The translations under genes were made by a program, and so were the position numbers. The notes below the pieces were generated by a model. It was not told where the DNA came from. It made no database searches and saw only the letters and a list, made by a program, of their open reading frames with translations. From the NCBI GenBank assembly GCA_030431975.1, contig JAUIHP010000004.1, positions 62,001-126,000 of the forward strand: 64,000 bases of DNA, given 5' to 3'. This document shows, piece by piece, positions 1 to 64,000 of this stretch (the first letter of the stretch is position 1; each line of letters begins with the position of its first letter). Source of the DNA: a bacterium. GTDB taxonomy: Bacteria > Eisenbacteria > RBG-16-71-46 > CAIMUX01.

Positions 1-154
1 CGGTCGCTTCGTGGTCGGGTGTGGTTCGCGATCGACGACGGCCCCGGCCGACCGTCGCGTTGGCTGACTCTTCGCGCGATGCGGGTGATGGCATGGTGGA
101 CCTCGAAACCACTACGATAGGAGGGACTCGTAGACCCGCCCGAAGGAGGAACCG

Positions 155-985
155 TTGTTTCGTCAGACCTCGATCGTATTCGCCATGGCACTAGCCGCCC
201 TCTCATTCGCATTGTCCGCTCAGGCTTCCCAAGAGGCTGAAGAACTGGAAGCGGCTTTCGACGCCGTGCTGGCTGCACATGTCCAGGACGGGTGGGTGGA
301 CTATGCCGCCCTCAAGGCCTCACCCAAAGCGTTGGACACGTGGCTCGGTCAGGTCGCAAAGGTCTCTCAGTCGGAACTCTCCGAGTGGAGCAAGAACCAT
401 CAGATCGCGTTCTACATCAACGCCTACAACGGTCATGCGTTGCGGATCGTTCGCGATCGATATCCGATCCGGGGGAAGAACTCCGAGTTTCCCGAGTCTT
501 CGATCCAGCAGATCCCGGACGTTTGGAAACTGCCGATCGACATAGCCGGCGAGACACTGAACTTGGACAAGGTGGAAAAGGAGATCGTGCTTGGAGAATT
601 GGGCACCTACAAAGCTCACTTCGGCTTTGTCTGCGCATCGGTGGGATGTCCCGCCCTCAAGAACGAAGCGTTCCACGGAGGGACGCTGGATCGTGAGCTC
701 AATCTCGCCGCCCAAGTCTTCCTGAGGAGTCCCCAGGGCGCCCAGGTTGACCGGAAAGCGAAGAAACTGCGCGTCTCCCAACTCTTCAACTGGTACGCAG
801 CGGATTTCGCGCACCTTCGCGGAACAGCGGCGACCGTTCAGCAGGTCTTTGCGGAGAGGGCACCGATCATCGAGTTCGTTGGAAGTTACCTGGAGAAGGC
901 CGATCGGGATTGGATCCGGCGCGGTAACTATGACCTCGAGTATCTGCCCTACGACTGGACCCTCAACGACATCTCGAATCGGTAG
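155..985 (+). CDS. Exported DUF547 domain protein
   Basis: This is a 276-residue protein with an N-terminal signal peptide of about 24 residues ending in AQA, so it is probably periplasmic or surface-exposed. The rest matches the DUF547 family in conserved stretches such as IAFYINAYNGHALR and FGFVCASVGCPAL. That domain occurs in bacterial exported proteins and plant proteins and has no established reaction; the Cys-x4-Cys pair around residues 167-172 is typical. The start is TTG at 155, chosen because a strong AAGGAGGA ribosome site lies four bases upstream. The gene stands alone, facing rpoZ across a terminator. No function is proposed. Confidence 0.85.
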   Translation: MFRQTSIVFAMALAALSFALSAQASQEAEELEAAFDAVLAAHVQDGWVDYAALKASPKALDTWLGQVAKVSQSELSEWSKNHQIAFYINAYNGHALRIVRDRYPIRGKNSEFPESSIQQIPDVWKLPIDIAGETLNLDKVEKEIVLGELGTYKAHFGFVCASVGCPALKNEAFHGGTLDRELNLAAQVFLRSPQGAQVDRKAKKLRVSQLFNWYAADFAHLRGTAATVQQVFAERAPIIEFVGSYLEKADRDWIRRGNYDLEYLPYDWTLNDISNR

Positions 986-1078
986 TCGTCGAAGCGGCCC
1001 CGATAGCGGGGATCTACGTTCCGGTCCCTTCTGCTGCAGATTGGAAGGGAACGGTGACCGTCGGAAACACCAGCCACG

Positions 1079-1108
1079 AAAAAGCCGGAATCGTTCTCGA
1101 TTCCGGCT
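1079..1108 (-). terminator. Intrinsic terminator of rpoZ
   Basis: A perfect 11-bp stem (1083-1093 with 1098-1108, four-base loop TTCT) is followed on the minus strand by five T residues at 1083-1079. It lies 55 bases past the rpoZ stop codon. On the plus strand there is no T-run, so it is read as serving rpoZ rather than the DUF547 gene. Confidence 0.85.
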
Positions 1109-1162
1109 GACTCTCTTCGCAAACGGTTTACGTCGAAGAAACCTGGCTTCGGGATGCGGCTC

Positions 1163-1438
1163 CTACCCGAAGAAGTAGGTGCTTTCCTTCTTCGTTTCTT
1201 CTTCGGCCGGCTTCGGCTCTTCGTAGACGATCCGGGACAGTCCCTCACGAATCCGTCCGATGGCTTCGCTCGTGACCTTGAGGTCGGGCTGAATCCCGTG
1301 GTTCCGGTAGTACTCGTTCAGGCGCTCGGCCTCGCGGGCCGCAGCGATGACGAATTCGTACTTGCTGCGGATCTCGCGGAAATCGGGCTCGGCAGCAACC
1401 TGCTCTTCCTCGATGGGAGCTCCGTTTTCTTCGTTCAT
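1163..1438 (-). CDS. rpoZ: RNA polymerase omega subunit
   Basis: A 91-residue protein that matches the omega/Rpb6 fold: the core KYEFVIAAAREAERLN is followed by KVTSEAIGRIREGLSRI, the two helices that wrap the beta-prime C-terminus. Omega assists assembly and stability of RNA polymerase. The frame is open further upstream, but ATG at 1438 is chosen because AAGGAGG precedes it by five bases and the family normally begins close to this point. The acidic N-terminal extension and Glu/Lys-rich tail are peripheral. The gene is followed by its own terminator at 1079-1108 and stands apart from the HtrA gene behind it. Confidence 0.85.
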   Translation of the reverse strand: MNEENGAPIEEEQVAAEPDFREIRSKYEFVIAAAREAERLNEYYRNHGIQPDLKVTSEAIGRIREGLSRIVYEEPKPAEEETKKESTYFFG

Positions 1439-1542
1439 CGAGTCCTCCTTCGGGATCCGGCTCAGGGATCTGGCGACAAACGGGGCCCGGCGGCGAGCCC
1501 GGCCCCGTGTCACATCACAGTAGATCGAATCCGGTACTATAG

Positions 1543-3009
1543 CTAGTCCGGCATCCTCATGGCTAGGAACAATTCGTTGCCTCCGCGGAGAACCAGGAAG
1601 AGCACCGGCTTGCCGTCTTCCTTGCCTTCCAGCTCGCGACGGAGCTGAGACTCTGAATCGATCCAGGCGCTGTCGACCTTGATGATGATGTCTCCCGAAC
1701 GAAGGTTCGCCTTCCCGGCGGGGGAGAGCGCCTTCACGTCGGTGACGAGCGCGCCCTCGACATCGCGGTCGAGCTCCAACTCCTCGCGGGTCGCGCGAGT
1801 CACGTCCTCGGCCTCGAAGCCCAAGGCGTCGAAGCTGGAGGAGGTCTTGGGCTGATCCTCACTCTCGTTGCCGGCAAAGGCATCGGGGCGCTCGGTCAGC
1901 TTCAGGGTGACGTTCCGGGTGCGCCCGTCACGGATGATCTCAACGTCGACTTCGGTGCCCGGACGCATCTTGGCGACGCGGAGCATGAGGTCGTTGACGT
2001 TCTCGACTTCCTTGGAGTTGATGCGACTGATGACATCGCCCTGCTTGATCCCGGCCCGGTCGGCGGGTTCACCCTCGACGACATCGCTGACCAAGGCACC
2101 GCGGGGACGATCGAGTCCGTAGTACTCGGCCATGACGTCGTCGAGTTCACCGATATTGACGCCGAGATAGCCGCGGGTGACTTTCCCATGGTCGATCAGA
2201 TCGCGCATTACGGTCGACGCTTCGTTGATCGGGATGGCGAAGCCGATTCCCTGGTAGCCGCCCGAGCGGGTTGCGATGGCGGTGTTGATACCGATGACCT
2301 CGCCCTCGAGATTGACAAGAGCGCCACCGGAGTTACCGGGGTTGATCGCGGCATCGGTCTGGATGAAGTTTTCGTACTGGGCCAGTCCCATACGACTGCG
2401 TCCCTTGGCACTGACGATCCCTGAGGTGATGGAGGAGGACAGCTGGAAAGGGTTACCTGCAGCCAGGACCCACTCGCCGACCTCGATGAGATCGGAATCG
2501 CCGAGTGTCGCGGCGCTGAGGTTTTCCGCGTCGACCCGGATGACCGCGAGGTCACTCTCCGGATCGCGGCCGACCAACTCAGCAGAGGCTGTTCTGCCGT
2601 CATGAAAAACGACTTCCAGCTCGTCCGCGTTGGCAACCACATGATTATTGGTCAGGATGTATCCGTCCCGGCTCACAATGACGCCGGAACCGCTACCCTG
2701 CTGATTGAACTCTTCGGGGGCGTCTTCGAAGAATCGCTGCATGAAGTCGTCACCAAAGAAGCGGCCGTTGCCTGCGGGGCGTACGACCTTGCTCGTGGTG
2801 ATGCTGACGACCGAGGGGAGAACGCGATCCGCAATCTGGACGAAGGCCCGGCTCTGGGACTTGAGGGCTTCGACCCCGTCGGCGGCGGACTGCGCGTGGG
2901 CGACCGTCACGCCGGTCGGGTCGACGCCTCGAATCCCGGCCTGATGGCCGATGACGGCGGCGCCGAGAATCGCGGTCGCGGAGACGGCGCTGATCAGGCT
3001 TCTTCTCAT
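1543..3009 (-). CDS. htrA: Do-family (DegP/DegQ/HtrA) periplasmic serine protease
   Basis: A 488-residue periplasmic quality-control protease. A signal peptide (residues about 1-40, ending AHA) precedes a trypsin-like domain with the full triad: His123 in TNNHVV, Asp153 in ESDLAVIRV and Ser227 in NPGNSGGA. Two PDZ domains follow (about 260-355 and 385-485), giving the usual Do-family length and architecture. It should degrade or refold misfolded envelope proteins. Its minus-strand start lies 20 bases from the upstream limit of the Nudix frame, so the two genes are divergent. A second, membrane-anchored HtrA is encoded at 35.4 kb. Confidence 0.95.
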   Translation of the reverse strand: MRRSLISAVSATAILGAAVIGHQAGIRGVDPTGVTVAHAQSAADGVEALKSQSRAFVQIADRVLPSVVSITTSKVVRPAGNGRFFGDDFMQRFFEDAPEEFNQQGSGSGVIVSRDGYILTNNHVVANADELEVVFHDGRTASAELVGRDPESDLAVIRVDAENLSAATLGDSDLIEVGEWVLAAGNPFQLSSSITSGIVSAKGRSRMGLAQYENFIQTDAAINPGNSGGALVNLEGEVIGINTAIATRSGGYQGIGFAIPINEASTVMRDLIDHGKVTRGYLGVNIGELDDVMAEYYGLDRPRGALVSDVVEGEPADRAGIKQGDVISRINSKEVENVNDLMLRVAKMRPGTEVDVEIIRDGRTRNVTLKLTERPDAFAGNESEDQPKTSSSFDALGFEAEDVTRATREELELDRDVEGALVTDVKALSPAGKANLRSGDIIIKVDSAWIDSESQLRRELEGKEDGKPVLFLVLRGGNELFLAMRMPD

Positions 3010-3101
3010 ATCTGTGTTTCCTCCGTGGCTTGGCTAGAGGTGGGACCTACCTGGTCACTGGAAACCCCGACTGCCGAAACCGGTTCCGGGATGCCTTTTT
3101 G

Positions 3102-3524
3102 ATGCCGGGACCCAGGATAAAGGTTGCAGTCGCGATTGTCCTTTATCGATCGGCCGCCGGAGGGACCTTTGTCCTGGTCGGACAGCGTCCACCGGATGTT
3201 CACCTCCCTTGTCTCTGGGAGTTCCCGGGCGGCAAGAATGAGCCCGGAGAGGACGGACCGGACTGCGCCGCCCGTGAGGTCGGGGAGGAGACGGCCGTGC
3301 GGGTTGCCGCAGATCGCCTCCTTCTGCGGGAGGAAGCCGACTACCCGGACAGGCTGGTGGAGCTCAGCTTCTACCTTTGCCGGTATGAGTCGGGAATCCC
3401 GCAGCCGGTCCAGTGCCAGGCGGTTCGTTGGGTCGACCCGGATCATCTGGAAGCGTACCGGTTTCCGGAGGCCAACGATCGCATCCTCCGTCTCGTCCGG
3501 GAGCTTTCGAAAGACCTCGGCTAA
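3102..3524 (+). CDS. Nudix hydrolase, MutT/8-oxo-dGTPase-like
   Basis: A 140-residue Nudix protein. The Nudix box is intact in its catalytic residues: GGKNEPGE, seven residues, then REVGEE. The glycine usually found near the end of the box (EExG) is replaced by alanine. The WEFPGG context just before the box is what MutT/MutY-associated pyrophosphohydrolases carry, so sanitation of oxidised nucleotides such as 8-oxo-dGTP is the likely role. The frame is open back to TTG at 3030. ATG at 3102 is preferred because the conserved fold begins at IKVAVAIVL, but no clear ribosome site supports either start. Confidence 0.8.
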   Translation: MPGPRIKVAVAIVLYRSAAGGTFVLVGQRPPDVHLPCLWEFPGGKNEPGEDGPDCAAREVGEETAVRVAADRLLLREEADYPDRLVELSFYLCRYESGIPQPVQCQAVRWVDPDHLEAYRFPEANDRILRLVRELSKDLG

Positions 3525-3614
3525 GCCCCCGGCCCCGGTGGCGACTGTGGGCTGTGGCTGAACCGCGAAGATCGGAGCGAGGCACCCAAAAGGCTCCGGA
3601 GTTCCGGCCCAGGA

Positions 3615-4487
3615 TCAGGAATCCATCAGGAATGCGAGGCGGTCGAGTTCATTGCCCAGCTCCCGTTTGACCTCATCGAGCATGTCGGGATCGATGTCCA
3701 AAAGCTCGAGGCAACGCGGTTCGACCCGCGGCGGTTCGGGGCGGGGGATGATCGGATCGATGGCTGCACCCAACCGGTTTCCGATGTGGACGACACCGGC
3801 CAACTCGGCTTGCGACGAGGCCTGCCAGGGTTTCTCGTAGGACATCATCGGCTCGATCAAGGCTTGGGGGATGTCCCACTTCGTGGCGAGCCAGGTTCCG
3901 ACCTCGCCGTGGGTCACTCCGACGACTTCCGCCTCGTTTTTCGGAAACACCTCGTTCCCCAGTTCCACCTCGGACAGATAGAACTGCAGCCGGTGGGGAA
4001 GGATCGCATCAATGAGGAGAAAGCCGCACTGGTGGAGCAACCCGGCGGCGAAGGCCGTCTTCCTGCAAGAGAGGCCGCGCATCTCCGCGACGACATGGGC
4101 GGCGATTCCACTGGTCAGGAAGTTTCTGGAAAGGGCGAGCCGGTCGAACGAATTGCAGACCGGAGCTTTGCCGATCAGTCCCGTCTTCACCGCGATGGCG
4201 ATGGTCAGGTTCTTCACCTCGGTCGAGCCCACGTACTTCACGGCGTCGGATACGTTCGTAACCTCGCGCATCAGTCCGTAGGCGGCCGAATTGACCAGCC
4301 GGAGCAGCGAGAGAGAAAGAGCCGCGTCGACCTGGACGATCTCGCCGATCTCTTCGGCGCCGACCTCAGGGTCGTCGACGATGCGCAGTAGGGAGACCAG
4401 AATCTCCGGAGTCGGGGGCAGGTGCTCCGTCTTGCCGAGTGCGTTCTGGACCTTTTGACGGGGAAGCTGATTGTCGGTGGTTTGCAA
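3615..4487 (-). CDS. HDOD domain signalling protein
   Basis: A protein of about 290 residues that is almost entirely one HDOD domain, a degenerate HD-like helical domain of signal-transduction proteins. The visible hallmark is LPPTPEILVSLLRIVDDPEVG, with VDAALSLSLLRLVNSAAYG and the GLLHQCGFLLID region. HDOD proteins act as non-catalytic adaptors in motility, cyclic-di-GMP and stress regulation. The start is set at TTG 4487 because a GGGAGA site lies just upstream. The frame stays open to TTG 4577, which would add 30 residues with no domain support. A second HDOD gene at 40.1 kb heads the motA-motB run. Transcription is divergent from queC across an 8-bp tandem array. Confidence 0.85.
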   Translation of the reverse strand: MQTTDNQLPRQKVQNALGKTEHLPPTPEILVSLLRIVDDPEVGAEEIGEIVQVDAALSLSLLRLVNSAAYGLMREVTNVSDAVKYVGSTEVKNLTIAIAVKTGLIGKAPVCNSFDRLALSRNFLTSGIAAHVVAEMRGLSCRKTAFAAGLLHQCGFLLIDAILPHRLQFYLSEVELGNEVFPKNEAEVVGVTHGEVGTWLATKWDIPQALIEPMMSYEKPWQASSQAELAGVVHIGNRLGAAIDPIIPRPEPPRVEPRCLELLDIDPDMLDEVKRELGNELDRLAFLMDS

Positions 4488-4585
4488 AGCCGTATCTCCC
4501 TTTCCCCAGGTTTCGGCACCTACGGAACCGAGCTGGAGGAGCGGCCGCCGTTGATTGACGGGATTCCGACACGGCAATTTTTTCC

Positions 4586-4657
4586 CGACGTGCCGACGTG
4601 CCGACGTGCCGACGTGCCGACGTGCCGACGTGCCGACGTGCCGACGTGCCGATGTGC
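4586..4657. repeat. 8-bp tandem array, nine copies
   Basis: The unit CGACGTGC is repeated nine times; the last copy carries one substitution (CGATGTGC). The unit length is not a multiple of three, so any frame through it is broken into a 24-base amino-acid repeat. It lies in the divergent gap between the HDOD gene and queC and is not part of either domain. Confidence 0.95.
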
Positions 4658-4782
4658 CGACGGCCCGACTGTGCGGCTCCGACGGTCCGACTGTGGGGCT
4701 CCGACGGCGCGACTCGCGCGCGGGGGGCTTCGGGCGAGCGGTTCTCGATTCCCGGCGTCGGGTGCTCTACAATCCTACGATT

Positions 4783-5598
4783 GTGTGCGAATCCGGAAAC
4801 AACCAAACGCCGCCTCAACGGACCACTTCGTCTGCGGGACCATCCCATTCCGAAGCGCCGTCCCCCTCGGACGAACCCGGGGCGAGGTCCGGGCGCGCCG
4901 TCGTTCTTCTCAGTGGCGGACTGGATTCCGCGACCGTGTTGGCGATTGCGCGCCGCGACCAACTCGATTGTTACGCGCTGTCCATCCGCTACGGGCAACG
5001 ACATTCGCACGAACTCGATTGCGCGCTCCAGGTGGGATCGGCATTCGGCGTGTCGGAACACCAAATCGTGGATCTGGACTTGTCCGCATTCGGCGGCTCC
5101 AGCCTCTTCGAGAGCGGTGGAGAGGTCCCGAAGGACAATCCGGAGCCGGGAGAGTCAGGGGCCATCCCATCGACCTACGTTCCCGCCCGTAACACCGTCT
5201 TCCTCTCGTTGGCCTTGGGTTGGGCCGAAGTGTTGGACGCCGACGCGGTCTATGTCGGAGTCAATGCACTCGACTACAGCGGGTATCCCGACTGTCGCCC
5301 GGAGTACCTCGAGGCGTACCAGAGAGTGGCCGACTTGGCCACGCGCCGAGGAGTCGAGGGACGGCCGATCGAGGTACGCGCGCCGCTTCTTCATCTCGGG
5401 AAGTCCGAGATCATCCGTCGCGGGCTCGAACTCGGAGTGGACTACGCGATGACGTCCAGTTGCTATGAGCCAATGTCACCGGGCTCCCCTTGCGGTCGCT
5501 GCGACGCGTGCGTCCTTCGCCGTCGTGGCTTTCAGGGAGCCGGCGCGGAGGACCCGCTTCCGTATCCTTCGCGCGAGACGACCCCGGGAGGTTCATGA
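4783..5598 (+). CDS. queC: 7-cyano-7-deazaguanine (preQ0) synthase QueC
   Basis: QueC converts 7-carboxy-7-deazaguanine to preQ0 with ammonia and ATP in queuosine/archaeosine-type base synthesis. The ATP-pyrophosphatase P-loop SGGLDSATVLAIA, the STYVPARNTVFLS stretch and the C-terminal zinc cysteines (CYEP...CGRCDAC) are all present. The start is uncertain. GTG at 4783 gives about 271 residues, some 30 more than usual, and follows a TACAAT box by about ten bases. The frame runs back into the 8-bp array, which is not credible coding sequence. The stop codon overlaps the queD start (ATGA), so the two genes are translationally coupled. QueE is not in the window. Confidence 0.92.
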   Translation: MCESGNNQTPPQRTTSSAGPSHSEAPSPSDEPGARSGRAVVLLSGGLDSATVLAIARRDQLDCYALSIRYGQRHSHELDCALQVGSAFGVSEHQIVDLDLSAFGGSSLFESGGEVPKDNPEPGESGAIPSTYVPARNTVFLSLALGWAEVLDADAVYVGVNALDYSGYPDCRPEYLEAYQRVADLATRRGVEGRPIEVRAPLLHLGKSEIIRRGLELGVDYAMTSSCYEPMSPGSPCGRCDACVLRRRGFQGAGAEDPLPYPSRETTPGGS

Positions 5599-5972
5599 TG
5601 TCGTCGGAACGGGTCAGCCTCGTCAAACAATTCGGTTTCGAGTCCGCGCACTTTCTTCCGCGCGTTCCTGAGGGGCACAAGTGCCGACGAATGCACGGAC
5701 ACAGCTTTCGCGTCGAAGTGGAAGTCACCGGTCCCATCGACCCCGAGTTTGGTTGGTTGATGGACTACGGGGAGATTTCTGCGGTGGTCAAGCCGGTGGT
5801 CGCGGAGTTGGATCACCGGCTGTTGAACGACATCCCCGGTTTGGAGAACCCGACATCCGAGGTCATCGCCGTGTGGCTTTGGGAGAGACTGGTTCCGGAC
5901 CTTCCCCAATTGTCACGGGTGTCCGTGCTCGAGACCTGTACGACGCGCTGCGATTATCGCGGCTCGAAGTAA
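5595..5972 (+). CDS. queD: 6-carboxy-5,6,7,8-tetrahydropterin synthase QueD
   Basis: A 125-residue member of the 6-pyruvoyl-tetrahydropterin synthase fold. It turns dihydroneopterin triphosphate into 6-carboxytetrahydropterin, an early step of preQ0 synthesis. The zinc-binding histidines are visible in FESAHF and CRRMHGHS, the catalytic Cys precedes the HGH pair, and the Asp-His pair is in ELDHRLLND. ATG 5595 overlaps the queC stop and follows a GGGAGG site; ATG 5598 is an equally possible start in frame. The gene completes the QueC-QueD operon. Confidence 0.93.
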   Translation: MMSSERVSLVKQFGFESAHFLPRVPEGHKCRRMHGHSFRVEVEVTGPIDPEFGWLMDYGEISAVVKPVVAELDHRLLNDIPGLENPTSEVIAVWLWERLVPDLPQLSRVSVLETCTTRCDYRGSK

Positions 5973-6038
5973 CTCCACGCGTTCGATCCACGCTCTCACG
6001 ACTGAATTCACACGTACGGGTCTGTACCGCGGCCGCGG

Positions 6039-6605
6039 CTACCGGTCGTCCCAGATTCTCTTGATCTCGCCCCAGGTGACGAGTTCCTCTTCGGCGCCGT
6101 CGTCCAGAAACTCGTCAACGACGGCCTGCATCGCCGACGGGTCATAGGCGGCCGTGTTGGCGCCTTCGCTGACGTACCGAATGTAGCCGCGAGAATCGAC
6201 GACGAGAAAGGTGTGCCACTTCACGCCGCAGGCGGACGCGAACTCGCTTCCGTTCAGGAGGAATGGGTAGCGCACGCCGGCCGAGTCCCGCAGTCGTTCC
6301 AGTTCCTCGTAGTGCCCGTCGAGAGAATCGATCGCGTAGACGGCAACATTCTGTCCGGAGTACTTCGTGACGAAGTCCGACTCGATTCGTTCGGCCAGTC
6401 CGACGCAAATGCTGCAGCCGGAGCCAAGCAGATAGATGACGGCCACGTTGCCGTCGAGGTCGGAGTCGTCATAGGAATTGCCTTCGAGGTCCATGAGCTG
6501 AAAGGACGGCAATGGATCTCCGACATCGACCAAAGCCGATGCGGAAGTTGCTACGACCAGCAGGCCCAGGATCGCTGTCATTAGGAAACGCAGGTTCGTC
6601 GTCAA
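6039..6605 (-). CDS. Exported redoxin-type thioredoxin-fold protein
   Basis: A 188-residue protein with a signal peptide (residues 1-24) followed by a thioredoxin-like fold of the AhpC/TSA-redoxin type. The motif GSGCSIC (Cys64, Cys67) sits where the active-site CxxC of such proteins is found. A third cysteine lies in EFASACGVKWH. Together with the cis-proline-like loop of the fold (HTFLVVDSRGYIRY) this suggests a periplasmic thiol reductase or peroxiredoxin-related role; the substrate cannot be told. It is divergently placed from the thioesterase gene at 6692 and convergent with queD. Confidence 0.75.
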   Translation of the reverse strand: MTTNLRFLMTAILGLLVVATSASALVDVGDPLPSFQLMDLEGNSYDDSDLDGNVAVIYLLGSGCSICVGLAERIESDFVTKYSGQNVAVYAIDSLDGHYEELERLRDSAGVRYPFLLNGSEFASACGVKWHTFLVVDSRGYIRYVSEGANTAAYDPSAMQAVVDEFLDDGAEEELVTWGEIKRIWDDR

Positions 6606-6691
6606 GGTCGCCGGACCCTCCCTTTCCTAAGAGTATAGGGACTCCGCTTCCACAGCTTCAAGGAAAGCACCGTTATGTTAGCGTCCGCAAA

Positions 6692-7123
6692 ATGAACTCT
6701 TGGCAGGACTCCCAGGTGCGCGGAATCACCCAGGTTCGCGTCTATTTTTCCGACACCGATCAAATGGGCGTGGTCTACAACGGCAACTACCTGACCTGGT
6801 TCGAGATCGGACGGACGGAGCTGATGCGCGAGCGCGGATGTGACTACGCGTCGGTCGAGGACCGGGGGATCGCCCTACCTGTGACCGAGGCCCACCTCCG
6901 AATCCGCAACCCCGCCCGCTACAATGATCTCGTCGAGATCGAGACCCGGGTCGGCCGGTTGCGTACCCGGGACCTGGCCTTCCTGTACCAGATGCGGGTC
7001 GAGGATCGGCTTCTGGCTGAGGGGGAGACGGTGCACGTCCCCGTGAACCGGGAGACGGGCCGGTCGGTTCGGCTTCCCGACTGGTTACGGGGAGAGCTGG
7101 ACGCCGGAACGAACGTGCCTTGA
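6692..7123 (+). CDS. YbgC/FadM-family acyl-CoA thioesterase
   Basis: A 143-residue single hot-dog domain. The family signature is YFSDTDQMGVVYNGNYLTWFE, containing the catalytic aspartate and the Tyr/Asn pair of the 4-hydroxybenzoyl-CoA thioesterase group. It probably hydrolyses short acyl-CoA or acyl-ACP thioesters. The start is ATG 6692; no ribosome site is seen, and a TATGTT box 18 bases upstream suggests a very short or absent leader. The stop overlaps the TTG start of the barrel gene downstream (TTGA), so the two are coupled. The genes usually found beside ybgC (tol-pal) are absent. Confidence 0.82.
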   Translation: MNSWQDSQVRGITQVRVYFSDTDQMGVVYNGNYLTWFEIGRTELMRERGCDYASVEDRGIALPVTEAHLRIRNPARYNDLVEIETRVGRLRTRDLAFLYQMRVEDRLLAEGETVHVPVNRETGRSVRLPDWLRGELDAGTNVP

Positions 7124-8865
7124 GACGGCTGCGTACGCTCCGCGCGGCGTTGCGTCTGTCTTTCGGTGCCGCGCTTGCAAAGAATGCCGTGATTTCGTTT
7201 TCGGGTGCGGCGCGCAGGATGGGTGCCGCCCTTACGGCCGGTGCCGCCCTCTCGCTCTCGGGTGCTGCGCTTTCGCTCGGTGTCGTCCTCTTGCCCTTGG
7301 GCGCTCCGCAGGCCGCTCCTCCCGAAGGTCCGGAACTCTTTCCGGTCCGGGACCGGGACGGAATCAGCGTCCGACACCTGGCTGTTTCCGGGATCTTGCC
7401 CTGGTCGGCCTGGACCCTTCGGCCCGCGACGCGGACTGAACTCTCCCGTTTCCTCGATCTTTCCGAAGACGGAACAGTCGGTGAAGGGGGCACTGACACG
7501 GCGACCGAGGACGGGACCGAGACCGGGACCGCGGCTGGGACCGCAGAACGCATAGTCACGAAACACGCGTTGGGGGTACCCGAGCGGGCGCGCCTGCAGC
7601 GAGAGTTGGCAGCGGAGCCGTGGCTGCGGTGGCCGGCCGGAGCGGGGGAGATCAGAGTTCGTCCCTACCTTTGGTTGGACGCCGCCTGGGTCGAGGACGA
7701 CGGATGGGATTGGGGGCCTCAGCCGCGGTTCGGACTGGAAGGCACGGCCCACCTCTCCGACCGCTTTGTCCTTCACCAGAACCTTTTTGCCGGTGACGTC
7801 GAGGACGGGCGAAGGTTCGGGGACGCTCTCGTCAATCACACGGACTTCCTGCTTCTTCTGGAATCGGTCTACGGCATGTACGCCTTCGATCATGGGTTCG
7901 TTCGAATGGGTCGGACCCATCACGCGTGGGGACCGGGCCGGTTCGACAACCTGCTCATTGCAAGCACCGCACCTGCGATCGACCACTTCGAGTTCGGACT
8001 CGACATTCTCCCGATTCGCTTCCGATCGATGGTGGGTGTTCTCTCTCCGGCTTCAGAAAAGAACATCGCGCTTCATCGCGTCGAGCTTTCTCTTCATCCG
8101 TCTGTGCAGATCGGACTGACCGAAGGCGCGGTGTTTCACGGATCGCCGCTCCAGCCGCTTTATGTCGTCGGCATCGTTCCGTACACGGTCGTGGAACGAC
8201 TACAGGGACAGGACGTCTTTCGAGAGGGCCCGCTCTCCGAGGTTCGTAACAACGTCATCTATCAAGGCGACGTGATCTGGAGCTTCGCCGATGGGGGAGC
8301 GGCTTGGGTGGAGTTCCTGCTCGACGATGTGGCGACCGAGAACGCCGATCAGCCCACGCGTCTCGGCTTTCTGCTGGGGGCAGAGCAAGCGGTGCCCGCG
8401 CGGCACGGGCTTTGGCGCTTCGGATTCGAAGCGTCCAAGATCTACGACTTCACCTACAGCGTTTACTACGACGACAGCAACTGGACGCACCAGGGGCGGT
8501 CTCTCGGGGCCCGCTTTGGGCCGGACTCCGAGAACGCGCGGATCTTCTGTGAGTTCAGCCCGAGCCCGAACTATTCGTTGGGCCTCGGGCTCTTGGCGAT
8601 TCGCCAAGGAGAAGGGCAACTCGGGCGACCCTGGTACCCGCTTAGCGATCCACGTTCTGAGGGCAACCCGGATTCGCCGGCGAGCGAACTGACGGGGACG
8701 GTCGAGGAGACGACGGGATTCGACCTATCGGTTCAAGCCTACCCGACGGCCTCGCTTCGGTTCGGAAGCCGACTCCGTTGGATGACGGTCGACAACGCCG
8801 AAAACGTCGAAGGCGCCCGGGATGATGCGTGGCGGTTGGACGCGTGGTTCGAATGGCATCGGTGA
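7120..8865 (+). CDS. Wzi-like outer-membrane barrel (capsule assembly family)
   Basis: A 581-residue protein with a long Ala/Leu-rich N-terminal hydrophobic stretch (residues about 15-66). A low-complexity Gly/Thr/Glu segment (about 107-150) and an extended region of alternating aromatic/polar strands follow, as in outer-membrane barrels. The motif GRTHHAWGPGRFDNLLIA followed by DHFEFGLD resembles the WGPG-containing core of the capsule-assembly Wzi family. Wzi is a lectin-like barrel that anchors capsule; here only family resemblance is claimed, as no capsule cluster is nearby. The TTG start overlaps the thioesterase stop by four bases. Another type of porin is the main alternative. Confidence 0.6.
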   Translation: MRRLRTLRAALRLSFGAALAKNAVISFSGAARRMGAALTAGAALSLSGAALSLGVVLLPLGAPQAAPPEGPELFPVRDRDGISVRHLAVSGILPWSAWTLRPATRTELSRFLDLSEDGTVGEGGTDTATEDGTETGTAAGTAERIVTKHALGVPERARLQRELAAEPWLRWPAGAGEIRVRPYLWLDAAWVEDDGWDWGPQPRFGLEGTAHLSDRFVLHQNLFAGDVEDGRRFGDALVNHTDFLLLLESVYGMYAFDHGFVRMGRTHHAWGPGRFDNLLIASTAPAIDHFEFGLDILPIRFRSMVGVLSPASEKNIALHRVELSLHPSVQIGLTEGAVFHGSPLQPLYVVGIVPYTVVERLQGQDVFREGPLSEVRNNVIYQGDVIWSFADGGAAWVEFLLDDVATENADQPTRLGFLLGAEQAVPARHGLWRFGFEASKIYDFTYSVYYDDSNWTHQGRSLGARFGPDSENARIFCEFSPSPNYSLGLGLLAIRQGEGQLGRPWYPLSDPRSEGNPDSPASELTGTVEETTGFDLSVQAYPTASLRFGSRLRWMTVDNAENVEGARDDAWRLDAWFEWHR

Positions 8866-8889
8866 TGGCCGGGTCGGCGGAGTAGGCCA

Positions 8890-9010
8890 GCGGCTTGCCA
8901 CGGTCTCGGTCGTGGCGTTATGCGGCCTACCGTGGTCTCGGGCGCGGCGTCATGCCGCTTACCGTGGTCTCGGCCGCGACGGCATGCGGCTTCCCGTGGT
9001 CGCGCGCGTA
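8890..9010. repeat. 32-bp tandem repeat, 3.8 copies
   Basis: Three full 32-base units (8890-8921, 8922-8953, 8954-8985) and a partial fourth share the core CCGTGGTCTCGG and an ending in CAT or TAT. They fill the gap between the Wzi-like gene and osmC and show no open frame of interest. Confidence 0.9.
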
Positions 9011-9052
9011 CGTCGGTGACGTTTGTTCGATTCCGCGTTCTCTTATCCGCCG

Positions 9053-9478
9053 TCAGTCGGACGGCGCGTCGATCCAGCGGATCTCGATCTCGACTTCGAC
9101 TCGGGAGTCGAGCGACTCCTCGACCGGACAGGTGTGAGCCACCCGCTCCAACAGGGCTCGCTCCGAGTCCGTGAACGACCCTTCGACTTCGATCCAACCG
9201 TGCAACCGACCGATGCGACGCCGCGGATCGGAGATCATTTCCTTTTCGATGTGTGCCTTCGCTCCCGGGAACTCGATGCCGCGTTTGTTGGCCGCGATGG
9301 CCATGACCGTGATGATGCAGGTTCCGAGCGAAGCAGCGACCAGGTCAGTGGGAGAAAACGCCTCACCCTTACCGTGATTGTCGACGGGAGCGTCGGTGAT
9401 GATCTCGCCGCCGGTCGGGCCGTGGACGGCACGGGTGCGGAGGTTGCCGCGGTAGTCGAAGTCGATCGAGACGGCCAT
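9053..9478 (-). CDS. OsmC/Ohr-family protein
   Basis: A 141-residue protein of the OsmC fold, a cytoplasmic peroxidase family that reduces organic hydroperoxides with paired cysteines. The first cysteine (Cys54) lies in AASLGTCIITVMA and the second (Cys117) in AHTCPVEESL, the spacing typical of the OsmC group. The arginine usually needed near the N-terminus may be one of those at residues 10-16. ATG at 9478 follows AGGAAG by six bases. It is probably an OsmC-like hydroperoxidase; a non-catalytic relative cannot be excluded. Confidence 0.85.
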   Translation of the reverse strand: MAVSIDFDYRGNLRTRAVHGPTGGEIITDAPVDNHGKGEAFSPTDLVAASLGTCIITVMAIAANKRGIEFPGAKAHIEKEMISDPRRRIGRLHGWIEVEGSFTDSERALLERVAHTCPVEESLDSRVEVEIEIRWIDAPSD

Positions 9479-9602
9479 GGGCGCTTCCTTTCCTACTTCA
9501 GTCTGTCAGGTCGCTTTGCGCGTGGGCCCGTCGCTGTCTGAGCAAGGGGCACGTCGTTCTCTGAAATCACGCGAGCGCCGAAGGAAGTATCCGAAGGAAA
9601 CG

Positions 9603-9632
9603 AAAAAAGGTCCGGACCCACGTCCGAACCTT
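9603..9632 (-). terminator. Terminator downstream of tRNA-fMet
   Basis: An 11-bp stem (9607-9617 with 9622-9632, one G-U type pair) with a four-base loop is followed on the minus strand by six T residues. It lies 22 bases beyond the tRNA 3' end. A short T-run on the plus side means it could also work in the other direction. Confidence 0.8.
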
Positions 9633-9654
9633 TTCCGAGTCCCGTGGGACGATA

Positions 9655-9729
<75 letters not shown>

Positions 9730-9800
9730 TCAAACTGAAGGGGGAAAACTATCGCCCCCAATTCGAGATGTCAACTCGATTTCATCGATGGTTCGCTACC

Positions 9801-9890
9801 GCGTCAACTTTCTCGCGTCGGCAACCCGCATCAACATTCCCGCGTGGCATTCCGCATCAACATTCCGGCGTCGGCATTCCCGCGTCGAAT
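9801..9890. repeat. Degenerate repeat of about 26 bp
   Basis: The string CCGCATCAACATTCC occurs twice and TTCCCGCGTCG recurs after each copy, in a degenerate unit of about 26 bases. It occupies the gap between tRNA-fMet and ftsB. No gene is supported here. Confidence 0.6.
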
Positions 9891-9943
9891 TCACCCAGGC
9901 GTCCGGCCGAGGCACGTCCAGCCGACTCAACCCCAGACGAGAA

Positions 9944-10339
9944 CTAGCGTTCGGAAGGTTCTGGGGTTGGGCCTTCTTCCGCGTCTACAGCCGGTTGCGG
10001 CGCATCCGTCCGCGGAAAGTAGTAGACGATCTCGCCGGGACGCTGCATCGAGAACTTCTCCCGTGCCGGACGTTCGACGGCCATGGGACCGCTTTCCGCC
10101 AGCTGCCACTTCAGATTCTCCGCTTCCTTCTTCATCGTGTGAAGTTCTGCGGAAAGCTCTTCTTCGCGCCAGCGGAGTTCCAATAGCCGGGCCAAGCCGC
10201 GATCACCGACGAAGAGACTCGCGATCGACCAGACGACGATGCCGCCGACCAGCAGCGGACCGAGACGTCGAAACGGTGGTGTCCACCTACGGCGGAGATA
10301 GCCGTCGGCACGCGATCCTAAATTCGGACTATTCTTCAC
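9944..10339 (-). CDS. ftsB: FtsB/DivIC-type septum formation initiator
   Basis: A 131-residue bitopic membrane protein. A cytoplasmic basic N-terminus is followed by one transmembrane helix (about 28-46) and a coiled coil (about 50-85). Then comes the short conserved motif EKFSMQRPGEIVYYFP, which closes FtsB/DivIC proteins. FtsB joins FtsL and FtsQ in the divisome. It lies 51 bases downstream of eno on the same strand, the conserved eno-ftsB order found in many bacteria, which strongly supports the call. The start codon is GTG with AAGGA very close upstream. A proline/glutamate-rich C-terminal tail is extra. Confidence 0.88.
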   Translation of the reverse strand: MKNSPNLGSRADGYLRRRWTPPFRRLGPLLVGGIVVWSIASLFVGDRGLARLLELRWREEELSAELHTMKKEAENLKWQLAESGPMAVERPAREKFSMQRPGEIVYYFPRTDAPQPAVDAEEGPTPEPSER

Positions 10340-10390
10340 GGTCCTTGTCCTCGTCCCATCCTTGTCCCGTCCTTGGGCAAGGTCTCCGGA

Positions 10391-11914
<1,524 letters not shown>

Positions 11915-11958
11915 CCGTCGGTTCGAGTTAACTCAATCTTGCACAAGGAATTGCCTGG

Positions 11959-12603
11959 GTGGCCTTCCCAGGTGATGGCGCGTGCGGCCGCGCTTCGGTT
12001 CCAAACCCGAAGCCCAGCCTGGCGGTGTCGATGTCGCTGAGCGATGCCGAGCTGGTCCAACGATGCCTCTCCGGCGAAGAGGAAGCGTTCCGCCTGCTCG
12101 TGGAAAAGTATGATCGGCAGGTCTATTCCCTCATCCACCGGATGGTGCGATCGGATGACGATGCCCGTGACCTGACGCAGGAGACCTTCGTCAAGCTCTT
12201 CCGTGCCCTCGATCAGTTCGACACTTCCCGCAACTTCTCCTCGTGGCTGCTCAAGATCGCCAGCAATCAGACCATCGATTTTCTCCGGAAAAAGCGGCTC
12301 CAAACGGTTTCCATGCACGCCGACCCAGAAGACGATGATCGGCCGGCCATCGATCTCGAGGATCCCGGGCCGGGACCGGAAGCGATGGAGGCAAAGTCCC
12401 GCCGGCGTGAGCAACTGGAGAAGCTGGTCGCCGATCTCGCCCCTCACTACCGCATCGTCGTGGAGCTTCGCTATCTACGCGAACGATCGTATGAGGAGAT
12501 TGCGGACACCCTCGATCTTCCCTTGGGGACGGTCAAGGCGCGGCTCCACCGGGCCCACCACCAGCTCAAGGCTTGGCTGGAAGGCGGCGATGATGATTCG
12601 TAG
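11959..12603 (+). CDS. ECF sigma factor (RpoE-like)
   Basis: A sigma-70 family extracytoplasmic-function factor. Region 2 is visible as EEEAFRLLVEKYDRQVYSLI and DLTQETFVKLFRALDQFD with the WLLKIASNQTIDFLRK strand. Region 4 follows as YRIVVELRYLRERSYEEIADTLDLPLGTVKARLHRA, with a short acidic linker between. It directs RNA polymerase to envelope or stress promoters. Two starts are plausible. GTG 11959 has AAGGAA upstream (214 residues). ATG 12031 matches the usual family N-terminus (MSLSDAELVQ). The following two genes (anti-sigma-like protein and membrane protein) are likely its operon partners. Confidence 0.92.
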   Translation: MAFPGDGACGRASVPNPKPSLAVSMSLSDAELVQRCLSGEEEAFRLLVEKYDRQVYSLIHRMVRSDDDARDLTQETFVKLFRALDQFDTSRNFSSWLLKIASNQTIDFLRKKRLQTVSMHADPEDDDRPAIDLEDPGPGPEAMEAKSRRREQLEKLVADLAPHYRIVVELRYLRERSYEEIADTLDLPLGTVKARLHRAHHQLKAWLEGGDDDS

Positions 12604-12852
12604 GTTCGATCGCCACGGCCGAGGCTGGCCAAATCGAGGACCTGAAACTCGTAAGATCAACTCCGACGAGTCGAAACCTTTGATCGGACCTCCCGTAGGA
12701 GGAGGTGACGAAGAGATTCGACACAGGATCGCAGCCCGCCGCACAGGTATTGTCCGAAGCGGCGCCGGCCGGAAGAAGACCGAAGGCCACGATCCTACGT
12801 TAGACTTTCAAGGACGGCGGAATCCCCCGGGTTGGGGGAAACCTCAAGGGAT

Positions 12853-13500
12853 GTGAACGAAGCAATGACCCCCTGCGGCTGTGATAAGGACCTCCTCCTG
12901 GAGTACGCGATCGGTGAGATCGACCAGCGGGACGTGCCCATCATCGAAGCTCAGCTTCGGACCTGCTCGCAGTGCGCGGCCGACCTGAAGTTCCACCGCA
13001 AGCTCGCCGACGAGCTGGCCGACCGTCCGACGGCAAACTACCCGGACGACCTCCGCGAGGTTCTCGTTCGCTCTGCGATTCAGATTCGCAAAGACGTTGC
13101 ACCGGCGTGGGGTAAGGCCCCGGCCGAGGCCCGTCCCCGTTTTTCGTGGGTTCCCCTGGTTTGCGCCAGTGCTGGGTTGGCCATTGTCGCCGTCTTCATT
13201 TTCTTTCTCATGCCGGGTGGATCCACGTCTTCGATGGACGACATGGTTTCGGGTGGCGTCGGTCGAGGAGCCACCGCGCTGGAAGAGATCATGCAGTTGG
13301 TCTCAAACCTGCAAGTCGGATGGCAGTTGGTCGTCGACTTCCTCTCGCGCTTCTCACCGGTTTGGCGGGCGCTCCAGGCATCGCTGTCCGCGATCGGAAT
13401 TGCCCGGTGGTCCATCGTCTTTCTTACGATCGTGGCCGTTGCCGGCACCTTGTGGCGTATGAATCGTTCCGGCCCCAAAAGTAGAGTGAACCATGTTTGA
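12853..13500 (+). CDS. Putative zinc-finger anti-sigma factor
   Basis: A 215-residue membrane protein just downstream of the ECF sigma gene. The N-terminal 45 residues resemble the cytoplasmic zinc-binding anti-sigma domain: CGCDKDLLLEYAIGEID and then QLRTCSQC. The histidine of the usual HxxxCxxC motif is replaced by glutamine here, leaving two CxC/CxxC cysteine pairs. A transmembrane helix follows at about 98-118, and a second hydrophobic helix is near the C-terminus (about 185-202). By position it probably binds the sigma factor at the inner membrane. GTG 12853 follows AGGG; ATG 12865 is an alternative start. Its end overlaps the next gene. Confidence 0.7.
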   Translation: MNEAMTPCGCDKDLLLEYAIGEIDQRDVPIIEAQLRTCSQCAADLKFHRKLADELADRPTANYPDDLREVLVRSAIQIRKDVAPAWGKAPAEARPRFSWVPLVCASAGLAIVAVFIFFLMPGGSTSSMDDMVSGGVGRGATALEEIMQLVSNLQVGWQLVVDFLSRFSPVWRALQASLSAIGIARWSIVFLTIVAVAGTLWRMNRSGPKSRVNHV

Positions 13501-14707
13501 ACCTCGCCTGAAGACAAAACGCAGCGCGCGTCGGACTTGGTGTCGTCGCCTGGTCCTGTGGGTTTCGCCCGTTCTCTTCGCACTCGCCGGATCCCTGATT
13601 CCAAACCAAAAGACGGAAGCCGGGATCGAGATTCTCGAGTCCGACACGCTGCGAACGACCCGCTCAGAGCGCAACCGCGCAACTCGTGACGCCCGGGACG
13701 AGGAAAAGGGATTCCGGATCACCATCCAGACCGATGAAGACACGCTGGAGTCCAAGTTCCGGTTCGGGCCGCCAGAACATCGTTCTTCGCGCTGGGTTCA
13801 TGTTGACGGCAGTGGCGAGGACATCGTTCGTTTCGGCGAAGACATCGTCGTCGACGTGGACGAACTCATCGACGGTTCCGTCGTTTCCATGGGCGGTGAT
13901 GTCATCGTTCGTGGTCGTGTGACCGAAGACGTCGTTTCCTTGGGTGGCAGTGTCACGCTGGAAGACGGTTCGGTCGTCGAAGGTGACGCCGTCGCCATCG
14001 GCGGGAAGCTGGATCGACAAAGAGGGGCCCGTCTCGACGGCGAGAACGTCGGTCTCCGTTTCATTCCCGGCGAGTACGGTCCGTTCGGAAGCCCCGATGG
14101 GCACGTCTTCTTCATCGTGTTGACCGCGATCTCCGTCGGCTTCCTCTGGATCTGCGGCGTACTCTTCGAGTGGCTGATGCCGCTCCGCATGCGAAACATG
14201 GCAGAGCAGGTTCGAATCAAGCTGTGGCCCAGCTTCTTCGCAGGACTCGCCGTTCATCTTCTCTTCCTCCCGGTCTTTGCTCTTCTGCTGGTGACCGTCA
14301 TCGGTATTCCGTTGGCGATTCTGCTTCCCTTCGTCTTCGCCCTGATCATCACGGTCGGCACCATCATCGTGACGGCGCTGCTCGGGGCAAGGCTCTGGGG
14401 GAACGCCACGCTTCGGTCCCGCGTCGAGTGGATTCGGGGACTCAGCCTCGGCTTGATCGTCCTGTCCGGCTTCAGCATCGTCGCACTGGTCTTTGCCGGG
14501 ATGAGCGGAATCATCGGCACGTTCGGCGGTCTGTTCCTCATGTCAACCTGCGCGGGCCTCTGGACGCTTTCCACGATCGGGATCGGCGCCGTGGCCCTCA
14601 GCCGGTTCGGCGGAAAAGCGCCGTTCGATGTCCCGTCACCGCCCATCAGCGGGGGAGCGTCGGACCCGGATCCTTTCGGGACCCCGGAGCGAGCCACGCC
14701 AGTCTAG
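13493..14707 (+). CDS. Bactofilin-like polymer-forming membrane protein
   Basis: A 404-residue protein with an N-terminal signal or anchor (about 17-38). A stretch of short valine/glycine beta repeats follows (residues about 115-175: DGSVVSMGGDVIVRG, DVVSLGGSVTLEDGS, GDAVAIGGKL), like the right-handed helix of polymer-forming/bactofilin proteins. Four or five transmembrane helices come next (about 205-365). ATG 13493 lies eight bases inside the end of the anti-sigma-like gene, so the three genes from 11.96 kb form one operon. It may be the envelope component controlled by the sigma factor; its activity is unknown. The C-terminal tail is proline-rich. Confidence 0.65.
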   Translation: MFEPRLKTKRSARRTWCRRLVLWVSPVLFALAGSLIPNQKTEAGIEILESDTLRTTRSERNRATRDARDEEKGFRITIQTDEDTLESKFRFGPPEHRSSRWVHVDGSGEDIVRFGEDIVVDVDELIDGSVVSMGGDVIVRGRVTEDVVSLGGSVTLEDGSVVEGDAVAIGGKLDRQRGARLDGENVGLRFIPGEYGPFGSPDGHVFFIVLTAISVGFLWICGVLFEWLMPLRMRNMAEQVRIKLWPSFFAGLAVHLLFLPVFALLLVTVIGIPLAILLPFVFALIITVGTIIVTALLGARLWGNATLRSRVEWIRGLSLGLIVLSGFSIVALVFAGMSGIIGTFGGLFLMSTCAGLWTLSTIGIGAVALSRFGGKAPFDVPSPPISGGASDPDPFGTPERATPV

Positions 14708-14869
14708 CCCCATCCGGGCTGGCGTCCCGCGTCGGGGCAGTTCGCCCACCGCCCCAACAGCGACTTACCTCGATTCGGGCCGGATCCGGCCCGGTCCTGG
14801 TGAAATCACACAGGTACAACTTACTGTGGGATAGGCGTTTCCGGTGTTTTGGGATGGTAGACTCTTCCT

Positions 14870-15943
14870 ATGGAAGGGATCGCCGACAAATCGGGACGAC
14901 GGACTCTACCCGTCCTTCTCGCCGCCGCCTTTGCCCTCTTCGCCGGCACGGGGTTGACGGCTGCCGCTTCCACGGCCGCGACTTCCACGGCCGATTCGAG
15001 CCCGCCTCTGACTCTTCCTGGCGCGCCGCAGATCCGGCTTTGGACCCCGGAGCAGGTGCTCTCTCAGTTTTCATCCGTGGCCCCAGACGGTGCCCGTCTC
15101 TTTCATCAACCCGACGGCGTAGCTGTCCGACTGGTGGAGACGACCGATGACGAACGGATCGTCAATCCGGGCGACGGTGAGTTTCACTCGATGGATGTGG
15201 CGGAGGTGGAGCGCGCCCTGGCAGCCGTGCCGCAGACTCTTCTTCGAGACTTGAACGCGGACATCTTCATCCTGCCGTATCCGCGTGCGGATCGTCTGTC
15301 TTCTTCCGCCGGCCGCAACGCCGTCTATCTGTCTCCCGGAGTCCGCGAATACTCAGTTGAGCAGGTTCACTACGTCGTCACGCATGAGGTCGGTCACCTG
15401 TTTCACCGCGAGTATCTTCCGTTCGAAGACGAATCTGCCTGGGATCCGTACCGGGACTTGCGCGGGATGCAGGACACCGAGCGTTTTCATTTCGGCGCGG
15501 CGCACGCGGATCGTCCGCAGGAAGTCTTTGCGGAGGATTTTCGTGTTCTGTTTGGAGGTGATCTGGCGAGGGGTGACGGTTCGATCGAAAACCGAACCTT
15601 GGAGCGGCCCGAGAACGTGATCGGCCTTCGGGAGTTTTTTCTGGGGTTCGTCGAGGACTCCGCGCAGCCTGTTGCGGCCTCCACCTGGTCTTTATACCCG
15701 CGGCCCGGTCGTTCCCTCGACGGTTTGACTCTACGGGCATCCGAGCAGACTGTGATTCGACGTCTCGATCTCTACGACGTTCGTGGACGCCGTCTCGGCT
15801 CCCCGGATGCTCTTGGGCGAGGCCCGGCGGAGTGGACGGTCCGTTGGAACGAACCCACGGCAGCCGGTGCGTACTGGGTTCGAGTCGAGACGGTCGACCG
15901 GGAGACCGTGGTCCTACCGGTGCGTGTCGTGAGCCCGCGATAG
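14870..15943 (+). CDS. Exported HExxH zinc metalloprotease-like protein
   Basis: A 357-residue protein with a signal peptide (to about residue 40). The central domain contains VVTHEVGHLFHREY, an HExxH zinc-peptidase motif, with a downstream glutamate in RPQEVFAEDFRVLF that is well placed as the third ligand of a gluzincin. The last 85 residues (IRRLDLYDVRGRRLG, AGAYWVRVE) form a FlgD/T9SS-like Ig module of the kind used as a secretion or anchoring tail, also seen in the subtilase at 45 kb. It is likely an extracellular or surface peptidase; its substrate is unknown. ATG 14870 starts a typical basic signal sequence. Confidence 0.7.
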   Translation: MEGIADKSGRRTLPVLLAAAFALFAGTGLTAAASTAATSTADSSPPLTLPGAPQIRLWTPEQVLSQFSSVAPDGARLFHQPDGVAVRLVETTDDERIVNPGDGEFHSMDVAEVERALAAVPQTLLRDLNADIFILPYPRADRLSSSAGRNAVYLSPGVREYSVEQVHYVVTHEVGHLFHREYLPFEDESAWDPYRDLRGMQDTERFHFGAAHADRPQEVFAEDFRVLFGGDLARGDGSIENRTLERPENVIGLREFFLGFVEDSAQPVAASTWSLYPRPGRSLDGLTLRASEQTVIRRLDLYDVRGRRLGSPDALGRGPAEWTVRWNEPTAAGAYWVRVETVDRETVVLPVRVVSPR

Positions 15944-15957
15944 GTCGCGCCGATTCG

Positions 15958-15987
15958 AGTCAAGCCAAGTCAAGTCAAGTCAAGTCA
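15958..15987. repeat. 5-bp tandem repeat
   Basis: The pentamer CAAGT is repeated about five times, with degenerate flanks, between the converging metalloprotease and DUF4390 genes. Confidence 0.8.
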
Positions 15988-16017
15988 AAGCCCAGGCAAG
16001 CCACCAGCCAGACGCTG

Positions 16018-16761
16018 CTATGGTCGCGGTTGCACCCAGACGTAGTCCCCGGCGACCAACGACATCTCAAAACCGTCGCTTCGTCCCACCAGCTTGCGGT
16101 CTCCGAGTCCGGTCAGATCACGAACCAGATGGAACAGCGCTTTGGGTATGTCGAGGATCGAACCGGATTCTTCACCGGAGACTTCACCGTCGACCCAGTT
16201 CTCCACTTCCTGCAGGTCTTCCACCGAGAGCGGCACCGTCACTGCCGTGACCTCGATCCAATGCTTCGAGTTGTTCGTGCACTGCGCTCGGGAGAGCGGA
16301 ATCCGTATCGGATTCTCGTCGAGGAAGGAAGTGATCGTGCCCAGGGAGTCGGCGTCGAACACGCCGTGCGGGCCTTCGATGAGGTAGTTCCCGCTCCAGG
16401 CATCTCGGGAAACGCGAAAACGCTGCACGACGCGGGCCACGCGGCGGTCGAACCAACCGGACCGCGTGCGCATCAGGTCGACCTGGATCCCAACAGTCGC
16501 AGGGATGCCGACGTCCAACCGTTCCCGAACGAACTCAGGCAGAACCTCCGGCCCGGGATTCGGCTGCACCCGCAAGGCCAGGGAATCGCTCTCGACACGA
16601 ACTTCGAACGGGGAGGCAGCCCTACCCGTACCGGTCACCGAGAACGCGAGCCACAGCACGAGCGAAAGGACGACGGCCGCGAATGGTGTGCTCTGGCGCG
16701 AGCCGAAGGCGGTTTGCGCCGACGAGTTTTGCCCAATCGGAGTTATGACTTCGACAACCAT
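16018..16761 (-). CDS. DUF4390 domain protein
   Basis: A 247-residue protein with one hydrophobic N-terminal segment (about 27-48) and a body matching DUF4390. Visible elements are FEVRVESDSLALRVQ, REFV/RLDVGIPATVGIQVDLMRTRSGWFDR and the valine-rich strands that follow. Its function is unknown. It lies six bases downstream of the Omp85-type barrel gene and in the same run as a sensor kinase and an NtrC-type regulator. In beta-proteobacteria DUF4390 genes sit beside NtrY/NtrX-like two-component genes, so the neighbourhood supports both the call and an envelope-sensing context. Confidence 0.65.
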   Translation of the reverse strand: MVVEVITPIGQNSSAQTAFGSRQSTPFAAVVLSLVLWLAFSVTGTGRAASPFEVRVESDSLALRVQPNPGPEVLPEFVRERLDVGIPATVGIQVDLMRTRSGWFDRRVARVVQRFRVSRDAWSGNYLIEGPHGVFDADSLGTITSFLDENPIRIPLSRAQCTNNSKHWIEVTAVTVPLSVEDLQEVENWVDGEVSGEESGSILDIPKALFHLVRDLTGLGDRKLVGRSDGFEMSLVAGDYVWVQPRP

Positions 16762-16767
16762 CCTGAC

Positions 16768-18072
16768 CTATATGGCGTGCGAAAGGCGTACCGTGACACG
16801 AACCGGCGCTCGCCGGCTGCGAATGTCACGAGCCAGATCGATCCGAAAACCATCCGACCCCAGCAGGAAACCGACGCCTCCGTCCAAGGCGAGCCGACCG
16901 CTTCCGGCGATCCCTTCCGTTTGATTGTCATTCTCGTTCCAAGCCTTTCCACTGTCGAGGAAGAGAACGGGGCGGACCGACGTGTCGAAGTCCACTCCGT
17001 ACTCCACTGTGGCCAGCAGGACTCGGTCTCCGCGGAATTCCTGCCACTCATGCCCACGCAACGTTCCAATTCCGCCGGCCTGAAACTGCCACTGGCGGGG
17101 AAGGCGTGACCCCGTGGCGTCCGCGTCTCCCTGTGGCGCGCCCCCGGCGCTGACCCGAAGGGAGACCTGTTGGTGGGACGAAACGCGCAGCTGCCCGCGA
17201 TACTCTCCCCAGACCCGCATGAAGTGACGTCCGTCTCCGAGATCTCCACCTGCCCACTGTGCGTCGACGAGAAGAGAGGAGCCGGTGTCCGCGCCCCAGA
17301 TCGAAGGTTCGGAGCCTTCGGAAAGGTGGGCCCGGGCTTGCAGGACGTTCCAGTCTCCGGCCTCGATGTTTGGGTTCTCGCGGAAGCGACGGTCACCGCC
17401 AAAGACGCCGAACTCCGAAATGGAACGGTCGGCGGATTGGTGGTTTTCGTCGCGGTAGGCGACTGTCAGACCGTGTTGGTCGCCGTCCAACCATTCAGCA
17501 AAGTAGGTTCGTGACTCCCGGCGGTAATAGTCCATGTAGTCACGACGGATGAACGTGGCCGCAAAGATGTTCTCGAGTGATGTCACCGGGTGCCGGGGTT
17601 GGTCCCAACTGACCGTTTCGTCAGCCCAGCGCGCACCCAACGCGAATCCGTCTGAGCCGAGCCGCGCCTCGGCCGCACCGGACCACTCTTCGCTCGCGAA
17701 ACCATAGGCTTCATAGAACGAAAAGGACGGACCCCATTTGTCGTTCACCAAATCCTGCGAGAGAAGGACGCTCGCGCCGTCGACCCGATTGACGTTCGCT
17801 CCATATCCAAAGCCCAGGCGAAACTCGGGACCGAGTCGAGTCCAGGTCCGGGCTTCCGGGCGCCACTCCGGATCCCGTGCGGGCAGAAAGTCAGCGGTTG
17901 GATCGGCGTAGTCCGAGCCCCAGGAGGATTTCCATTCCTGCGTGCGCTGGTTCGGGAAGACTCCGGACGGCTGTTGCCATCGCCCGCGGCCGTCCGCCTG
18001 TACTTCCGTCGGCGTGGACTGCAGAGCCAGGGCTCCGACCATCACCCAAAGGAACGTTCGGGTCACCTTCAT
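16768..18072 (-). CDS. Omp85/BamA-type outer-membrane barrel without POTRA domains
   Basis: A 434-residue exported protein (signal peptide to about residue 26) rich in alternating strands. The C-terminal part carries the Omp85 signature pattern: GGIGTLRGHEW, a strand EYGVDF and VLFLDSGKAW, ending with the barrel-closing RVTVRLSHAI. No POTRA repeats are present, because the sequence after the signal peptide goes directly into barrel-like strands. It could be a translocator-like barrel or a surface-antigen relative. It is the fourth gene of the operon that begins at rlmN and follows the two-component genes by 33 bases. Confidence 0.7.
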   Translation of the reverse strand: MKVTRTFLWVMVGALALQSTPTEVQADGRGRWQQPSGVFPNQRTQEWKSSWGSDYADPTADFLPARDPEWRPEARTWTRLGPEFRLGFGYGANVNRVDGASVLLSQDLVNDKWGPSFSFYEAYGFASEEWSGAAEARLGSDGFALGARWADETVSWDQPRHPVTSLENIFAATFIRRDYMDYYRRESRTYFAEWLDGDQHGLTVAYRDENHQSADRSISEFGVFGGDRRFRENPNIEAGDWNVLQARAHLSEGSEPSIWGADTGSSLLVDAQWAGGDLGDGRHFMRVWGEYRGQLRVSSHQQVSLRVSAGGAPQGDADATGSRLPRQWQFQAGGIGTLRGHEWQEFRGDRVLLATVEYGVDFDTSVRPVLFLDSGKAWNENDNQTEGIAGSGRLALDGGVGFLLGSDGFRIDLARDIRSRRAPVRVTVRLSHAI

Positions 18073-18105
18073 CGCGATTCCTTCCGCGTTCGACGACTTG
18101 CCAGT

Positions 18106-19491
18106 CTAGGATTCCGCCTCCAAGGTGCCGGGGCGTCGAATGCCCAGGCGCTTGATCTTCCGGTGAAGAGAAGCCCGATCGATTCCCAGTACACGGGCCG
18201 CTTGAGAGACGTTCCAGCCGTGTTCTTCCAGCGTCTTCTGGACCAGCGTCCGCTCTTCTTCCTTGTTGGCTTCGCGGAACCGCGCGAGGTCACCGTGCGC
18301 CTCCGCTGATTCGTTATCGGCCGCCAGCGGCGTCGTCAACAGTTGCTCCAGATCGGAACTCTCGAGCTGGTCGGAAGGGTGCATGATCGAGATTCTCTCC
18401 ATCATGTTTCTGAGCTCCCGCACATTGCCGGGCCACCGGTAGGTTTGCATCAGCTGCTGCGCCGACTGGGTGATCTCGGGCGGCGTCCGACCGTACTCAC
18501 CGCAGTAGTGAGCCAGAAAGTGGTCCGCCAGCAGCAGGATGTCGCCTTCGCGTTCCCGCAGCGGCGGGACCTGAATCGGAATGACGGCGACCCGGTGATA
18601 GAGGTCTTCGCGGAAGTCGCCGTCGCTGACGGCCATCGCCAGGTCGTGGTTCGTCGCCGTGACCAGTCGCGCGTCGAAGTGGAGAATTCGCTCCCCGCCG
18701 ACCCGTTCGTATTCGCCGCTGGCGAGAACTCGCAGGAGTTTGGCTTGCGTCTCCAGCGACATGTCACCGATTTCGTCGAGAAAGAGAGTGCCCGATCCGG
18801 CCAACTCCAGCTTACCGGCTTTGGCCTTGCGGGCTCCGGTGAACGAACCCGCCTCGTGACCGAAGAGTTCACTCTCGATGAGTTCGCCCGGAATGGCTGC
18901 ACTGTTCAGCTTGATGAACGGTCGCTCCCGACGGCGGCTCTTTTCGTGGAGTTCCCGAGCGACCAGCTCCTTTCCCGTGCCGTTTTCTCCCAGAACGAGG
19001 ATCCGGGCGTCCGAGGGTGCGGCCCGGTCGATCTCGGAGCGTAGGCGAACCATCGCTTCGGACTCTCCCAGGAGATCGGTTTGCGACGATGCGACCGTGC
19101 GCACCGCTTCGTAGTCGCGCCGGAGTCCGGAATGTTCCAAAGCCCGCTCGAGCGTGTGCGTCAGTCGCTCTTCATCGACGGGTTTGACGAGATAGTCGTA
19201 CGCGCCGGAACGCACCGCTTCGACGGCCGTTTCCAACTCGCCGTGGGCGGAAATCATCACCATGGGCAACCCGGGATAGTGTTCCGTCAGTTGTGAGAGG
19301 AGAGCCCGCCCGTCCATCTTGGGCATGGCAAGATCGGAAAGGACGATCGAGACCGACTCCCGTCCCAGCACTTGCAGCGCAGCCTCGCCGTTCTCCGCGG
19401 TCAGGCACTCCCAGCCCGCGTCCTCCAGCAACATCGGAATCGCCTCACGGATTCCGGCGTCGTCATCCACGACCAGAACTCGTTTTCTCAC
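18106..19491 (-). CDS. NtrC-family sigma-54 response regulator
   Basis: A 461-residue response regulator. The receiver (1-120) has the acidic pair DD at 9-10, phospho-acceptor Asp53 and Lys103 in VKPVDE. The AAA+ domain (about 140-375) has Walker A GENGTGKE and Walker B LFLDEIGDM. The sigma-54 contact loop reads GSFTGA at 215-220 rather than GAFTGA. A Fis-type helix-turn-helix ends the protein (NVSQAARVLGIDRASLHRKIKRLGI). It pairs with the sensor kinase encoded 33 bases upstream and probably controls envelope functions, given the barrel gene next in the operon. Confidence 0.95.
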   Translation of the reverse strand: MRKRVLVVDDDAGIREAIPMLLEDAGWECLTAENGEAALQVLGRESVSIVLSDLAMPKMDGRALLSQLTEHYPGLPMVMISAHGELETAVEAVRSGAYDYLVKPVDEERLTHTLERALEHSGLRRDYEAVRTVASSQTDLLGESEAMVRLRSEIDRAAPSDARILVLGENGTGKELVARELHEKSRRRERPFIKLNSAAIPGELIESELFGHEAGSFTGARKAKAGKLELAGSGTLFLDEIGDMSLETQAKLLRVLASGEYERVGGERILHFDARLVTATNHDLAMAVSDGDFREDLYHRVAVIPIQVPPLREREGDILLLADHFLAHYCGEYGRTPPEITQSAQQLMQTYRWPGNVRELRNMMERISIMHPSDQLESSDLEQLLTTPLAADNESAEAHGDLARFREANKEEERTLVQKTLEEHGWNVSQAARVLGIDRASLHRKIKRLGIRRPGTLEAES

Positions 19492-19524
19492 CGACTTGGT
19501 CCTTCCATTCCGCCCACTCCCGTT

Positions 19525-21120
19525 CTAACGGTTTGCTTCGCGGCTCCGGCCGCCCCCGTGCGACGGTCCGTGCTCACCGATCGGGAAGTGGATGGTAACG
19601 CGGGTTCCCGCTCCCAGCTCACTTTCCAGTCCGAGGCGCGCTCCGTAGCGGATGAGGGAACGGCGGACGAGAGCCAGACCCAGACCCGAGCCATGTTCCT
19701 TCGTCGAAAACCCGGGTTGAAGCGCGCGGGCCAGCGTCTTTTCGTCCATTCCGGGCCCATCGTCTTCAATGACGATTCGCAGTCCCTTTTGTTCCTGCCT
19801 CGCGGTGATTCGAATCGATCCTTCCTCTTCCATGGCCTCGACCGCGTTCTTGACCAGATTGCGCAGAAGGCGCTCGATTTCGTCGCGGTCCGCGTGGATC
19901 CGGGGCAGTTCCGCGTCGGCGTCCAATGTGAACTCCACTCCGGGAGGAACCTCTTCACGCAGTGCCTCAAGCAGAGCCTTCGGGTCGACCTCCTCCGGCG
20001 CGGGTTCGGGGAGCCGGGAGTACTCGCTGAAGGACGATGCGAGGGCGGCCATACGATTGGCCTCTCGGCGGATGGCCGCGAGAGCCCGCACTCCCTGCGG
20101 ACGGCTTTCGGAAGGAAGCGACTCCACGCGCTTTTCCAGAACCGCCAGACCGGCCGTGACCGGGGTCAATGCATTGCGGATTTCATGGGCCACGAAACGG
20201 GCCGTTTCCTGCGTTGCCCGCACCTGTTCGGTCTCGCGCAACTGATCCTCGAATTCGTTCAGGCGCGTCCGCATCTGCGTGAAGGTCCGGCTCAGTAGAT
20301 CCAGCTCCGGGATGTAGCTTTCCTTCGGTGTCCCCGGATCGTGTCCGCGTCCGACCGCCTCCATCGCGGAAACCAGACCCTCGACCGGAGAGGAGATACG
20401 ACGGGCAACTCGTCGGGCCAGCCATGCACTCGTGATCAAAGAAGCGACAAGAGCCAGCCCCAGCATGAGAAGTTGCGCCGAACCGAAGATCTGCCCGATT
20501 TCGCCGAAACGCCGATAGTTCACCAACGACTCGGTCACGTTGTTGAGATCGGCGAAGAATTGCGGTCCCAGCTGGGGTCCCAGGACGATGCATCCCGCCA
20601 CCTGCGGATCCGCATCGGATGGGACCACATTCCAAAGAAACGACGGAATGAGAAGCACGTCCTTTCCCTGCACTTCCCACCGGATGGGCCGACTTCGTTG
20701 CGGGCCCTTCGTGGAACTCGACGGGTAGGAGACCTGCCGGGCCAGTTCATCCGGGTCCACCGCGAAACCTGTCCCGGCCATCACTTCGAAGCCTTCCGGA
20801 CTGGGCACCAGGTAGTAGGCGAGGTCGACCAACGGGTCCTGTGTGGCGCGCACCAGGATGTCATGAATCTCGCTCATGCTTCGACCGGACCGGGAGGCGA
20901 GGTCCACGACTTCCTGTCCGGTGTCTTCGACCGACCGCAGAATCCGGTCGAGCGTTTCCTGGTTGGTACGAATCGAGGACTCCAGCCCCGTCTCGACCCG
21001 AGGCAGCGTCCAGATTCGCATCTGTTGCCGCATCGGCCACCATCCCAGGGAGAGCAGGAAGAGCAGAGGCAGGACTCCGGAGACCAGGAAGAGGAGAAAG
21101 AGCCGTGTCCGAAGCCTCAT
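19525..21120 (-). CDS. NtrY-like sensor histidine kinase
   Basis: A 531-residue inner-membrane kinase. Transmembrane helices at about 7-27 and 213-233 flank an extracytoplasmic sensor region of about 185 residues. A HAMP linker (about 233-290) leads to the dimerisation helix with phosphorylated His312 in ARFVAHEIRNALTP. The ATPase domain has an N box (RNLVKNAVEAME), DDGPGMD and GSGLGLALV. It is the cognate partner of the regulator next in the operon. Its ligand is unknown. The start follows the rlmN stop by 22 bases. Confidence 0.93.
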   Translation of the reverse strand: MRLRTRLFLLFLVSGVLPLLFLLSLGWWPMRQQMRIWTLPRVETGLESSIRTNQETLDRILRSVEDTGQEVVDLASRSGRSMSEIHDILVRATQDPLVDLAYYLVPSPEGFEVMAGTGFAVDPDELARQVSYPSSSTKGPQRSRPIRWEVQGKDVLLIPSFLWNVVPSDADPQVAGCIVLGPQLGPQFFADLNNVTESLVNYRRFGEIGQIFGSAQLLMLGLALVASLITSAWLARRVARRISSPVEGLVSAMEAVGRGHDPGTPKESYIPELDLLSRTFTQMRTRLNEFEDQLRETEQVRATQETARFVAHEIRNALTPVTAGLAVLEKRVESLPSESRPQGVRALAAIRREANRMAALASSFSEYSRLPEPAPEEVDPKALLEALREEVPPGVEFTLDADAELPRIHADRDEIERLLRNLVKNAVEAMEEEGSIRITARQEQKGLRIVIEDDGPGMDEKTLARALQPGFSTKEHGSGLGLALVRRSLIRYGARLGLESELGAGTRVTIHFPIGEHGPSHGGGRSREANR

Positions 21121-21142
21121 TGACGAGTCTCCGAGCCGGTCA

Positions 21143-22222
21143 TCATGAACGATTGTCGTCCCAGTGGGTCGAAAGCTGTCCGCAAGCCGCGAGAATGTCG
21201 CGTCCGCGCGAGTACCGCAGCGTCACCGTCGGGACGAGCGGATAGATCGTCTTCATGAAGGCCTCGATCCGCTCATGCGGCGACGGTTGATAGGGAGCGG
21301 CCGGATGTGGGTTGTAGACGATGAGGTTCACTTTGCAGTGCAGGTCCCGTGCGAACCCCGCCAGACGGACGGCATCTTCCATCGTGTCGTTGACGCCGTC
21401 GAGCAGGACGTACTCGAGCGTCGGCCGCAGCTTGATCTTCTCCTGGAAGTACCGCAACGCGTCGAAGACCATCCGGAACGGATACTTCTTGTTGATCGGC
21501 ATGAGGCGGGTTCGGACGTCGTCCGTGGTCGCGCTGAGGGAGTAGGCCAGTCGAACCGGGACGCCGGAGTCGGCGAGCTTGCGAATCTGAGGCTCGAGCC
21601 CGACCGTGGAAACGGTGATTCGGCGCCAACCGATGTTCAGCCCCTTCGGATCCTGCATCAGGCGCAGCGTCGCCAGCAGGTGGTCGAAGTTCTGGAGCGG
21701 CTCACCCATCCCCATGAAGACGACATTGTGGACGTGACCGAGATCGTGTTCCGCCATGTAGCTGCGAACAACGAAGAGTTGGGAGAGGATTTCCCGCGGC
21801 GTCAGATTTCGACCCGGTCCCATCTTGGCCGTTGCGCAGAAGTCGCAACCGTAGGCGCACCCGACTTGCGACGAGACACAGATGGTCCGGCGGTTCGGTG
21901 AATTGATGAGGACGGTTTCGATGTTGCGGTTGTCGCGCAGCCGCAGGAGGAACTTCACCGCCTCGTCGTTTTGAGCTCGCTGGGCGGCCAGGATCGGATC
22001 CGGCTCGAGGGTGTAGGCCTGCTCCAGCTCCTGGCGCAGCTCCTTCCCCAGATCGGTCATGGCCGAAAACTGGGTCTCGCCCTTTCCGTAAAGCCAGCCC
22101 GCGATCTGCCGGGCTCGGAACGGCGGCTCCCCGGCCAGAGGGCCCTGGGATCGCATTTCTTCGGCGGTCATTCCAAGGAGAGGAATCCGCTCGATCTGTT
22201 CTATCGATTCAGTATTCGTCAT
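21143..22222 (-). CDS. rlmN: 23S rRNA (adenine2503-C2)-methyltransferase RlmN
   Basis: A 359-residue radical-SAM enzyme that methylates C2 of A2503 in 23S rRNA and of A37 in some tRNAs. The iron-sulfur motif CAYGCDFC (CxxxCxxC) is intact. GMGEPLQNFDHLLATLR and SVTVSTVGL-type strands follow, and the C-terminal cysteine of the mechanism is in RGRDILAACGQL. ATG 22222 is preferred; GTG 22231 adds three residues. It appears to head a five-gene operon that continues through a sensor kinase, its regulator, an Omp85-type barrel and a DUF4390 protein. Confidence 0.96.
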   Translation of the reverse strand: MTNTESIEQIERIPLLGMTAEEMRSQGPLAGEPPFRARQIAGWLYGKGETQFSAMTDLGKELRQELEQAYTLEPDPILAAQRAQNDEAVKFLLRLRDNRNIETVLINSPNRRTICVSSQVGCAYGCDFCATAKMGPGRNLTPREILSQLFVVRSYMAEHDLGHVHNVVFMGMGEPLQNFDHLLATLRLMQDPKGLNIGWRRITVSTVGLEPQIRKLADSGVPVRLAYSLSATTDDVRTRLMPINKKYPFRMVFDALRYFQEKIKLRPTLEYVLLDGVNDTMEDAVRLAGFARDLHCKVNLIVYNPHPAAPYQPSPHERIEAFMKTIYPLVPTVTLRYSRGRDILAACGQLSTHWDDNRS

Positions 22223-22308
22223 CGCTTTCACTCAGGTCGCGCTCGCGCCGTTGGGCATTGGTGTCTAGACTACCACCCGCACGCCCAAACCAGGGAGACG
22301 ACAGGGCA

Positions 22309-23427
22309 ATGGAGGATACGGCCTACTCACTCGATCGGTTTCGAGCCGCCGCTGCCGCGTTGGGTGACCCACGTCGACTCGATATCGTGCGCGTGCTCCT
22401 GGAGGGACCCTGCACGGTCCTGGAGATCGCGCGCCAGACCGAGTTGCGCCAACCCCTGGTCAGCCACCATCTTTCCGTTCTCGTCCAGGCCGGGATCGCC
22501 ACGGCCCGGAAGGACGGCCGATTCCGACACTATCGTCTCCGGGATGCCGGGGAGGAGGTAGGGGAGCGGTTCGTCCGATTGCTTCGGGCAGAGTTGGACA
22601 TGCCGGAGGTGGCCGAACCCCAGTCCGCGACAGCGGTAGAGGACGCGTCCCCCGCTGCCCGCAGATCGGTTCGGAAGACGACAAAGAGAAGTCGGCGGTC
22701 CGGGGCGACGAATGGAGATTCGGGTGTTGCCACGGGCGATGATTCCCGAACGCCAAAGCCGGTTCGGAAGAAGGCGAGGTCCCAAAGCGGTCCTGCAGTG
22801 ACTCCAGATTCACGGCCGGTCGAGGTTCCGAAGGTCGTCGAGCCCTCCGGGTTCACCGAACCCTCCCGACCCATCGAGCCCTCCAGATCCACCGAACCCT
22901 CCCGACGCACCGGGCCCTCCCGTTCCTCCATCGAACCCAGGCAAGTCGCGGCGGCCTCTCCACCTCCCGTTCCCCAGCGTCATGTTGTCGACTGGACTCG
23001 CGATCCGGCCCCCACTGTTTCGGTAGCCGGAAGTCCTGTCGGATTGGCGGCTCGACGTCGAGTGCCGCCGAGTCCGGGATCGGCCGGCGAGGTTGCCGAA
23101 GTCGGTCGACCGACGATTGGGCGTCCGAATGACTTCGCGGGTCCGGCCGCGACAGGAGGGGCGGAGTCTGCGGCTTCAGGGTCGAAGGATAAGGTGGTAT
23201 CCGCGGAAGCAGATCCCACCGCATTGGAGTCCGCACCGCGCTCGCAGCCGCCGGTGCGGCCCGCTCGTGAGTCCGATCCACGAACACGGGTACCCGACGG
23301 AGATTCGAGGCGGTCCGCAGACGCGGAGTCCGGTCAGTCCGGTCAAGAGGCGAAGGGTTCTGGCGACGAGCCGCCCGAGGATTCCAGTAGCTCGCACGAC
23401 TCTGACCTCGAGGACTTCCTGCTCTAG
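22309..23427 (+). CDS. ArsR-family regulator with long disordered tail
   Basis: A 372-residue protein. Residues 1-95 form a clear ArsR winged helix (LGDPRRLDIVRVLLEG, LRQPLVSHHLSVLVQAGIATARKDGRFRHYRL) without the metal-binding CVC motif of the recognition helix. The remaining 275 residues are low-complexity, with Lys/Arg-rich patches, an array of TEPSRxxEPSR-type hexapeptides (about 180-210), and Ser/Pro/Glu stretches ending in an acidic DLEDFLL. ArsR proteins are usually about 100 residues, so the tail is unusual. ATG 22309 follows GGGAGA and AGGG. The gene is divergent from rlmN. The regulated genes are unknown. Confidence 0.8.
   Translation: MEDTAYSLDRFRAAAAALGDPRRLDIVRVLLEGPCTVLEIARQTELRQPLVSHHLSVLVQAGIATARKDGRFRHYRLRDAGEEVGERFVRLLRAELDMPEVAEPQSATAVEDASPAARRSVRKTTKRSRRSGATNGDSGVATGDDSRTPKPVRKKARSQSGPAVTPDSRPVEVPKVVEPSGFTEPSRPIEPSRSTEPSRRTGPSRSSIEPRQVAAASPPPVPQRHVVDWTRDPAPTVSVAGSPVGLAARRRVPPSPGSAGEVAEVGRPTIGRPNDFAGPAATGGAESAASGSKDKVVSAEADPTALESAPRSQPPVRPARESDPRTRVPDGDSRRSADAESGQSGQEAKGSGDEPPEDSSSSHDSDLEDFLL
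22837..22935. repeat. Intragenic 18-bp repeat encoding EPSR motifs
   Basis: About five copies of an 18-base unit (GAACCCTCCCGA and variants) sit inside the ArsR tail. The unit is a multiple of three and gives a hexapeptide with the core EPSR. Confidence 0.8.
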
Positions 23428-23578
23428 GCAGCGGCAGGGATCCGCCGCCGTGGCCGGGGGTTCGTTTGGTCAGGCAAGCGGCGCCGGCCGGAAACGGGCC
23501 CAATGCCGGTATCGAGTCCAGGGCCGAGACCGGGCGCCCGGTGCTCAACTGGTACTGACGGAGCCGGTGTGCATTCGG

Positions 23579-23607
23579 TTGACACCCTTGATACTTTCAC
23601 CTACCTT
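23579..23607 (+). promoter_or_regulatory. Candidate promoter of the small exported peptide gene
   Basis: A perfect -35 hexamer TTGACA (23579-23584) is followed after 17 bases by TACCTT (23602-23607), a three-of-six match to TATAAT. Transcription would begin near 23614, about 80 bases before the peptide start codon, and could continue into the large regulator. Confidence 0.5.
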
Positions 23608-23694
23608 ATGTCTACACGAAGAAAGCCTGCTGGTTGCGGGACCGACGACTTCGATCAAAGACACCGAAATGCAATCAGCATGGAGGAGGAACCC

Positions 23695-23964
23695 ATGAGA
23701 GTTCTCTTCCCGTTGCGAGCTTGGCTAACCCTCTCTGCCATCCTCGCTCTTGTTCTTAGCTACCCCACCGCTTCGGCATGGGCAAACAGCCCAACCGACG
23801 CGCCAAGTTCGGATGCCCCGGAACCGGGTAATCCGTACGACTCCTTTGAAGGCGACCAGGAGGTCGGCGACGAGGATGGGGAAGACGAAGACGGGGACCC
23901 TATCGATGTGGACTTCATTATCGACCAAGTTATCGCGTGGGTCGGTGTTTTGTACGTCCGCTAG
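23695..23964 (+). CDS. Small exported acidic peptide/protein, unrecognised
   Basis: An 89-residue protein that I do not recognise. It has a textbook signal peptide (residues 1-30, cleavage predicted after TASAWA). The mature part of about 59 residues is dominated by Asp/Glu/Gly/Pro (GDQEVGDEDGEDEDGDP). It ends with a short hydrophobic segment (IIDQVIAWVGVLYV). ATG 23695 follows GGAGGA by six bases, a strong ribosome site. The large TPR-type activator starts 32 bases downstream on the same strand, so both are probably one transcript. The layout suggests a signal or partner protein for that regulator; this is inference. Confidence 0.65.
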   Translation: MRVLFPLRAWLTLSAILALVLSYPTASAWANSPTDAPSSDAPEPGNPYDSFEGDQEVGDEDGEDEDGDPIDVDFIIDQVIAWVGVLYVR

Positions 23965-23996
23965 ATTCTCAGCCCTAGAGGGGAACGTTCTAGGCG

Positions 23997-26900
23997 ATGA
24001 CGCACCCGCAATCGACAGAGTTCGGTCCAGTCCAGCCGGCTGACCCGTCAAAGACTTCCGATCGAGATTTCGTCCGGTTGGTCGGTATTGGCGACGTCCA
24101 TCTTGGCGCTGACAACATCGTCTCGGCTCTCGAATACTTTGAGAGAGCGCGCGTCGTCGCGAAAGAGTGTGGGGCTCCGCACACAGATCGAATTGAAGTC
24201 GAGCTCAAGATCATCGACGCACTGGTGAAGCAGAGCAGCTTTGGTGAAGCCATCGGCCTGGCCCAGCGTTTAGCGAGCGATGCGGACAGTGTTGCCGATC
24301 CGCGACTTCGCGCGAGGGTCATCGCCCGGCTCGGGACGGTGCAGAGCGGACTTCAAAGATACGAAGATGCTCGAGAAACCTGTCTCGAAGCGTATGAGAT
24401 TCTCAGGCACACGGACGCCAATCGCGAGGTCGGCGCCCTAGAGTTAACCCTTGGTGCCATTGCACACCTTTCGGGACGGTTCGAGGACGCTCATTCTCGG
24501 TACACCGCTGCCCTAAGCACTTTCCGCCGGATCGATGACAGCGAAGGAATCGCTCGCGCTCTCAACAATCTCGGAACGCTATTGATCTACACGCCACGTT
24601 GGGGTGAGGGGCGTGAATACCTGATCCGTGCGATCGCGGTCGCCGAGGAGACTGGGAACTACGCGCGAATCGCTAGCCTCTGTCTGAACCTGGGAATCTT
24701 GGCTTACAGAACCGGAGAGTGGGACCTCTCCGCAAACTACCTTTCCCGTTCGCTGCAGATAGCCAAAGAGACGGCTCCTCTCAGGGTGGTCAGGGTTCAG
24801 CTCGCGATGGGACGTCTAAAGATCAGCAAGTGTGAGTTCTCCGAAGCCGAGTCGCATCTTCGCCATGCACTCGCCTCGGCGCGAGAACGACAGGACCGCC
24901 GCGAGGAAGCTTTGGCGTATGAGTTCCTCGGTGAACTGTGCCTGAGAACGCACGAACTGGAGAAAGCCGAAACATTCCTTGGCCAGGGGCGCACCGTCGC
25001 AAAGTCTTTGTCCGCCGCCAACGACATTGTTGGCGAGATCGCGACGCGTCAGGCGGAACTCGCTCTTCTCCGAAACGATGCCGTCCGTGCCAAGGAGTTG
25101 GCCGAAGAGGCGCTCCAAGTCACAAACGTGATCAATGATTCCATCGAGAGAGGTCGAGCTCATCGGATTCTCGGTGCCGCTCTCCTCGATCTGTCCGAAA
25201 CGGATGAAGCTGCCGTTCACCTGAGCGAAGCCGTCCTCATCCTGGAGGGAACATCGGATGTGATCGAACTCGAGATGGCTCGATGTGCAAGGGCGATTGG
25301 CTGGTCGCGAACAGGAGAGAAGGATGGTACGAGGGTTGCCAGTTCTCTCGAACAGTCCTCACGGCGTTTTCTTGAACTACGTTTGCCTCACTGTGCTGTG
25401 GGTGCGCTCCACGAACTTGCCAAAGATGCACAACGTCGGGGCTCGATCGACCAGGCTTTGACGGTCGTCGACCAAGCGCTTCAGCTGGTCGACGAACAGG
25501 GCTGTCGCGTGAGCCGTGCTGGCTTGGAGAACCTGCGCATTGAGCTTGAAGAGAAGTGCATCGAGACGAGCCTGACTCGTTCGGCGGAATTCCAGCTACT
25601 GAACGAAGTCGCAAACTATGACCGGCGCGATCCCAACGCGGCGATCGCGTCGTTTCTGAAGTTGGCTGCAGAGCGCAGCGGGAGCGATCGGGTGATGATT
25701 GCGGTCAATGACCGCAGCTTGGGTATCCGGGTTGAGGACCGTTGTGGCTTCAAGGATGAGAAGCTCCCGTCGAAGTCTCTAATCGCAAGTGTGTTCGGCC
25801 GGTTTGAGGATGGACGTCAGATAGTCGTCCTTGGAGCAGCGGACGCTACTGACCGGCCTCTTACGAATTCCGGGATCAAGGTGAATTCGGCCGTTGCGGT
25901 TCCGATCTCTGTTGGAGAGAAGACTTCCGCTCTTCTCTATGCCGATCGCCACGACCGCGACCAGGAGTCCCGTTTCCGTAGCGCTGATCTTCGCCTTCTT
26001 TCTTTCTTTGCCGGCATTCTCGGCGTCTTCATCTCAGCGCGAGAGGGCGAGCGTCGCCTTCAGGTGGATCGGGACACCGGTCCCGAACCCGAGGACGCCC
26101 TCGCCAGCTTCCATACCTGCGACGCCGAGATGAAGCGCTCGATCCATCTGCTGAGAAAACTCAATCGCTCGGATGCCGGCGTCTTGGTCACCGGAGAAAC
26201 AGGAACGGGCAAGGGCCTGCTGGCCCGGTTGATTCACGAATCAAGCCTTCGAGCGCGAGGCACATTCGTTCCCGTCAACTGTGCGGCTCTCCCGGAGGCT
26301 CTTCTTGAAAGTGAACTGTTCGGACATGAGCAGGGAGCTTTCACTGGCGCCGTCCGCAAGAAGCAGGGCCTCTTTGAAGAAGCCGAGGGCGGTACGCTCT
26401 TTCTCGATGAGGTCGATAAGGCGCCGATTGGGGTTCAGGCCAAGCTTCTCCATGTGTTGGACAAACACGAGATTCGTCCGGTTGGCTCTACGCATTGGAA
26501 GCCGGTCGACGTGCGGGTTGTCTGTGCGACGAATGCTGATCTACTTCAGTTCATCGACGACGGCAAGTTCCTGGAAGATCTCTACTACAGACTGAACGAT
26601 TTCCAGGTACACATTCCTCCGTTGCGTGATCGACGCGAAGACATCCCTCTACTCGTTCGCCACTTCGTCAGTCACTATTCCGAGCCGTTGAAGCGAAAGA
26701 ATGTGGTTCTGACTCGGGCCGCGATCGAGGCCCTGACCGATCACGAGTGGCGGGGTAACGTTCGCGAGTTGGAAAAGGTCGTGAAAAGGATCCTCGTGCT
26801 CGCGGAAGATGGTGACGCTATTGGCGTGGCCGAACTTCCTCGGGAAATCCAGGCTCCGGTTCATCAATCCCCGCATTCGGACGACGACGTGACCCTCCGT

Positions 26901-27053
26901 ACGGCTGTACAACGCGTCGAGTCTGAACTGATTGCTACGGCTCTCGAAGCAACCGGGGGAAACAAATCCGAGGTCGCTCGTCGCCTCGAAGTCAGCTATC
27001 CCTGCCTTCTTTCCAAGATCAAGAAGTACGGACTCGAGCCGCGACGTCGGTGA
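23997..27053 (+). CDS. TPR-GAF-AAA+-Fis sigma-54 activator
   Basis: A 1018-residue cytoplasmic regulator. Residues about 20-530 are helical TPR-type repeats (for example ARALNNLGTLLIYTPRW and ASLCLNLGILAYRTGEW). A GAF-like domain follows (about 540-690). The AAA+ domain (about 700-940) has Walker A GETGTGKG, a canonical GAFTGA loop near 780, Walker B GGTLFLDEVDK and WRGNVREL. A Fis-type helix-turn-helix closes it (NKSEVARRLEVSYPCLLSKIKKYG). It should activate sigma-54 promoters when the TPR/GAF part receives a protein, peptide or small-molecule signal. No receiver or kinase domain is present. The gene looks less GC-rich by eye than its neighbours. It follows the small exported peptide gene. 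Confidence 0.93.
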   Translation: MTHPQSTEFGPVQPADPSKTSDRDFVRLVGIGDVHLGADNIVSALEYFERARVVAKECGAPHTDRIEVELKIIDALVKQSSFGEAIGLAQRLASDADSVADPRLRARVIARLGTVQSGLQRYEDARETCLEAYEILRHTDANREVGALELTLGAIAHLSGRFEDAHSRYTAALSTFRRIDDSEGIARALNNLGTLLIYTPRWGEGREYLIRAIAVAEETGNYARIASLCLNLGILAYRTGEWDLSANYLSRSLQIAKETAPLRVVRVQLAMGRLKISKCEFSEAESHLRHALASARERQDRREEALAYEFLGELCLRTHELEKAETFLGQGRTVAKSLSAANDIVGEIATRQAELALLRNDAVRAKELAEEALQVTNVINDSIERGRAHRILGAALLDLSETDEAAVHLSEAVLILEGTSDVIELEMARCARAIGWSRTGEKDGTRVASSLEQSSRRFLELRLPHCAVGALHELAKDAQRRGSIDQALTVVDQALQLVDEQGCRVSRAGLENLRIELEEKCIETSLTRSAEFQLLNEVANYDRRDPNAAIASFLKLAAERSGSDRVMIAVNDRSLGIRVEDRCGFKDEKLPSKSLIASVFGRFEDGRQIVVLGAADATDRPLTNSGIKVNSAVAVPISVGEKTSALLYADRHDRDQESRFRSADLRLLSFFAGILGVFISAREGERRLQVDRDTGPEPEDALASFHTCDAEMKRSIHLLRKLNRSDAGVLVTGETGTGKGLLARLIHESSLRARGTFVPVNCAALPEALLESELFGHEQGAFTGAVRKKQGLFEEAEGGTLFLDEVDKAPIGVQAKLLHVLDKHEIRPVGSTHWKPVDVRVVCATNADLLQFIDDGKFLEDLYYRLNDFQVHIPPLRDRREDIPLLVRHFVSHYSEPLKRKNVVLTRAAIEALTDHEWRGNVRELEKVVKRILVLAEDGDAIGVAELPREIQAPVHQSPHSDDDVTLRTAVQRVESELIATALEATGGNKSEVARRLEVSYPCLLSKIKKYGLEPRRR

Positions 27054-27298
27054 GATCTCCGGACCCTCTTCTCAATTCGTTTCAGAAACATTTTTAACAG
27101 GTCTAAGTCGTTACTGCTTCGTGTGTTGACGAGGCAGTCCCGACAACTTGTAGTCATTGTTGTTAGTCCTGGGTACCGAAGTGGCACCGGGACCGGACTG
27201 CGGTTTGGCGTAAGATGTTTAACTCGCTACAGAACAGTGGTTTAGATGATTTTCTCTAAGTTCTGACGACTTGGTACGAAGATCACATATAGGAGCAC
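27054..27298. other. AT-richer non-coding stretch after the TPR activator
   Basis: About 245 bases with no supported gene. It is visibly richer in A and T than the surroundings. A TTGACG box at 27124 with TGTAGT 17 bases on, and CTGACG (27263) with TATAGG (27288) after a 19-base spacer, are weak promoter candidates. The second would start transcription at the first hairpin of the RNA candidate that follows. Confidence 0.4.
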
Positions 27299-27508
27299 TG
27301 GAGGGGGGACCTCCAATAGACAGAGCTCCAGGCCGCTCGGCCAACCCAATGTCCAGCAGCGGGTAGTTTCAGTCGTCGGACCGTAGAAACGGTCGAGTGG
27401 CCTGGATGCTCAGTCAGCCCCAACTCCAACCAGTCTTCCTAGACGCACTCACAGTTTCGGCAGATCTCCCTAGCAGAGAAGCGGGCTTCCCAAGGAGCCC
27501 GCTTCTCT
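27299..27508 (+). ncRNA. Candidate structured non-coding RNA
   Basis: A run of stems with no open frame. A 6-bp hairpin (27299-27304/27310-27315) comes first. An 8-bp long-range stem (27327-27334 with 27399-27406) follows and encloses a 6-bp hairpin with AGAA tetraloop (27379-27384/27389-27394). A 13-bp hairpin (27475-27508) ends the run. No known family (RNase P, tmRNA, 6S, SRP) is recognised. The strand is taken from the neighbouring genes and the weak upstream promoter. Confidence 0.4.
27475..27508 (+). terminator. 13-bp terminator-like hairpin
   Basis: A perfect 13-bp stem (27475-27487 with 27496-27508) with an eight-base loop. There is no long T-run after it, only the pyrimidine-rich end of the stem, so its efficiency as an intrinsic terminator is uncertain. 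Confidence 0.55.
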
Positions 27509-27511
27509 GTG

Positions 27512-27676
27512 GGTTGTGGTCGGAGGATTGCGGACGGGATCAGGCTAAGTGATTCTGCCTCGTTGACGTTACAGCGACGATCCGCCGTCGTCATTGCCCC
27601 CCGGGACTCGATCCCCAAAGCACGCTGTGTCGTCGCAGGTTAGGAACCCTGCGTCCGCAATCGTCCGTCCACAACC
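27512..27676. repeat. 25-bp imperfect inverted repeat with 115-base loop
   Basis: The left arm 27512-27536 (GGTTGTGG...GCGGACG) and the right arm 27652-27676 are reverse complements at 23 of 25 positions. The enclosed 115 bases carry no supported gene. It could be the ends of a small non-autonomous element or a long RNA hairpin. Confidence 0.75.
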
Positions 27677-27684
27677 TAAGATCT

Positions 27685-27700
27685 GTGACCCCCGGGTCAC
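27685..27700. promoter_or_regulatory. 16-bp palindrome, possible operator
   Basis: GTGACCC and GGGTCAC are separated by CC (27685-27700). A short perfect inverted repeat of this size upstream of the lipoprotein gene could be a protein-binding site; no regulator is identified. Confidence 0.4.
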
Positions 27701-27821
27701 ACATGAACGCCGGGAACTTCCGGTGACGCGCCCTCCATGACCGCTCGCCTTTCGGCCTCTGATTTCCTAAATGCATGTCGTAGCAATATCTTGCCGGGTT
27801 CCACCTCTCGCCTTCGCTCAT

Positions 27822-27838
27822 TTGGCACGTCGATTCCT
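27822..27838 (+). promoter_or_regulatory. Sigma-54-like promoter element (imperfect)
   Basis: TTGGCACG at 27822-27829 matches the -24 element of sigma-54 promoters at all eight positions. After four bases TTCC stands where TTGC is expected, so the -12 guanine is missing. It lies 57 bases before the lipoprotein start and downstream of a sigma-54 activator gene. Confidence 0.35.
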
Positions 27839-27894
27839 ATGTACGAGGGTGAACGTCGACAGACGACGGGCTCTGAAGTTAAGGAAGGTGAACC

Positions 27895-28791
27895 ATGGCC
27901 TCGACAAGAAAAACGAACTCACGGTGTCTCCTCGTCGCAGGGATCGCACTGACGTCCTTGGGCCTGGGGGGATGCCACTGGCACGATGACGACTGCGATG
28001 ACTGCGGTCCCGGATACTATCCGGACACTCACGCACCGGCCGCCCCTCGCGGGGTCAGCTCCGTCACCGGTGATCGCTCCGTCGAAATCTACTGGGTCGA
28101 GAACACCGAGTCCGACCTCGACGGCTACCGGATCTATCGCAATGACGAACCGGACGGATACTTCGAGAAGATCGGTTCGGTCGGGTACTCCGCAACCTCC
28201 TATGTCGATCGCAGTGCCCGAAACGGCCAGACCTACTACTACGCCGTCACCGCCTTCGACGACTATGGCAACGAGAGCGAGCTTTCCTACGAGCTGGTCT
28301 TTGATACGCCTCGGCCGGACGGCCGGAACCTGCGGGTCTTCAACGCGGCGAACAGGGACCGGGACGCCGGCTATGACTTCTCCGCGCAGAGAGTCGTTGA
28401 TGCCGACGACATCAGTGCGGACATCTACTACTGGTACACCGAAGAGGAAGGCGCCTGGCTGGTCGCCACCGAGCGAAGCGCAGACGAATATACCGACATC
28501 CAGGACGCCGGCTTCCACCGCATGGACGACGTAGGTTGGGCGCCTGACGGCGGCTGGTCCCCGACCGGCGACTCCCCGGCCATTGAAGGACACGTCTATC
28601 TGGTTTGGACGTGGGACAACCACTTCGCCAAGGTGCGGGTCGTCTCCATCGAATCCGACTCCATCGTCCTCGACTGGGCCTACCAGACGGATCGAGGAAA
28701 CCCTGAACTTCGCGTTCCGAATCTACCGGGCTTCGGCAAAGAGCCGGGCGGTGGTGATCGGGCACATCGGGCCGGTCCCGGAAGGAGGTAG
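27895..28791 (+). CDS. Fibronectin type III lipoprotein
   Basis: A 298-residue lipoprotein. The lipobox LGLGGC places the acylated cysteine at residue 27. A short His/Asp/Cys-rich patch follows, then one fibronectin type III domain (about 49-140: APRGVSSVTGDRSVEIYWV, DLDGYRIYRN, YYYAVTAFDDYGNESE). The C-terminal half is a second globular region of unknown family with repeated Trp/Asp (GHVYLVWTWDNHFAKVRV). ATG 27895 follows GGAAGGTG. The stop lies inside the ribosome site of the next gene, which forms an operon with it. A surface-anchored protein is likely; the binding partner is unknown. Confidence 0.75.
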   Translation: MASTRKTNSRCLLVAGIALTSLGLGGCHWHDDDCDDCGPGYYPDTHAPAAPRGVSSVTGDRSVEIYWVENTESDLDGYRIYRNDEPDGYFEKIGSVGYSATSYVDRSARNGQTYYYAVTAFDDYGNESELSYELVFDTPRPDGRNLRVFNAANRDRDAGYDFSAQRVVDADDISADIYYWYTEEEGAWLVATERSADEYTDIQDAGFHRMDDVGWAPDGGWSPTGDSPAIEGHVYLVWTWDNHFAKVRVVSIESDSIVLDWAYQTDRGNPELRVPNLPGFGKEPGGGDRAHRAGPGRR

Positions 28792-28793
28792 CC

Positions 28794-30563
28794 ATGAAAC
28801 CCATGAACTACGCAAAGCGCCTCCACCAGCGCGTGACGGCCACCGCTGAATGGATCTCGCGAAAGAATACGCGTTCACGTTTTGGACTGAGTCCGGCATC
28901 GGGATTGGGAACTGTCCTGGTCCTTGCTTCACTCACCCTGGTGTCCGGACCAGTCCAAGCTTTTCGGCCGGAGGCGGGAGTTTCGATCTGCACGTCGAGC
29001 TGCGCGTCTGACTGTGATCATCATGTGGACACCCGCGTCGAGGCCCATGTCGGCGCCCACGTCGGCGCTGCCGTCCGCATCGGCAACGTCGAAGTGAGCG
29101 GCGAGTGGCACAACGTCGTTCCGGTTCCGCGGGATGGACTCGGCGTCAAGCTCTGGTCGGATCCGGACCCGGATGACTACATTGAAGTCGGCGATCGGGC
29201 TCGTTTCTACTTCGAAGCAAACGCCGACTGTTACGTCACTCTGGTTTCGATCGGTACGGACGGTCGCGCGCGTCGCCTCTTCCCTGGACGCGGGGACGGA
29301 TACGTTCGCGGAGGAAAGACCTACGCACTGCCGAATCACCGCAGCGACTACGATCTGCGATTCGCGGGTCCGGCCGGTGAGGAGTATGTCTTTGCCGTGG
29401 CGTCCCTCTACCCGATCCGGGACCGCTTCCCGCGTTGGATGGATGACGGCGTCGCAGTTAACTGGAGAGAGAACTACTGGGACGATGAGGACGTCTTCTG
29501 GAGAACCGGCTGGTCCGTCGGCGATCCGATTCACGACCTCTATGACTTCGTCGACCGCGTCGTCCGCTACCCGCGTGACTACGAGAGCTACGCGGCATCT
29601 TGGTTGCGCTTCGATGTCGGTTGGCAACGGCCGGACTGTTGGTTGGTCTGCAATGTCTGCGGCCATAGCACGATCTGGGGAGACAAGTACTGCGATCATC
29701 GCAACTACGTCTCGGTCACGATCGACTTCGGCTCGGGACACTGTGACTTTCGCCATCCGCCGAAGAGGCGCTGGGTTCGCCGGTGGTACTCCCCGAGGAA
29801 TCCGCACTGGAAGAAGCACAAGTATCGTTACGCTCGCGATTATGTGAATCCGGACAAACCGGGGCACGTCGTTGCGCCGCCGACGCGGCGGAACCATGTC
29901 GAGCACCGGGACGAAAAACCTCAGGGTTGGGACCGGGTCAAAGGCAAGCGTCATGTCGACGACTGGCTGGCGGACGCGGACGATCGCAAGCAGCGCGATC
30001 GCGACGACCGGGGGGCAAACCCGGGCGACAAGGCTCGCGACCGAGATGACAATGATCGGGATCGAAGCGACAGGAATCGCGACCGTGGCGGCAACGACAA
30101 GGACCGTGACCGAGATCGCGACGATGACCGCACCCGGGACATCAATCGGGATCGAGTGAAGATCGAGAAGAGCCGCGGCGCCAGCGAGATTCAGAAGAGC
30201 ATCCGGCGAGACTCCCGAGACCTGGCTTCCGAAGAGACACGGCGGGCTCAGGATCGGGTCAAGGTTCAGCGGCCGACGGATCGAAACGTCGAGCGCAAGG
30301 CGGAGCGCAAAGCGGAGCGCAAAGCAGACCGCAAAGTGGAGCGCGGCCCGCAACTGACGCCGAAGTCGCAGCCCAAACCGAAGGACCAGCCAAGTCGACG
30401 GTCGGGCTCGAGCGACAAAGCAAAGAAGAAGTCCGAGAATTCCTCGAAGAGCCAGGAGAGCGCCAAGGCGAGCAGCGGGTCGAACCGGGCGCCAAGCAAC
30501 AAGGCAAACGGCAGGTCGAAGGACTCCGGGACTTCGAAGAAGTCATCGAGGCGCGGCCGCTAG
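28794..30563 (+). CDS. Exported DUF4384 protein with charged repeat tail
   Basis: A 589-residue exported protein. After a long signal segment (hydrophobic core about 39-58, ending VQA), residues about 100-210 match DUF4384: GVKLWSDPDPDDYIEVGDRARFYFEANADCYVTLVSI, RRLFPG and EEYVFAVASLYPI. Some DUF4384 proteins accompany caspase-like or sensory surface proteins; no reaction is known. A Cys/His cluster (CNVCGH, KYCDH) lies near 285-300. From about 390 to the end the sequence is almost purely Arg/Asp/Lys/Ser/Glu and probably disordered. GGAGG precedes ATG 28794, and the upstream lipoprotein gene ends three bases earlier. Confidence 0.7.
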   Translation: MKPMNYAKRLHQRVTATAEWISRKNTRSRFGLSPASGLGTVLVLASLTLVSGPVQAFRPEAGVSICTSSCASDCDHHVDTRVEAHVGAHVGAAVRIGNVEVSGEWHNVVPVPRDGLGVKLWSDPDPDDYIEVGDRARFYFEANADCYVTLVSIGTDGRARRLFPGRGDGYVRGGKTYALPNHRSDYDLRFAGPAGEEYVFAVASLYPIRDRFPRWMDDGVAVNWRENYWDDEDVFWRTGWSVGDPIHDLYDFVDRVVRYPRDYESYAASWLRFDVGWQRPDCWLVCNVCGHSTIWGDKYCDHRNYVSVTIDFGSGHCDFRHPPKRRWVRRWYSPRNPHWKKHKYRYARDYVNPDKPGHVVAPPTRRNHVEHRDEKPQGWDRVKGKRHVDDWLADADDRKQRDRDDRGANPGDKARDRDDNDRDRSDRNRDRGGNDKDRDRDRDDDRTRDINRDRVKIEKSRGASEIQKSIRRDSRDLASEETRRAQDRVKVQRPTDRNVERKAERKAERKADRKVERGPQLTPKSQPKPKDQPSRRSGSSDKAKKKSENSSKSQESAKASSGSNRAPSNKANGRSKDSGTSKKSSRRGR

Positions 30564-30644
30564 AGACACTAGAAACGAAGCCGAACATTTGGTGGCATCC
30601 GGCCCGCGATGAGAGCCCGCGGGTCGGATCCGAACGAAGAGGCG

Positions 30645-30720
30645 CGTGCCGGGCTGGTCCCGACCGCGCCTCATCGGTTCGTACCGGGCTGGTCCCGCCC
30701 GCGCGCCATCGGTTCGTGCC
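30645..30720. repeat. 35-bp tandem repeat, two copies plus partial third
   Basis: Units 30645-30679 and 30680-30714 share CCGGGCTGGTCCCG and ATCGGTT with few differences; a third begins at 30715. They lie in the 363-base gap between the DUF4384 gene and the PorV-like gene, which otherwise holds only the promoter at 30839. Confidence 0.9.
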
Positions 30721-30838
30721 CGTTTCGGCGCGGGACCGGGTGCGACTCGCCCATACGGGAACCGGAGCCCGGACCTGGCGGTATAGCGGACAACTGTCGG
30801 CCGTCGAAGTGGCCGAGGGGGAAGTGGGGCGAGGTTGG

Positions 30839-30868
30839 TTGACCTCATCGATTTCCGACACCTACCAT
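30839..30868 (+). promoter_or_regulatory. Sigma-70-type promoter of the PorV-like gene
   Basis: TTGACC (30839-30844) and TACCAT (30863-30868) are separated by 18 bases, with five of six and four of six matches. Transcription would start about 50 bases before the start codon. Confidence 0.55.
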
Positions 30869-30926
30869 ATCGCCAGACCCTCAACGGTTTCCGGTGCCGC
30901 GTCCCGTCGCCGCGCCTAGGAGAAAC

Positions 30927-31841
30927 ATGACACACGCCTTGTCCCCGGCCCGTCTGGCGGCCGCTGCTCTCGTTCTGGCCAGCTTCGCAATGACGCCCTC
31001 CGCCGAAGCGGCGACCGGTCTCAGCTACCTCAAAGTGGGGGCCGGTGCCCGAGCCATCGCGCTGGGAAATGCGGTGGTCAGCAATGTGGCCGACCCGACG
31101 GCGAACTACTGGAATCCCGGCGCCCTAGCCTTCGCCCCGGGAACCGAGATCGAACTCATGCACAACGAGAGCTTTCAGACGGTGCGCTACGAGTTTGCCG
31201 GTCTCAGCCATCGGAAAGGCCGCCACGGATTCGGGGCCGCTTTCCACGGGGTCTGGACCGATGACCTGACCGGGCTCGATGTCCAGGGCAACTCCACCGG
31301 ATCCTTTGGCTACGCGGGAATCGCCATCGCAGGAAACTATGCCCTCGCTCTCAACGAGACGATGGGCCTGGGTATCGGGGTCGAGTATCTGCGGGAGCAG
31401 ATCGATCGCTACGAGGCCACCGGCTTGGCGGCCAGCATTGGGTTTCAGGCTCGCGAAGTCCTTCCCCGGACCGATGTCGGCTTCGCGGCGCTCCACCTGG
31501 GTTCGAGCATGAAGTACGAAACCGAGGAGTTCGACATTCCCACGACCTTCCAGGGGGGAGTGACGCACCGGGTCCCCGTCGCCTCAATGGATGGTGAGTT
31601 CCGTCTTTCGGCGGAGGTCCGGGCCGTCCGGGATGAGGACACGCAGATCGTTTTCGGATCCGAGTACCGTTATCAGGACTTCACCAGCCTGCAGGTTGGG
31701 TACCAGACGAATCACGATACCCAGGATGTTGCCTTTGGTATCGGGCTGGGTCGTGGTCGCGTCCGCGGTCAGTACGCGTTCAGCCCATTCGGACAAAACC
31801 TCGGCGACCAGCATCGTTTCTCGGTGCGCGTGGGCCTGTAG
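30927..31841 (+). CDS. PorV/PorQ-like (UPF0164) outer-membrane protein
   Basis: A 304-residue exported protein with a signal peptide to about residue 29. The opening of the mature part (GLSYLKVGAGARAIALGNAVVSNVADPTANYWNPGAL) is the hallmark of the PorV/UPF0164 family. These are outer-membrane barrels of the FadL superfamily that in Bacteroidetes shuttle type IX secretion cargo. The rest is alternating barrel strands. Ig-like tails on two exported proteins here fit such a pathway, but no other type IX gene is visible. ATG 30927 follows AGGAG. Confidence 0.82.
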   Translation: MTHALSPARLAAAALVLASFAMTPSAEAATGLSYLKVGAGARAIALGNAVVSNVADPTANYWNPGALAFAPGTEIELMHNESFQTVRYEFAGLSHRKGRHGFGAAFHGVWTDDLTGLDVQGNSTGSFGYAGIAIAGNYALALNETMGLGIGVEYLREQIDRYEATGLAASIGFQAREVLPRTDVGFAALHLGSSMKYETEEFDIPTTFQGGVTHRVPVASMDGEFRLSAEVRAVRDEDTQIVFGSEYRYQDFTSLQVGYQTNHDTQDVAFGIGLGRGRVRGQYAFSPFGQNLGDQHRFSVRVGL

Positions 31842-31960
31842 TCGGGACGATTCACGACGGTCGATTGTGGAGGCAAAGCCTGCCTCGATACTGACGCGTT
31901 TCATCTCGAACAGGATTGACGAATCGAGGCGAAACCCCGGGTGGCTCGAGCCTTCGGGCC

Positions 31961-32782
31961 CTACTTTGACCTCGGCGGATCCGGCGGAAACGGCCTGGCC
32001 GCGATCGGCTCCTGACGTCCGTCCGCCTGTCGACGGAACATCTGCATCCGCCCGTCGATCATCCGTAGATGGGTGTACTCCCGGATCCAATCTCCCAACA
32101 GAACGAAGTCCTTGCCATCTTCACTGAAGTGCGTCGGATGGTGGATGTGTCCCATGACGAGAGCCGAGACGTCTTCTTCGGCGAGGATGGGGCGGGCGAT
32201 GTCGCGAACGACCTTGGGGACGATTTCCTCGGCCGGAGGATCGTGACTGCTGCGACTGGCGTGAGAGGCCCAGGTCGCGAAGGGAAATCCGAAGTCCGGG
32301 TGAAGTGCGCGGTAGCCGGCGATGGCCCACGGGTGGCGAAGGATCTTCTTCAGGACTTTGTAGCCACCATCACCCGGTCCCAATCCGTCCCCATGGGCCA
32401 GGTAGACGAGCCGGCCTTGCAGTCGCGCCCGGATCGGGTCGTCGAAGCTCGTCACGCCGAGTTCCTCGGAGAGCCACGATCCCGCCCAGAAGTCGTGGTT
32501 TCCTCCGAAGTAAACGACGCGGACACCGGCGTCGACACAGTCGGCCAAAGCCCGCGCGATTCGAAACGTCACCTTGGGAACGGCGTGGCGGTACTCGAAC
32601 CAGAAGTCGAAGAGGTCTCCCATGACGAAGAGGGCTCGGGCGTCCCGTTGCGCTTCTTTGATGAACTGCAGCAGCCAGTCTTCCCGCTCCACCGGACCGG
32701 CCGGCGCTCCGAGGTGGGCGTCGCTCAGAAAGTAGATGGGGCTTTCTTCCACTTCGAGGGAGATATCGAGCATGGGGCGCAT
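31961..32782 (-). CDS. lpxH: UDP-2,3-diacylglucosamine diphosphatase LpxH
   Basis: A 273-residue calcineurin-like phosphoesterase that releases lipid X from UDP-diacylglucosamine in lipid A synthesis. The metal-binding motifs appear in order: SDAHLG, GDLFDFWFEY, GGNHDFW, AHGDG and MGHIHHP. This set, especially DFWFEY and GNHDFW, fits LpxH rather than general phosphoesterases. ATG 32782 follows a GAGGAG site; an in-frame start at 32830 is less likely. Its presence implies an LPS-bearing outer membrane. A hydrophilic tail rich in Arg and Pro ends the protein. Confidence 0.9.
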   Translation of the reverse strand: MRPMLDISLEVEESPIYFLSDAHLGAPAGPVEREDWLLQFIKEAQRDARALFVMGDLFDFWFEYRHAVPKVTFRIARALADCVDAGVRVVYFGGNHDFWAGSWLSEELGVTSFDDPIRARLQGRLVYLAHGDGLGPGDGGYKVLKKILRHPWAIAGYRALHPDFGFPFATWASHASRSSHDPPAEEIVPKVVRDIARPILAEEDVSALVMGHIHHPTHFSEDGKDFVLLGDWIREYTHLRMIDGRMQMFRRQADGRQEPIAARPFPPDPPRSK

Positions 32783-32889
32783 TGTCTCCTCTGGCCCGTG
32801 CGGGGTCGAGTCCGCATTCGAAAGGGCCACATCCGGCCGATGGGGCGCGCGAATCGAAAGGGATAATGCGACCTTACGGTCGGCAGACT

Positions 32890-32919
32890 TGACCCTCGTG
32901 TGTCCGCCCCGCTAGCCTC
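32890..32919 (+). promoter_or_regulatory. Candidate promoter giving a leaderless glycosyltransferase mRNA
   Basis: TTGACC (32890-32895) and TAGCCT (32914-32919) are separated by 18 bases. The -10 box ends five bases before the ATG of the next gene, which lacks a ribosome site, so the message may be leaderless. Confidence 0.4.
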
Positions 32920-32924
32920 TTTAG

Positions 32925-33734
32925 ATGATAGACGGGAAGCGGGTTTGCGTCGTAATGCCCGCATACAATGCAGCGGAGACGCTCGAGCGGACGTACGAAG
33001 AGCTTCCCCATGATGTGGTCGACCGTGTCATCCTGGTCGACGATCAGAGTTCCGACAAGACCGTCGAAGTGGCGCGTCGGCTTGGGCTCGATACCTTTCT
33101 CCACAAGAGAAACCGCGGTTACGGCGGCAACCAGAAGACGTGTTACTCCGAAGCGCTGCGCGGCGGCGAGGACATCGTCATCATGGTGCATCCCGACTAT
33201 CAGTATTCGCCGAAGCTGGTCACGGCCATGGCTTCGCTCATTTCGTCGGGAGAGTTCGACGTCGTTCTCGGTTCGCGGATCCTCGGGGTCGGCGCGCGGC
33301 GCGGCGGGATGCCTCTCTACAAGTACATCTCGAATCGTTTTCTGACGGCTTTCGAGAACATCATGGTCGGCTACAAGCTCTCCGAGTACCACACGGGCTA
33401 CCGGGCCTTCTCGAAAGAGGTCCTGGAGTCCCTGCCGTTGCTCGAGAATTCCGACGACTTCGTCTTCGACAACCAGATGCTCGTTCAGATCATTCGCTGG
33501 GGCTACACCATCGGTGAAGTGACCTGTCCGACGAAGTACTTCCCGGAAGCATCGAGCATCAACTTCAGTCGCAGCTGCAAGTACGGTTTCGGAGTCCTGG
33601 CGGCCTCGATGGCCGGCCTCTTCGATCGCCTCGGCGTTTGGCGGGCGGGTTTCCTCAAACGGGACGGGCGCAAGCTGGGCGACGGGGGCTACGTCTCGAT
33701 GGACGTCGAGCGGGAAGAACTCTCGCCGTCGTAG
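32925..33734 (+). CDS. Family 2 glycosyltransferase (DPM1/polyprenyl-phosphate type)
   Basis: A 269-residue GT-A enzyme. N-terminal [21 protein letters not shown] and [16 protein letters not shown] are typical of GT2. The following [19 protein letters not shown] and MVHPDYQY (position of the metal-binding DxD) resemble enzymes that load a sugar onto polyprenyl phosphate. No C-terminal transmembrane helix is evident. Next to it, on the opposite strand, lies an ArnT/PMT-like transferase that would use such a lipid-linked sugar, so the two may act together. The donor sugar is unknown. Confidence 0.85.
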
Positions 33735-33814
33735 ACGGGACGATTCCCTAAGGTCCTTCTGTAACGGCGGGGCCGAGCGCCGCCCTCGCCACTCAGCCTG
33801 CTACGGGTTCATTG

Positions 33815-35383
33815 CTACGGGTTCATGTAGACGCGGAACTGGTCGAAGTTGCCCAGCAGCTCCCAGTCGGCCGGCGGCTCGTAGGCGTACGCTGGAATCT
33901 CCGAAGCGCGATAGGTTTGGGTGACGTCATCCTCCCGGGCCGCTTTTTGCAGAGCCTCCTCGTGGAGGACGACGAGACATCGCGGAAGCGCGGCCTCCTC
34001 CGGAAACCATTTGAGATACCCCAGGCGTGAGTCCCCGAACGAGCCGGGTTCTCCCATGCGTACGGAGTCATCTGCGCCGCGGTAGAAGTCTGATCCCTCC
34101 TGGAATCCGAGGTAGTAGGCGACGCGGTATCCCGTTCGCCAGTGGTCGAAGTAGACGGGGAGTTCTGGCCACGCCTCGATCAAGGTGGCGGTTTGGACGA
34201 AGGACTGTCCACGGACGTCGCTCCGCAGCCGCTCGTCCCGAACCACGAGGAAGCCGGCGGCCAGAAAAAGCACGAGCCCGCCCGTGAGCACGACGCGTTG
34301 AATTCGGGTCGGAGCGAGCGCCAGGCTATCGGACGACGCAAACAACCTAAGGCGACGACCCACTTCGAGAATGGTGTCGGCGGCCAGCAGAAACAGAGGA
34401 ACAGAAAGAGGAAGAAGAAAGCGCTCGCGCTTGAGAATCGGGATGTACTCCGTTGCGCTCATCGACCCGAACTGCAGGTAGAGCAGAATCGGCAGCCCCC
34501 AAAGAACGAAAGGGAGCCGGCGCCGGTTCAGGAATGCGAGTCCGCCGATGGCCCCGAGCAGAAGAACGTGCGTGCCCAGTCCGGTGATGGTGTGGCGAGG
34601 ATGAAGCAATAGATTCGGATAGAACCACCAGGAAGCGTCCTCGGCTTTGTTCGTGGTGGAGTAGCGGCCGCCGACGACGTCGAGGCGATAGAGCGGGTCT
34701 CCCGTTTGCATCGCGTAGGCGGCGAGTAGGGGAACCCCGATGAGAAGCCCTCCGGCGACGAACGGCCAAAGGTCCTTCCAGGACGGACGTGTCCAAATGA
34801 GGTGCACGACGAAGAACAGAACGAGAATGCCGGCAAACAGCCTGGTCACGACGGCCAGCGCAAAGCAGATGCCCGCCAGAAGCAGCCCGAGTCGCGATGG
34901 GCGCGTTCCCTCTTCGAACGAAACGATCCAGAAGCCGGCGGCGCCGGTCATGAAGAGAGCGATGATGATGTCAGGGTTGAGAACGGACGAGTAGATGACG
35001 TCGAGCGGAGAGAACGCGAGAAAGCCGGCACCGAGAATGGCAGCCCAGGGCCCGAGGCGCTTCCACCCAATGAACAGCAGGAGCATCAACTGCAGCGCGG
35101 AAGCCAGCAGGGGCCAGGCCTTGGTCGTCCACGTTCCGACTCCGAAAAGGGCGTAGAGCGGGGCTACCGGGACGAAGACGGTCCAACGGTGCGCGAACCA
35201 GGAGTCGGTCTCGAGGGTGAAGGTGCCTTCCTTCAGGTTGTACGCGTGTTGCGCATAGACGGCCGGATCGAAGTGCATGTCCGGCGTCGTCGCCCAGACG
35301 CGATAGAAGATTCCGATCGCCAGAACCAGAAAGGCGGCGATGACGGTTTCGGAGTGAGGCTTGCCGGAGGTCGCAGTCGTCAT
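33815..35383 (-). CDS. ArnT/PMT-like GT39-family membrane glycosyltransferase
   Basis: A 522-residue integral membrane protein with about eleven transmembrane helices. The first extracytoplasmic loop contains the acidic motif MHFDPAVYAQHAYNL, where GT39/GT83 enzymes keep a catalytic Asp. Such enzymes transfer a sugar from polyprenyl phosphate to protein or lipid A on the outer face of the inner membrane. A soluble C-terminal domain of about 120 residues follows. ATG 35383 is used; the frame extends upstream to 35452 without support, and no ribosome site is seen. It is convergent with the GT2 gene that may make its donor. Confidence 0.75.
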   Translation of the reverse strand: MTTATSGKPHSETVIAAFLVLAIGIFYRVWATTPDMHFDPAVYAQHAYNLKEGTFTLETDSWFAHRWTVFVPVAPLYALFGVGTWTTKAWPLLASALQLMLLLFIGWKRLGPWAAILGAGFLAFSPLDVIYSSVLNPDIIIALFMTGAAGFWIVSFEEGTRPSRLGLLLAGICFALAVVTRLFAGILVLFFVVHLIWTRPSWKDLWPFVAGGLLIGVPLLAAYAMQTGDPLYRLDVVGGRYSTTNKAEDASWWFYPNLLLHPRHTITGLGTHVLLLGAIGGLAFLNRRRLPFVLWGLPILLYLQFGSMSATEYIPILKRERFLLPLSVPLFLLAADTILEVGRRLRLFASSDSLALAPTRIQRVVLTGGLVLFLAAGFLVVRDERLRSDVRGQSFVQTATLIEAWPELPVYFDHWRTGYRVAYYLGFQEGSDFYRGADDSVRMGEPGSFGDSRLGYLKWFPEEAALPRCLVVLHEEALQKAAREDDVTQTYRASEIPAYAYEPPADWELLGNFDQFRVYMNP

Positions 35384-35414
35384 AGGGAGGCATATTACCG
35401 GCGAATCGGTGATA

Positions 35415-36920
35415 ATGGGGCCCATGTGGCGATTTTGGGCCGATGCGGCCAAGCTTTTCCTGTGGACGGCATTCGTTCTGCTGGTCGGGACGGCTCTCGG
35501 GCTCTTCCTCAGTCGGGGGCAGATCGGCGAGGGGACGGGGTTACCCTTCGCGGGGACCCCATCGGGGGCTCCAGCGGGGGCGGATCGAGGTCTACGGCCG
35601 GCCTCCGTCAGCCCGGCTTCGATGGCTTCCGAGGCCGGACTGCAAGATGTTGCCGCCTTTATCGCGCCTGCGGTGGTCTCGATCGAAGTTCGGCGCCGGA
35701 TCGAGCACCCGGTCGTGGATCCGGAGGGGAATCCGATCCATGGTTTTGGGGACGGGGTCCTCGACGTGCCGTCGAACGGAAGCGGCTTCTTCTTCGACGA
35801 CCTCGGTCACGTCCTTACCAATCACCATGTCGTCGAACAGGCGCGCCGGATCTGGGTTCATCTATCCGACGGCCGCAGCCTTCCGGCGCAGGTCGTGGGC
35901 GTGGATGTGGAGACGGACGTGGCCGTCGTCCGGGTCGCGCCGGCCAAGGACCTTCCGCGGGCTCGGCTCGGGACCGCCGAGGACCTGAAAGTCGGCGAGT
36001 GGGTGGCCGCCGTCGGCAATCCGTTGGGATACCTCGACGGAACCTTCACCGTCGGCGTCGTCAGCGGGATCGGTCGAAGCGAGGTCGCCATCGAAGGGGG
36101 CGCCCCGAGCTATCAGGACTTCATCCAGACGGACGCCGCGATCCACTACGGCAACAGCGGAGGGCCGCTGGTCAACGCGCGCGGAGAGGTGGTTGGAATC
36201 AACACTGCGTTCGGTGGGCAGGGAGTCGGAATCGGGTTCGCCATCCCCATCGATCTGGCCAGGGAGGTGGCCGAGGACCTCATGTCGAAGGGGCACGTGG
36301 TTCGGGGCTACTTGGGAGTCCTCCTGCAGGAGATTGACGCCGACATGGCGCTCGGGCTGGGACTCGAGAGACGGCGCGGTGTTCTGATTCGCGAAGTGAT
36401 GCCGGAGACCCCTGCGGCAGACGCGGGGCTCCGGGCCGGTGACGCCATTCTCATCTTCGACGGTGAAGCGGTTCGGGACGTCTCCGGGTTCCGTATCCAG
36501 GTGGCACATGCTGCGGTGGGAGATCTCATTCCTCTGGAAGCGCTGCGCTTCGGTGAGACCTTGGAGCTGTCGATTCGGCTGGCCGAGCGGGAGTCGAACG
36601 AGTCCGCCGCCTCGATGACCACCACGACCCTGCCGCGGAGCGGGGGGCCGGGGCTTCGGGTCGAGTCCGTCGGCGACAGCCTGGGTTGGGCGCTGGCCGG
36701 GGGAGAGCACGGGGTCCGGATCCGCGAGGTGCTGCCGGACTCCCCGGCCGACGATGTGGGCCTGCGCCCGGAAGATATTGTCCTGGAAGCGGATGGACGG
36801 GTTCTGACCCACCCGCGGGACTTCGAGGCCGCCGTCGAAGGGGCACGAAGGGACCGTCGTCCGGTCGTTCTAAAGCTCCTTCGCCAGGGTGTTCGTTGGT
36901 TCGCGGCCCTCGATACGTAG
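35415..36920 (+). CDS. Membrane-anchored HtrA-type serine protease with two PDZ domains
   Basis: A 501-residue protease. An uncleaved or signal-anchor helix (about 11-33) leads to a trypsin-like domain with His138 in LTNHHVV, Asp168 in ETDVAVV and Ser248 in YGNSGGPLV, followed by VVGINTAFGG. Two PDZ domains occupy about 310-390 and 415-500. It differs from the HtrA at 1.5 kb in having a proline/glycine linker after the anchor, so it may be the DegS-like or membrane-held member. ATG 35415 and ATG 35424 are both possible starts. It is divergent from the GT39 gene with only about 30 bases between. Confidence 0.92.
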   Translation: MGPMWRFWADAAKLFLWTAFVLLVGTALGLFLSRGQIGEGTGLPFAGTPSGAPAGADRGLRPASVSPASMASEAGLQDVAAFIAPAVVSIEVRRRIEHPVVDPEGNPIHGFGDGVLDVPSNGSGFFFDDLGHVLTNHHVVEQARRIWVHLSDGRSLPAQVVGVDVETDVAVVRVAPAKDLPRARLGTAEDLKVGEWVAAVGNPLGYLDGTFTVGVVSGIGRSEVAIEGGAPSYQDFIQTDAAIHYGNSGGPLVNARGEVVGINTAFGGQGVGIGFAIPIDLAREVAEDLMSKGHVVRGYLGVLLQEIDADMALGLGLERRRGVLIREVMPETPAADAGLRAGDAILIFDGEAVRDVSGFRIQVAHAAVGDLIPLEALRFGETLELSIRLAERESNESAASMTTTTLPRSGGPGLRVESVGDSLGWALAGGEHGVRIREVLPDSPADDVGLRPEDIVLEADGRVLTHPRDFEAAVEGARRDRRPVVLKLLRQGVRWFAALDT

Positions 36921-37031
36921 GATTTCGAATGGATGAGAACCGCCATCCGGCCGAAACCCCTTGGTAGCGGACCGCAAGTCCACTCGATTACGCCCCTGAG
37001 GGGCACCCGACCGGAGGATCCGACAGGGTCA

Positions 37032-37060
37032 TTGACAGATACCCAACCGATTGTTAGGAT
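37032..37060 (+). promoter_or_regulatory. Sigma-70-type promoter of the M23-AmiC operon
   Basis: A perfect TTGACA (37032-37037), a 17-base spacer and TAGGAT (37055-37060) point at the M23 peptidase gene. The leader would be about 110 bases. Confidence 0.65.
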
Positions 37061-37177
37061 TCCGCCCAGGTTGCTAGAAATGCACCCCCGCCTTAAACAG
37101 TTGCTCGGCAGGGATTTAAGCCAACATTTCATATCTGGGCAATTCGCCGAATCAGGACGGTCGGCTCCGGAGGTAGG

Positions 37178-38113
37178 TTGAGCCAACGCTATCAGGTCAT
37201 GCTCGTGCCCGAAGAAGGCGGGGACGTGCGGGAGTTTTCGGTCGCCCGCAGTTTCGTCGTCTGGGCGGGCGCGGGAGTTCTCTTCTGTCTCCTTTCACTC
37301 GTTTGCTCGGTTTGGCTCTTCACCCATCATCGGGGAGTCTTGGCCGACGCGGCTTCGATCGAGGCTGAAAACACGAGCCTTCATCAGCATCTTTCTCGGA
37401 TGGAAACGCGCCTCGATTCCCTAGGGACGTCGGTTGCTGCGGCGGAAGAGCTCGACCGTGAAGCCCGTCTTCTCGCCGGACTGGATCCGGTCGACCCCGA
37501 GACGAGGCGACTGGGAGTGGGTGGCCCCCGCTCCGCCTATGCCGAAGCCCCGGCGGTTCGTCCGCAGGTGGCTTTCCGACTGGAGACGCAGGCCGAGATT
37601 CTTGACGAACTCGAGCGTCGCGTCGCCTTCCAGGAGCGGAGCTACAACGAGACCATCGCGATTCTCGAGACTCAGAAGGATCGCATCGACCGGACGCCGA
37701 CGATTTCTCCGCTCCGACACAATCACGCGGTTTCCAGCGGTTTCGGGTACCGGGACGATCCGTTCACGGGTGAGCGGGCCTTCCACTACGGAATGGACCT
37801 CAATGCGCCCGAAGGGACGCCGGTCTACGCGACCGCCGGCGGAAAGATTACTACCGTCGAGACGAAGCGTGACTACGGACTGACCGTCGTCATCGATCAC
37901 GGTGACGGTGTCGAAACCCGTTATGCCCACCTGGCCGGCAGCGACCGGAAGAAGGGTGACACCGTCGTTCGTGGTGATGTCATCGGAGAGTTGGGGAACA
38001 CGGGACGCTCGACCGGACCTCATGTACACTACGAAGTACGAATCGACGGTGTGGCTCAGGATCCAAGGGACTACGTCCTGCTCCACCGAACGCCGGAGAA
38101 TCATCAACATTGA
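37178..38113 (+). CDS. M23-family (LytM/NlpD-like) peptidoglycan endopeptidase
   Basis: A 311-residue bitopic protein: cytoplasmic N-terminus, transmembrane helix (about 26-49), coiled coil (about 58-95) and a C-terminal M23 domain (about 180-300). The zinc-site residues are intact: SGFGYRDDP, HYGMDLNAPEGTPVYA, YAHLAG and GPHVHYEV. It either cleaves peptide cross-bridges or activates an amidase. The AmiC-type gene follows 57 bases later, so the pair likely acts together at septation. TTG 37178 is chosen because GGAGGTAGG precedes it. Confidence 0.9.
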   Translation: MSQRYQVMLVPEEGGDVREFSVARSFVVWAGAGVLFCLLSLVCSVWLFTHHRGVLADAASIEAENTSLHQHLSRMETRLDSLGTSVAAAEELDREARLLAGLDPVDPETRRLGVGGPRSAYAEAPAVRPQVAFRLETQAEILDELERRVAFQERSYNETIAILETQKDRIDRTPTISPLRHNHAVSSGFGYRDDPFTGERAFHYGMDLNAPEGTPVYATAGGKITTVETKRDYGLTVVIDHGDGVETRYAHLAGSDRKKGDTVVRGDVIGELGNTGRSTGPHVHYEVRIDGVAQDPRDYVLLHRTPENHQH

Positions 38114-38170
38114 TTCGACATTCTTACGCGGCTGAAGGCTAAGTCGACCTTCCCGCTCGAGTAAGGACAC

Positions 38171-39742
38171 ATGAGCATTCGAAGGACTCGAATCTGGAAC
38201 GGCCCCGCGATCCTCGCGGGGTTTGTCTTTCTTTCTATTCTCTCCCTCGGCCTGGCGGAAACGGTTCAGGCCTCAATCGAGGTTCAACGGCTTCGAACCG
38301 GGGTCACTCCGGAGCGGACCCGGATCGTTCTCGACCTCGATGGAGGTGGAATCGAGTGGTCCCGGCAGCAGGTGGATACGCATGGTGCGGTCATCAAGCT
38401 TTCCGGCGTTCGCATTCCCTCCTCGGTGCGGCGTGACGTTTCCGATGTCGGTCGCATTCAAACGGGAGAGCTTCGTGCGGGGTCCGGTGAGGACGCGGAG
38501 TTCCTGCTCAGTTTCTTCAATCCGTCGAGAATCCGGATCTTCACGTTGGAGGGGCCGGATCGTTGGGTTCTTGACGTGCTTCCTCCCAAACCGGGGCAGT
38601 CGCCTCCGGGCAGTTCCCAGGACCCGAGCGGGTCTCAGGATCGCAAGAAGAAGGAAGAGCAGGATCTGATCGCGCGCCGCGAAGCGGAAGAGCGAGCGGC
38701 GGAAGAGCGAGCCAAGAAACGGCGGGAGGCCGAGCAGGCGGAGGAGCGCCGCGCTGAGGACACGGCGGCGGCGGAACGCGCCAAGTCCGAACGCGCCCAG
38801 GCCGAACGCGCCGAGGCGGAACGTGCCGACGCGGAGCGCGCCGATGCGCAACGGTCGGCCGATCGCGAGGCTGCACAACGGGCTGAGGACGAAGCTCGGG
38901 AGCGGGCCCAGGCGGAGGAGGCGCGAAGAGCTGCCGAACGCGAGGAAGAGAAGCGTCGCCAGGCAGCGGACGAACTCGCCCGGATAGAAGCTGAAAAAGC
39001 CCTCGAGCGCCACCAGGTCACTTCGACACCCGAGCCGGAACGGCGTGGTCCTCGCGTCGTTGTCATTGACGCCGGCCACGGTGGCCACGATCCCGGCGCG
39101 ACGGCCACCGGACTTCGAGAGAAAGATGTCTGTCTCGACGTGGCGCAGCGGCTGCACCGAAAGCTCTCCGCCCAACCGGGAATCCATCCAGTCCTTTCCC
39201 GATCCAAGGACGTCTACGTTCCGCTGCGAAAGCGGATGCGTCTGGCAGAAGAGCTGGAGGCCGACCTGCTGGTCTCGATTCACGTCAACGCGGCCCCGGT
39301 TCCGACGGCGCACGGCGTGGAGGTGTTCTATCTCTCCCTACGCGGAGCCTCGGACGAGGCGGCCAAAGAGTTGGCGCGGTCCGAGAATCAGGCCGGCGAG
39401 GAGGAGATCGTCTACGAGTCCTCCGACGATGAGCTGCCCTTCTCTCTCTCGCTTCGTCAAAGCGACACCATTTTGCGGAGCAGCCGCGCCGCCGAAGCGG
39501 TTCTCGATGTCTTCGTCGACGAGAAGCTGGCCGAGAATCGCGGGGTGCGTCAGGCGGCCTTCGTGGTGCTCAAGTCCGTGGCCGTGCCGTCCATCCTTGT
39601 TGAACTCGGGTTTGCTTCCAGCGAGATCGATCGCGAGAAGCTGAAGACGGAACGACACCGGGAAGCGCTGGCGGAGGCCATGTCCGACGGACTCACCGAG
39701 TACTTTCGGGACTTCGCTCCGGAGCGCGGCACCGATCCCTAA
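38171..39742 (+). CDS. amiC: N-acetylmuramoyl-L-alanine amidase (AmiC type, AMIN domain)
   Basis: A 523-residue exported amidase. A signal peptide (to about 35) is followed by an AMIN domain (about 36-135) that targets the enzyme to the septum or envelope. A very long Glu/Arg/Ala coiled coil (about 155-290) comes next, then the Amidase_3 catalytic domain. Zinc-site and catalytic regions are visible: VVIDAGHGGHDPGA, SIHVNAAP and ILVELGFASS. It cleaves the amide bond between muramic acid and the stem peptide. The coiled coil is much longer than in E. coli AmiC. AAGGA precedes ATG 38171. It pairs with the M23 protein upstream. Confidence 0.92.
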   Translation: MSIRRTRIWNGPAILAGFVFLSILSLGLAETVQASIEVQRLRTGVTPERTRIVLDLDGGGIEWSRQQVDTHGAVIKLSGVRIPSSVRRDVSDVGRIQTGELRAGSGEDAEFLLSFFNPSRIRIFTLEGPDRWVLDVLPPKPGQSPPGSSQDPSGSQDRKKKEEQDLIARREAEERAAEERAKKRREAEQAEERRAEDTAAAERAKSERAQAERAEAERADAERADAQRSADREAAQRAEDEARERAQAEEARRAAEREEEKRRQAADELARIEAEKALERHQVTSTPEPERRGPRVVVIDAGHGGHDPGATATGLREKDVCLDVAQRLHRKLSAQPGIHPVLSRSKDVYVPLRKRMRLAEELEADLLVSIHVNAAPVPTAHGVEVFYLSLRGASDEAAKELARSENQAGEEEIVYESSDDELPFSLSLRQSDTILRSSRAAEAVLDVFVDEKLAENRGVRQAAFVVLKSVAVPSILVELGFASSEIDREKLKTERHREALAEAMSDGLTEYFRDFAPERGTDP

Positions 39743-39803
39743 GGCGCCCAACCCGGGCTCGGCGCCCTTCGAAAGGCGCCCAACCCGGGCCGGCGCCCTT
39801 CGA
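39741..39803. repeat. 32/31-bp tandem duplication
   Basis: Units 39741-39772 and 39773-39803 start with AAGGCGCCCAACCCGGGC and end in GGCGCCCTTCGA. The first unit begins within the stop codon of the amidase gene. Confidence 0.92.
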
Positions 39804-39863
39804 GCGAGCGGTTGCGGCGCCGCTATCTCGCCGGCCAAGTCCGTCTTCCCGCCCTCCCGGTTC

Positions 39864-39911
39864 GAACCGATTTCCCGTGAGCAAAAAAGCTCACGCGGAA
39901 CCGATTTCCCG
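39864..39911. repeat. 14-bp direct repeat flanking an A6-loop hairpin
   Basis: GAACCGATTTCCCG occurs at 39864-39877 and 39898-39911. Between them CGTGAGC and GCTCACG form a 7-bp stem (39876-39882/39889-39895) with a loop of six A. The 404-base gap from the amidase to the HDOD gene otherwise holds nothing I can identify. Confidence 0.7.
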
Positions 39912-40146
39912 CCCTGGAAAAATAGGGCCTCCAGCCCCGATGCCTTCCTAAATCGAGTTCTCGGCGGACCTTCCGTCAAGATATCTCTTCCCTCCACCGA
40001 TACATCCGGTGACGAGAGTTGGGGCAATTCGGTGGGGCTTCCCCTCGTGTTGTCCGTGTGTTCCACGTCAAACCCGCGCAACCGGACGCCTACAGGGTCA
40101 CGAACCCAGAACGGGTCGCTGAGGCGGGTCGAGCCAGAATCGACCG

Positions 40147-41103
40147 ATGGGAGTTTCATCCAACATGACGACCGAGCAGAAGACAGGTGGACCGTCAGCG
40201 GAGGACCGGGTACGCCGGAGCGTGGGACGCCTCCAGAACCTTCCCGCCCTTTCCGGAGTCGTATCCAAGGTCATTGCCCTTGCGGAAAATCCGACGGTCT
40301 CCGGCCAACAGGTGGCCGAGGTCGTGGGTCAGGATCAGGCCATGGTCACGGCCATCCTCAAGATCGTCAACTCCCCGTTCTACGGGCTCAATCGGCGTGT
40401 GTCCTCGATCACGCATGCGGTCATCCTGCTTGGGTACCGCACGGTGCGAAACATTGCGCTCTCGACCAGCCTCGTCAACGCCTTCTCCGGCCCCGGCCAG
40501 GATCCGCGGTTCAACCGCAGGAAGTTTTGGGCCCACTCCATCTTCACGGCTTCCGCTGCGCGTTTGGTAGCCGGACGCCTCCGCAACGTCGATGCGGAAG
40601 AGGCCTTTCTGGCCGGCCTCATCCATGACATGGGGCGCATCGTCATCGATCAGTACTTCTCGAAGGAGTTCTCGATGGCCCTGGACGTTGCAGAGAAGAA
40701 GTCCGTGCCGCTCCACCTCGCTGAGAAGGCGGTGTTGGGGCTTGACCATGCGGAGGTCGGGCGGCTCATCGCGCAGAAGTGGAACTTTCCGGATCAGGTC
40801 ACCGAAGCTGTGGCCGTACATCACGACGCGGAAGGCGCGGTGCGCACCTCCGAACTCGCCATTTCAATCTACATCGGAAACATCCTGAGTCACGTCGCCG
40901 AGTGGCGCGCCGAGCAGGAGCAGGAGGAGCGGGACGACGAACCGGTCTCACCTGTCTTCGCGGTCGAGCCCAAACTCGAGGACATCGATGCCAGCGTTCT
41001 CGAACACTCCGGGCTGAACGCGGAGAGTTTGGAAGAGTTGGTTTGCGAAATCGAGGGCGAGATGGAGAAGGCTCAGGCCTTTCTTTCCAGTTTGAGTATG
41101 TAA
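40147..41103 (+). CDS. HDOD domain signalling protein
   Basis: A 318-residue protein with one HDOD domain over most of its length (LQNLPALSGVVSKVIALAENPTVS, QDQAMVTAILKIVNSPFYGL, FLAGLIHDMGRIVID). The HD pair in LIHDMGR is retained, but the other histidines of a true HD phosphodiesterase are not all recognisable. It is a likely regulatory adaptor. It is followed by a sensor-like protein and motA-motB on the same strand, so a role in motility or surface-behaviour control is plausible. Start ATG 40147; ATG 40165 is an alternative with GGGAG upstream. Confidence 0.85.
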   Translation: MGVSSNMTTEQKTGGPSAEDRVRRSVGRLQNLPALSGVVSKVIALAENPTVSGQQVAEVVGQDQAMVTAILKIVNSPFYGLNRRVSSITHAVILLGYRTVRNIALSTSLVNAFSGPGQDPRFNRRKFWAHSIFTASAARLVAGRLRNVDAEEAFLAGLIHDMGRIVIDQYFSKEFSMALDVAEKKSVPLHLAEKAVLGLDHAEVGRLIAQKWNFPDQVTEAVAVHHDAEGAVRTSELAISIYIGNILSHVAEWRAEQEQEERDDEPVSPVFAVEPKLEDIDASVLEHSGLNAESLEELVCEIEGEMEKAQAFLSSLSM

Positions 41104-41168
41104 GCGCTCCAACCAGGGTTGGAACAAGGATCCCTAGCCTCAAGAACGACGCCGGCACCGAGGATCTC

Positions 41169-42710
41169 GTGGTTGCGAATCTGAACGACAGCACGAATAA
41201 AACCGAGACCTGGCTGGGTTGGGACTCTGCTCTGCTCGAGCTTTTGCTCGATGCCAACACAGGGGCCAACGCGATTGGTTTTGCCCTTGGTCGTGTCATC
41301 GCGGAGAGAGCCGCGCAGGGGCACGACGTCCGTTTTGCCTGCCAACTTTATTTCTACCACGAGACCGAAGACACCTATCGCCTGGTCGGTACCTGGACTC
41401 AGGACGCGCTGGACGAAGACAGCGTGACACCGTCAGGGGAGTGGGTCAAAGACGGGCAGACCCAGCTGACCCGGTCCTTTCTAGGAGCGGGCAGCGAATC
41501 GCCGAACGAGATCTTTCTGCCTCTGGAAACCGCAACCGGTGTCTGGGGGTTCTTCGTTTTCCGAGCGACGACTGGGAAACTCGCGTCCATTCGTGACGAG
41601 TCGCTCTACTTCTTGGGACGGATCGGCGGATCCGTTCTCGAGAAACTCCTGGAATCCGAACGGGCAGCCAATGCGCACACGGCCCTCGGTTCGGCGATGC
41701 GGCACTTGGAGTGCGTCCTTTCGCTCGCGGAAGAGGCGATTCTTCTCGTCGACACCCATGGCAGGATTCAGGTCGCGAGCGAAGCTGTCGGTACTCAGTT
41801 GGGTCGCTATCCCGAGGACGTCGTCGGGCGGCAGCTGATCGACCTTGTCGCGCCGGAGGCCCACGGAGTTCTTCGGGGTTCGCTGAAACAGGTTGCCGAC
41901 CATTCCGAACGGGTCTCCCGTGAAATCCCGGTCATCTTCGGAGATGCTTCCCGCCCCATTCAGTTGGTGTTCCAGAGAGTCCAACCTGGCTCGGAGTCTG
42001 AACCGGGAATCCTCGTTCGCTTCCGTTCGACCGAACGCGGTTCTGCGGAGTGGTGGGACGATGCGGAGACTTCGCGGCGAGAGATCGAGTCTGTTCGGGA
42101 GAAGACCCGCTCCTTCGGCAGCTACCTGAAGCTTCTGCGGGACGAGGTGAAGCCGAAGGGCCGCCGGGAAGAACTCTTCCGGAGTCTCGAAGTCCGACTG
42201 GAAGCGCTGCAGGCGCAAGCCGACCTGCATGGAGTTTCGGAACAGTTCCGGCACGATGCGCTGGAGTGGCGGGACCGTCCGGCGAAGATCGAGGCCTTGT
42301 TCGAAAAGGCTCGGAGTCGGGTCGCGGCACGCCTCGAGGAGAGAAACGTCTCTCTCGACGTCGATATGGGGGACTCGGTGCCCTGGGTTCGAGTGGACTC
42401 GGAACAGTGGGCTCTGGCCGTCAGCGTCATCCTCGATTGCGCGAGCGAGTCGGCTCGGGGAACGAGCCTACGGGTGGAGGCAGCGCGGAAGGCGGGATCG
42501 CGGGTCGAGCTGCGAGTCACCCCGGCGGGACCGTCCGGAGCGTCGCGGACTCCGGGCGAAATCGGGGACGGACTCGTTCTCGCGCGAAAAGTCATCGAAC
42601 ACTACGGCGGCAAGCTCAATCTGGAATGGCAGCCTGACGGTCGTCTTGCCGTCGACTTCGACATTCCTGCGGAGGTCGGCGCCGAGTCGGAACGAGAGGA
42701 GGCGGCCTAG
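41169..42710 (+). CDS. PAS sensor with degenerate histidine-kinase ATPase domain
   Basis: A 513-residue cytoplasmic protein. An N-terminal GAF-like region (about 10-160) precedes a PAS domain (about 178-280: EEAILLVDTHGRIQVASEAV, VVGRQLIDLVAPE). A helical linker and a C-terminal region resembling a HATPase fold follow. Only the last G box is recognisable (GDGLVLARKVIEHYGGKLNLEW). The phosphorylatable His box and the DxGxG box are not seen, so it may not phosphorylate itself. GTG 41169 is chosen because CGAGGA precedes it; a longer frame overlaps the HDOD gene out of frame. It sits between the HDOD gene and motA. Confidence 0.7.
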   Translation: MVANLNDSTNKTETWLGWDSALLELLLDANTGANAIGFALGRVIAERAAQGHDVRFACQLYFYHETEDTYRLVGTWTQDALDEDSVTPSGEWVKDGQTQLTRSFLGAGSESPNEIFLPLETATGVWGFFVFRATTGKLASIRDESLYFLGRIGGSVLEKLLESERAANAHTALGSAMRHLECVLSLAEEAILLVDTHGRIQVASEAVGTQLGRYPEDVVGRQLIDLVAPEAHGVLRGSLKQVADHSERVSREIPVIFGDASRPIQLVFQRVQPGSESEPGILVRFRSTERGSAEWWDDAETSRREIESVREKTRSFGSYLKLLRDEVKPKGRREELFRSLEVRLEALQAQADLHGVSEQFRHDALEWRDRPAKIEALFEKARSRVAARLEERNVSLDVDMGDSVPWVRVDSEQWALAVSVILDCASESARGTSLRVEAARKAGSRVELRVTPAGPSGASRTPGEIGDGLVLARKVIEHYGGKLNLEWQPDGRLAVDFDIPAEVGAESEREEAA

Positions 42711-42760
42711 TGTCCGCACGGGGCACTCGCGTCCCCGGGGCGTAGGGTCGCAGCAAAGCG

Positions 42761-43552
42761 ATGTTTCTCGATCGGGGCAGTATCTCCGGACTCGTTCTCG
42801 GAGTCGGGTTCATCGTAGCTGCCATCATCATGGGTCGCGAGCCCAACGCGTTTTGGAATCCGTCTTCTGTGGTCATCGTTTTGGGCGGCACCATCGCCGC
42901 GACCTTGGTCAAGTTTCCCTTCGCTTACGTTCGCGCCACGCCTGCTGTCGCACTGCAGGCCTTTCGTTCGAAGAACGAGAGTCCGGATGAGTTGGTCGCA
43001 CTGATCACCAAGTTGGCCGAACACGTTCGTCGTGAGAGTCTGCTCGCGCTGGAGAACGTCCGGATTTCCGATCCCTTTCTCAATCGTGCAGTCGGACTGG
43101 CCGTGGATGGACATGAGGCCCACCTGATCGAGTCACTACTCCGCAGTGAAGCAGGCGCCGAGGTAGAGCGACACGAAAGAGGAGAGCGCATCTTCCGTTC
43201 CCTCGGCCAGACCGCGCCGGCCTTTGGAATGATTGGGACGCTGATCGGGCTCGTGCAGATGCTCACCGTGATGGACGACCCTTCCAAGATCGGATCTGCG
43301 ATGGCGGTGGCGATCCTGACCACGTTCTACGGTGCCTTTCTCGCCTACGTCATCTTCCTGCCCATCGCCGACAAGCTCTACGAGCGTTCGCGGGCGGAAC
43401 TCGTCCGACGGGAGATTGCCATCCAGGGAATTCTGGGGATTCTCGAAGGCCAACACCCGCGCCTTGTTCAACGCAGGCTCTTCGGACTTCTGGGGTGGGG
43501 TGAGATTGTGGCAGGCAAGCCCCCGAACAACCGGTTGCGACCGGTCGCCTAG
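42761..43552 (+). CDS. motA: Flagellar motor stator protein MotA
   Basis: A 263-residue four-helix stator subunit. Helices at about 8-25, 36-52, 150-170 and 183-203. The family signature is visible: GREPNAFWNPSSVVIVLGGTIAATLV and the loop-helix stretch TAPAFGMIGTLIGLVQML followed by AILTTFYGAFLA, with the conserved prolines and Arg/Glu-rich cytoplasmic loop. It conducts ions that drive the flagellar or a gliding-type motor with MotB, encoded nine bases after its stop. No other flagellar gene is in the window. The start ATG 42761 has only a weak purine-rich site. Confidence 0.9.
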   Translation: MFLDRGSISGLVLGVGFIVAAIIMGREPNAFWNPSSVVIVLGGTIAATLVKFPFAYVRATPAVALQAFRSKNESPDELVALITKLAEHVRRESLLALENVRISDPFLNRAVGLAVDGHEAHLIESLLRSEAGAEVERHERGERIFRSLGQTAPAFGMIGTLIGLVQMLTVMDDPSKIGSAMAVAILTTFYGAFLAYVIFLPIADKLYERSRAELVRREIAIQGILGILEGQHPRLVQRRLFGLLGWGEIVAGKPPNNRLRPVA

Positions 43553-43561
43553 GTTGTCCCG

Positions 43562-44368
43562 ATGAAGCCGACCCTTTTCGAGCCACCGCGAAGGGAGACC
43601 GGCCCGCCGCAGTGGGCCGTCACCTACGCGGATCTCATGAGCCTCCTTCTCGTCTTCTTCGTTCTCATCGCGTCCTACTCGAGTTTGGATGTCGTGAAGT
43701 ACCGATCCCTGGTCGGGTCGGTTCAGAACGCTCTCGGAACACGTGACCGGACGCTGGCCGATCCCAAACTCGATTCCGCTCCGACCCAGGGGATTGCGTC
43801 CGCCGCGGAAGAGAGAGAGAGGCGCTGGGTCGAACAAGAAGTCGAGAGCATGGTTCAGGAACTGGGCGGTCCGTTCGCTGCAGCCAAGACGGAAGACGGG
43901 TTGCGCGTCCGGGTGGACGGCAGTCTGCTTTTCGATCCGGGTCGGGCTGATCTAAAGGATGATGCGCGGGATGCGTTGGCCAAGCTTCTTTCACCGCTTC
44001 GGAACTATCCCTACGAGATCCATGTCGAGGGGCACACCGACAATGTTCCCATCGCCACCGCAGCGTTTCCCTCGAATTGGGAGCTGTCCGCGGCTCGTGC
44101 CTCTTCGGTGGTTCGCTTTCTTCTCGAGAAAGCGGAGGTGCCGCGCAGTCGGGTCCTTGCCGTCGGAATGGCCGACAGCCGACCGTTGGCTTCCAACGAT
44201 ACTCCGGAGGGAAGGCGGCGCAATCGACGGGTCGAGTTTCTTCTCTCGACGCCGGCGCAGCGCGATCGCGAAGAGCCGATCGGGGATCAGGTCGGTCCGT
44301 ATCTGCAGAAGATCGAATCCACCGAAACGGGAGCCGCGCAGGTACAGGCGAGTCGCGCCGCTCCGTAG
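43562..44368 (+). CDS. motB: Flagellar motor stator protein MotB (OmpA-domain)
   Basis: A 268-residue partner of MotA. One transmembrane helix (about 20-42) contains the ion-binding aspartate (Asp24 in TYADLMSLLLVFFVLI). A plug-like linker is followed by an OmpA/Pal peptidoglycan-binding domain (about 125-240: LLFDPGRADL, VEGHTDNVPI, NWELSAARASSVVRFL, NRRVEFLL). It anchors the stator to the wall. It follows motA directly. The Pal domain and the aspartate both argue for MotB rather than TolR or a simple OmpA protein. Confidence 0.92.
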   Translation: MKPTLFEPPRRETGPPQWAVTYADLMSLLLVFFVLIASYSSLDVVKYRSLVGSVQNALGTRDRTLADPKLDSAPTQGIASAAEERERRWVEQEVESMVQELGGPFAAAKTEDGLRVRVDGSLLFDPGRADLKDDARDALAKLLSPLRNYPYEIHVEGHTDNVPIATAAFPSNWELSAARASSVVRFLLEKAEVPRSRVLAVGMADSRPLASNDTPEGRRRNRRVEFLLSTPAQRDREEPIGDQVGPYLQKIESTETGAAQVQASRAAP

Positions 44369-44423
44369 GTTGCCCTGGACGGGACTTCCGACCGTCGGAC
44401 CGGTCACTCCATACTGTCTGGTT

Positions 44424-45113
44424 TCAAGTGCGAAGGCCGAGGAACTGAGCGCAGGCGGACGGAGCCTTGCCGCCAACCAGGTCGGCGGTGCGAAGTCGGC
44501 GTTCCAAGGCGTCGAGGTCTTCCGGCTCGTCGACATCCCACCACGGATGCAGAAGCTTCGGTGCGATCCCAAGTAGAGTGAACTGCTGGACCGTCTGGTA
44601 GAGAGTCTCTTCCGAAGACCAAGGAACGCCACGAAAGAGCTTCTTTGCGCTGGCGTCGTCAAGGACGTCCGATCTCATGCCTATGAGAGTGTACCCGCCG
44701 TCGGTGGCGGGTCCCAAAACCGTTGGATGCGTCCGAAGGATTCGCTCGGCTTCATGGAGGTACTCGCGAGGTAGGTCGGGACTATCCGTTCCGATGAGCA
44801 GTGCGCGACCTGTCTTTTCGTGCAGGTGTTGCAGAGCTTTCGTCATCCGATGGCCAAGTGATCCGCGACACTGCGTGACCACCGGGATATCTCCCCACAG
44901 ATCATCGTGCGTGTCTCGAGCGCGAGCCGGGGTCACGAAGACCGTCGCGGACAGTCGGGAAGAACGGACCAAGGCCAGAGTGTCGAGAATCGCGGCGCGA
45001 TGAAACGACGCTGCACCTTCCGGGCCGAGTCTGGGAATCAGTCGGGTCTTCGTCTTTCCGGGAACTGGAGCCCGGGCAAAGATGCCGACGGCACATTCCG
45101 TTGCGGAGGCCAA
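44424..45113 (-). CDS. DUF2064 (TIGR04282-like) nucleotidyl/glycosyltransferase-fold protein
   Basis: A 229-residue protein of the GT-A fold. GIFARAPVPGKTKTRLIPRLG at the N-terminus is the signature of the DUF2064/CofC-like group, followed by IGTDSPDLP and GPATDGGYTLIG. Some members are annotated as glycosyltransferases for arsenosugar or other pathways; the substrate here is not known. The start TTG 45113 follows CGGAGGA by about ten bases. It lies 42 bases downstream of the subtilase stop and probably shares its transcript. Confidence 0.82.
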   Translation of the reverse strand: MASATECAVGIFARAPVPGKTKTRLIPRLGPEGAASFHRAAILDTLALVRSSRLSATVFVTPARARDTHDDLWGDIPVVTQCRGSLGHRMTKALQHLHEKTGRALLIGTDSPDLPREYLHEAERILRTHPTVLGPATDGGYTLIGMRSDVLDDASAKKLFRGVPWSSEETLYQTVQQFTLLGIAPKLLHPWWDVDEPEDLDALERRLRTADLVGGKAPSACAQFLGLRT

Positions 45114-45155
45114 GTTTTCTGCGTCCTCCGTTCCCGTTTCGCGTCGTGCCCGACG

Positions 45156-48119
45156 TCAGCGAAGCAGAAGCAGTCGTCGGCTCTGGGTCGCTCCATCAGC
45201 ACGGGCGAGAATCCAGTAAACGCCGGTGCTGACCTCGCGACCTAAAGCATCTCGTCCGTCCCAACCGAAGACGGCCGTCCCTGACGGAAAGTGGCCCGAG
45301 GCAACGCGAGCGATGCGCCGACCGGTTGCGTCCACAATCTCCACATCGAGTCGGGATGGAGCGGTCAAGGTAGCGTTCCACTGGGTCCGGGTCGAGAACG
45401 GATTGGGTGACGGAGCGGACAGTTGGAACCATGATCCTTCGTGGCGTTGGTCTACCGAGTCACCTTCCGAGTCACCTCCCGAGCCATCTCCCGTTGAGTC
45501 ACCGTCCGCGCTCCCGTTACCGGATCCATCGTCTGATCCGTTTCCGTCCCCTGCGCCGTCCCCTGCTCCGTCACCGTTGCCGTCGCCGCCGGATCCGTTG
45601 TCAGATCCGGTGCCGACGGCGAAAGGGCCGAGGCGAACCAGGTCGCGTCCCTCTTCGGTGGGGATGAGGACGTACTGGGACTGCGGGGAGCCCGCTGTAT
45701 CGGTGAGTTCGTAGTTCGGACCGGGGCCGACGAACGCGATCTTTGCGGGGACGTCTCCCTCGGTTCCCGCTGTTTCGACGCGGAACCAGGTGGACGACAA
45801 GTCGTCGGGCACGCTCCACGAAAGTTGGTTGCCCTCTGCGGCCGCGAGTACCTTCACGCCGATCAACCAGATCGGTGTCGGTTCTTGAGTGACTGCCAGC
45901 GCATCGATTTTGCCCCACCCCCATGTCGCATTGGGAAGCGTGCCCATGTGGTCGTCGGATCGCGCGGCTTCTTCCAGGACCAACATGATTTCACTCTTGT
46001 CCATGTCGCCGAATGCATCGAGGAGCAGGGCAACGACTCCCGCAACGTGCGGGCTGGCCATGCTTGTTCCCTGGGCTACGTAGTGGCGACCATCTTCCAG
46101 AACCCAGGCCGAGTGGATGAAGTGATCGCCCGAGAGTGCCGAGCCGATCCCCTGTCCGGGTGCTGTGATCTCCGGCTTGAGGACTCCGTCACGTCGCGGG
46201 CCGCGGCTGCTGAACGCGGAAATCTCTCCGATCTCGGGGAGCGGGTTGTAGTGGTAGGTGTTTCCGTCCGAGCTTTGCCAGCCGTTGCGCGTCACGTAGG
46301 AGCCGACCGCAATCACTTCGTTCGCGCTGGCCGGCGAGCCGACGAGTTTGGCGTCGCTTCGACCCCAACCGGTGACGAACTCGGGTCCGGCGGAAAGCGA
46401 ATGGGCATAGATCCAGAAGTCGGTTTGCGCGGTTGTTCCTGTGCCGTGGCCCGATGTGTTTTCTACGTGCAGCTTCCAGACGCCTGCTGCAGGGAGGTTC
46501 TCGGACTTGTCCCAGATCTGGATGAAGAGATTGCGGTCGGGCGTGGGTGGATCGAACACGTCGTTCTCGATGAGGACCGCGCCTTCCCCCGTATCGGATT
46601 CGAATTGTTCGCCGGGACCGACAGGACCGATGAAGCGTCCTCCCGGAGTTTCCACGGTGAGTTCGACCGTTTCCGTTTTCGAGTAGTACGCGTCGATCAG
46701 AATGATGTCGTTGCCGCTGCCGGCGCTCTCCTGAAAGAACGGGACTTCGAGATGGACCTGATCGGACTCGCCGCGGGAGAGGTTCAGCTCGGCGTGGATT
46801 CCGTCCTGCTGATCGTTGCCCGCCGCCGCTACGATGACCCGGCCCGGTCCGGCGAGCATGTCCATGGCGAGATCCATGGTGTCGGTGCCGTCGTGCGGAC
46901 CGTACTGGTGTCCCATGCTGAGATTGACCACGGCAGGAAGTCCAAGACGGTCGGCTTGTTCGAAGACGTAGGCGACGGCGTCAACGATGGAGTTGGCGAA
47001 GAAGTCGGTTTTGACGACGACGAGCCGAGCTTCGGGAGCGACGCCAACGTACTGGTAGGCCGGTTCACCGTTCGCTGTGGCCGCTCCGGATCCAGCTGCG
47101 ATCCCGGCGACGTGGGTGCCGTGACCCGCGTGGTCCGTTTGCGTGGCGGCGCCGGCGTCGATCTCGGCAGCGTCCCACTCGCGGCCGTAACCGAAGCCCG
47201 CGGGAGGATCGGCGGTGACGGCAGTCTGATCCCAGAGCGCGACGACGCGGGTCTTTCCTGCGGAGAGGAAGTCCGCGTGGTTCAGATCGATTCCGGTGTC
47301 GACAATTCCAACGACGACATTCGATCCGGAGTAGCCGCCATAGGAGGGAGGGTTCCCGGCACGACGGTGAACCTCGTCCGCCCGAATGTCTGTGACACTG
47401 CGGTCCAGGCTGGGATGGCAACGTCGCGCCGCTTCGATGCGACGGACGCCGGGGGTCCGGGCCAGAGCGTCGAGTTCAGCCACGGTCAGCCGCGCCGATG
47501 CGAGTTCCGGACCGATAGGAATCAGAGGGGCGAACGCGAAAGGATCAACTCCGGGATCGGATCTGGGATCGAACCCGGGATCGAACCCGGGATCGAACGA
47601 GACCCAACAGGCAAATCGGGTTGGCTCGTCGCTCGTGGTCCGGGCCTTACCCGGGACGCCACCTGCGGCATCGCCCACAGCGCCCGTCGTGGCTTCCCAT
47701 CTTGGGCTGATCGAAAGAAGCGACCGTCCCGCCGAGACGGTGCCCTTTCGCGCGGCTTCGATTTCCTGTCGAAGAAGCGGGTCGATCCGAGGATCGACGG
47801 GTGTTGGGTGTACGGGTTCGGCGACAGCGGACGAGAGGGTGGCTATCGCGCCGGTGATGATCAGCAGGCAGGTCAGGACGAAGTACCAGGATCCCCGTCG
47901 AAGCCGCGCGAGGGAATTCTCGGCTGGGCGGCTGAGCCCCCGCCCTCGGAAGAGCCAGCCGCATTGCCGACCGAGCTGCCAGCCGCCTTGCCGACGGACC
48001 TGCCGACCGGCTTGCCGGCCGCAGTGCCGGCCGATCTGCCAACCGATCCGCCCCCGGACGTGCCGGCCGCCGCCGACTTGTCGCCGGCCGATTTCCGCCG
48101 GGATTCCCGTCGGACTCAA
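45156..48119 (-). CDS. Large S8 subtilase with C-terminal FlgD/T9SS-like domain
   Basis: A 987-residue exported serine protease. The catalytic triad is intact: Asp274 in VGIVDTGID, His333 in HGTHVAG and the serine near 687 in GTSMASPH. A hydrophobic signal segment lies at about 78-98, after an odd 70-residue N-terminus made of GRQx-type tetrapeptides. A large insert (about 450-600) separates His and Ser. A Gly/Asp/Asn/Ser linker precedes a C-terminal Ig module (SPNPFSTRTQW, VEIVDATGRRIARV, GVYWILARADG) typical of secretion tails. TTG 48119 has GGGGAGG upstream, so the long N-terminus may be real; a downstream start cannot be excluded. Confidence 0.9.
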   Translation of the reverse strand: MSPTGIPAEIGRRQVGGGRHVRGRIGWQIGRHCGRQAGRQVRRQGGWQLGRQCGWLFRGRGLSRPAENSLARLRRGSWYFVLTCLLIITGAIATLSSAVAEPVHPTPVDPRIDPLLRQEIEAARKGTVSAGRSLLSISPRWEATTGAVGDAAGGVPGKARTTSDEPTRFACWVSFDPGFDPGFDPRSDPGVDPFAFAPLIPIGPELASARLTVAELDALARTPGVRRIEAARRCHPSLDRSVTDIRADEVHRRAGNPPSYGGYSGSNVVVGIVDTGIDLNHADFLSAGKTRVVALWDQTAVTADPPAGFGYGREWDAAEIDAGAATQTDHAGHGTHVAGIAAGSGAATANGEPAYQYVGVAPEARLVVVKTDFFANSIVDAVAYVFEQADRLGLPAVVNLSMGHQYGPHDGTDTMDLAMDMLAGPGRVIVAAAGNDQQDGIHAELNLSRGESDQVHLEVPFFQESAGSGNDIILIDAYYSKTETVELTVETPGGRFIGPVGPGEQFESDTGEGAVLIENDVFDPPTPDRNLFIQIWDKSENLPAAGVWKLHVENTSGHGTGTTAQTDFWIYAHSLSAGPEFVTGWGRSDAKLVGSPASANEVIAVGSYVTRNGWQSSDGNTYHYNPLPEIGEISAFSSRGPRRDGVLKPEITAPGQGIGSALSGDHFIHSAWVLEDGRHYVAQGTSMASPHVAGVVALLLDAFGDMDKSEIMLVLEEAARSDDHMGTLPNATWGWGKIDALAVTQEPTPIWLIGVKVLAAAEGNQLSWSVPDDLSSTWFRVETAGTEGDVPAKIAFVGPGPNYELTDTAGSPQSQYVLIPTEEGRDLVRLGPFAVGTGSDNGSGGDGNGDGAGDGAGDGNGSDDGSGNGSADGDSTGDGSGGDSEGDSVDQRHEGSWFQLSAPSPNPFSTRTQWNATLTAPSRLDVEIVDATGRRIARVASGHFPSGTAVFGWDGRDALGREVSTGVYWILARADGATQSRRLLLLR
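47956..48045. repeat. 12-bp repeat inside the subtilase N-terminus
   Basis: On the minus strand a 12-base unit near GGYCGGCARGYC is repeated about seven times and translates to GRQx/GWQx tetrapeptides. The same GGCCGGCAAG and GGTCGGCAGG cores recur in the non-coding repeat at 62.5 kb. Confidence 0.75.
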
Positions 48120-48257
48120 CTGGTGCCTCCCCGCGCTGTGAGCTCTCCGATGTCGTGGTGAACTGCCTAAACTGGATATCGGCTTGGGATTCGGGCACCT
48201 TTCTGTTTCCCTGGGTCCAACGGCGAGGCGAGAATGAGAGCGGGGAAGGAGAACTGC

Positions 48258-48992
48258 GTGCGGAACAGCACACTAATTGTGGGATGGTGGCGGCGCAGGC
48301 TGGAGTGTTTCCTGGGCGTGCTCCTGATCCTGATCCTTATTGGCGTGCCGGCCTGTTCGGGCTCAGGGGATCCCGCGGACTCAACCCAGGGAGCCAACGC
48401 GGCCCGGAGCGCCAACTCGTCCCGGACCGACAACTCGTCCCAAAGTTCCCACTCGAACGTGGCGTCGGAAGAGGATCGGGGTGCCTCGGACGGAACTCCT
48501 CAGTTTCGGCAGGCCGATCTGGCGACCGTCGACTGGGCTCCGTTCGAATCCGGACAGGTCGAGCCCGCAGAACGGTTCCTCGCTCCGCAGTTCACTCTGC
48601 AAAGCGTCGAAGGTCGGCCGGTGTCTCTGGGCTCGTTTCGAGGCAAAGTCGTCCTCGTCAACTTTTGGGCGACCTGGTGTGGCCCGTGCCGCAAAGAGAT
48701 TCCCGACTTCATTGCCATGTCCGAAAGCTATCCAGATGACGACTTCGTCGTTCTCGGGGTCTCGATGGATCGGGAAGGTTTGGCGAAAGTGCAGCCGTTC
48801 GTTCGCGGATCCGGGATCACTTACCCGATCCTGATCGGCGGTCCCAGGATTTCTCCCCTCTACGGCAATGTCAGCGCCATTCCGACGACGTTCGTCATCG
48901 ACAAGCGCGGACGCATCGCGGCGCGGTCCCGCGGTTATCAACCGCGTGCCCACTTCGAGGGCATCGTCCAGCGGCTCATCGCGGAGAGTTAG
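48258..48992 (+). CDS. TlpA/ResA-like thioredoxin lipoprotein
   Basis: A 244-residue protein. A signal segment ends in a lipobox-like IGVPAC; a Ser/Asn-rich linker leads to a thioredoxin-fold domain with WATWCGPCRKE, the TlpA/ResA active site, and the cis-proline loop AIPTTFVIDKRG. It should reduce periplasmic disulfides, for example in cytochrome c maturation or for the exported proteases nearby. GTG 48258 is preferred over ATG 48234 because GGAAGGAG lies seven bases upstream of it. It is divergent from the subtilase. Confidence 0.85.
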   Translation: MRNSTLIVGWWRRRLECFLGVLLILILIGVPACSGSGDPADSTQGANAARSANSSRTDNSSQSSHSNVASEEDRGASDGTPQFRQADLATVDWAPFESGQVEPAERFLAPQFTLQSVEGRPVSLGSFRGKVVLVNFWATWCGPCRKEIPDFIAMSESYPDDDFVVLGVSMDREGLAKVQPFVRGSGITYPILIGGPRISPLYGNVSAIPTTFVIDKRGRIAARSRGYQPRAHFEGIVQRLIAES

Positions 48993-49045
48993 AGACCAAA
49001 CAGGCTCAGAACAGGTTTGGTGACGAATCCAAGTCGGAGTCGAGC

Positions 49046-49723
49046 CTAGCCCCGTGGCCCGAAGAGGCGGCTACCGACCCGGACATGGGTCGCCCCTTCT
49101 TCGATCGCCTGGCCGAAGTCTCCGGACATGCCCATGGAAAGACTTGGGAGCGGATGGCCGAAGGTCGTCTGCAGGCGGTCGCGAAGATCACGAAGCAGAG
49201 CAAAAGCGCGGCGATTGTCACTTTCGGTTCCGCCGAGAGGTCCGATGGTCATGAGTCCCTCGACCCGAAGATGGGGATCCCCGAGAGCGGCCTCGAGCAG
49301 GGCGTCCACTTCCGTGGGAGCGGCCCCCGACTTACTTGCTTCGTCCGTGGTGTTGACCTGCAACAGGACAGGCAGCTCGCGGGTGAGCCGCTTCTTCAGC
49401 TCGTCGAGAAGGCTGTGCCGATCCAACGAGTGCAAAAGGAAGATGTGGGGGAGGACGGCTTTGACCTTGTTGGTCTGCAGCTGACCGATCATGTGCCAGC
49501 GCAGATCCAGGTCTTCCGTCACTGGGGCCTTGTTCAGAATCTCCTGGACGCGATTCTCCCCGAAGTCCCGCATTCCTGCGTCGTAGCCCGCGCGGACGAC
49601 TTCTGCTGGAAACGTCTTCGAGACGGCGACGAGCGTAACTTCGGAACGCGGTCGTCCCGATCGCGCGCAGGCGGCGGCGATTTCCTCCTCGACCTGCTGC
49701 AGTCTTTCCCGAAGCTCACTCAT
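49046..49723 (-). CDS. YggS-family PLP homeostasis protein
   Basis: A 225-residue alanine-racemase-fold protein that binds pyridoxal phosphate and manages its cellular pool. The PLP lysine is in LVAVSKTFPAE, and GENRVQEILNK, WHMIGQLQTNKV, LQVNTTDE, LMTIGP and LSMGMSGDFGQAIEEGATHVRVGS match YggS/YBL036C throughout. ATG 49723 is the start used by the family, although the frame extends to 49921. The gene is not close to any partner that would reveal more, since it lies between two convergent or divergent units. Confidence 0.93.
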   Translation of the reverse strand: MSELRERLQQVEEEIAAACARSGRPRSEVTLVAVSKTFPAEVVRAGYDAGMRDFGENRVQEILNKAPVTEDLDLRWHMIGQLQTNKVKAVLPHIFLLHSLDRHSLLDELKKRLTRELPVLLQVNTTDEASKSGAAPTEVDALLEAALGDPHLRVEGLMTIGPLGGTESDNRRAFALLRDLRDRLQTTFGHPLPSLSMGMSGDFGQAIEEGATHVRVGSRLFGPRG

Positions 49724-49945
49724 TTCCGATCTCTCTTCGTTGCGTGACACGAGTCGCCCAGCCAAGCTTGGATTCTTGCATGACGGGTGACCGACTCCAA
49801 GGGGTGGCGGAAGCTTGGCCGGCCCGACCCGACCGGCCCGACCGCTAAGGCCAACGGTCCAGGGAAGCGAGTCGCCCGGCCCGATCATCGCAATCGACGG
49901 AACTGGAGCGACACCCTCCATCGCCGCTGGGGAGTAGAAACAAGG

Positions 49946-50845
49946 ATGGCGTTGAGCCGCTCATCGCGTGACATGGAACTGCATTCGACCCTCGAAGCGA
50001 TGGTGGCGCGTCGGCGCGAGGTCATGCCGCAGGATCCGATTCAGTTCGTCCGGCGCTACGACGGTGCTGCCAATCGCGAACTGGTTGGACTACTCGCCGC
50101 GTTTTTGGCCTATGGCCGGGTCGCGTCGATTCTCGGCGGGCTGGAGACGCTCCTCCGTCCCTGGGGTGACGACCCGGCGGGCGCAGTGCGGGATGGCATG
50201 CACCTCGACGACGATTGGGCCCGCGGCTTCCAGTATCGATGGACGACCCGGTCGCATCTGGTTGCGCTACTCGATTCGATTCGGGACGTCTGGGCAGAGG
50301 AAGGAAGTTTGGGTCAGGCTCTGGCGACGTCCGTCAACGAAGCGGGCGGAGTCTCCGAAACCGGGCTCACTGCGTGGACGACTCGGCTTCGGGAAGGGGC
50401 GGCGGCCCGGGCCGGAGACTCGCGCGCGCTTCGCTTTCTGATCTCGGATCCGGGAGGGGCGTCCGCCGCGAAACGGCTGCGTCTCTATCTTCGCTGGATG
50501 ATTCGTCCGGATGACGGAGTCGATCTTGGTCTTTGGTCGAGCCTGCTGCCGGCTGCCGACCTGGTCATTCCCCTGGACACACACTGGGCCCGCCTGGCGC
50601 CGAGGTTGGGGTGGACCCGCCGACGGACGGCCAACGCTGCGATGGCCCGGGATATTACGGGCGTACTCTCCCGAGCCTGCCCGGAGGACCCGCTGCGGTA
50701 TGACTTCCCCATCTGCCACTTCGGGATCGAGGGCGGTTGTCCGACCCGTTTGACCTGGCAGGATTGCGTCCCGTGTCCTCTGCGTCCGGTTTGTGCATCG
50801 GGAAGGCGGCGCGTTGCGGCAGCCAGGCGGCGGGGAAGCACCTGA
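49946..50845 (+). CDS. DUF2400/TIGR02757 family protein
   Basis: A 299-residue protein that matches the DUF2400/TIGR02757 family over its length: DPIQFVRRYDGAANRELVGLLAAFLAYGRV, KRLRLYLRWMIR, DLVIPLDTHWARLAPRLGW and PLRYDFPICHFGI. Cysteines at the C-terminus (CPTRLTWQDCVPCPLRPVC) resemble a metal or iron-sulfur cluster motif like that in some DNA glycosylases of the HhH superfamily, but no activity is established. ATG 49946 is chosen since the family starts there; the frame is open from 49787. It is followed by lysS. Confidence 0.85.
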   Translation: MALSRSSRDMELHSTLEAMVARRREVMPQDPIQFVRRYDGAANRELVGLLAAFLAYGRVASILGGLETLLRPWGDDPAGAVRDGMHLDDDWARGFQYRWTTRSHLVALLDSIRDVWAEEGSLGQALATSVNEAGGVSETGLTAWTTRLREGAAARAGDSRALRFLISDPGGASAAKRLRLYLRWMIRPDDGVDLGLWSSLLPAADLVIPLDTHWARLAPRLGWTRRRTANAAMARDITGVLSRACPEDPLRYDFPICHFGIEGGCPTRLTWQDCVPCPLRPVCASGRRRVAAARRRGST

Positions 50846-50920
50846 CGCTCGCGTCTCTTCTTCGACTCGCCTACAATCCACCATTCGCCGACCGACACAT
50901 TCATCCACGAGAGGATCCGC

Positions 50921-52447
50921 ATGCGTCCCGATTTGATCCAGAACCGGATCGACAAGGCCGAACGCCTTCGCGAAATGGGAGTCAATCCCTACCCCTACCG
51001 GTTCGAACGCACGCACCAGGTTTCGGAGGTGCTGGCAAACTTCGATGAGGAAGAGGCGAAAGAAGATTCGTCCTCTGTCGCCGTAGCCGGTCGCATCGTT
51101 TCGTTGCGTCTGATGGGTAAGGCGGCGTTCGCGCATGTTCAGGATGCGTCGGGGAAGATCCAGCTTTACATCAAACGGGACGATGTCGGGACGGAATCGT
51201 ACAAGGCGTTCAAGTTGCTCGATCTCGGGGACCTGTTGGGAGTCCGTGGTACGCGCATACGTACCCGGACCGGTGAGGCGTCGATCGCCGTGACCGAACT
51301 CGAAGTCCTGAGCAAGGCCATCCGTCCTCTTCCCGTCGTCAAAGAGAAAGAAGGCGAGGTCTTCGACGCGTGGAAAGACACCGGAGCGCGCTACCGGCGG
51401 CGCTATCTCGACCTCATTCTCAATCCCGATTCGCGTGAAGCCTTCCGGAAGCGGAGTGCTGTCGTCCGCGCGCTGCGCGACTACCTTGATGAACGTGATT
51501 TCGTCGAGGTCGAGACGCCGGTGTTGCAGGCGATCTACGGGGGCGCTATGGCGCGTCCCTTCGAGACGTATCACAATGCGCTGGACATGCCGTTCTTCAT
51601 GCGGATCGCACTCGAACTTCCGTTGAAGAGGCTCCTGGTCGGAGGTTTCGATCGCGTCTATGAACTCGGCCGCGTCTTCCGGAACGAGGGCGTCGATCGC
51701 TCACACAATCCCGAGTTCACGATGCTCGAGTTCTACTGGGCCTACGCGGACTACCACGACGCGATGGATCTGGTCGAGGACCTCTGCCGCACCGTCGTGA
51801 AGACGGTGACGGGAGGAATGACGGTCGAATGGGATGGCAAGACCATCGACTTTGAACCGGCCTTTCCCCGGGTTCGGATGGTCGATCTCATCGCGGAGAA
51901 GACCGGTCTCGACGTGCTGAAGGACCCAGAGGAGAAACTGCGTTCGAAGCTGGGCGAAGCCCCGGACTTCGCGACGCGGGGCCACCTTATCGAAGAACTC
52001 TTCGACCAGTATGTGCAGGGCGATCTGGTGCAGCCGACGTTCGTCATGGATCACCCGTTGGCTATCTCGCCGTTGGCCAAGGTCAACCGGCACGAGCCGG
52101 AGTTACTCGTCGAGCGCTTCGAGATCTTCATCGGTGGAATTGAGTTTGGAAACGCGTTCTCGGAACTCAACGACCCCGTCGATCAAAGGCGACGTTTCGA
52201 GGAGCAGGCCGCGCAGCGTGAGCGGGGCAATGACGAGGCGCAGGTTCTGGACGAGGACTATCTCGAAGCCATGGAGTACGGAATGCCTCCGGCAGCCGGG
52301 GTCGGATTGGGTGTGGACCGTTTGGCCATGCTCGTGGCCGGGACGCATGCTTTGCGCGATGTTCTGCTCTTTCCGCACATGCGGCCGGAGGAAGGACGCG
52401 GTGCAGAGGACGAGGTAGCCGACACCGACACCGACACGGGGCACTGA
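50921..52447 (+). CDS. lysS: Lysyl-tRNA synthetase, class II
   Basis: A 508-residue enzyme that charges tRNA-Lys. The N-terminal OB-fold (about 55-145, [21 protein letters not shown]) binds the anticodon, and the class II core follows with motif 1 ([12 protein letters not shown]), motif 2 ([21 protein letters not shown]) and motif 3 ([12 protein letters not shown]). ATG 50921 follows GAGAGGA. The last codons and the stop lie in a repeat region: the stop TGA is in the first copy of a 13-bp array, so the C-terminal residues (TDTDTGH) are array-derived. Confidence 0.97.
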
Positions 52448-52500
52448 TACGGGGCACTGATACGGGGCACTGATACGGGGCACTGATACGGGGCACCGAG
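52436..52500. repeat. 13-bp tandem array, five copies
   Basis: The unit ACGGGGCACTGAT is repeated from 52436; four copies are perfect and the fifth ends in CACCGAG. The lysS stop codon lies in the first copy. Confidence 0.95.
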
Positions 52501-52598
52501 TTGAATGACGTTGAACAGCTGTAGGGCGAAGCTGCTGCCGACGGTTCGTTGTCCGAAGAGAACAGCGTACAGAGTGCAGGCGAGTTCATAAGCAACGG

Positions 52599-53609
52599 AT
52601 GGGAATGGAACCCGAAAAAGAGATTCACCCCAGCGACGACGCACAGTCGGAGTACATCGTCGGTGCTTCCGATGAGATGAAGCGCGTGCTCCGTCTTGCC
52701 GAGAAGATCGCGCCGACGGAAACGACGGTCCTTCTGACCGGCGAGAGCGGAACGGGCAAGGAAAAGGTCGCCCGCTACATCCACCTCAACTCTGCACGGG
52801 CCACCCGGCCTTTCGTCGCTGTCAATGCGGCGGCCATTCCGGAAGGGCTGATCGAGAGCGAACTCTTCGGCCACGTTCGGGGAGCGTTCACCGACGCCCG
52901 TGACCGCAAGCGTGGTTTCTTCGAGATGGCCGACGGCGGGACGTTGTTCCTCGACGAGATCGCAGAGACGTCGCTTTCCGTTCAGGTCCGACTTCTGCGC
53001 GCGTTGCAGGACCGCGAGATTCGGCCAGTCGGTTCGGACAGCACGCTCAAGGTCAACGTCCGCATCGTCGCCGCGACCAACCGGGATCTGCGGCAGGCGA
53101 TCGCGGACGGCTCGTTTCGAGAAGACCTCTTCTACCGACTGAACGTCTTTCGGATTCTGCTTCCCGCGCTTCGTGACCGCAAAAAGGACATCCCCTTTCT
53201 CGCCGAGTATTTTCTTCGACTCTTCATAGATCGAACCGGGCGAAACCTGAAGGGCTTCACCGAGCGGGCCATGAGCATGATGCTCAACTACGGCTACCCC
53301 GGGAACGTGCGCGAGCTGGAAAACGCCGTCGAACGTTCCGCCACCCTGGCCGAAGGCGGGTGGATCCAACCGGCCGACCTGCCGCCCGAGATCTCGGAAG
53401 GGGGGCTGCCGCTTCTGACCGAAGGGACGGTAGAGACCTTCCCGGACGACCTCACGCTCGAAGAGCTGGAGAAACGCTACATCGAGCGGGTCCTCGACAA
53501 GCTGGGTGGGAACATGACGCATGCTGCGAAGAGCTTGGGGATCTCCCGGTCCACGCTATGGCGGAAGGTCAACAAGTACGGGCTCAAAGGCGGTGACGTC
53601 GAAGCGTAG
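52599..53609 (+). CDS. PspF-like sigma-54 activator lacking a sensor domain
   Basis: A 336-residue protein of AAA+ plus Fis helix-turn-helix only. Walker A GESGTGKE lies at 48-55, Walker B GGTLFLDEIAE near 112, and NVRELENAVERSATL follows the sensor 2 region. The sigma-54 contact loop is GAFTDA (95-100), not GAFTGA. The C-terminal helix-turn-helix is NMTHAAKSLGISRSTLWRKVNKYG. With no receiver, GAF or PAS domain, control must come from another protein, from its level, or it is constitutive. It lies between lysS and dnaK. ATG 52599 is used; ATG 52605 is also possible. Confidence 0.93.
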   Translation: MGMEPEKEIHPSDDAQSEYIVGASDEMKRVLRLAEKIAPTETTVLLTGESGTGKEKVARYIHLNSARATRPFVAVNAAAIPEGLIESELFGHVRGAFTDARDRKRGFFEMADGGTLFLDEIAETSLSVQVRLLRALQDREIRPVGSDSTLKVNVRIVAATNRDLRQAIADGSFREDLFYRLNVFRILLPALRDRKKDIPFLAEYFLRLFIDRTGRNLKGFTERAMSMMLNYGYPGNVRELENAVERSATLAEGGWIQPADLPPEISEGGLPLLTEGTVETFPDDLTLEELEKRYIERVLDKLGGNMTHAAKSLGISRSTLWRKVNKYGLKGGDVEA

Positions 53610-53731
53610 CCGGGCTCCGGACGAGGTCGTCCGTTACGGCCAATCCACTGTTTCACCGTTTCATTTCGAGTCAGTTTCAGTGTTCGGATATGAAACGTCG
53701 GGTTCTGGATCCGACCGGTCGGCCGCCCTGT

Positions 53732-53757
53732 GATCATCTAAACCCTAATACATGATC
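53732..53757. promoter_or_regulatory. Inverted repeat upstream of dnaK, possible operator
   Basis: GATCAT (53732-53737) and ATGATC (53752-53757) are separated by 14 bases in the 296-base gap before dnaK. No CIRCE element and no convincing heat-shock promoter were seen in this gap. Confidence 0.3.
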
Positions 53758-53905
53758 GAGTTACAGGCGTAGCGGACGGTTTCCTTCGCCTCGGCACGGT
53801 AGTTTATACCTTCCAAACGAACAAGTTTGGGCTCGGAAGATCCATGAGTAGGTCGAACCCGCACCGGGACGGCCGAAACTGGCGCGCAAGGAAGGACACC
53901 ATCTT

Positions 53906-55888
53906 ATGGGTAAGATCATTGGAATCGACCTGGGCACGACCAACTCGTGCGTGGCGGTCATGGAGGGCGGCGAGCCCACCGTCATCACGAATTCCGAGGG
54001 CGCGCGCACGACGCCGTCCGTGGTCGCATTCAAGAACGACGGCGAGCGTCTGGTTGGCGCCGTGGCCAAGCGCCAGGCAGTGACCAACCCGAAGCAGACC
54101 GTCTATTCCATCAAGCGTTTCATGGGACGCAAGCGGGACGAGGTCTCCACCGAGATGACCGAAGTCCCCTACGAAGTCGTTCCGGGGAACAACGGTCTGG
54201 CCAACGTTCAGATTGGCGACAAGACCTACTCTCCCCAGGAAATCTCCGCGATGGTTCTGCAGAAGATGAAGCAGACCGCGGAGGACTACCTCGGAGAGAC
54301 CGTGACCGAAGCGGTCATCACCGTCCCGGCCTACTTCAACGACAGTCAGCGTCAGGCGACCAAGGACGCGGGCCGTATTGCCGGTCTCGAGGTCAAGCGC
54401 ATCATCAACGAGCCGACGGCTGCGGCGTTGGCCTACGGTCTCGACAAGAAGAAAGACACCAAGGACTCGATGATCGCGGTCTACGACCTGGGCGGCGGTA
54501 CGTTCGACATTTCCATCCTCGAACTCGGCGAAGGTGTCTTCGAAGTGAAGGCGACCAACGGGGACACGCACCTGGGTGGTGACGACTTCGATCAGAAGAT
54601 CATCGACTGGCTCGCGGACGAGTTCAAGAAGTCGGACGGCGTCGACCTGCGCAAAGACGCGATGGCTTTGCAGCGTCTGAAGGAAGCCGCAGAGAAGGCC
54701 AAGATCGAACTCTCGACGACGGCCCAGACCGAGATCAGTCTGCCGTACATCACGGCCGACCAGTCCGGCCCGAAGCATCTCAACCTGTCGCTTTCCCGCG
54801 CCAAGTTCGAGCAGCTGGTCGACGATCTGATTCAGCGTTCGGTCGGTCCATGCAAGAAGGCTTTGGCCGACGCCGGACTGGATCCGTCCAAGATCGACGA
54901 AGTCATTCTTGTCGGTGGTTCGACGCGAATCCCCAAGGTGCAGGCGACGGTCAAGGAACTCTTCGGACGTGAACCGCATCGCGGTGTCAATCCGGACGAA
55001 GTCGTGGCCATCGGCGCCGCCATTCAGGGTGGTGTTCTGGCCGGAGACGTCTCGGACGTTCTCCTTCTCGACGTCGTGCCGTTGACTCTGGGAATCGAGA
55101 CGCTCGGCGGCGTTCGCACTCCGCTCATCGAGAGGAACACGACGATCCCGACGCGGAAGACCCAGGTCTTCTCGACGGCGAGTGACAACCAGACGCAGGT
55201 CGAGATCCACGTCCTGCAGGGCGAGCGCGAGATGGCGACCGACAACAAGTCGCTCGGTAAGTTCCAGCTCGTGGGAATCCCGCCGGCCATGCGCGGTATG
55301 CCGCAGATCGAGGTCGCGTTCGACATCGACGCCAACGGCATGCTCAAGGTCTCGGCACAGGACAAGTCGACGGGCAAGGAGCAGAGCATCGTCATCGAAG
55401 CCGGTTCCGGTCTCGACGACAATGAGATCGACCGGATGGTCAAGGACGCGGAGGCTCACGCCAGTGAGGACAAGAAGCGTCGCGAGTCCATCGATGCCAA
55501 AAACGAAGCCGATCAGCTTGTCTACAGCGTCGAGAAGGCGCTCACCGAGGCGGGTGACAAGGTCGACGCCGGTGAGAAGAGCCAGATCGAGTCCGCGCTG
55601 GCAGAGCTGAAGAAGGCCATCGAGGGTGGCGAGGCTTCGGCGATCAATTCGGCCAAGGAGAAGCTGATGGCCGCCTGGCAGCCGGTTGCCGCCAAGATCC
55701 ACCAGGCCGGCGCCGCGGAAGGCGCCGCTGCGGGCGGACCTGGAGCCGCCGGTGGTCCGGGCATGGATGGTGCGCCGGGTGCTGAGCAGGCGACCGGAAC
55801 GACCGGAGGCCCGGCTGGATCCGGAGGCGATGAAGGCCCGGTCGATGCCGAGTTCGAAGTCGTCGACGAAGGCAACAACAGCAAGTAG
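53906..55888 (+). CDS. dnaK: Molecular chaperone DnaK (Hsp70)
   Basis: A 660-residue Hsp70. The ATPase domain opens with [19 protein letters not shown] and includes [17 protein letters not shown] and [15 protein letters not shown]. The substrate domain begins about residue 390 ([16 protein letters not shown]), and a helical lid and a Gly/Ala/Pro-rich tail end in a short acidic [11 protein letters not shown], as in most bacterial DnaK. It refolds proteins with DnaJ and GrpE. grpE follows, but dnaJ is not within the window. ATG 53906 is preceded by AAGGA ten bases upstream. Confidence 0.98.
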
Positions 55889-55963
55889 TCTGACCGACCC
55901 GGTCCGCGCACTCTACGGGATGCGCGGGCCGGTCACTTGCTTGAAACCTCGAGGCTTCGAACC

Positions 55964-56075
55964 CAACTTCGAACCTCGAAACCTCGAAACCTCGAAACCT
56001 CGAAACCTCGAAACCTCGAATCTTCGAAGACTCGAACTCCGAAACTTCGAACCCCGAAACTTCGAACTTCGAAAC
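55964..56075. repeat. 8-bp array and degenerate TTCGAA repeats between dnaK and grpE
   Basis: ACCTCGAA is repeated six times perfectly (55973-56020). Degenerate TTCGAA-containing copies lie on both sides. The array fills most of the 250-base gap and shows no reading frame. Confidence 0.93.
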
Positions 56076-56138
56076 CACGGGCCGTCGTGTCTCCGTTGGG
56101 GATGCGACGTTTTCGTAACAGGACGAGAGAGAGACGTC

Positions 56139-56891
56139 ATGGCGAAGGAATCCCCGGACCGATCGACACTGAACACCGATGTAGATGACATGGCTTCCTC
56201 CGGTGTCGACGGGATCGACACCGCAGGGAGCAAGGGCGACGCCAACAATCCTGAGTCGACGCAAGGCAACGCTCGTGGATCGTCGGCCGCCTCTGATGGA
56301 AGTGCTCCCGGAGGCTCAAAGAACGACGGCAAGAACGACGGCTCGGCCGCGGGTGGCCCCGCTTCTGCTGCGCAAAATGCCGCACGAGGTGAAACACTTT
56401 CCGAAGTTGGGGTCGAAGAGGGCGGTGAATCGGCCGATCCCGAACTTTCCGGCAACGAAGTCGCGGGTCAGTACCTCGATCAGCTTCAGAGACTACGAGC
56501 AGAGTTCGATAACTTCCGTAAGAGGACCGCTCGGGACAAAGAGCAGTGGTGGAGGCAGGCCAAGGCCGATCTCCTCACCGAACTTCTCCCGGTCCTGGAT
56601 GACCGCTCGCGCGCCGAGGCCTTTTCGGAGGCGCCCGATGCCGACGGTCTCCAGCAGATCCTCAAGAAGTTGGTCGAAACGCTAACTCAGCTCGGACTCG
56701 AAGCAATGGAGACCGAACCGGGGACGGCCTTCGACCCGGAACTGCACGAGGCGTTCATGACCTCTCCTTCGCAAGACGTCGAAGAAGGTCGAATCGTCAT
56801 CACGATGGAACCGGGTTACACATTCGAAGGCGAGATACTCCGGAGGGCCAAGGTTTCCGTTTCGTCGGGTCCGGCAACGGATGACGGGTGA
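56139..56891 (+). CDS. grpE: GrpE nucleotide exchange factor
   Basis: A 250-residue GrpE. A long low-complexity N-terminal region (about 1-105, Ser/Gly/Asp-rich) precedes the helical dimer (EVAGQYLDQLQRLRAEFDNFRKRTARDKE) and the C-terminal beta wing with FDPELHEAFMTSPSQD and ILRRAKVSV. It opens DnaK for ADP release. ATG 56139 lies after GAGAGAGA. The stop codon overlaps the GTG of the following NtrC-like gene by four bases, so grpE and that regulator are translationally coupled. Confidence 0.95.
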   Translation: MAKESPDRSTLNTDVDDMASSGVDGIDTAGSKGDANNPESTQGNARGSSAASDGSAPGGSKNDGKNDGSAAGGPASAAQNAARGETLSEVGVEEGGESADPELSGNEVAGQYLDQLQRLRAEFDNFRKRTARDKEQWWRQAKADLLTELLPVLDDRSRAEAFSEAPDADGLQQILKKLVETLTQLGLEAMETEPGTAFDPELHEAFMTSPSQDVEEGRIVITMEPGYTFEGEILRRAKVSVSSGPATDDG

Positions 56892-58345
56892 CGAAGCAAA
56901 AAGACAACAAGCCGATTGAGGTCTCGATCCTTGTCTCCGGTAGCGACCCTGCGTTGGCCGGCTGGGTACGACAGGGACTCGAAGGCCTCGGCCACAAGGC
57001 CGTCCACTACGAGTATCTCCCCGAAGCGAATTCTTTCGCTGACGACTTTGATCCCGACCTTGCCGTTCTCGATGAGGAAGACTCCCGCGAAGACTTTGTC
57101 CGTCGACTGAAGCGATTCAAAGACGCGTTTCCGCGGTGTCAGATATTCCTTCTGACGAAAGAGAACTCCACTCTCGGCCCACAACATCTGCGTCCGGTGG
57201 CCATTCGTCACTGGCTCTTCCGGCCCTTCGAAGCATCCGACCTGGTCAAGGTGTTGGGCGCTGCCGGGCGGTCACTGCAGAACCAGTGGCGCGAGGAACA
57301 TCGCCGCCGACTGACGTTGACGGGATTCGAAGCGCTTGTCGGAAGCCATCCGAAACTCAAGGCGGCTCTCGAGACCGCACGGAAAGTCGCGGACAGCCCA
57401 CAAACCAGTGTCCTCATTCTTGGGGAAACGGGTACGGGTAAGGGATTGTTGGCCGGTGCCATTCACGCAGAGAGTCCCAGGAGTAGTGGCCCGTACCAGG
57501 AAATCAATTGCGGAGCGATCCCGGGCGAACTCATGGAGTCGGAGCTCTTCGGTCATGTTGCCGGAGCGTTCACGAGTGCCAATACGGAGAAGCCAGGACT
57601 TCTCGAACTCGCGGATCGCGGTACCGCCTTTCTCGACGAGGTCGGCGAACTCGCCACGCCGCTGCAGGCCAAGATCCTGAAGTTCCTCGACGACGGAAGC
57701 TTCCGCCGCGTGCAGGGAACCGAGTCTCTCAAGGTCGACGTTCGCATGATCGCGGCGACCAACCGCGACCTCGAAACCGAGGTCCGGGAGGGGCGATTCC
57801 GACTCGATTTGTTCCATCGCCTGAATGTCGTCACCATCGCATTGCCCGCGTTGCGCGAGCGCGCCGAGGACATTCCCGCCATTGCCGACCACTATCTGGA
57901 AGCAGCTTCGTACCGTATCCGCGGAATGAAGCTGAAGTGGGCGCCCGATGCGATGGAAGCGCTCATGCATTACTCGTGGCCGGGTAATGTTCGCGAGCTC
58001 ATCAACCTGACCGAGCGAATGGTCCTGATTACGACCGAGTCGGACACGATTTCGGCCGAGGATCTGCCGCGCGCATTTTCGTCGCCGCAGTCTCTGTTCA
58101 TTCCCGACCCGGAGACCGGCGAGATTCGCGTCGACCTTCCGAAGGAAGGCGTTCCACTCAAGGCGGTGGAAAAGGCTTTGCTGGAGGCTGCTCTCGAACG
58201 AACGGACGGAAACGTCACCGAAGCGGCGCGTCTGTTGCGGATGAGTCGCGGAAGTCTGCGCTACCGGCTGGAGAAGTTGGGGCTGCGGGACAAAGCATCG
58301 CGCAGGCGCGGCCGTCCCATGCGGCGCCGCCGTCGTGCGGCGTAG
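56888..58345 (+). CDS. NtrC-like regulator with receiver-like domain, coupled to grpE
   Basis: A 485-residue sigma-54-type protein. The N-terminal domain (about 10-125) looks like a degenerate receiver: Asp62 in LAVLDEED may be the acceptor, but the invariant lysine is replaced by arginine (LFRPFE) and the acidic pair is absent. The AAA+ domain follows with Walker A GETGTGKG (179-186), an altered loop GAFTSA (226-231) and Walker B GTAFLDEVGEL. A Fis helix-turn-helix (NVTEAARLLRMSRGSLRYRLEKLGL) and a basic tail end it. GTG 56888 overlaps the grpE stop. A role in chaperone or stress control is suggested by position only. Confidence 0.88.
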   Translation: MTKQKDNKPIEVSILVSGSDPALAGWVRQGLEGLGHKAVHYEYLPEANSFADDFDPDLAVLDEEDSREDFVRRLKRFKDAFPRCQIFLLTKENSTLGPQHLRPVAIRHWLFRPFEASDLVKVLGAAGRSLQNQWREEHRRRLTLTGFEALVGSHPKLKAALETARKVADSPQTSVLILGETGTGKGLLAGAIHAESPRSSGPYQEINCGAIPGELMESELFGHVAGAFTSANTEKPGLLELADRGTAFLDEVGELATPLQAKILKFLDDGSFRRVQGTESLKVDVRMIAATNRDLETEVREGRFRLDLFHRLNVVTIALPALRERAEDIPAIADHYLEAASYRIRGMKLKWAPDAMEALMHYSWPGNVRELINLTERMVLITTESDTISAEDLPRAFSSPQSLFIPDPETGEIRVDLPKEGVPLKAVEKALLEAALERTDGNVTEAARLLRMSRGSLRYRLEKLGLRDKASRRRGRPMRRRRRAA

Positions 58346-58431
58346 AGCGGTTAGAACGGCCTAGAACGGCGAATCACAACGGAATGTTGGTCATGGGAGT
58401 GCCTGGCCTCTTCGAGGGGCCGGGTTCTTTC

Positions 58432-58551
58432 GTTGGGCTCGGCTGGGTTCTCTTATCGGGGCTAAGCCGGGCTCTTTTGTTGGGGCTCAACTGGGTTCTC
58501 TCGCTCGGGGCTACGTCGAGTTCTTTCGTCGGCGCTCAACTGGCACGTCTT
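58432..58551. repeat. 24-bp degenerate tandem repeat, five copies
   Basis: Five units of 23-25 bases begin GGGTTCT or similar and end in a GGCTC/GGCTA core. The array covers the gap after the NtrC-like gene and the last 30 codons of the Fur-family gene, so that protein tail is repeat-encoded. Confidence 0.75.
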
Positions 58552-59001
58552 GCAGATGCCGAAAATCTCGTGCATGTGATCGACCACCGAAAAGCCGAGC
58601 CGGTCACAGACCTCCTTCTGTACGGCCGCGATTCGGTCATCTTCGAATTCCTGAATCTGACCACACCGAATGCAAACGACGTGATCGTGATGATGTCGAC
58701 CGACCAACGATTCGTAGAAGTGCCGGTTGTGACCGAAGAGTGATTTCTGCAGGATGCCGCACTCTTCGAGCAGGGAGAGTGTGCGGTAGATGGTGGCTCG
58801 ACTGACGCGACCGTTTCGGTCGTGCACCGTTCGGATCAGATCCTCGGCTTCGAAGTGGCGTGGCGCGTGGAAGATCGCGGCCAGGAGCTCTTCCCGCTCG
58901 CGAGTGAAGCGGAGCTTCTTGTCGGTCAGGAACGACCGGAACTGGTCGAGAACCTGGTCGAAGGTTGGTTCGGTGTGGGGGTCTGTTGATTGCCTTCCCA
59001 T
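58462..59001 (-). CDS. fur: Fur-family metalloregulator
   Basis: A 179-residue winged-helix repressor of the Fur/PerR/Zur family. The DNA-binding part carries RFTREREELLAAIF and VSRATIYRTLSLLEECGIL. The dimerisation/metal part has HHHDHVVCIRCG and CKTC, which give the structural CxxC pairs and the regulatory HHxDH site. Iron, zinc or peroxide as the signal cannot be separated from sequence alone. The last 30 residues are rich in Glu/Arg/Pro and encoded by a 24-bp array, a tail longer than usual. A promoter (59032-59061) and a palindrome (59076-59088) upstream suggest autoregulation. Confidence 0.9.
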   Translation of the reverse strand: MGRQSTDPHTEPTFDQVLDQFRSFLTDKKLRFTREREELLAAIFHAPRHFEAEDLIRTVHDRNGRVSRATIYRTLSLLEECGILQKSLFGHNRHFYESLVGRHHHDHVVCIRCGQIQEFEDDRIAAVQKEVCDRLGFSVVDHMHEIFGICKTCQLSADERTRRSPERENPVEPQQKSPA

Positions 59002-59031
59002 GACTCGCCTCTGCTTGTGGACACATGGCCA

Positions 59032-59061
59032 AAGCTAGGGGAGGGGGAAGAAGGCCGTCAA
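59032..59061 (-). promoter_or_regulatory. Candidate promoter of the Fur-family gene
   Basis: On the minus strand TTGACG (59061-59056) and TAGCTT (59037-59032) are 18 bases apart, 31 bases before the start codon of the Fur-family gene. The -10 box is a three-of-six match. Confidence 0.45.
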
Positions 59062-59075
59062 TGCCTTGTTGAGAT

Positions 59076-59088
59076 ATTGAGACTCAAT
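59076..59088. promoter_or_regulatory. Palindrome ATTGAGACTCAAT, candidate Fur-family operator
   Basis: A 13-bp palindrome with a central A, extended to imperfect TGA/TCA ends, lies 15 bases upstream of the -35 box of the Fur-family gene. The 6-1-6 geometry is like boxes bound by Fur-family dimers. Binding is inferred, not shown. Confidence 0.45.
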
Positions 59089-59292
59089 AGTCAGGATTTC
59101 GCTGAGATTGCTCTCTGGGCCAAACCTCTGTCCGGGATGGGTTTCGGCCGTCCATTCCCGATTGCGCCCTCTGGGGGAGCGTGTTAGCGTCCGCCGGACG
59201 TCTTGAAGAAGGTGCCCGCGCACCCATGCGTCCGGTGCCGGGATGTCATCGCGCCAAAGTGCGCGGCCGTGACAATCAGTTTGGTGCGGTGT

Positions 59293-59386
59293 GGATCCGC
59301 GCGTCTTTGGATTCGCACGTCTTGGAGTAGCGCGTGTTCGGATTCGCGCGGTTTGGACTCAGCGCGATGCGGAGTCGCGCGTTGTG
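59293..59386. repeat. 16-bp degenerate tandem repeat, six copies
   Basis: Six units of 15-16 bases of the form GGATTCGCGCGTCTT lie in the 410-base gap between the Fur-family gene and the barrel gene. No gene is supported in this gap. Confidence 0.7.
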
Positions 59387-59411
59387 AACAGCGATGGTCA
59401 GGGAGGATCAC

Positions 59412-60128
59412 ATGTCTCGTTACCCTGAGTGCCGAACGGCAGCCTGGATGCTGACCTTCGGCTTGGGGCTCTTCCTCTGTGCATTCGTGGGGACCTCCTC
59501 GGCCGTAGCCCAGGGGGCCATCTCGGTTCAGGGAATCGCTTCCGATCTCTTCGACAAGTCGGCCGACGACTATGACGGAGGCCCCGGACTCGAGCTCTCC
59601 GGTTTCTATCGCATTCACAAGTTTCTCGACGTTCGCGCGAACGTCGGAGCGCGATTTCTTGAAGGCAACCAGATCGCGCAAATGGAGGGTCGCAGAGCTC
59701 CTGATCTCGGCGCCCGCTGGGGCGAACGCCCGGACAAAGCGCGAGTCATGCCCTTCACCGTGGACCTCATCGTCCGCGCCGAGCAGTGGTCGAAAGGCCG
59801 CTTCTGGGTCCCGTACGCCGGAGTTGGAATCGGCTTCTACGACGTCGAAGTGACCTACCTGCCCTCCCTGATTGGTGAGGAACCGCCGGAGACGGAAGGC
59901 TTCGCCCGAGGAGACGATCCCGACTCTCCCGTCGCCGAAGACACTCGGACCGCACGACTCTACAAGTTTGGCTGGAACGGCAAGGCCGGTGTCCGTCTCT
60001 ATCGCACATCCGGGATGTTCGTGAATCTCGAGTCCGCTGTGCACGGGATCGACACCGATCGACGCTGGCAGCCGATGTGGGATGTTTCCGTCGGAGTCGG
60101 CTTCCTGCTGCCGGTCGGCAAGAACTAG
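59412..60128 (+). CDS. Outer-membrane beta-barrel protein, unrecognised family
   Basis: A 238-residue exported protein with a signal peptide ending in AVAQ at about residue 35. The remainder alternates hydrophobic and polar residues in short strands and includes FWVPYAGVGIGFYDVEV, a glycine pattern seen in OmpA/OmpW-like eight-stranded barrels, and closes with WDVSVGVGFLLPVG. It is probably a small outer-membrane barrel; I do not recognise the family. ATG 59412 follows GGAGG by six bases. The SpoIID gene starts 64 bases after its stop and may be cotranscribed. Confidence 0.65.
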   Translation: MSRYPECRTAAWMLTFGLGLFLCAFVGTSSAVAQGAISVQGIASDLFDKSADDYDGGPGLELSGFYRIHKFLDVRANVGARFLEGNQIAQMEGRRAPDLGARWGERPDKARVMPFTVDLIVRAEQWSKGRFWVPYAGVGIGFYDVEVTYLPSLIGEEPPETEGFARGDDPDSPVAEDTRTARLYKFGWNGKAGVRLYRTSGMFVNLESAVHGIDTDRRWQPMWDVSVGVGFLLPVGKN

Positions 60129-60192
60129 AACGAGGACGAGGCCTGTCCACGACGAGTACTCCCAACCCCTGAGCCGCGAAGCAAGGGACCCC

Positions 60193-61632
60193 ATGAGAAC
60201 CATCGAGTATCAGGCCGCCGAGGTTGCAACGCAGACCCGACGTCGGTTGTCGGGTTGGCGGCTTCATCAGGTACTGTCGTCTTCGGTCATTCTCTTTGCT
60301 GCCATCTTCCTGGCGATCTTGCCGGAAGCGGCTCTTGCCAACGATCCGCCGATCATTCGGATCGGTATCGACACTCCGCTGGACAAGGTCACGATCAGTT
60401 CCGAATCCGACTGGTACATCGGCATCGACAACAGCGGAAAGGTTCCCGTCCGCGTCCCCGCTGGGCGGACTTGGAGTCTCCAAGCTCTCGGTGACTCAGA
60501 AATCGGTATCGAGGACGGTGATTTCCGCAAGCGCATCGACGAGACCCTGTACGTCTTTGTCTTACCCGCACGCGATGGCTCCTCGTCCGGCGATGCCGGG
60601 GCCGGGCGTGACGGACTTTCCGGTCGAGAGGTCGGTCGCGATTCCTACCGAGACGCAGGTCGAGAGTCGTCGGGTTCGCGCGGTGCCAGCTGGCGCGATG
60701 ATGCGACCCTGAAGGTGGGTTCGACTTCCTATCGCGGCGAACTCAAGATCTGGGCCCGTGACGGCAAGCTTTACGTGATCAACTACATCGACCTCGAATC
60801 CTATCTGCTGGGTGTCGTCCCGCTGGAGATCGGGGGGCAGTCGGCGGAGCGGTACGAAGCGATCAAGGCGCAAACCGTCGCAGCGCGAAGCTACACGCTG
60901 TCGATGTTGGGCCGTTGGGAACGCGAAGGCTACGACCTCAAGAGCACGGTCGAAGACCAGGCCTACGGCGGGTTCGATGCCGAGAACGAGCGCTGCACGG
61001 CGGCGGTTTCCGAGACGGAAGGCGTTGTCGCCGTCTGGAATTCGCAGCCCATTCGCGCCTACTACTCCTCGACCAGCGGCGGTCACACTGCGAGCCCGAG
61101 CGAAGTTTGGGAACGCGAGGACTATCCGTACTTACGTGCCGTTCGCAACAAGACCTCGAAGGTCGATGACTCCTTTTGTTCGATATCACCGTTCTACAAG
61201 TGGGAAGAGCTTTGGACGATCGATGAATTCGAGGCGATGATCGACCGCCAGCTGCCTCGCCAGGTTCCAAGTTGGAGTCGGAAGGAGTACGGCGCCTTCC
61301 GTGACATCGAGATCGTTTCCCGCAGCGAGTCGAAGCGTGTTGCCGACCTCGCGCTGCACTTCGAACGCGGAAGCGTCCATCTGCACGGCGACAAAATACG
61401 ATGGGCCGTACGACGTCCCGACGGCGGCGGGCTGCGCAGCACTCTGCTCGAGCGCGTCGGCGTTCTCAATCAGGGTGGTCGACCCACCCAGATCAAAGTT
61501 CGCGGCCGCGGCTACGGGCACGGCGTCGGGCTCTGCCAGTACGGTGCCATGCGCATGTCCGAGGTCGGCTACGACTACTCCCAGATCCTGCGCTTCTACT
61601 ACCGCGGGACCGAGCTGCGTCGGTACTACTAA
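60193..61632 (+). CDS. SpoIID/LytB-domain peptidoglycan lytic protein
   Basis: A 479-residue protein with an N-terminal membrane or signal segment (about 27-50). The SpoIID domain occupies about 180-475: ESYLLGVVPLEIGG (with the catalytic glutamate), EAIKAQTVAARSYTL, YYSSTSGGHTASPSEVW and the C-terminal GRGYGHGVGLCQYGA. SpoIID enzymes are lytic transglycosylases acting on stripped glycan strands; outside spore formers such proteins are presumed wall-remodelling enzymes. A Gly/Ser/Arg-rich linker (about 130-160) is poorly ordered. ATG 60193 follows AAGGGA. It joins the M23 and AmiC proteins as a third wall enzyme in the window. Confidence 0.88.
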   Translation: MRTIEYQAAEVATQTRRRLSGWRLHQVLSSSVILFAAIFLAILPEAALANDPPIIRIGIDTPLDKVTISSESDWYIGIDNSGKVPVRVPAGRTWSLQALGDSEIGIEDGDFRKRIDETLYVFVLPARDGSSSGDAGAGRDGLSGREVGRDSYRDAGRESSGSRGASWRDDATLKVGSTSYRGELKIWARDGKLYVINYIDLESYLLGVVPLEIGGQSAERYEAIKAQTVAARSYTLSMLGRWEREGYDLKSTVEDQAYGGFDAENERCTAAVSETEGVVAVWNSQPIRAYYSSTSGGHTASPSEVWEREDYPYLRAVRNKTSKVDDSFCSISPFYKWEELWTIDEFEAMIDRQLPRQVPSWSRKEYGAFRDIEIVSRSESKRVADLALHFERGSVHLHGDKIRWAVRRPDGGGLRSTLLERVGVLNQGGRPTQIKVRGRGYGHGVGLCQYGAMRMSEVGYDYSQILRFYYRGTELRRYY

Positions 61633-61648
61633 GCCGGCGTCGGCCCTA

Positions 61649-61666
61649 CTGGCCTCCCTAGGCCAG
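61649..61666 (+). terminator. Weak terminator-like hairpin after the SpoIID gene
   Basis: CTGGCCT and AGGCCAG form a 7-bp stem with the loop CCCT, 17 bases past the stop codon. Only a short T-containing stretch follows, so termination is uncertain. Confidence 0.35.
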
Positions 61667-61690
61667 GTTGACGTTTCCGGATCCCCAACC

Positions 61691-61725
61691 CAACCCTGCC
61701 CAACCCTGCCCAACCCTGCCCAACC
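61691..61725. repeat. 10-bp tandem repeat
   Basis: CAACCCTGCC is repeated three times perfectly from 61691 with a partial copy on each side, just upstream of the 61-bp array. Confidence 0.9.
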
Positions 61726-61780
61726 CAGCCGATAGCCGAGTTGCTGCACAGGTCCAGCGGGGGCGGATTACCGTTCTTTT

Positions 61781-62349
61781 GCACCCGCAGCGGGTGTGGT
61801 TCGCAGCATAGGCCCGGCGCGGGTGAGGTTATCGCGCATTCGTACCCGCAGCGGGTGTGGCTCGCAGCATAAGCACGGCTTGGGTGAGGTTATCACGCGT
61901 TTGCACCCGCAGCGGGTGTGGTCCGCAGCATAGGCCCGGCGTGGGTGGGGTTATCGTGCATTTGCACCCGCAGCGGGTGTGGTTCGCAGCATAAGCCCGG
62001 CATTGGTGGGATTATCGCGCATTTGCACCCGCAGCGGGTGCGGTCCGCAGCATAAGCAGGGCGTACGTGAGGTTATCGTGCATTTGCACCCGCAGCGGGT
62101 GTGGTTCGCAGCATAAGCCCGGCATTGGTGGGATTATCGCGCATTTGCACCCGCAGCGGGTGTGGTCCGCAGCATAAGCCCGGCGTGGGTGAGGTTATCG
62201 CGCATTTGCACCCGCAGCGGGTGTGGTTCGCAGCATAAGTACGGCGTGGGTGGGATTATCGCGCATTCGTACCCGCAGCGGGTGTGGTTCGCAGCATAAG
62301 CACGGCTTGGGTGAGGTTATCGCGCGTTTGCACCCGCAGCGGGTGTGGG
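61781..62349. repeat. 61-bp tandem array, nine copies plus 20 bases
   Basis: Units start at 61781 and every 61 bases up to 62330. Each begins with GCACCCGCAGCGGGTG or GTACCCGCAGCGGGTG. CACCCG-CAG-CGGGTG is a 15-bp inverted repeat, slightly broken in the GT units. The strings ACCCGCAGCGGGTG and CGCAGCATA are invariant in the nine full units; bases about 32-50 of the unit vary most. Units 4 and 6 are identical over 61 bases, and units 2 and 9 differ at two. The unit length is not a multiple of three, so the array is non-coding. Confidence 0.95.
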
Positions 62350-62524
62350 CTGGCCTGGTCATTTGCCTTGGTGGGGCCGTTGTCCCGCGGGGCCACAAGT
62401 CGTGGCACGAGCGCGCTGAGATGAATCCTCGGACCTAGCGTCTTTGGGTGGCACCGTATAAAGTGCCAAGCGGGGCAGGGAGCGCCCCGGCGCGCCAGAT
62501 CGACAGCAGGCCGATAACGGCAAC

Positions 62525-62656
62525 ACTGCCAAGACCGGCGGACCGGCAAGTCGTAGGGCCGGCAGGACGGCAGATGGCAAGGTCGGCAGGACAGCCCGGG
62601 ACCGGCGAGGTCGGCAGGCCGGCAAGACCGGCAGGCTGTCAAGGCACCGGCAACGG
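62525..62656. repeat. GC-rich short repeats of GGYCGGCAR type
   Basis: About ten irregular copies of a GGCCGGCAAG/GGTCGGCAGG/GACCGGCAGG motif lie between the 61-bp array and the GH3 gene. The cores are the same as in the repeat inside the subtilase N-terminus at 48 kb. No gene is supported between 61633 and 62733. Confidence 0.7.
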
Positions 62657-62733
62657 TCCTGGCGACGCACACGGGCGCTCCGATCGCAGCGAGACACGAC
62701 CGCAGTGGACAACCCGCTAGGAGAGCATCCGAC

Positions 62734-64000
62734 GTGAGCCCTGACAGCTACCACTCCCGCAGCGGACCCTCTCCATGGGTCCTTGGATTCCACGGACGTT
62801 CCATCCCGGCTCCCGTCGCCGCGGCGATCCAGGAACGTCGGGTCGGCGGACTTTGTCTGTTCCGCGACAACTTCGGTGACAGTGTCGAAGAGTGCCTGGC
62901 GCTCCGCGAAGAAATCCTCTCGCTGGTTCCGTCGGGGACACCGTTCCTGTTGATGGCGGACGAGGAAGGCGGGCTGATCCATCCGACCGCAGGAATGACC
63001 TCGGCACTTGGCGATCGCTGGCCCGCGTTGCCGTCGCCGCGTGCGTTGGGGCGTCTGGGAAAGACTGCCGACGCGCGCTGGGTTGGGCAGCTGATCGGCG
63101 AACGGCTGCGGCAGCTGGGAGTCCATGTCGATCTCGCTCCGTGTCTGGACCTCGATACCGAGCTTTCCAATCCGATCATCGCGAGCCGCTCCTTCGGAAG
63201 TGAGCCGCAACGTGCGGCGGACCTGAGTTGGGCGTTCACGAAAGGCCTTCAGTCGACGAAGACGGTGGGTTGCCTGAAACACTACCCGGGCCACGGGGGC
63301 ACCAAGACCGACAGTCACAAGGTTCTGCCGAAGACCGACCCGGCGTCGCGCCGGATGCACGAGGACGCGTTTCTGCACTGTCTTGGAAGCGTGACCTCCG
63401 AGTGGCCGTGGATCATGACGGCGCACATCGACTGGGGAGACGAGATGCCGGCGTCCCTGAGTCGTGCGGTCATCGGACGCCTGACGCGTCGCTTCCCGGA
63501 TCCGCTCGTCATCACCGACTCGCTCGACATGGCTGCGGTGTCACTGGAGGACGGCGCTGCGCAGGAGGCTCTGCTTGCGCACAACGACGTGCTGCTGGTG
63601 GCGCGGGACTGGAACGCGGGTCTCCGTTCGATGCATCTGCTCGAGGAGAAGATCGAGTCCGTTCCGTCGGTTCTGGCCGCGCTGGTTCGGTCGCGAAGTC
63701 GGATCCGTGAGACCTGGGAGTCACTGGCCCGTCGTCGTCGGGGCATGGGAGCCAATCCCGCTACGGCTTCGGAAGGCGACAAGGCGACGCCGGAGGTGAT
63801 CGCAGAGCGCAACGAGCGCCTGGCCGCGTTGCACCGCCGCGCCGTCCTGCTGAAGGGTGACCCAGCCCAGCTGCCGCGAGGTAAGTACGTTTGGGTTCTG
63901 CCACGAGGACTGGAGCCCTACTTCGATCTCTCCGGCTGGACGCCGCCCTCGACCCGCAGTCGCAGCTGCGAAGAGGTCGCCTGGCTACCGGAGAAGCCCG
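62734..64000 (+). CDS. nagZ: Beta-N-acetylhexosaminidase, GH3 (NagZ-like), partial at window end
   Basis: A GH3 glycosidase, open to the window edge (422 complete codons). Conserved regions are FLLMADEEGG, VDLAPCLDLD, KHYPGHGGTKTDSH (with the His-Asp pair of NagZ) and ITDSLDM (with the nucleophile aspartate). NagZ removes N-acetylglucosamine from muropeptides in wall recycling. A Gly/Ala/Glu/Arg-rich segment after about 330 leads to a further C-terminal domain that is cut off, so the protein is longer than the roughly 340-residue cytoplasmic NagZ. GTG 62734 follows TAGGAGAG. No signal peptide is evident. Confidence 0.88.
   Translation, partial: MSPDSYHSRSGPSPWVLGFHGRSIPAPVAAAIQERRVGGLCLFRDNFGDSVEECLALREEILSLVPSGTPFLLMADEEGGLIHPTAGMTSALGDRWPALPSPRALGRLGKTADARWVGQLIGERLRQLGVHVDLAPCLDLDTELSNPIIASRSFGSEPQRAADLSWAFTKGLQSTKTVGCLKHYPGHGGTKTDSHKVLPKTDPASRRMHEDAFLHCLGSVTSEWPWIMTAHIDWGDEMPASLSRAVIGRLTRRFPDPLVITDSLDMAAVSLEDGAAQEALLAHNDVLLVARDWNAGLRSMHLLEEKIESVPSVLAALVRSRSRIRETWESLARRRRGMGANPATASEGDKATPEVIAERNERLAALHRRAVLLKGDPAQLPRGKYVWVLPRGLEPYFDLSGWTPPSTRSRSCEEVAWLPEKP

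Follow-up and report, generated by a model that had tools for sequence, protein, structure and literature searches.

An intergenic family of 60-61-bp tandem repeats with two conserved motifs at a fixed distance

A gap between a gene for a SpoIID-domain protein and a glycoside hydrolase family 3 (GH3) gene carries an array of direct repeats, and the question raised by this locus is what holds part of each unit constant while the remainder changes. The array is the strongest tandem repeat of the window, by which we mean the whole stretch of 64,000 nucleotides that was analysed (TRF; period 61, 9.4 copies, score 876, 87% match over whole units; Table 1). A sequence-only reading of this DNA had described nine full 61-bp copies, and we recover all nine (unit starts at 61778, 61839, 61900, 61961, 62022, 62083, 62144, 62205 and 62266) along with a partial tenth, every one with an intact palindrome. 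Since the terminal partial unit consists of motif A and its 5' flank, the array begins and finishes on motif A. The same reading was right that units 4 and 6 are identical and that units 2 and 9 nearly are (2 of 61 bases differ in the unit listing), and right about the extent of the gap, from the SpoIID stop to the GH3 start, and about both gene names, which Pfam upholds. With at most one mismatch allowed, the ACCCGCNGCGGGT core is found at 11 sites in the window, 10 of them inside the array, against an expectation of 0.47.

Table 1. Positions in the window of the array, its motifs and the flanking genes.
Feature	Position	Strand	Evidence
Tandem array, period 61 bp, nine full units and a partial tenth	61778-62348	+	TRF, unit listing
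Terminal partial unit TTTGCACCCGCAGCGGGTGTGG, motif A and its 5' flank	62327-62348	+	Unit listing, flank comparison
Motif A of unit 1, ACCCGCAGCGGGT, 5-3-5 palindrome, recurring every 61 bp to 62332-62344	61783-61795		Pattern count; arms kept in all arrays
Motif B of unit 1, GCATAGG...TTATCG, ATAA...TTAT dyad, recurring every 61 bp	61806-61834	+	Unit listing, array comparison, fixed internal spacing
Expanded SpoIID-GH3 intergenic gap, 1.1 kb	61633-62733		Comparison with G001, G002 and G003 (about 0.13 kb there)
SpoIID-domain protein gene, flank	60193-61632	+	Pfam PF08486
Glycoside hydrolase family 3 (GH3) gene, flank, runs off the window	62734-63999	+	Pfam PF00933

Just 5' of the array, within the expanded gap, are four copies of a 10-bp repeat, CCCAACCCTG (window positions 61689-61730), and 3' of the array is a repetitive stretch rich in CCGGCAGG and CGGCAAG (62500-62640). 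The downstream half of the gap (62349-62733) has no second copy in the genome, so the gap as a whole is not one element. Unrelated tandem repeats elsewhere in the window lie at 58419-58543 (units of 49/24 bp), 52429-52496 (13), 4585-4674 (8) and 55972-56076 (8).

The sequence-only reading had proposed a search for further arrays of the unit in the genome. In the genome searched (G000; 6.19 Mb, 59 contigs, 97% complete) there are eight array stretches and one solo copy, and the related arrays are found at C41:88376, C41:62499, C21:1-554 with C22:1-198, C5:224511, C13:46163 and C3:46436. The C21 and C22 pieces stand at contig ends and their end units are identical, so the assembly has probably broken a single array in two; the totals are then seven arrays, a solo copy at C5:404112 in the order B-A, and about 53 complete units. 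Arrays may be collapsed or split in this assembly, and gene calls near some of them are mechanical. All 56 matches of a profile search of the genome fall within arrays, and the exact palindrome pattern matches 51 sites genome-wide when read forwards and 0 in a backward-read control. In a tandem-repeat survey of 864 kb, centred on the contigs carrying family arrays, all five family arrays reported by TRF rank among the top six scores. The genome is rich in tandem repeats, which make up about 1.8% of the 864 kb sampled.

Arrays differ from one another at 24-35% of positions, with the pair C5a and C3 as an exception (11.5%), whereas the units inside one array diverge by 9-16%. As C5a and C3 almost duplicate each other, there are closer to six independent arrays. 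For 50 of the 53 units the nearest neighbour lies in the unit's own array, which agrees with the block duplication that the sequence-only reading saw in units 4 and 6 and in units 2 and 9. This pattern of similarity is one of local block amplification after dispersal. Directly 5' of the C5a and C3 arrays (L013, L015) is a C-rich run followed by gctctc, the sole flank shared among arrays, which may reflect a common insertion context or common descent.

The genes next to the arrays are unrelated, and include those for an AI-2E transporter and CvpA, lysylphosphatidylglycerol synthase, a SpoIIE response regulator, an S41 peptidase, a beta-CASP nuclease, topoisomerase VI A, a trypsin-like protease and arginine deiminase. 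Given these unrelated neighbours, and given that several arrays lie between convergent genes, the arrays are not promoter sites of one regulon.

Comparison across arrays reveals two conserved motifs. Motif A is ACCCG-N3-CGGGT, motif B is GCATAAG-N16-TTATCG with an ATAA...TTAT dyad (consensus GCATAAGTNCG-N5-[CG]GTGNGNTTATCG), and the remainder of the unit is array-specific. Among the seven array consensuses 30 of the 61 columns are invariant, as against a mean of 18.3 and a maximum of 28 in 20,000 simulations with the same number of changes, an expectation that is approximate because the simulation assumes a star tree and arrays of one recent ancestor share sequence by descent. The invariant columns cluster in blocks, which are ACCCGC..CGGGT in A, and GCATAAG..CG and GTG...TTATCG in B. 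Variation within arrays provides partly independent support for constraint on the motifs, as the palindrome arms have 0.6 variant states per column and B has 1.0, compared with 2.67 for the palindrome's three central bases and 3.27 for the remaining columns. The constraint that had been read from the palindrome is real for its arms, where it is seen across seven arrays. Within the array of the window, ACCCGCAGCGGGTG and CGCAGCATA are identical in all nine full copies, in keeping with the invariant core first reported, but the palindrome's three central bases are fixed in this array only, and genome-wide their variability comes close to that of the linker.

The conserved features that go beyond those listed by the sequence-only reading are the second block, TTATCG, and the spacing. 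The distance from CATAAG to TTATCG is 22 in 55 of 55 cases, and in 50 of 50 the following palindrome lies at a distance of 15 from TTATCG, in a search that used a distance window (20-24 for B) from which rarer, larger indels would escape. The linker from the palindrome to the next CATAAG, at 23, 24 or 25, is the sole part of variable length. With the B-to-A spacing fixed and the A-to-B linker variable, the rigid module is B followed by A, about 51 bp long (GCATAAG-N16-TTATCG-N9-ACCCG-N3-CGGGT), in which the spacings place the dyad axes of B and A 30 bp apart; the period of the family is 60-61 bp.

Two dyads at a fixed distance with free sequence between them are what would be expected from a DNA-binding protein. 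We propose, with a probability of roughly 0.5, that the arrays form a lineage-specific intergenic repeat family with a rigid double-dyad B-A module that is most likely recognised by a DNA-binding protein and has been copied head to tail. A putative protein, probably dimeric, would recognise the module, and a seed copy, for example one like the solo B-A copy, would land between genes, possibly assisted by a recombinase or transposase. Unequal recombination or replication slippage would then copy the seed head to tail in blocks, and persistent binding would preserve the motifs and leave the linker to drift array by array. However, a hairpin at the DNA level, recognised in single-stranded form, would give the same conserved arms.

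The arrays might instead be a neutral or selfish minisatellite resembling STAR elements or MIRU loci, in which the motifs are alike because of a recent single seed and slippage, with no bound factor and no function. This is unlikely, but it has to be taken seriously, as the family is lineage-specific, intergenic, absent from relatives and without shared neighbours, its units are homogenised per array, and unrelated tandem repeats abound in the genome. Recent descent, however, predicts an even spread of differences, whereas here half of the columns do not change and indels fall mostly in a single linker.

A bound protein or a structured RNA had both been offered as the cause of the constraint, and of the two the protein fits better. 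If the units were transcribed, they could form two hairpins that act on the mRNA 3' ends of neighbouring genes: palindrome A could close a triloop with a 5-bp hairpin stem, a two-hairpin fold is obtained for some units, and the arrays are often downstream of genes, like transcribed REPs (PMC3733652). Nevertheless, RNAalifold returns only the short A hairpin, with a covariation term of almost nil. In the two-hairpin structure 86.2% of cells are paired and the covariation score is 0.134; shuffles give 86.6% and 0.139. Folding of single sequences gives z-scores from -2.66 (a C21 unit, with two hairpins) to +1.13, and two of the seven sequences tested fold worse than shuffles. As covariation is no better than in shuffled sequences, a structured RNA is unsupported. 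An Rfam scan has no match at the array, its sole match in the window being a tRNA; a tRNA scan finds nothing at the array, and near it there is no promoter-like site and no terminator beyond chance. A known RNA family is rejected for lack of an Rfam match and of covariation supporting helices, and we regard an element acting at the RNA level as improbable.

REP/BIME sequences are small palindromes associated with RAYT transposases, and are mostly intergenic and often between convergent genes (PMC3733652). The present family too consists of small palindromes, is intergenic and has several arrays between convergent genes, but unlike REP/BIME it has few loci, direct rather than alternating orientation, no tag and no Y1 transposase. 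The Y1 (REP-type, RAYT) transposase of the GTAG class, PF01797, is absent from the 97%-complete genome, whereas control genomes are positive. GTAG/CTAC is present in 6 of 53 units and CGTC/GACG likewise in 6 of 53, so neither GTAG nor CGTC is a common tag. With neither transposase nor tags, a REP/RAYT origin is rejected. More broadly, B and A could be hairpins or core sites in a non-autonomous mobile repeat, either REP/BIME-like or a recombinase site, served by a transposase or tyrosine recombinase encoded elsewhere. The two dyads per unit, alternating 30-31 bp apart, bear some resemblance to mosaic REP elements, B is laid out as an inverted ATAA/TTAT pair, the locations are new in this lineage, and the genome has three tyrosine recombinase genes. 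Against this, besides the missing transposase and tags, the array flanks have no common ends or target duplications other than the gctctc of C5a and C3, and we judge such a mobile repeat to have little probability.

The distribution of the family points to arrival within this lineage at some sites. In three related genomes (G001, G002 and G003) the SpoIID and GH3 neighbours are about 0.13 kb apart without an array, so the array is not needed by this gene pair in general. In a second case, convergent AI-2E transporter and CvpA genes flank the C41b array in a gap of 0.86 kb, whereas in G001 and G003 the two are adjacent, with reading frames overlapping by about 30-40 bp, and without an array. 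In this genome the two gaps measure 1.1 and 0.86 kb, against little or nothing in relatives, so two of the seven arrays arose in this lineage by insertion or expansion. According to the sequence-only reading, its case would fail if in related genomes the array were missing at orthologous sites with no consequence or the core varied as freely as the rest; the array is indeed missing at the orthologous site, but the core in this genome varies less than the rest.

A profile search of 117 other genomes (of the same family as the source, G001 and G002 only) finds nothing convincing, with one marginal match in a relative (G042; 17.8 bits). Scanning GTDB220 with the B pattern gives five single matches and no arrays, the B pattern is absent from IMG/VR, and neither phages nor plasmids match the array sequence. 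In 284 kb sampled from G001 and 230 kb from G005 there is no dispersed 60-bp family. GC skew near the arrays is weak and has no clear link with array direction.

The regular repeat-spacer look and the period of about 61 bp recall CRISPR, but the "spacers" are near-identical between the units of an array and a CRISPR is rejected; arrays of this sort are classed as false CRISPRs (PMC5294841). A closer parallel is offered by the STAR elements of Staphylococcus, which have a 14-bp core, recurring spacers of at least 40 bp, and copy expansion and contraction between strains (PMC3532100), and whose signature is T[GAT]TGTTG[GT]GGCCC[CA] (PMC3532100, PMC5294841). Like STAR, the family is made of intergenic direct repeats at several loci per genome, with a short GC-rich core, a spacer of about 40-50 bp that is locus-specific, and locations that differ between species. 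Unlike STAR, the family core ACCCGCNGCGGGT is palindromic and of different sequence, the spacer holds a second conserved motif at a fixed distance, and the period is a strict 60-61 bp with up to nine or more units. As the STAR signature is lacking and the architecture is alike, the family is STAR-like and not a STAR. In the MIRU-VNTR loci of mycobacteria, as here, interspersed tandem units stand in intergenic gaps; to our knowledge the sequences are unrelated. MIRU-VNTR are minisatellites at interspersed loci, where whole units are gained or lost (PMC3635867). Since the family fits neither REP/BIME nor CRISPR nor a known RNA, and resembles STAR in architecture only, we class it as a new family and, by architecture, as an intergenic tandem repeat of the known STAR/MIRU kind, set apart by the second conserved motif at a fixed distance.

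As to what the arrays do, a neutral or selfish repeat and a chromosomal-site function for the host are equally likely. A specific version of the latter is a site system in which a dedicated protein would bind the dyads 30 bp apart, spread over or bridge the approximately seven loci and help to organise or segregate the chromosome, with the number of units setting the strength of a site; such sites would be like matS or parS in use and unrelated in sequence, and we consider this a very slim prospect. Spread as about 53 units over seven arrays within one genome, the family is a clean natural case that separates motifs, spacing and drift. What is held constant is two dyads and their distance, so that a minisatellite without a name becomes a DNA site open to testing. 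The family also parallels, independently, the STAR elements, themselves obscure in origin and role.

A diverged branch has the same palindrome and a different flank (CGGAATCTGCACCCGCNGCGGGT; CGGAATCTGCACCCGC), with three units at C33:249433-249577 (L020 1434-1578) and a period of 62-63 bp. These units align with the main type over A and the CATA-GTC part of B, and their second motif has diverged. The C33-type flank is also present singly at C47:199060 and C3:40655, and to the right of the palindrome at C5:383886 and at the solo copy C5:404112. The C5 array is adjoined by the topoisomerase VI subunit A gene (L013 4485-5633, minus strand); type IIB topoisomerases are uncommon in bacteria. Finally, 5' of the arginine deiminase gene an open frame contains an extended simple repeat that codes for consecutive GF dipeptides (about 1-140 of L016, C5:401500-407000).
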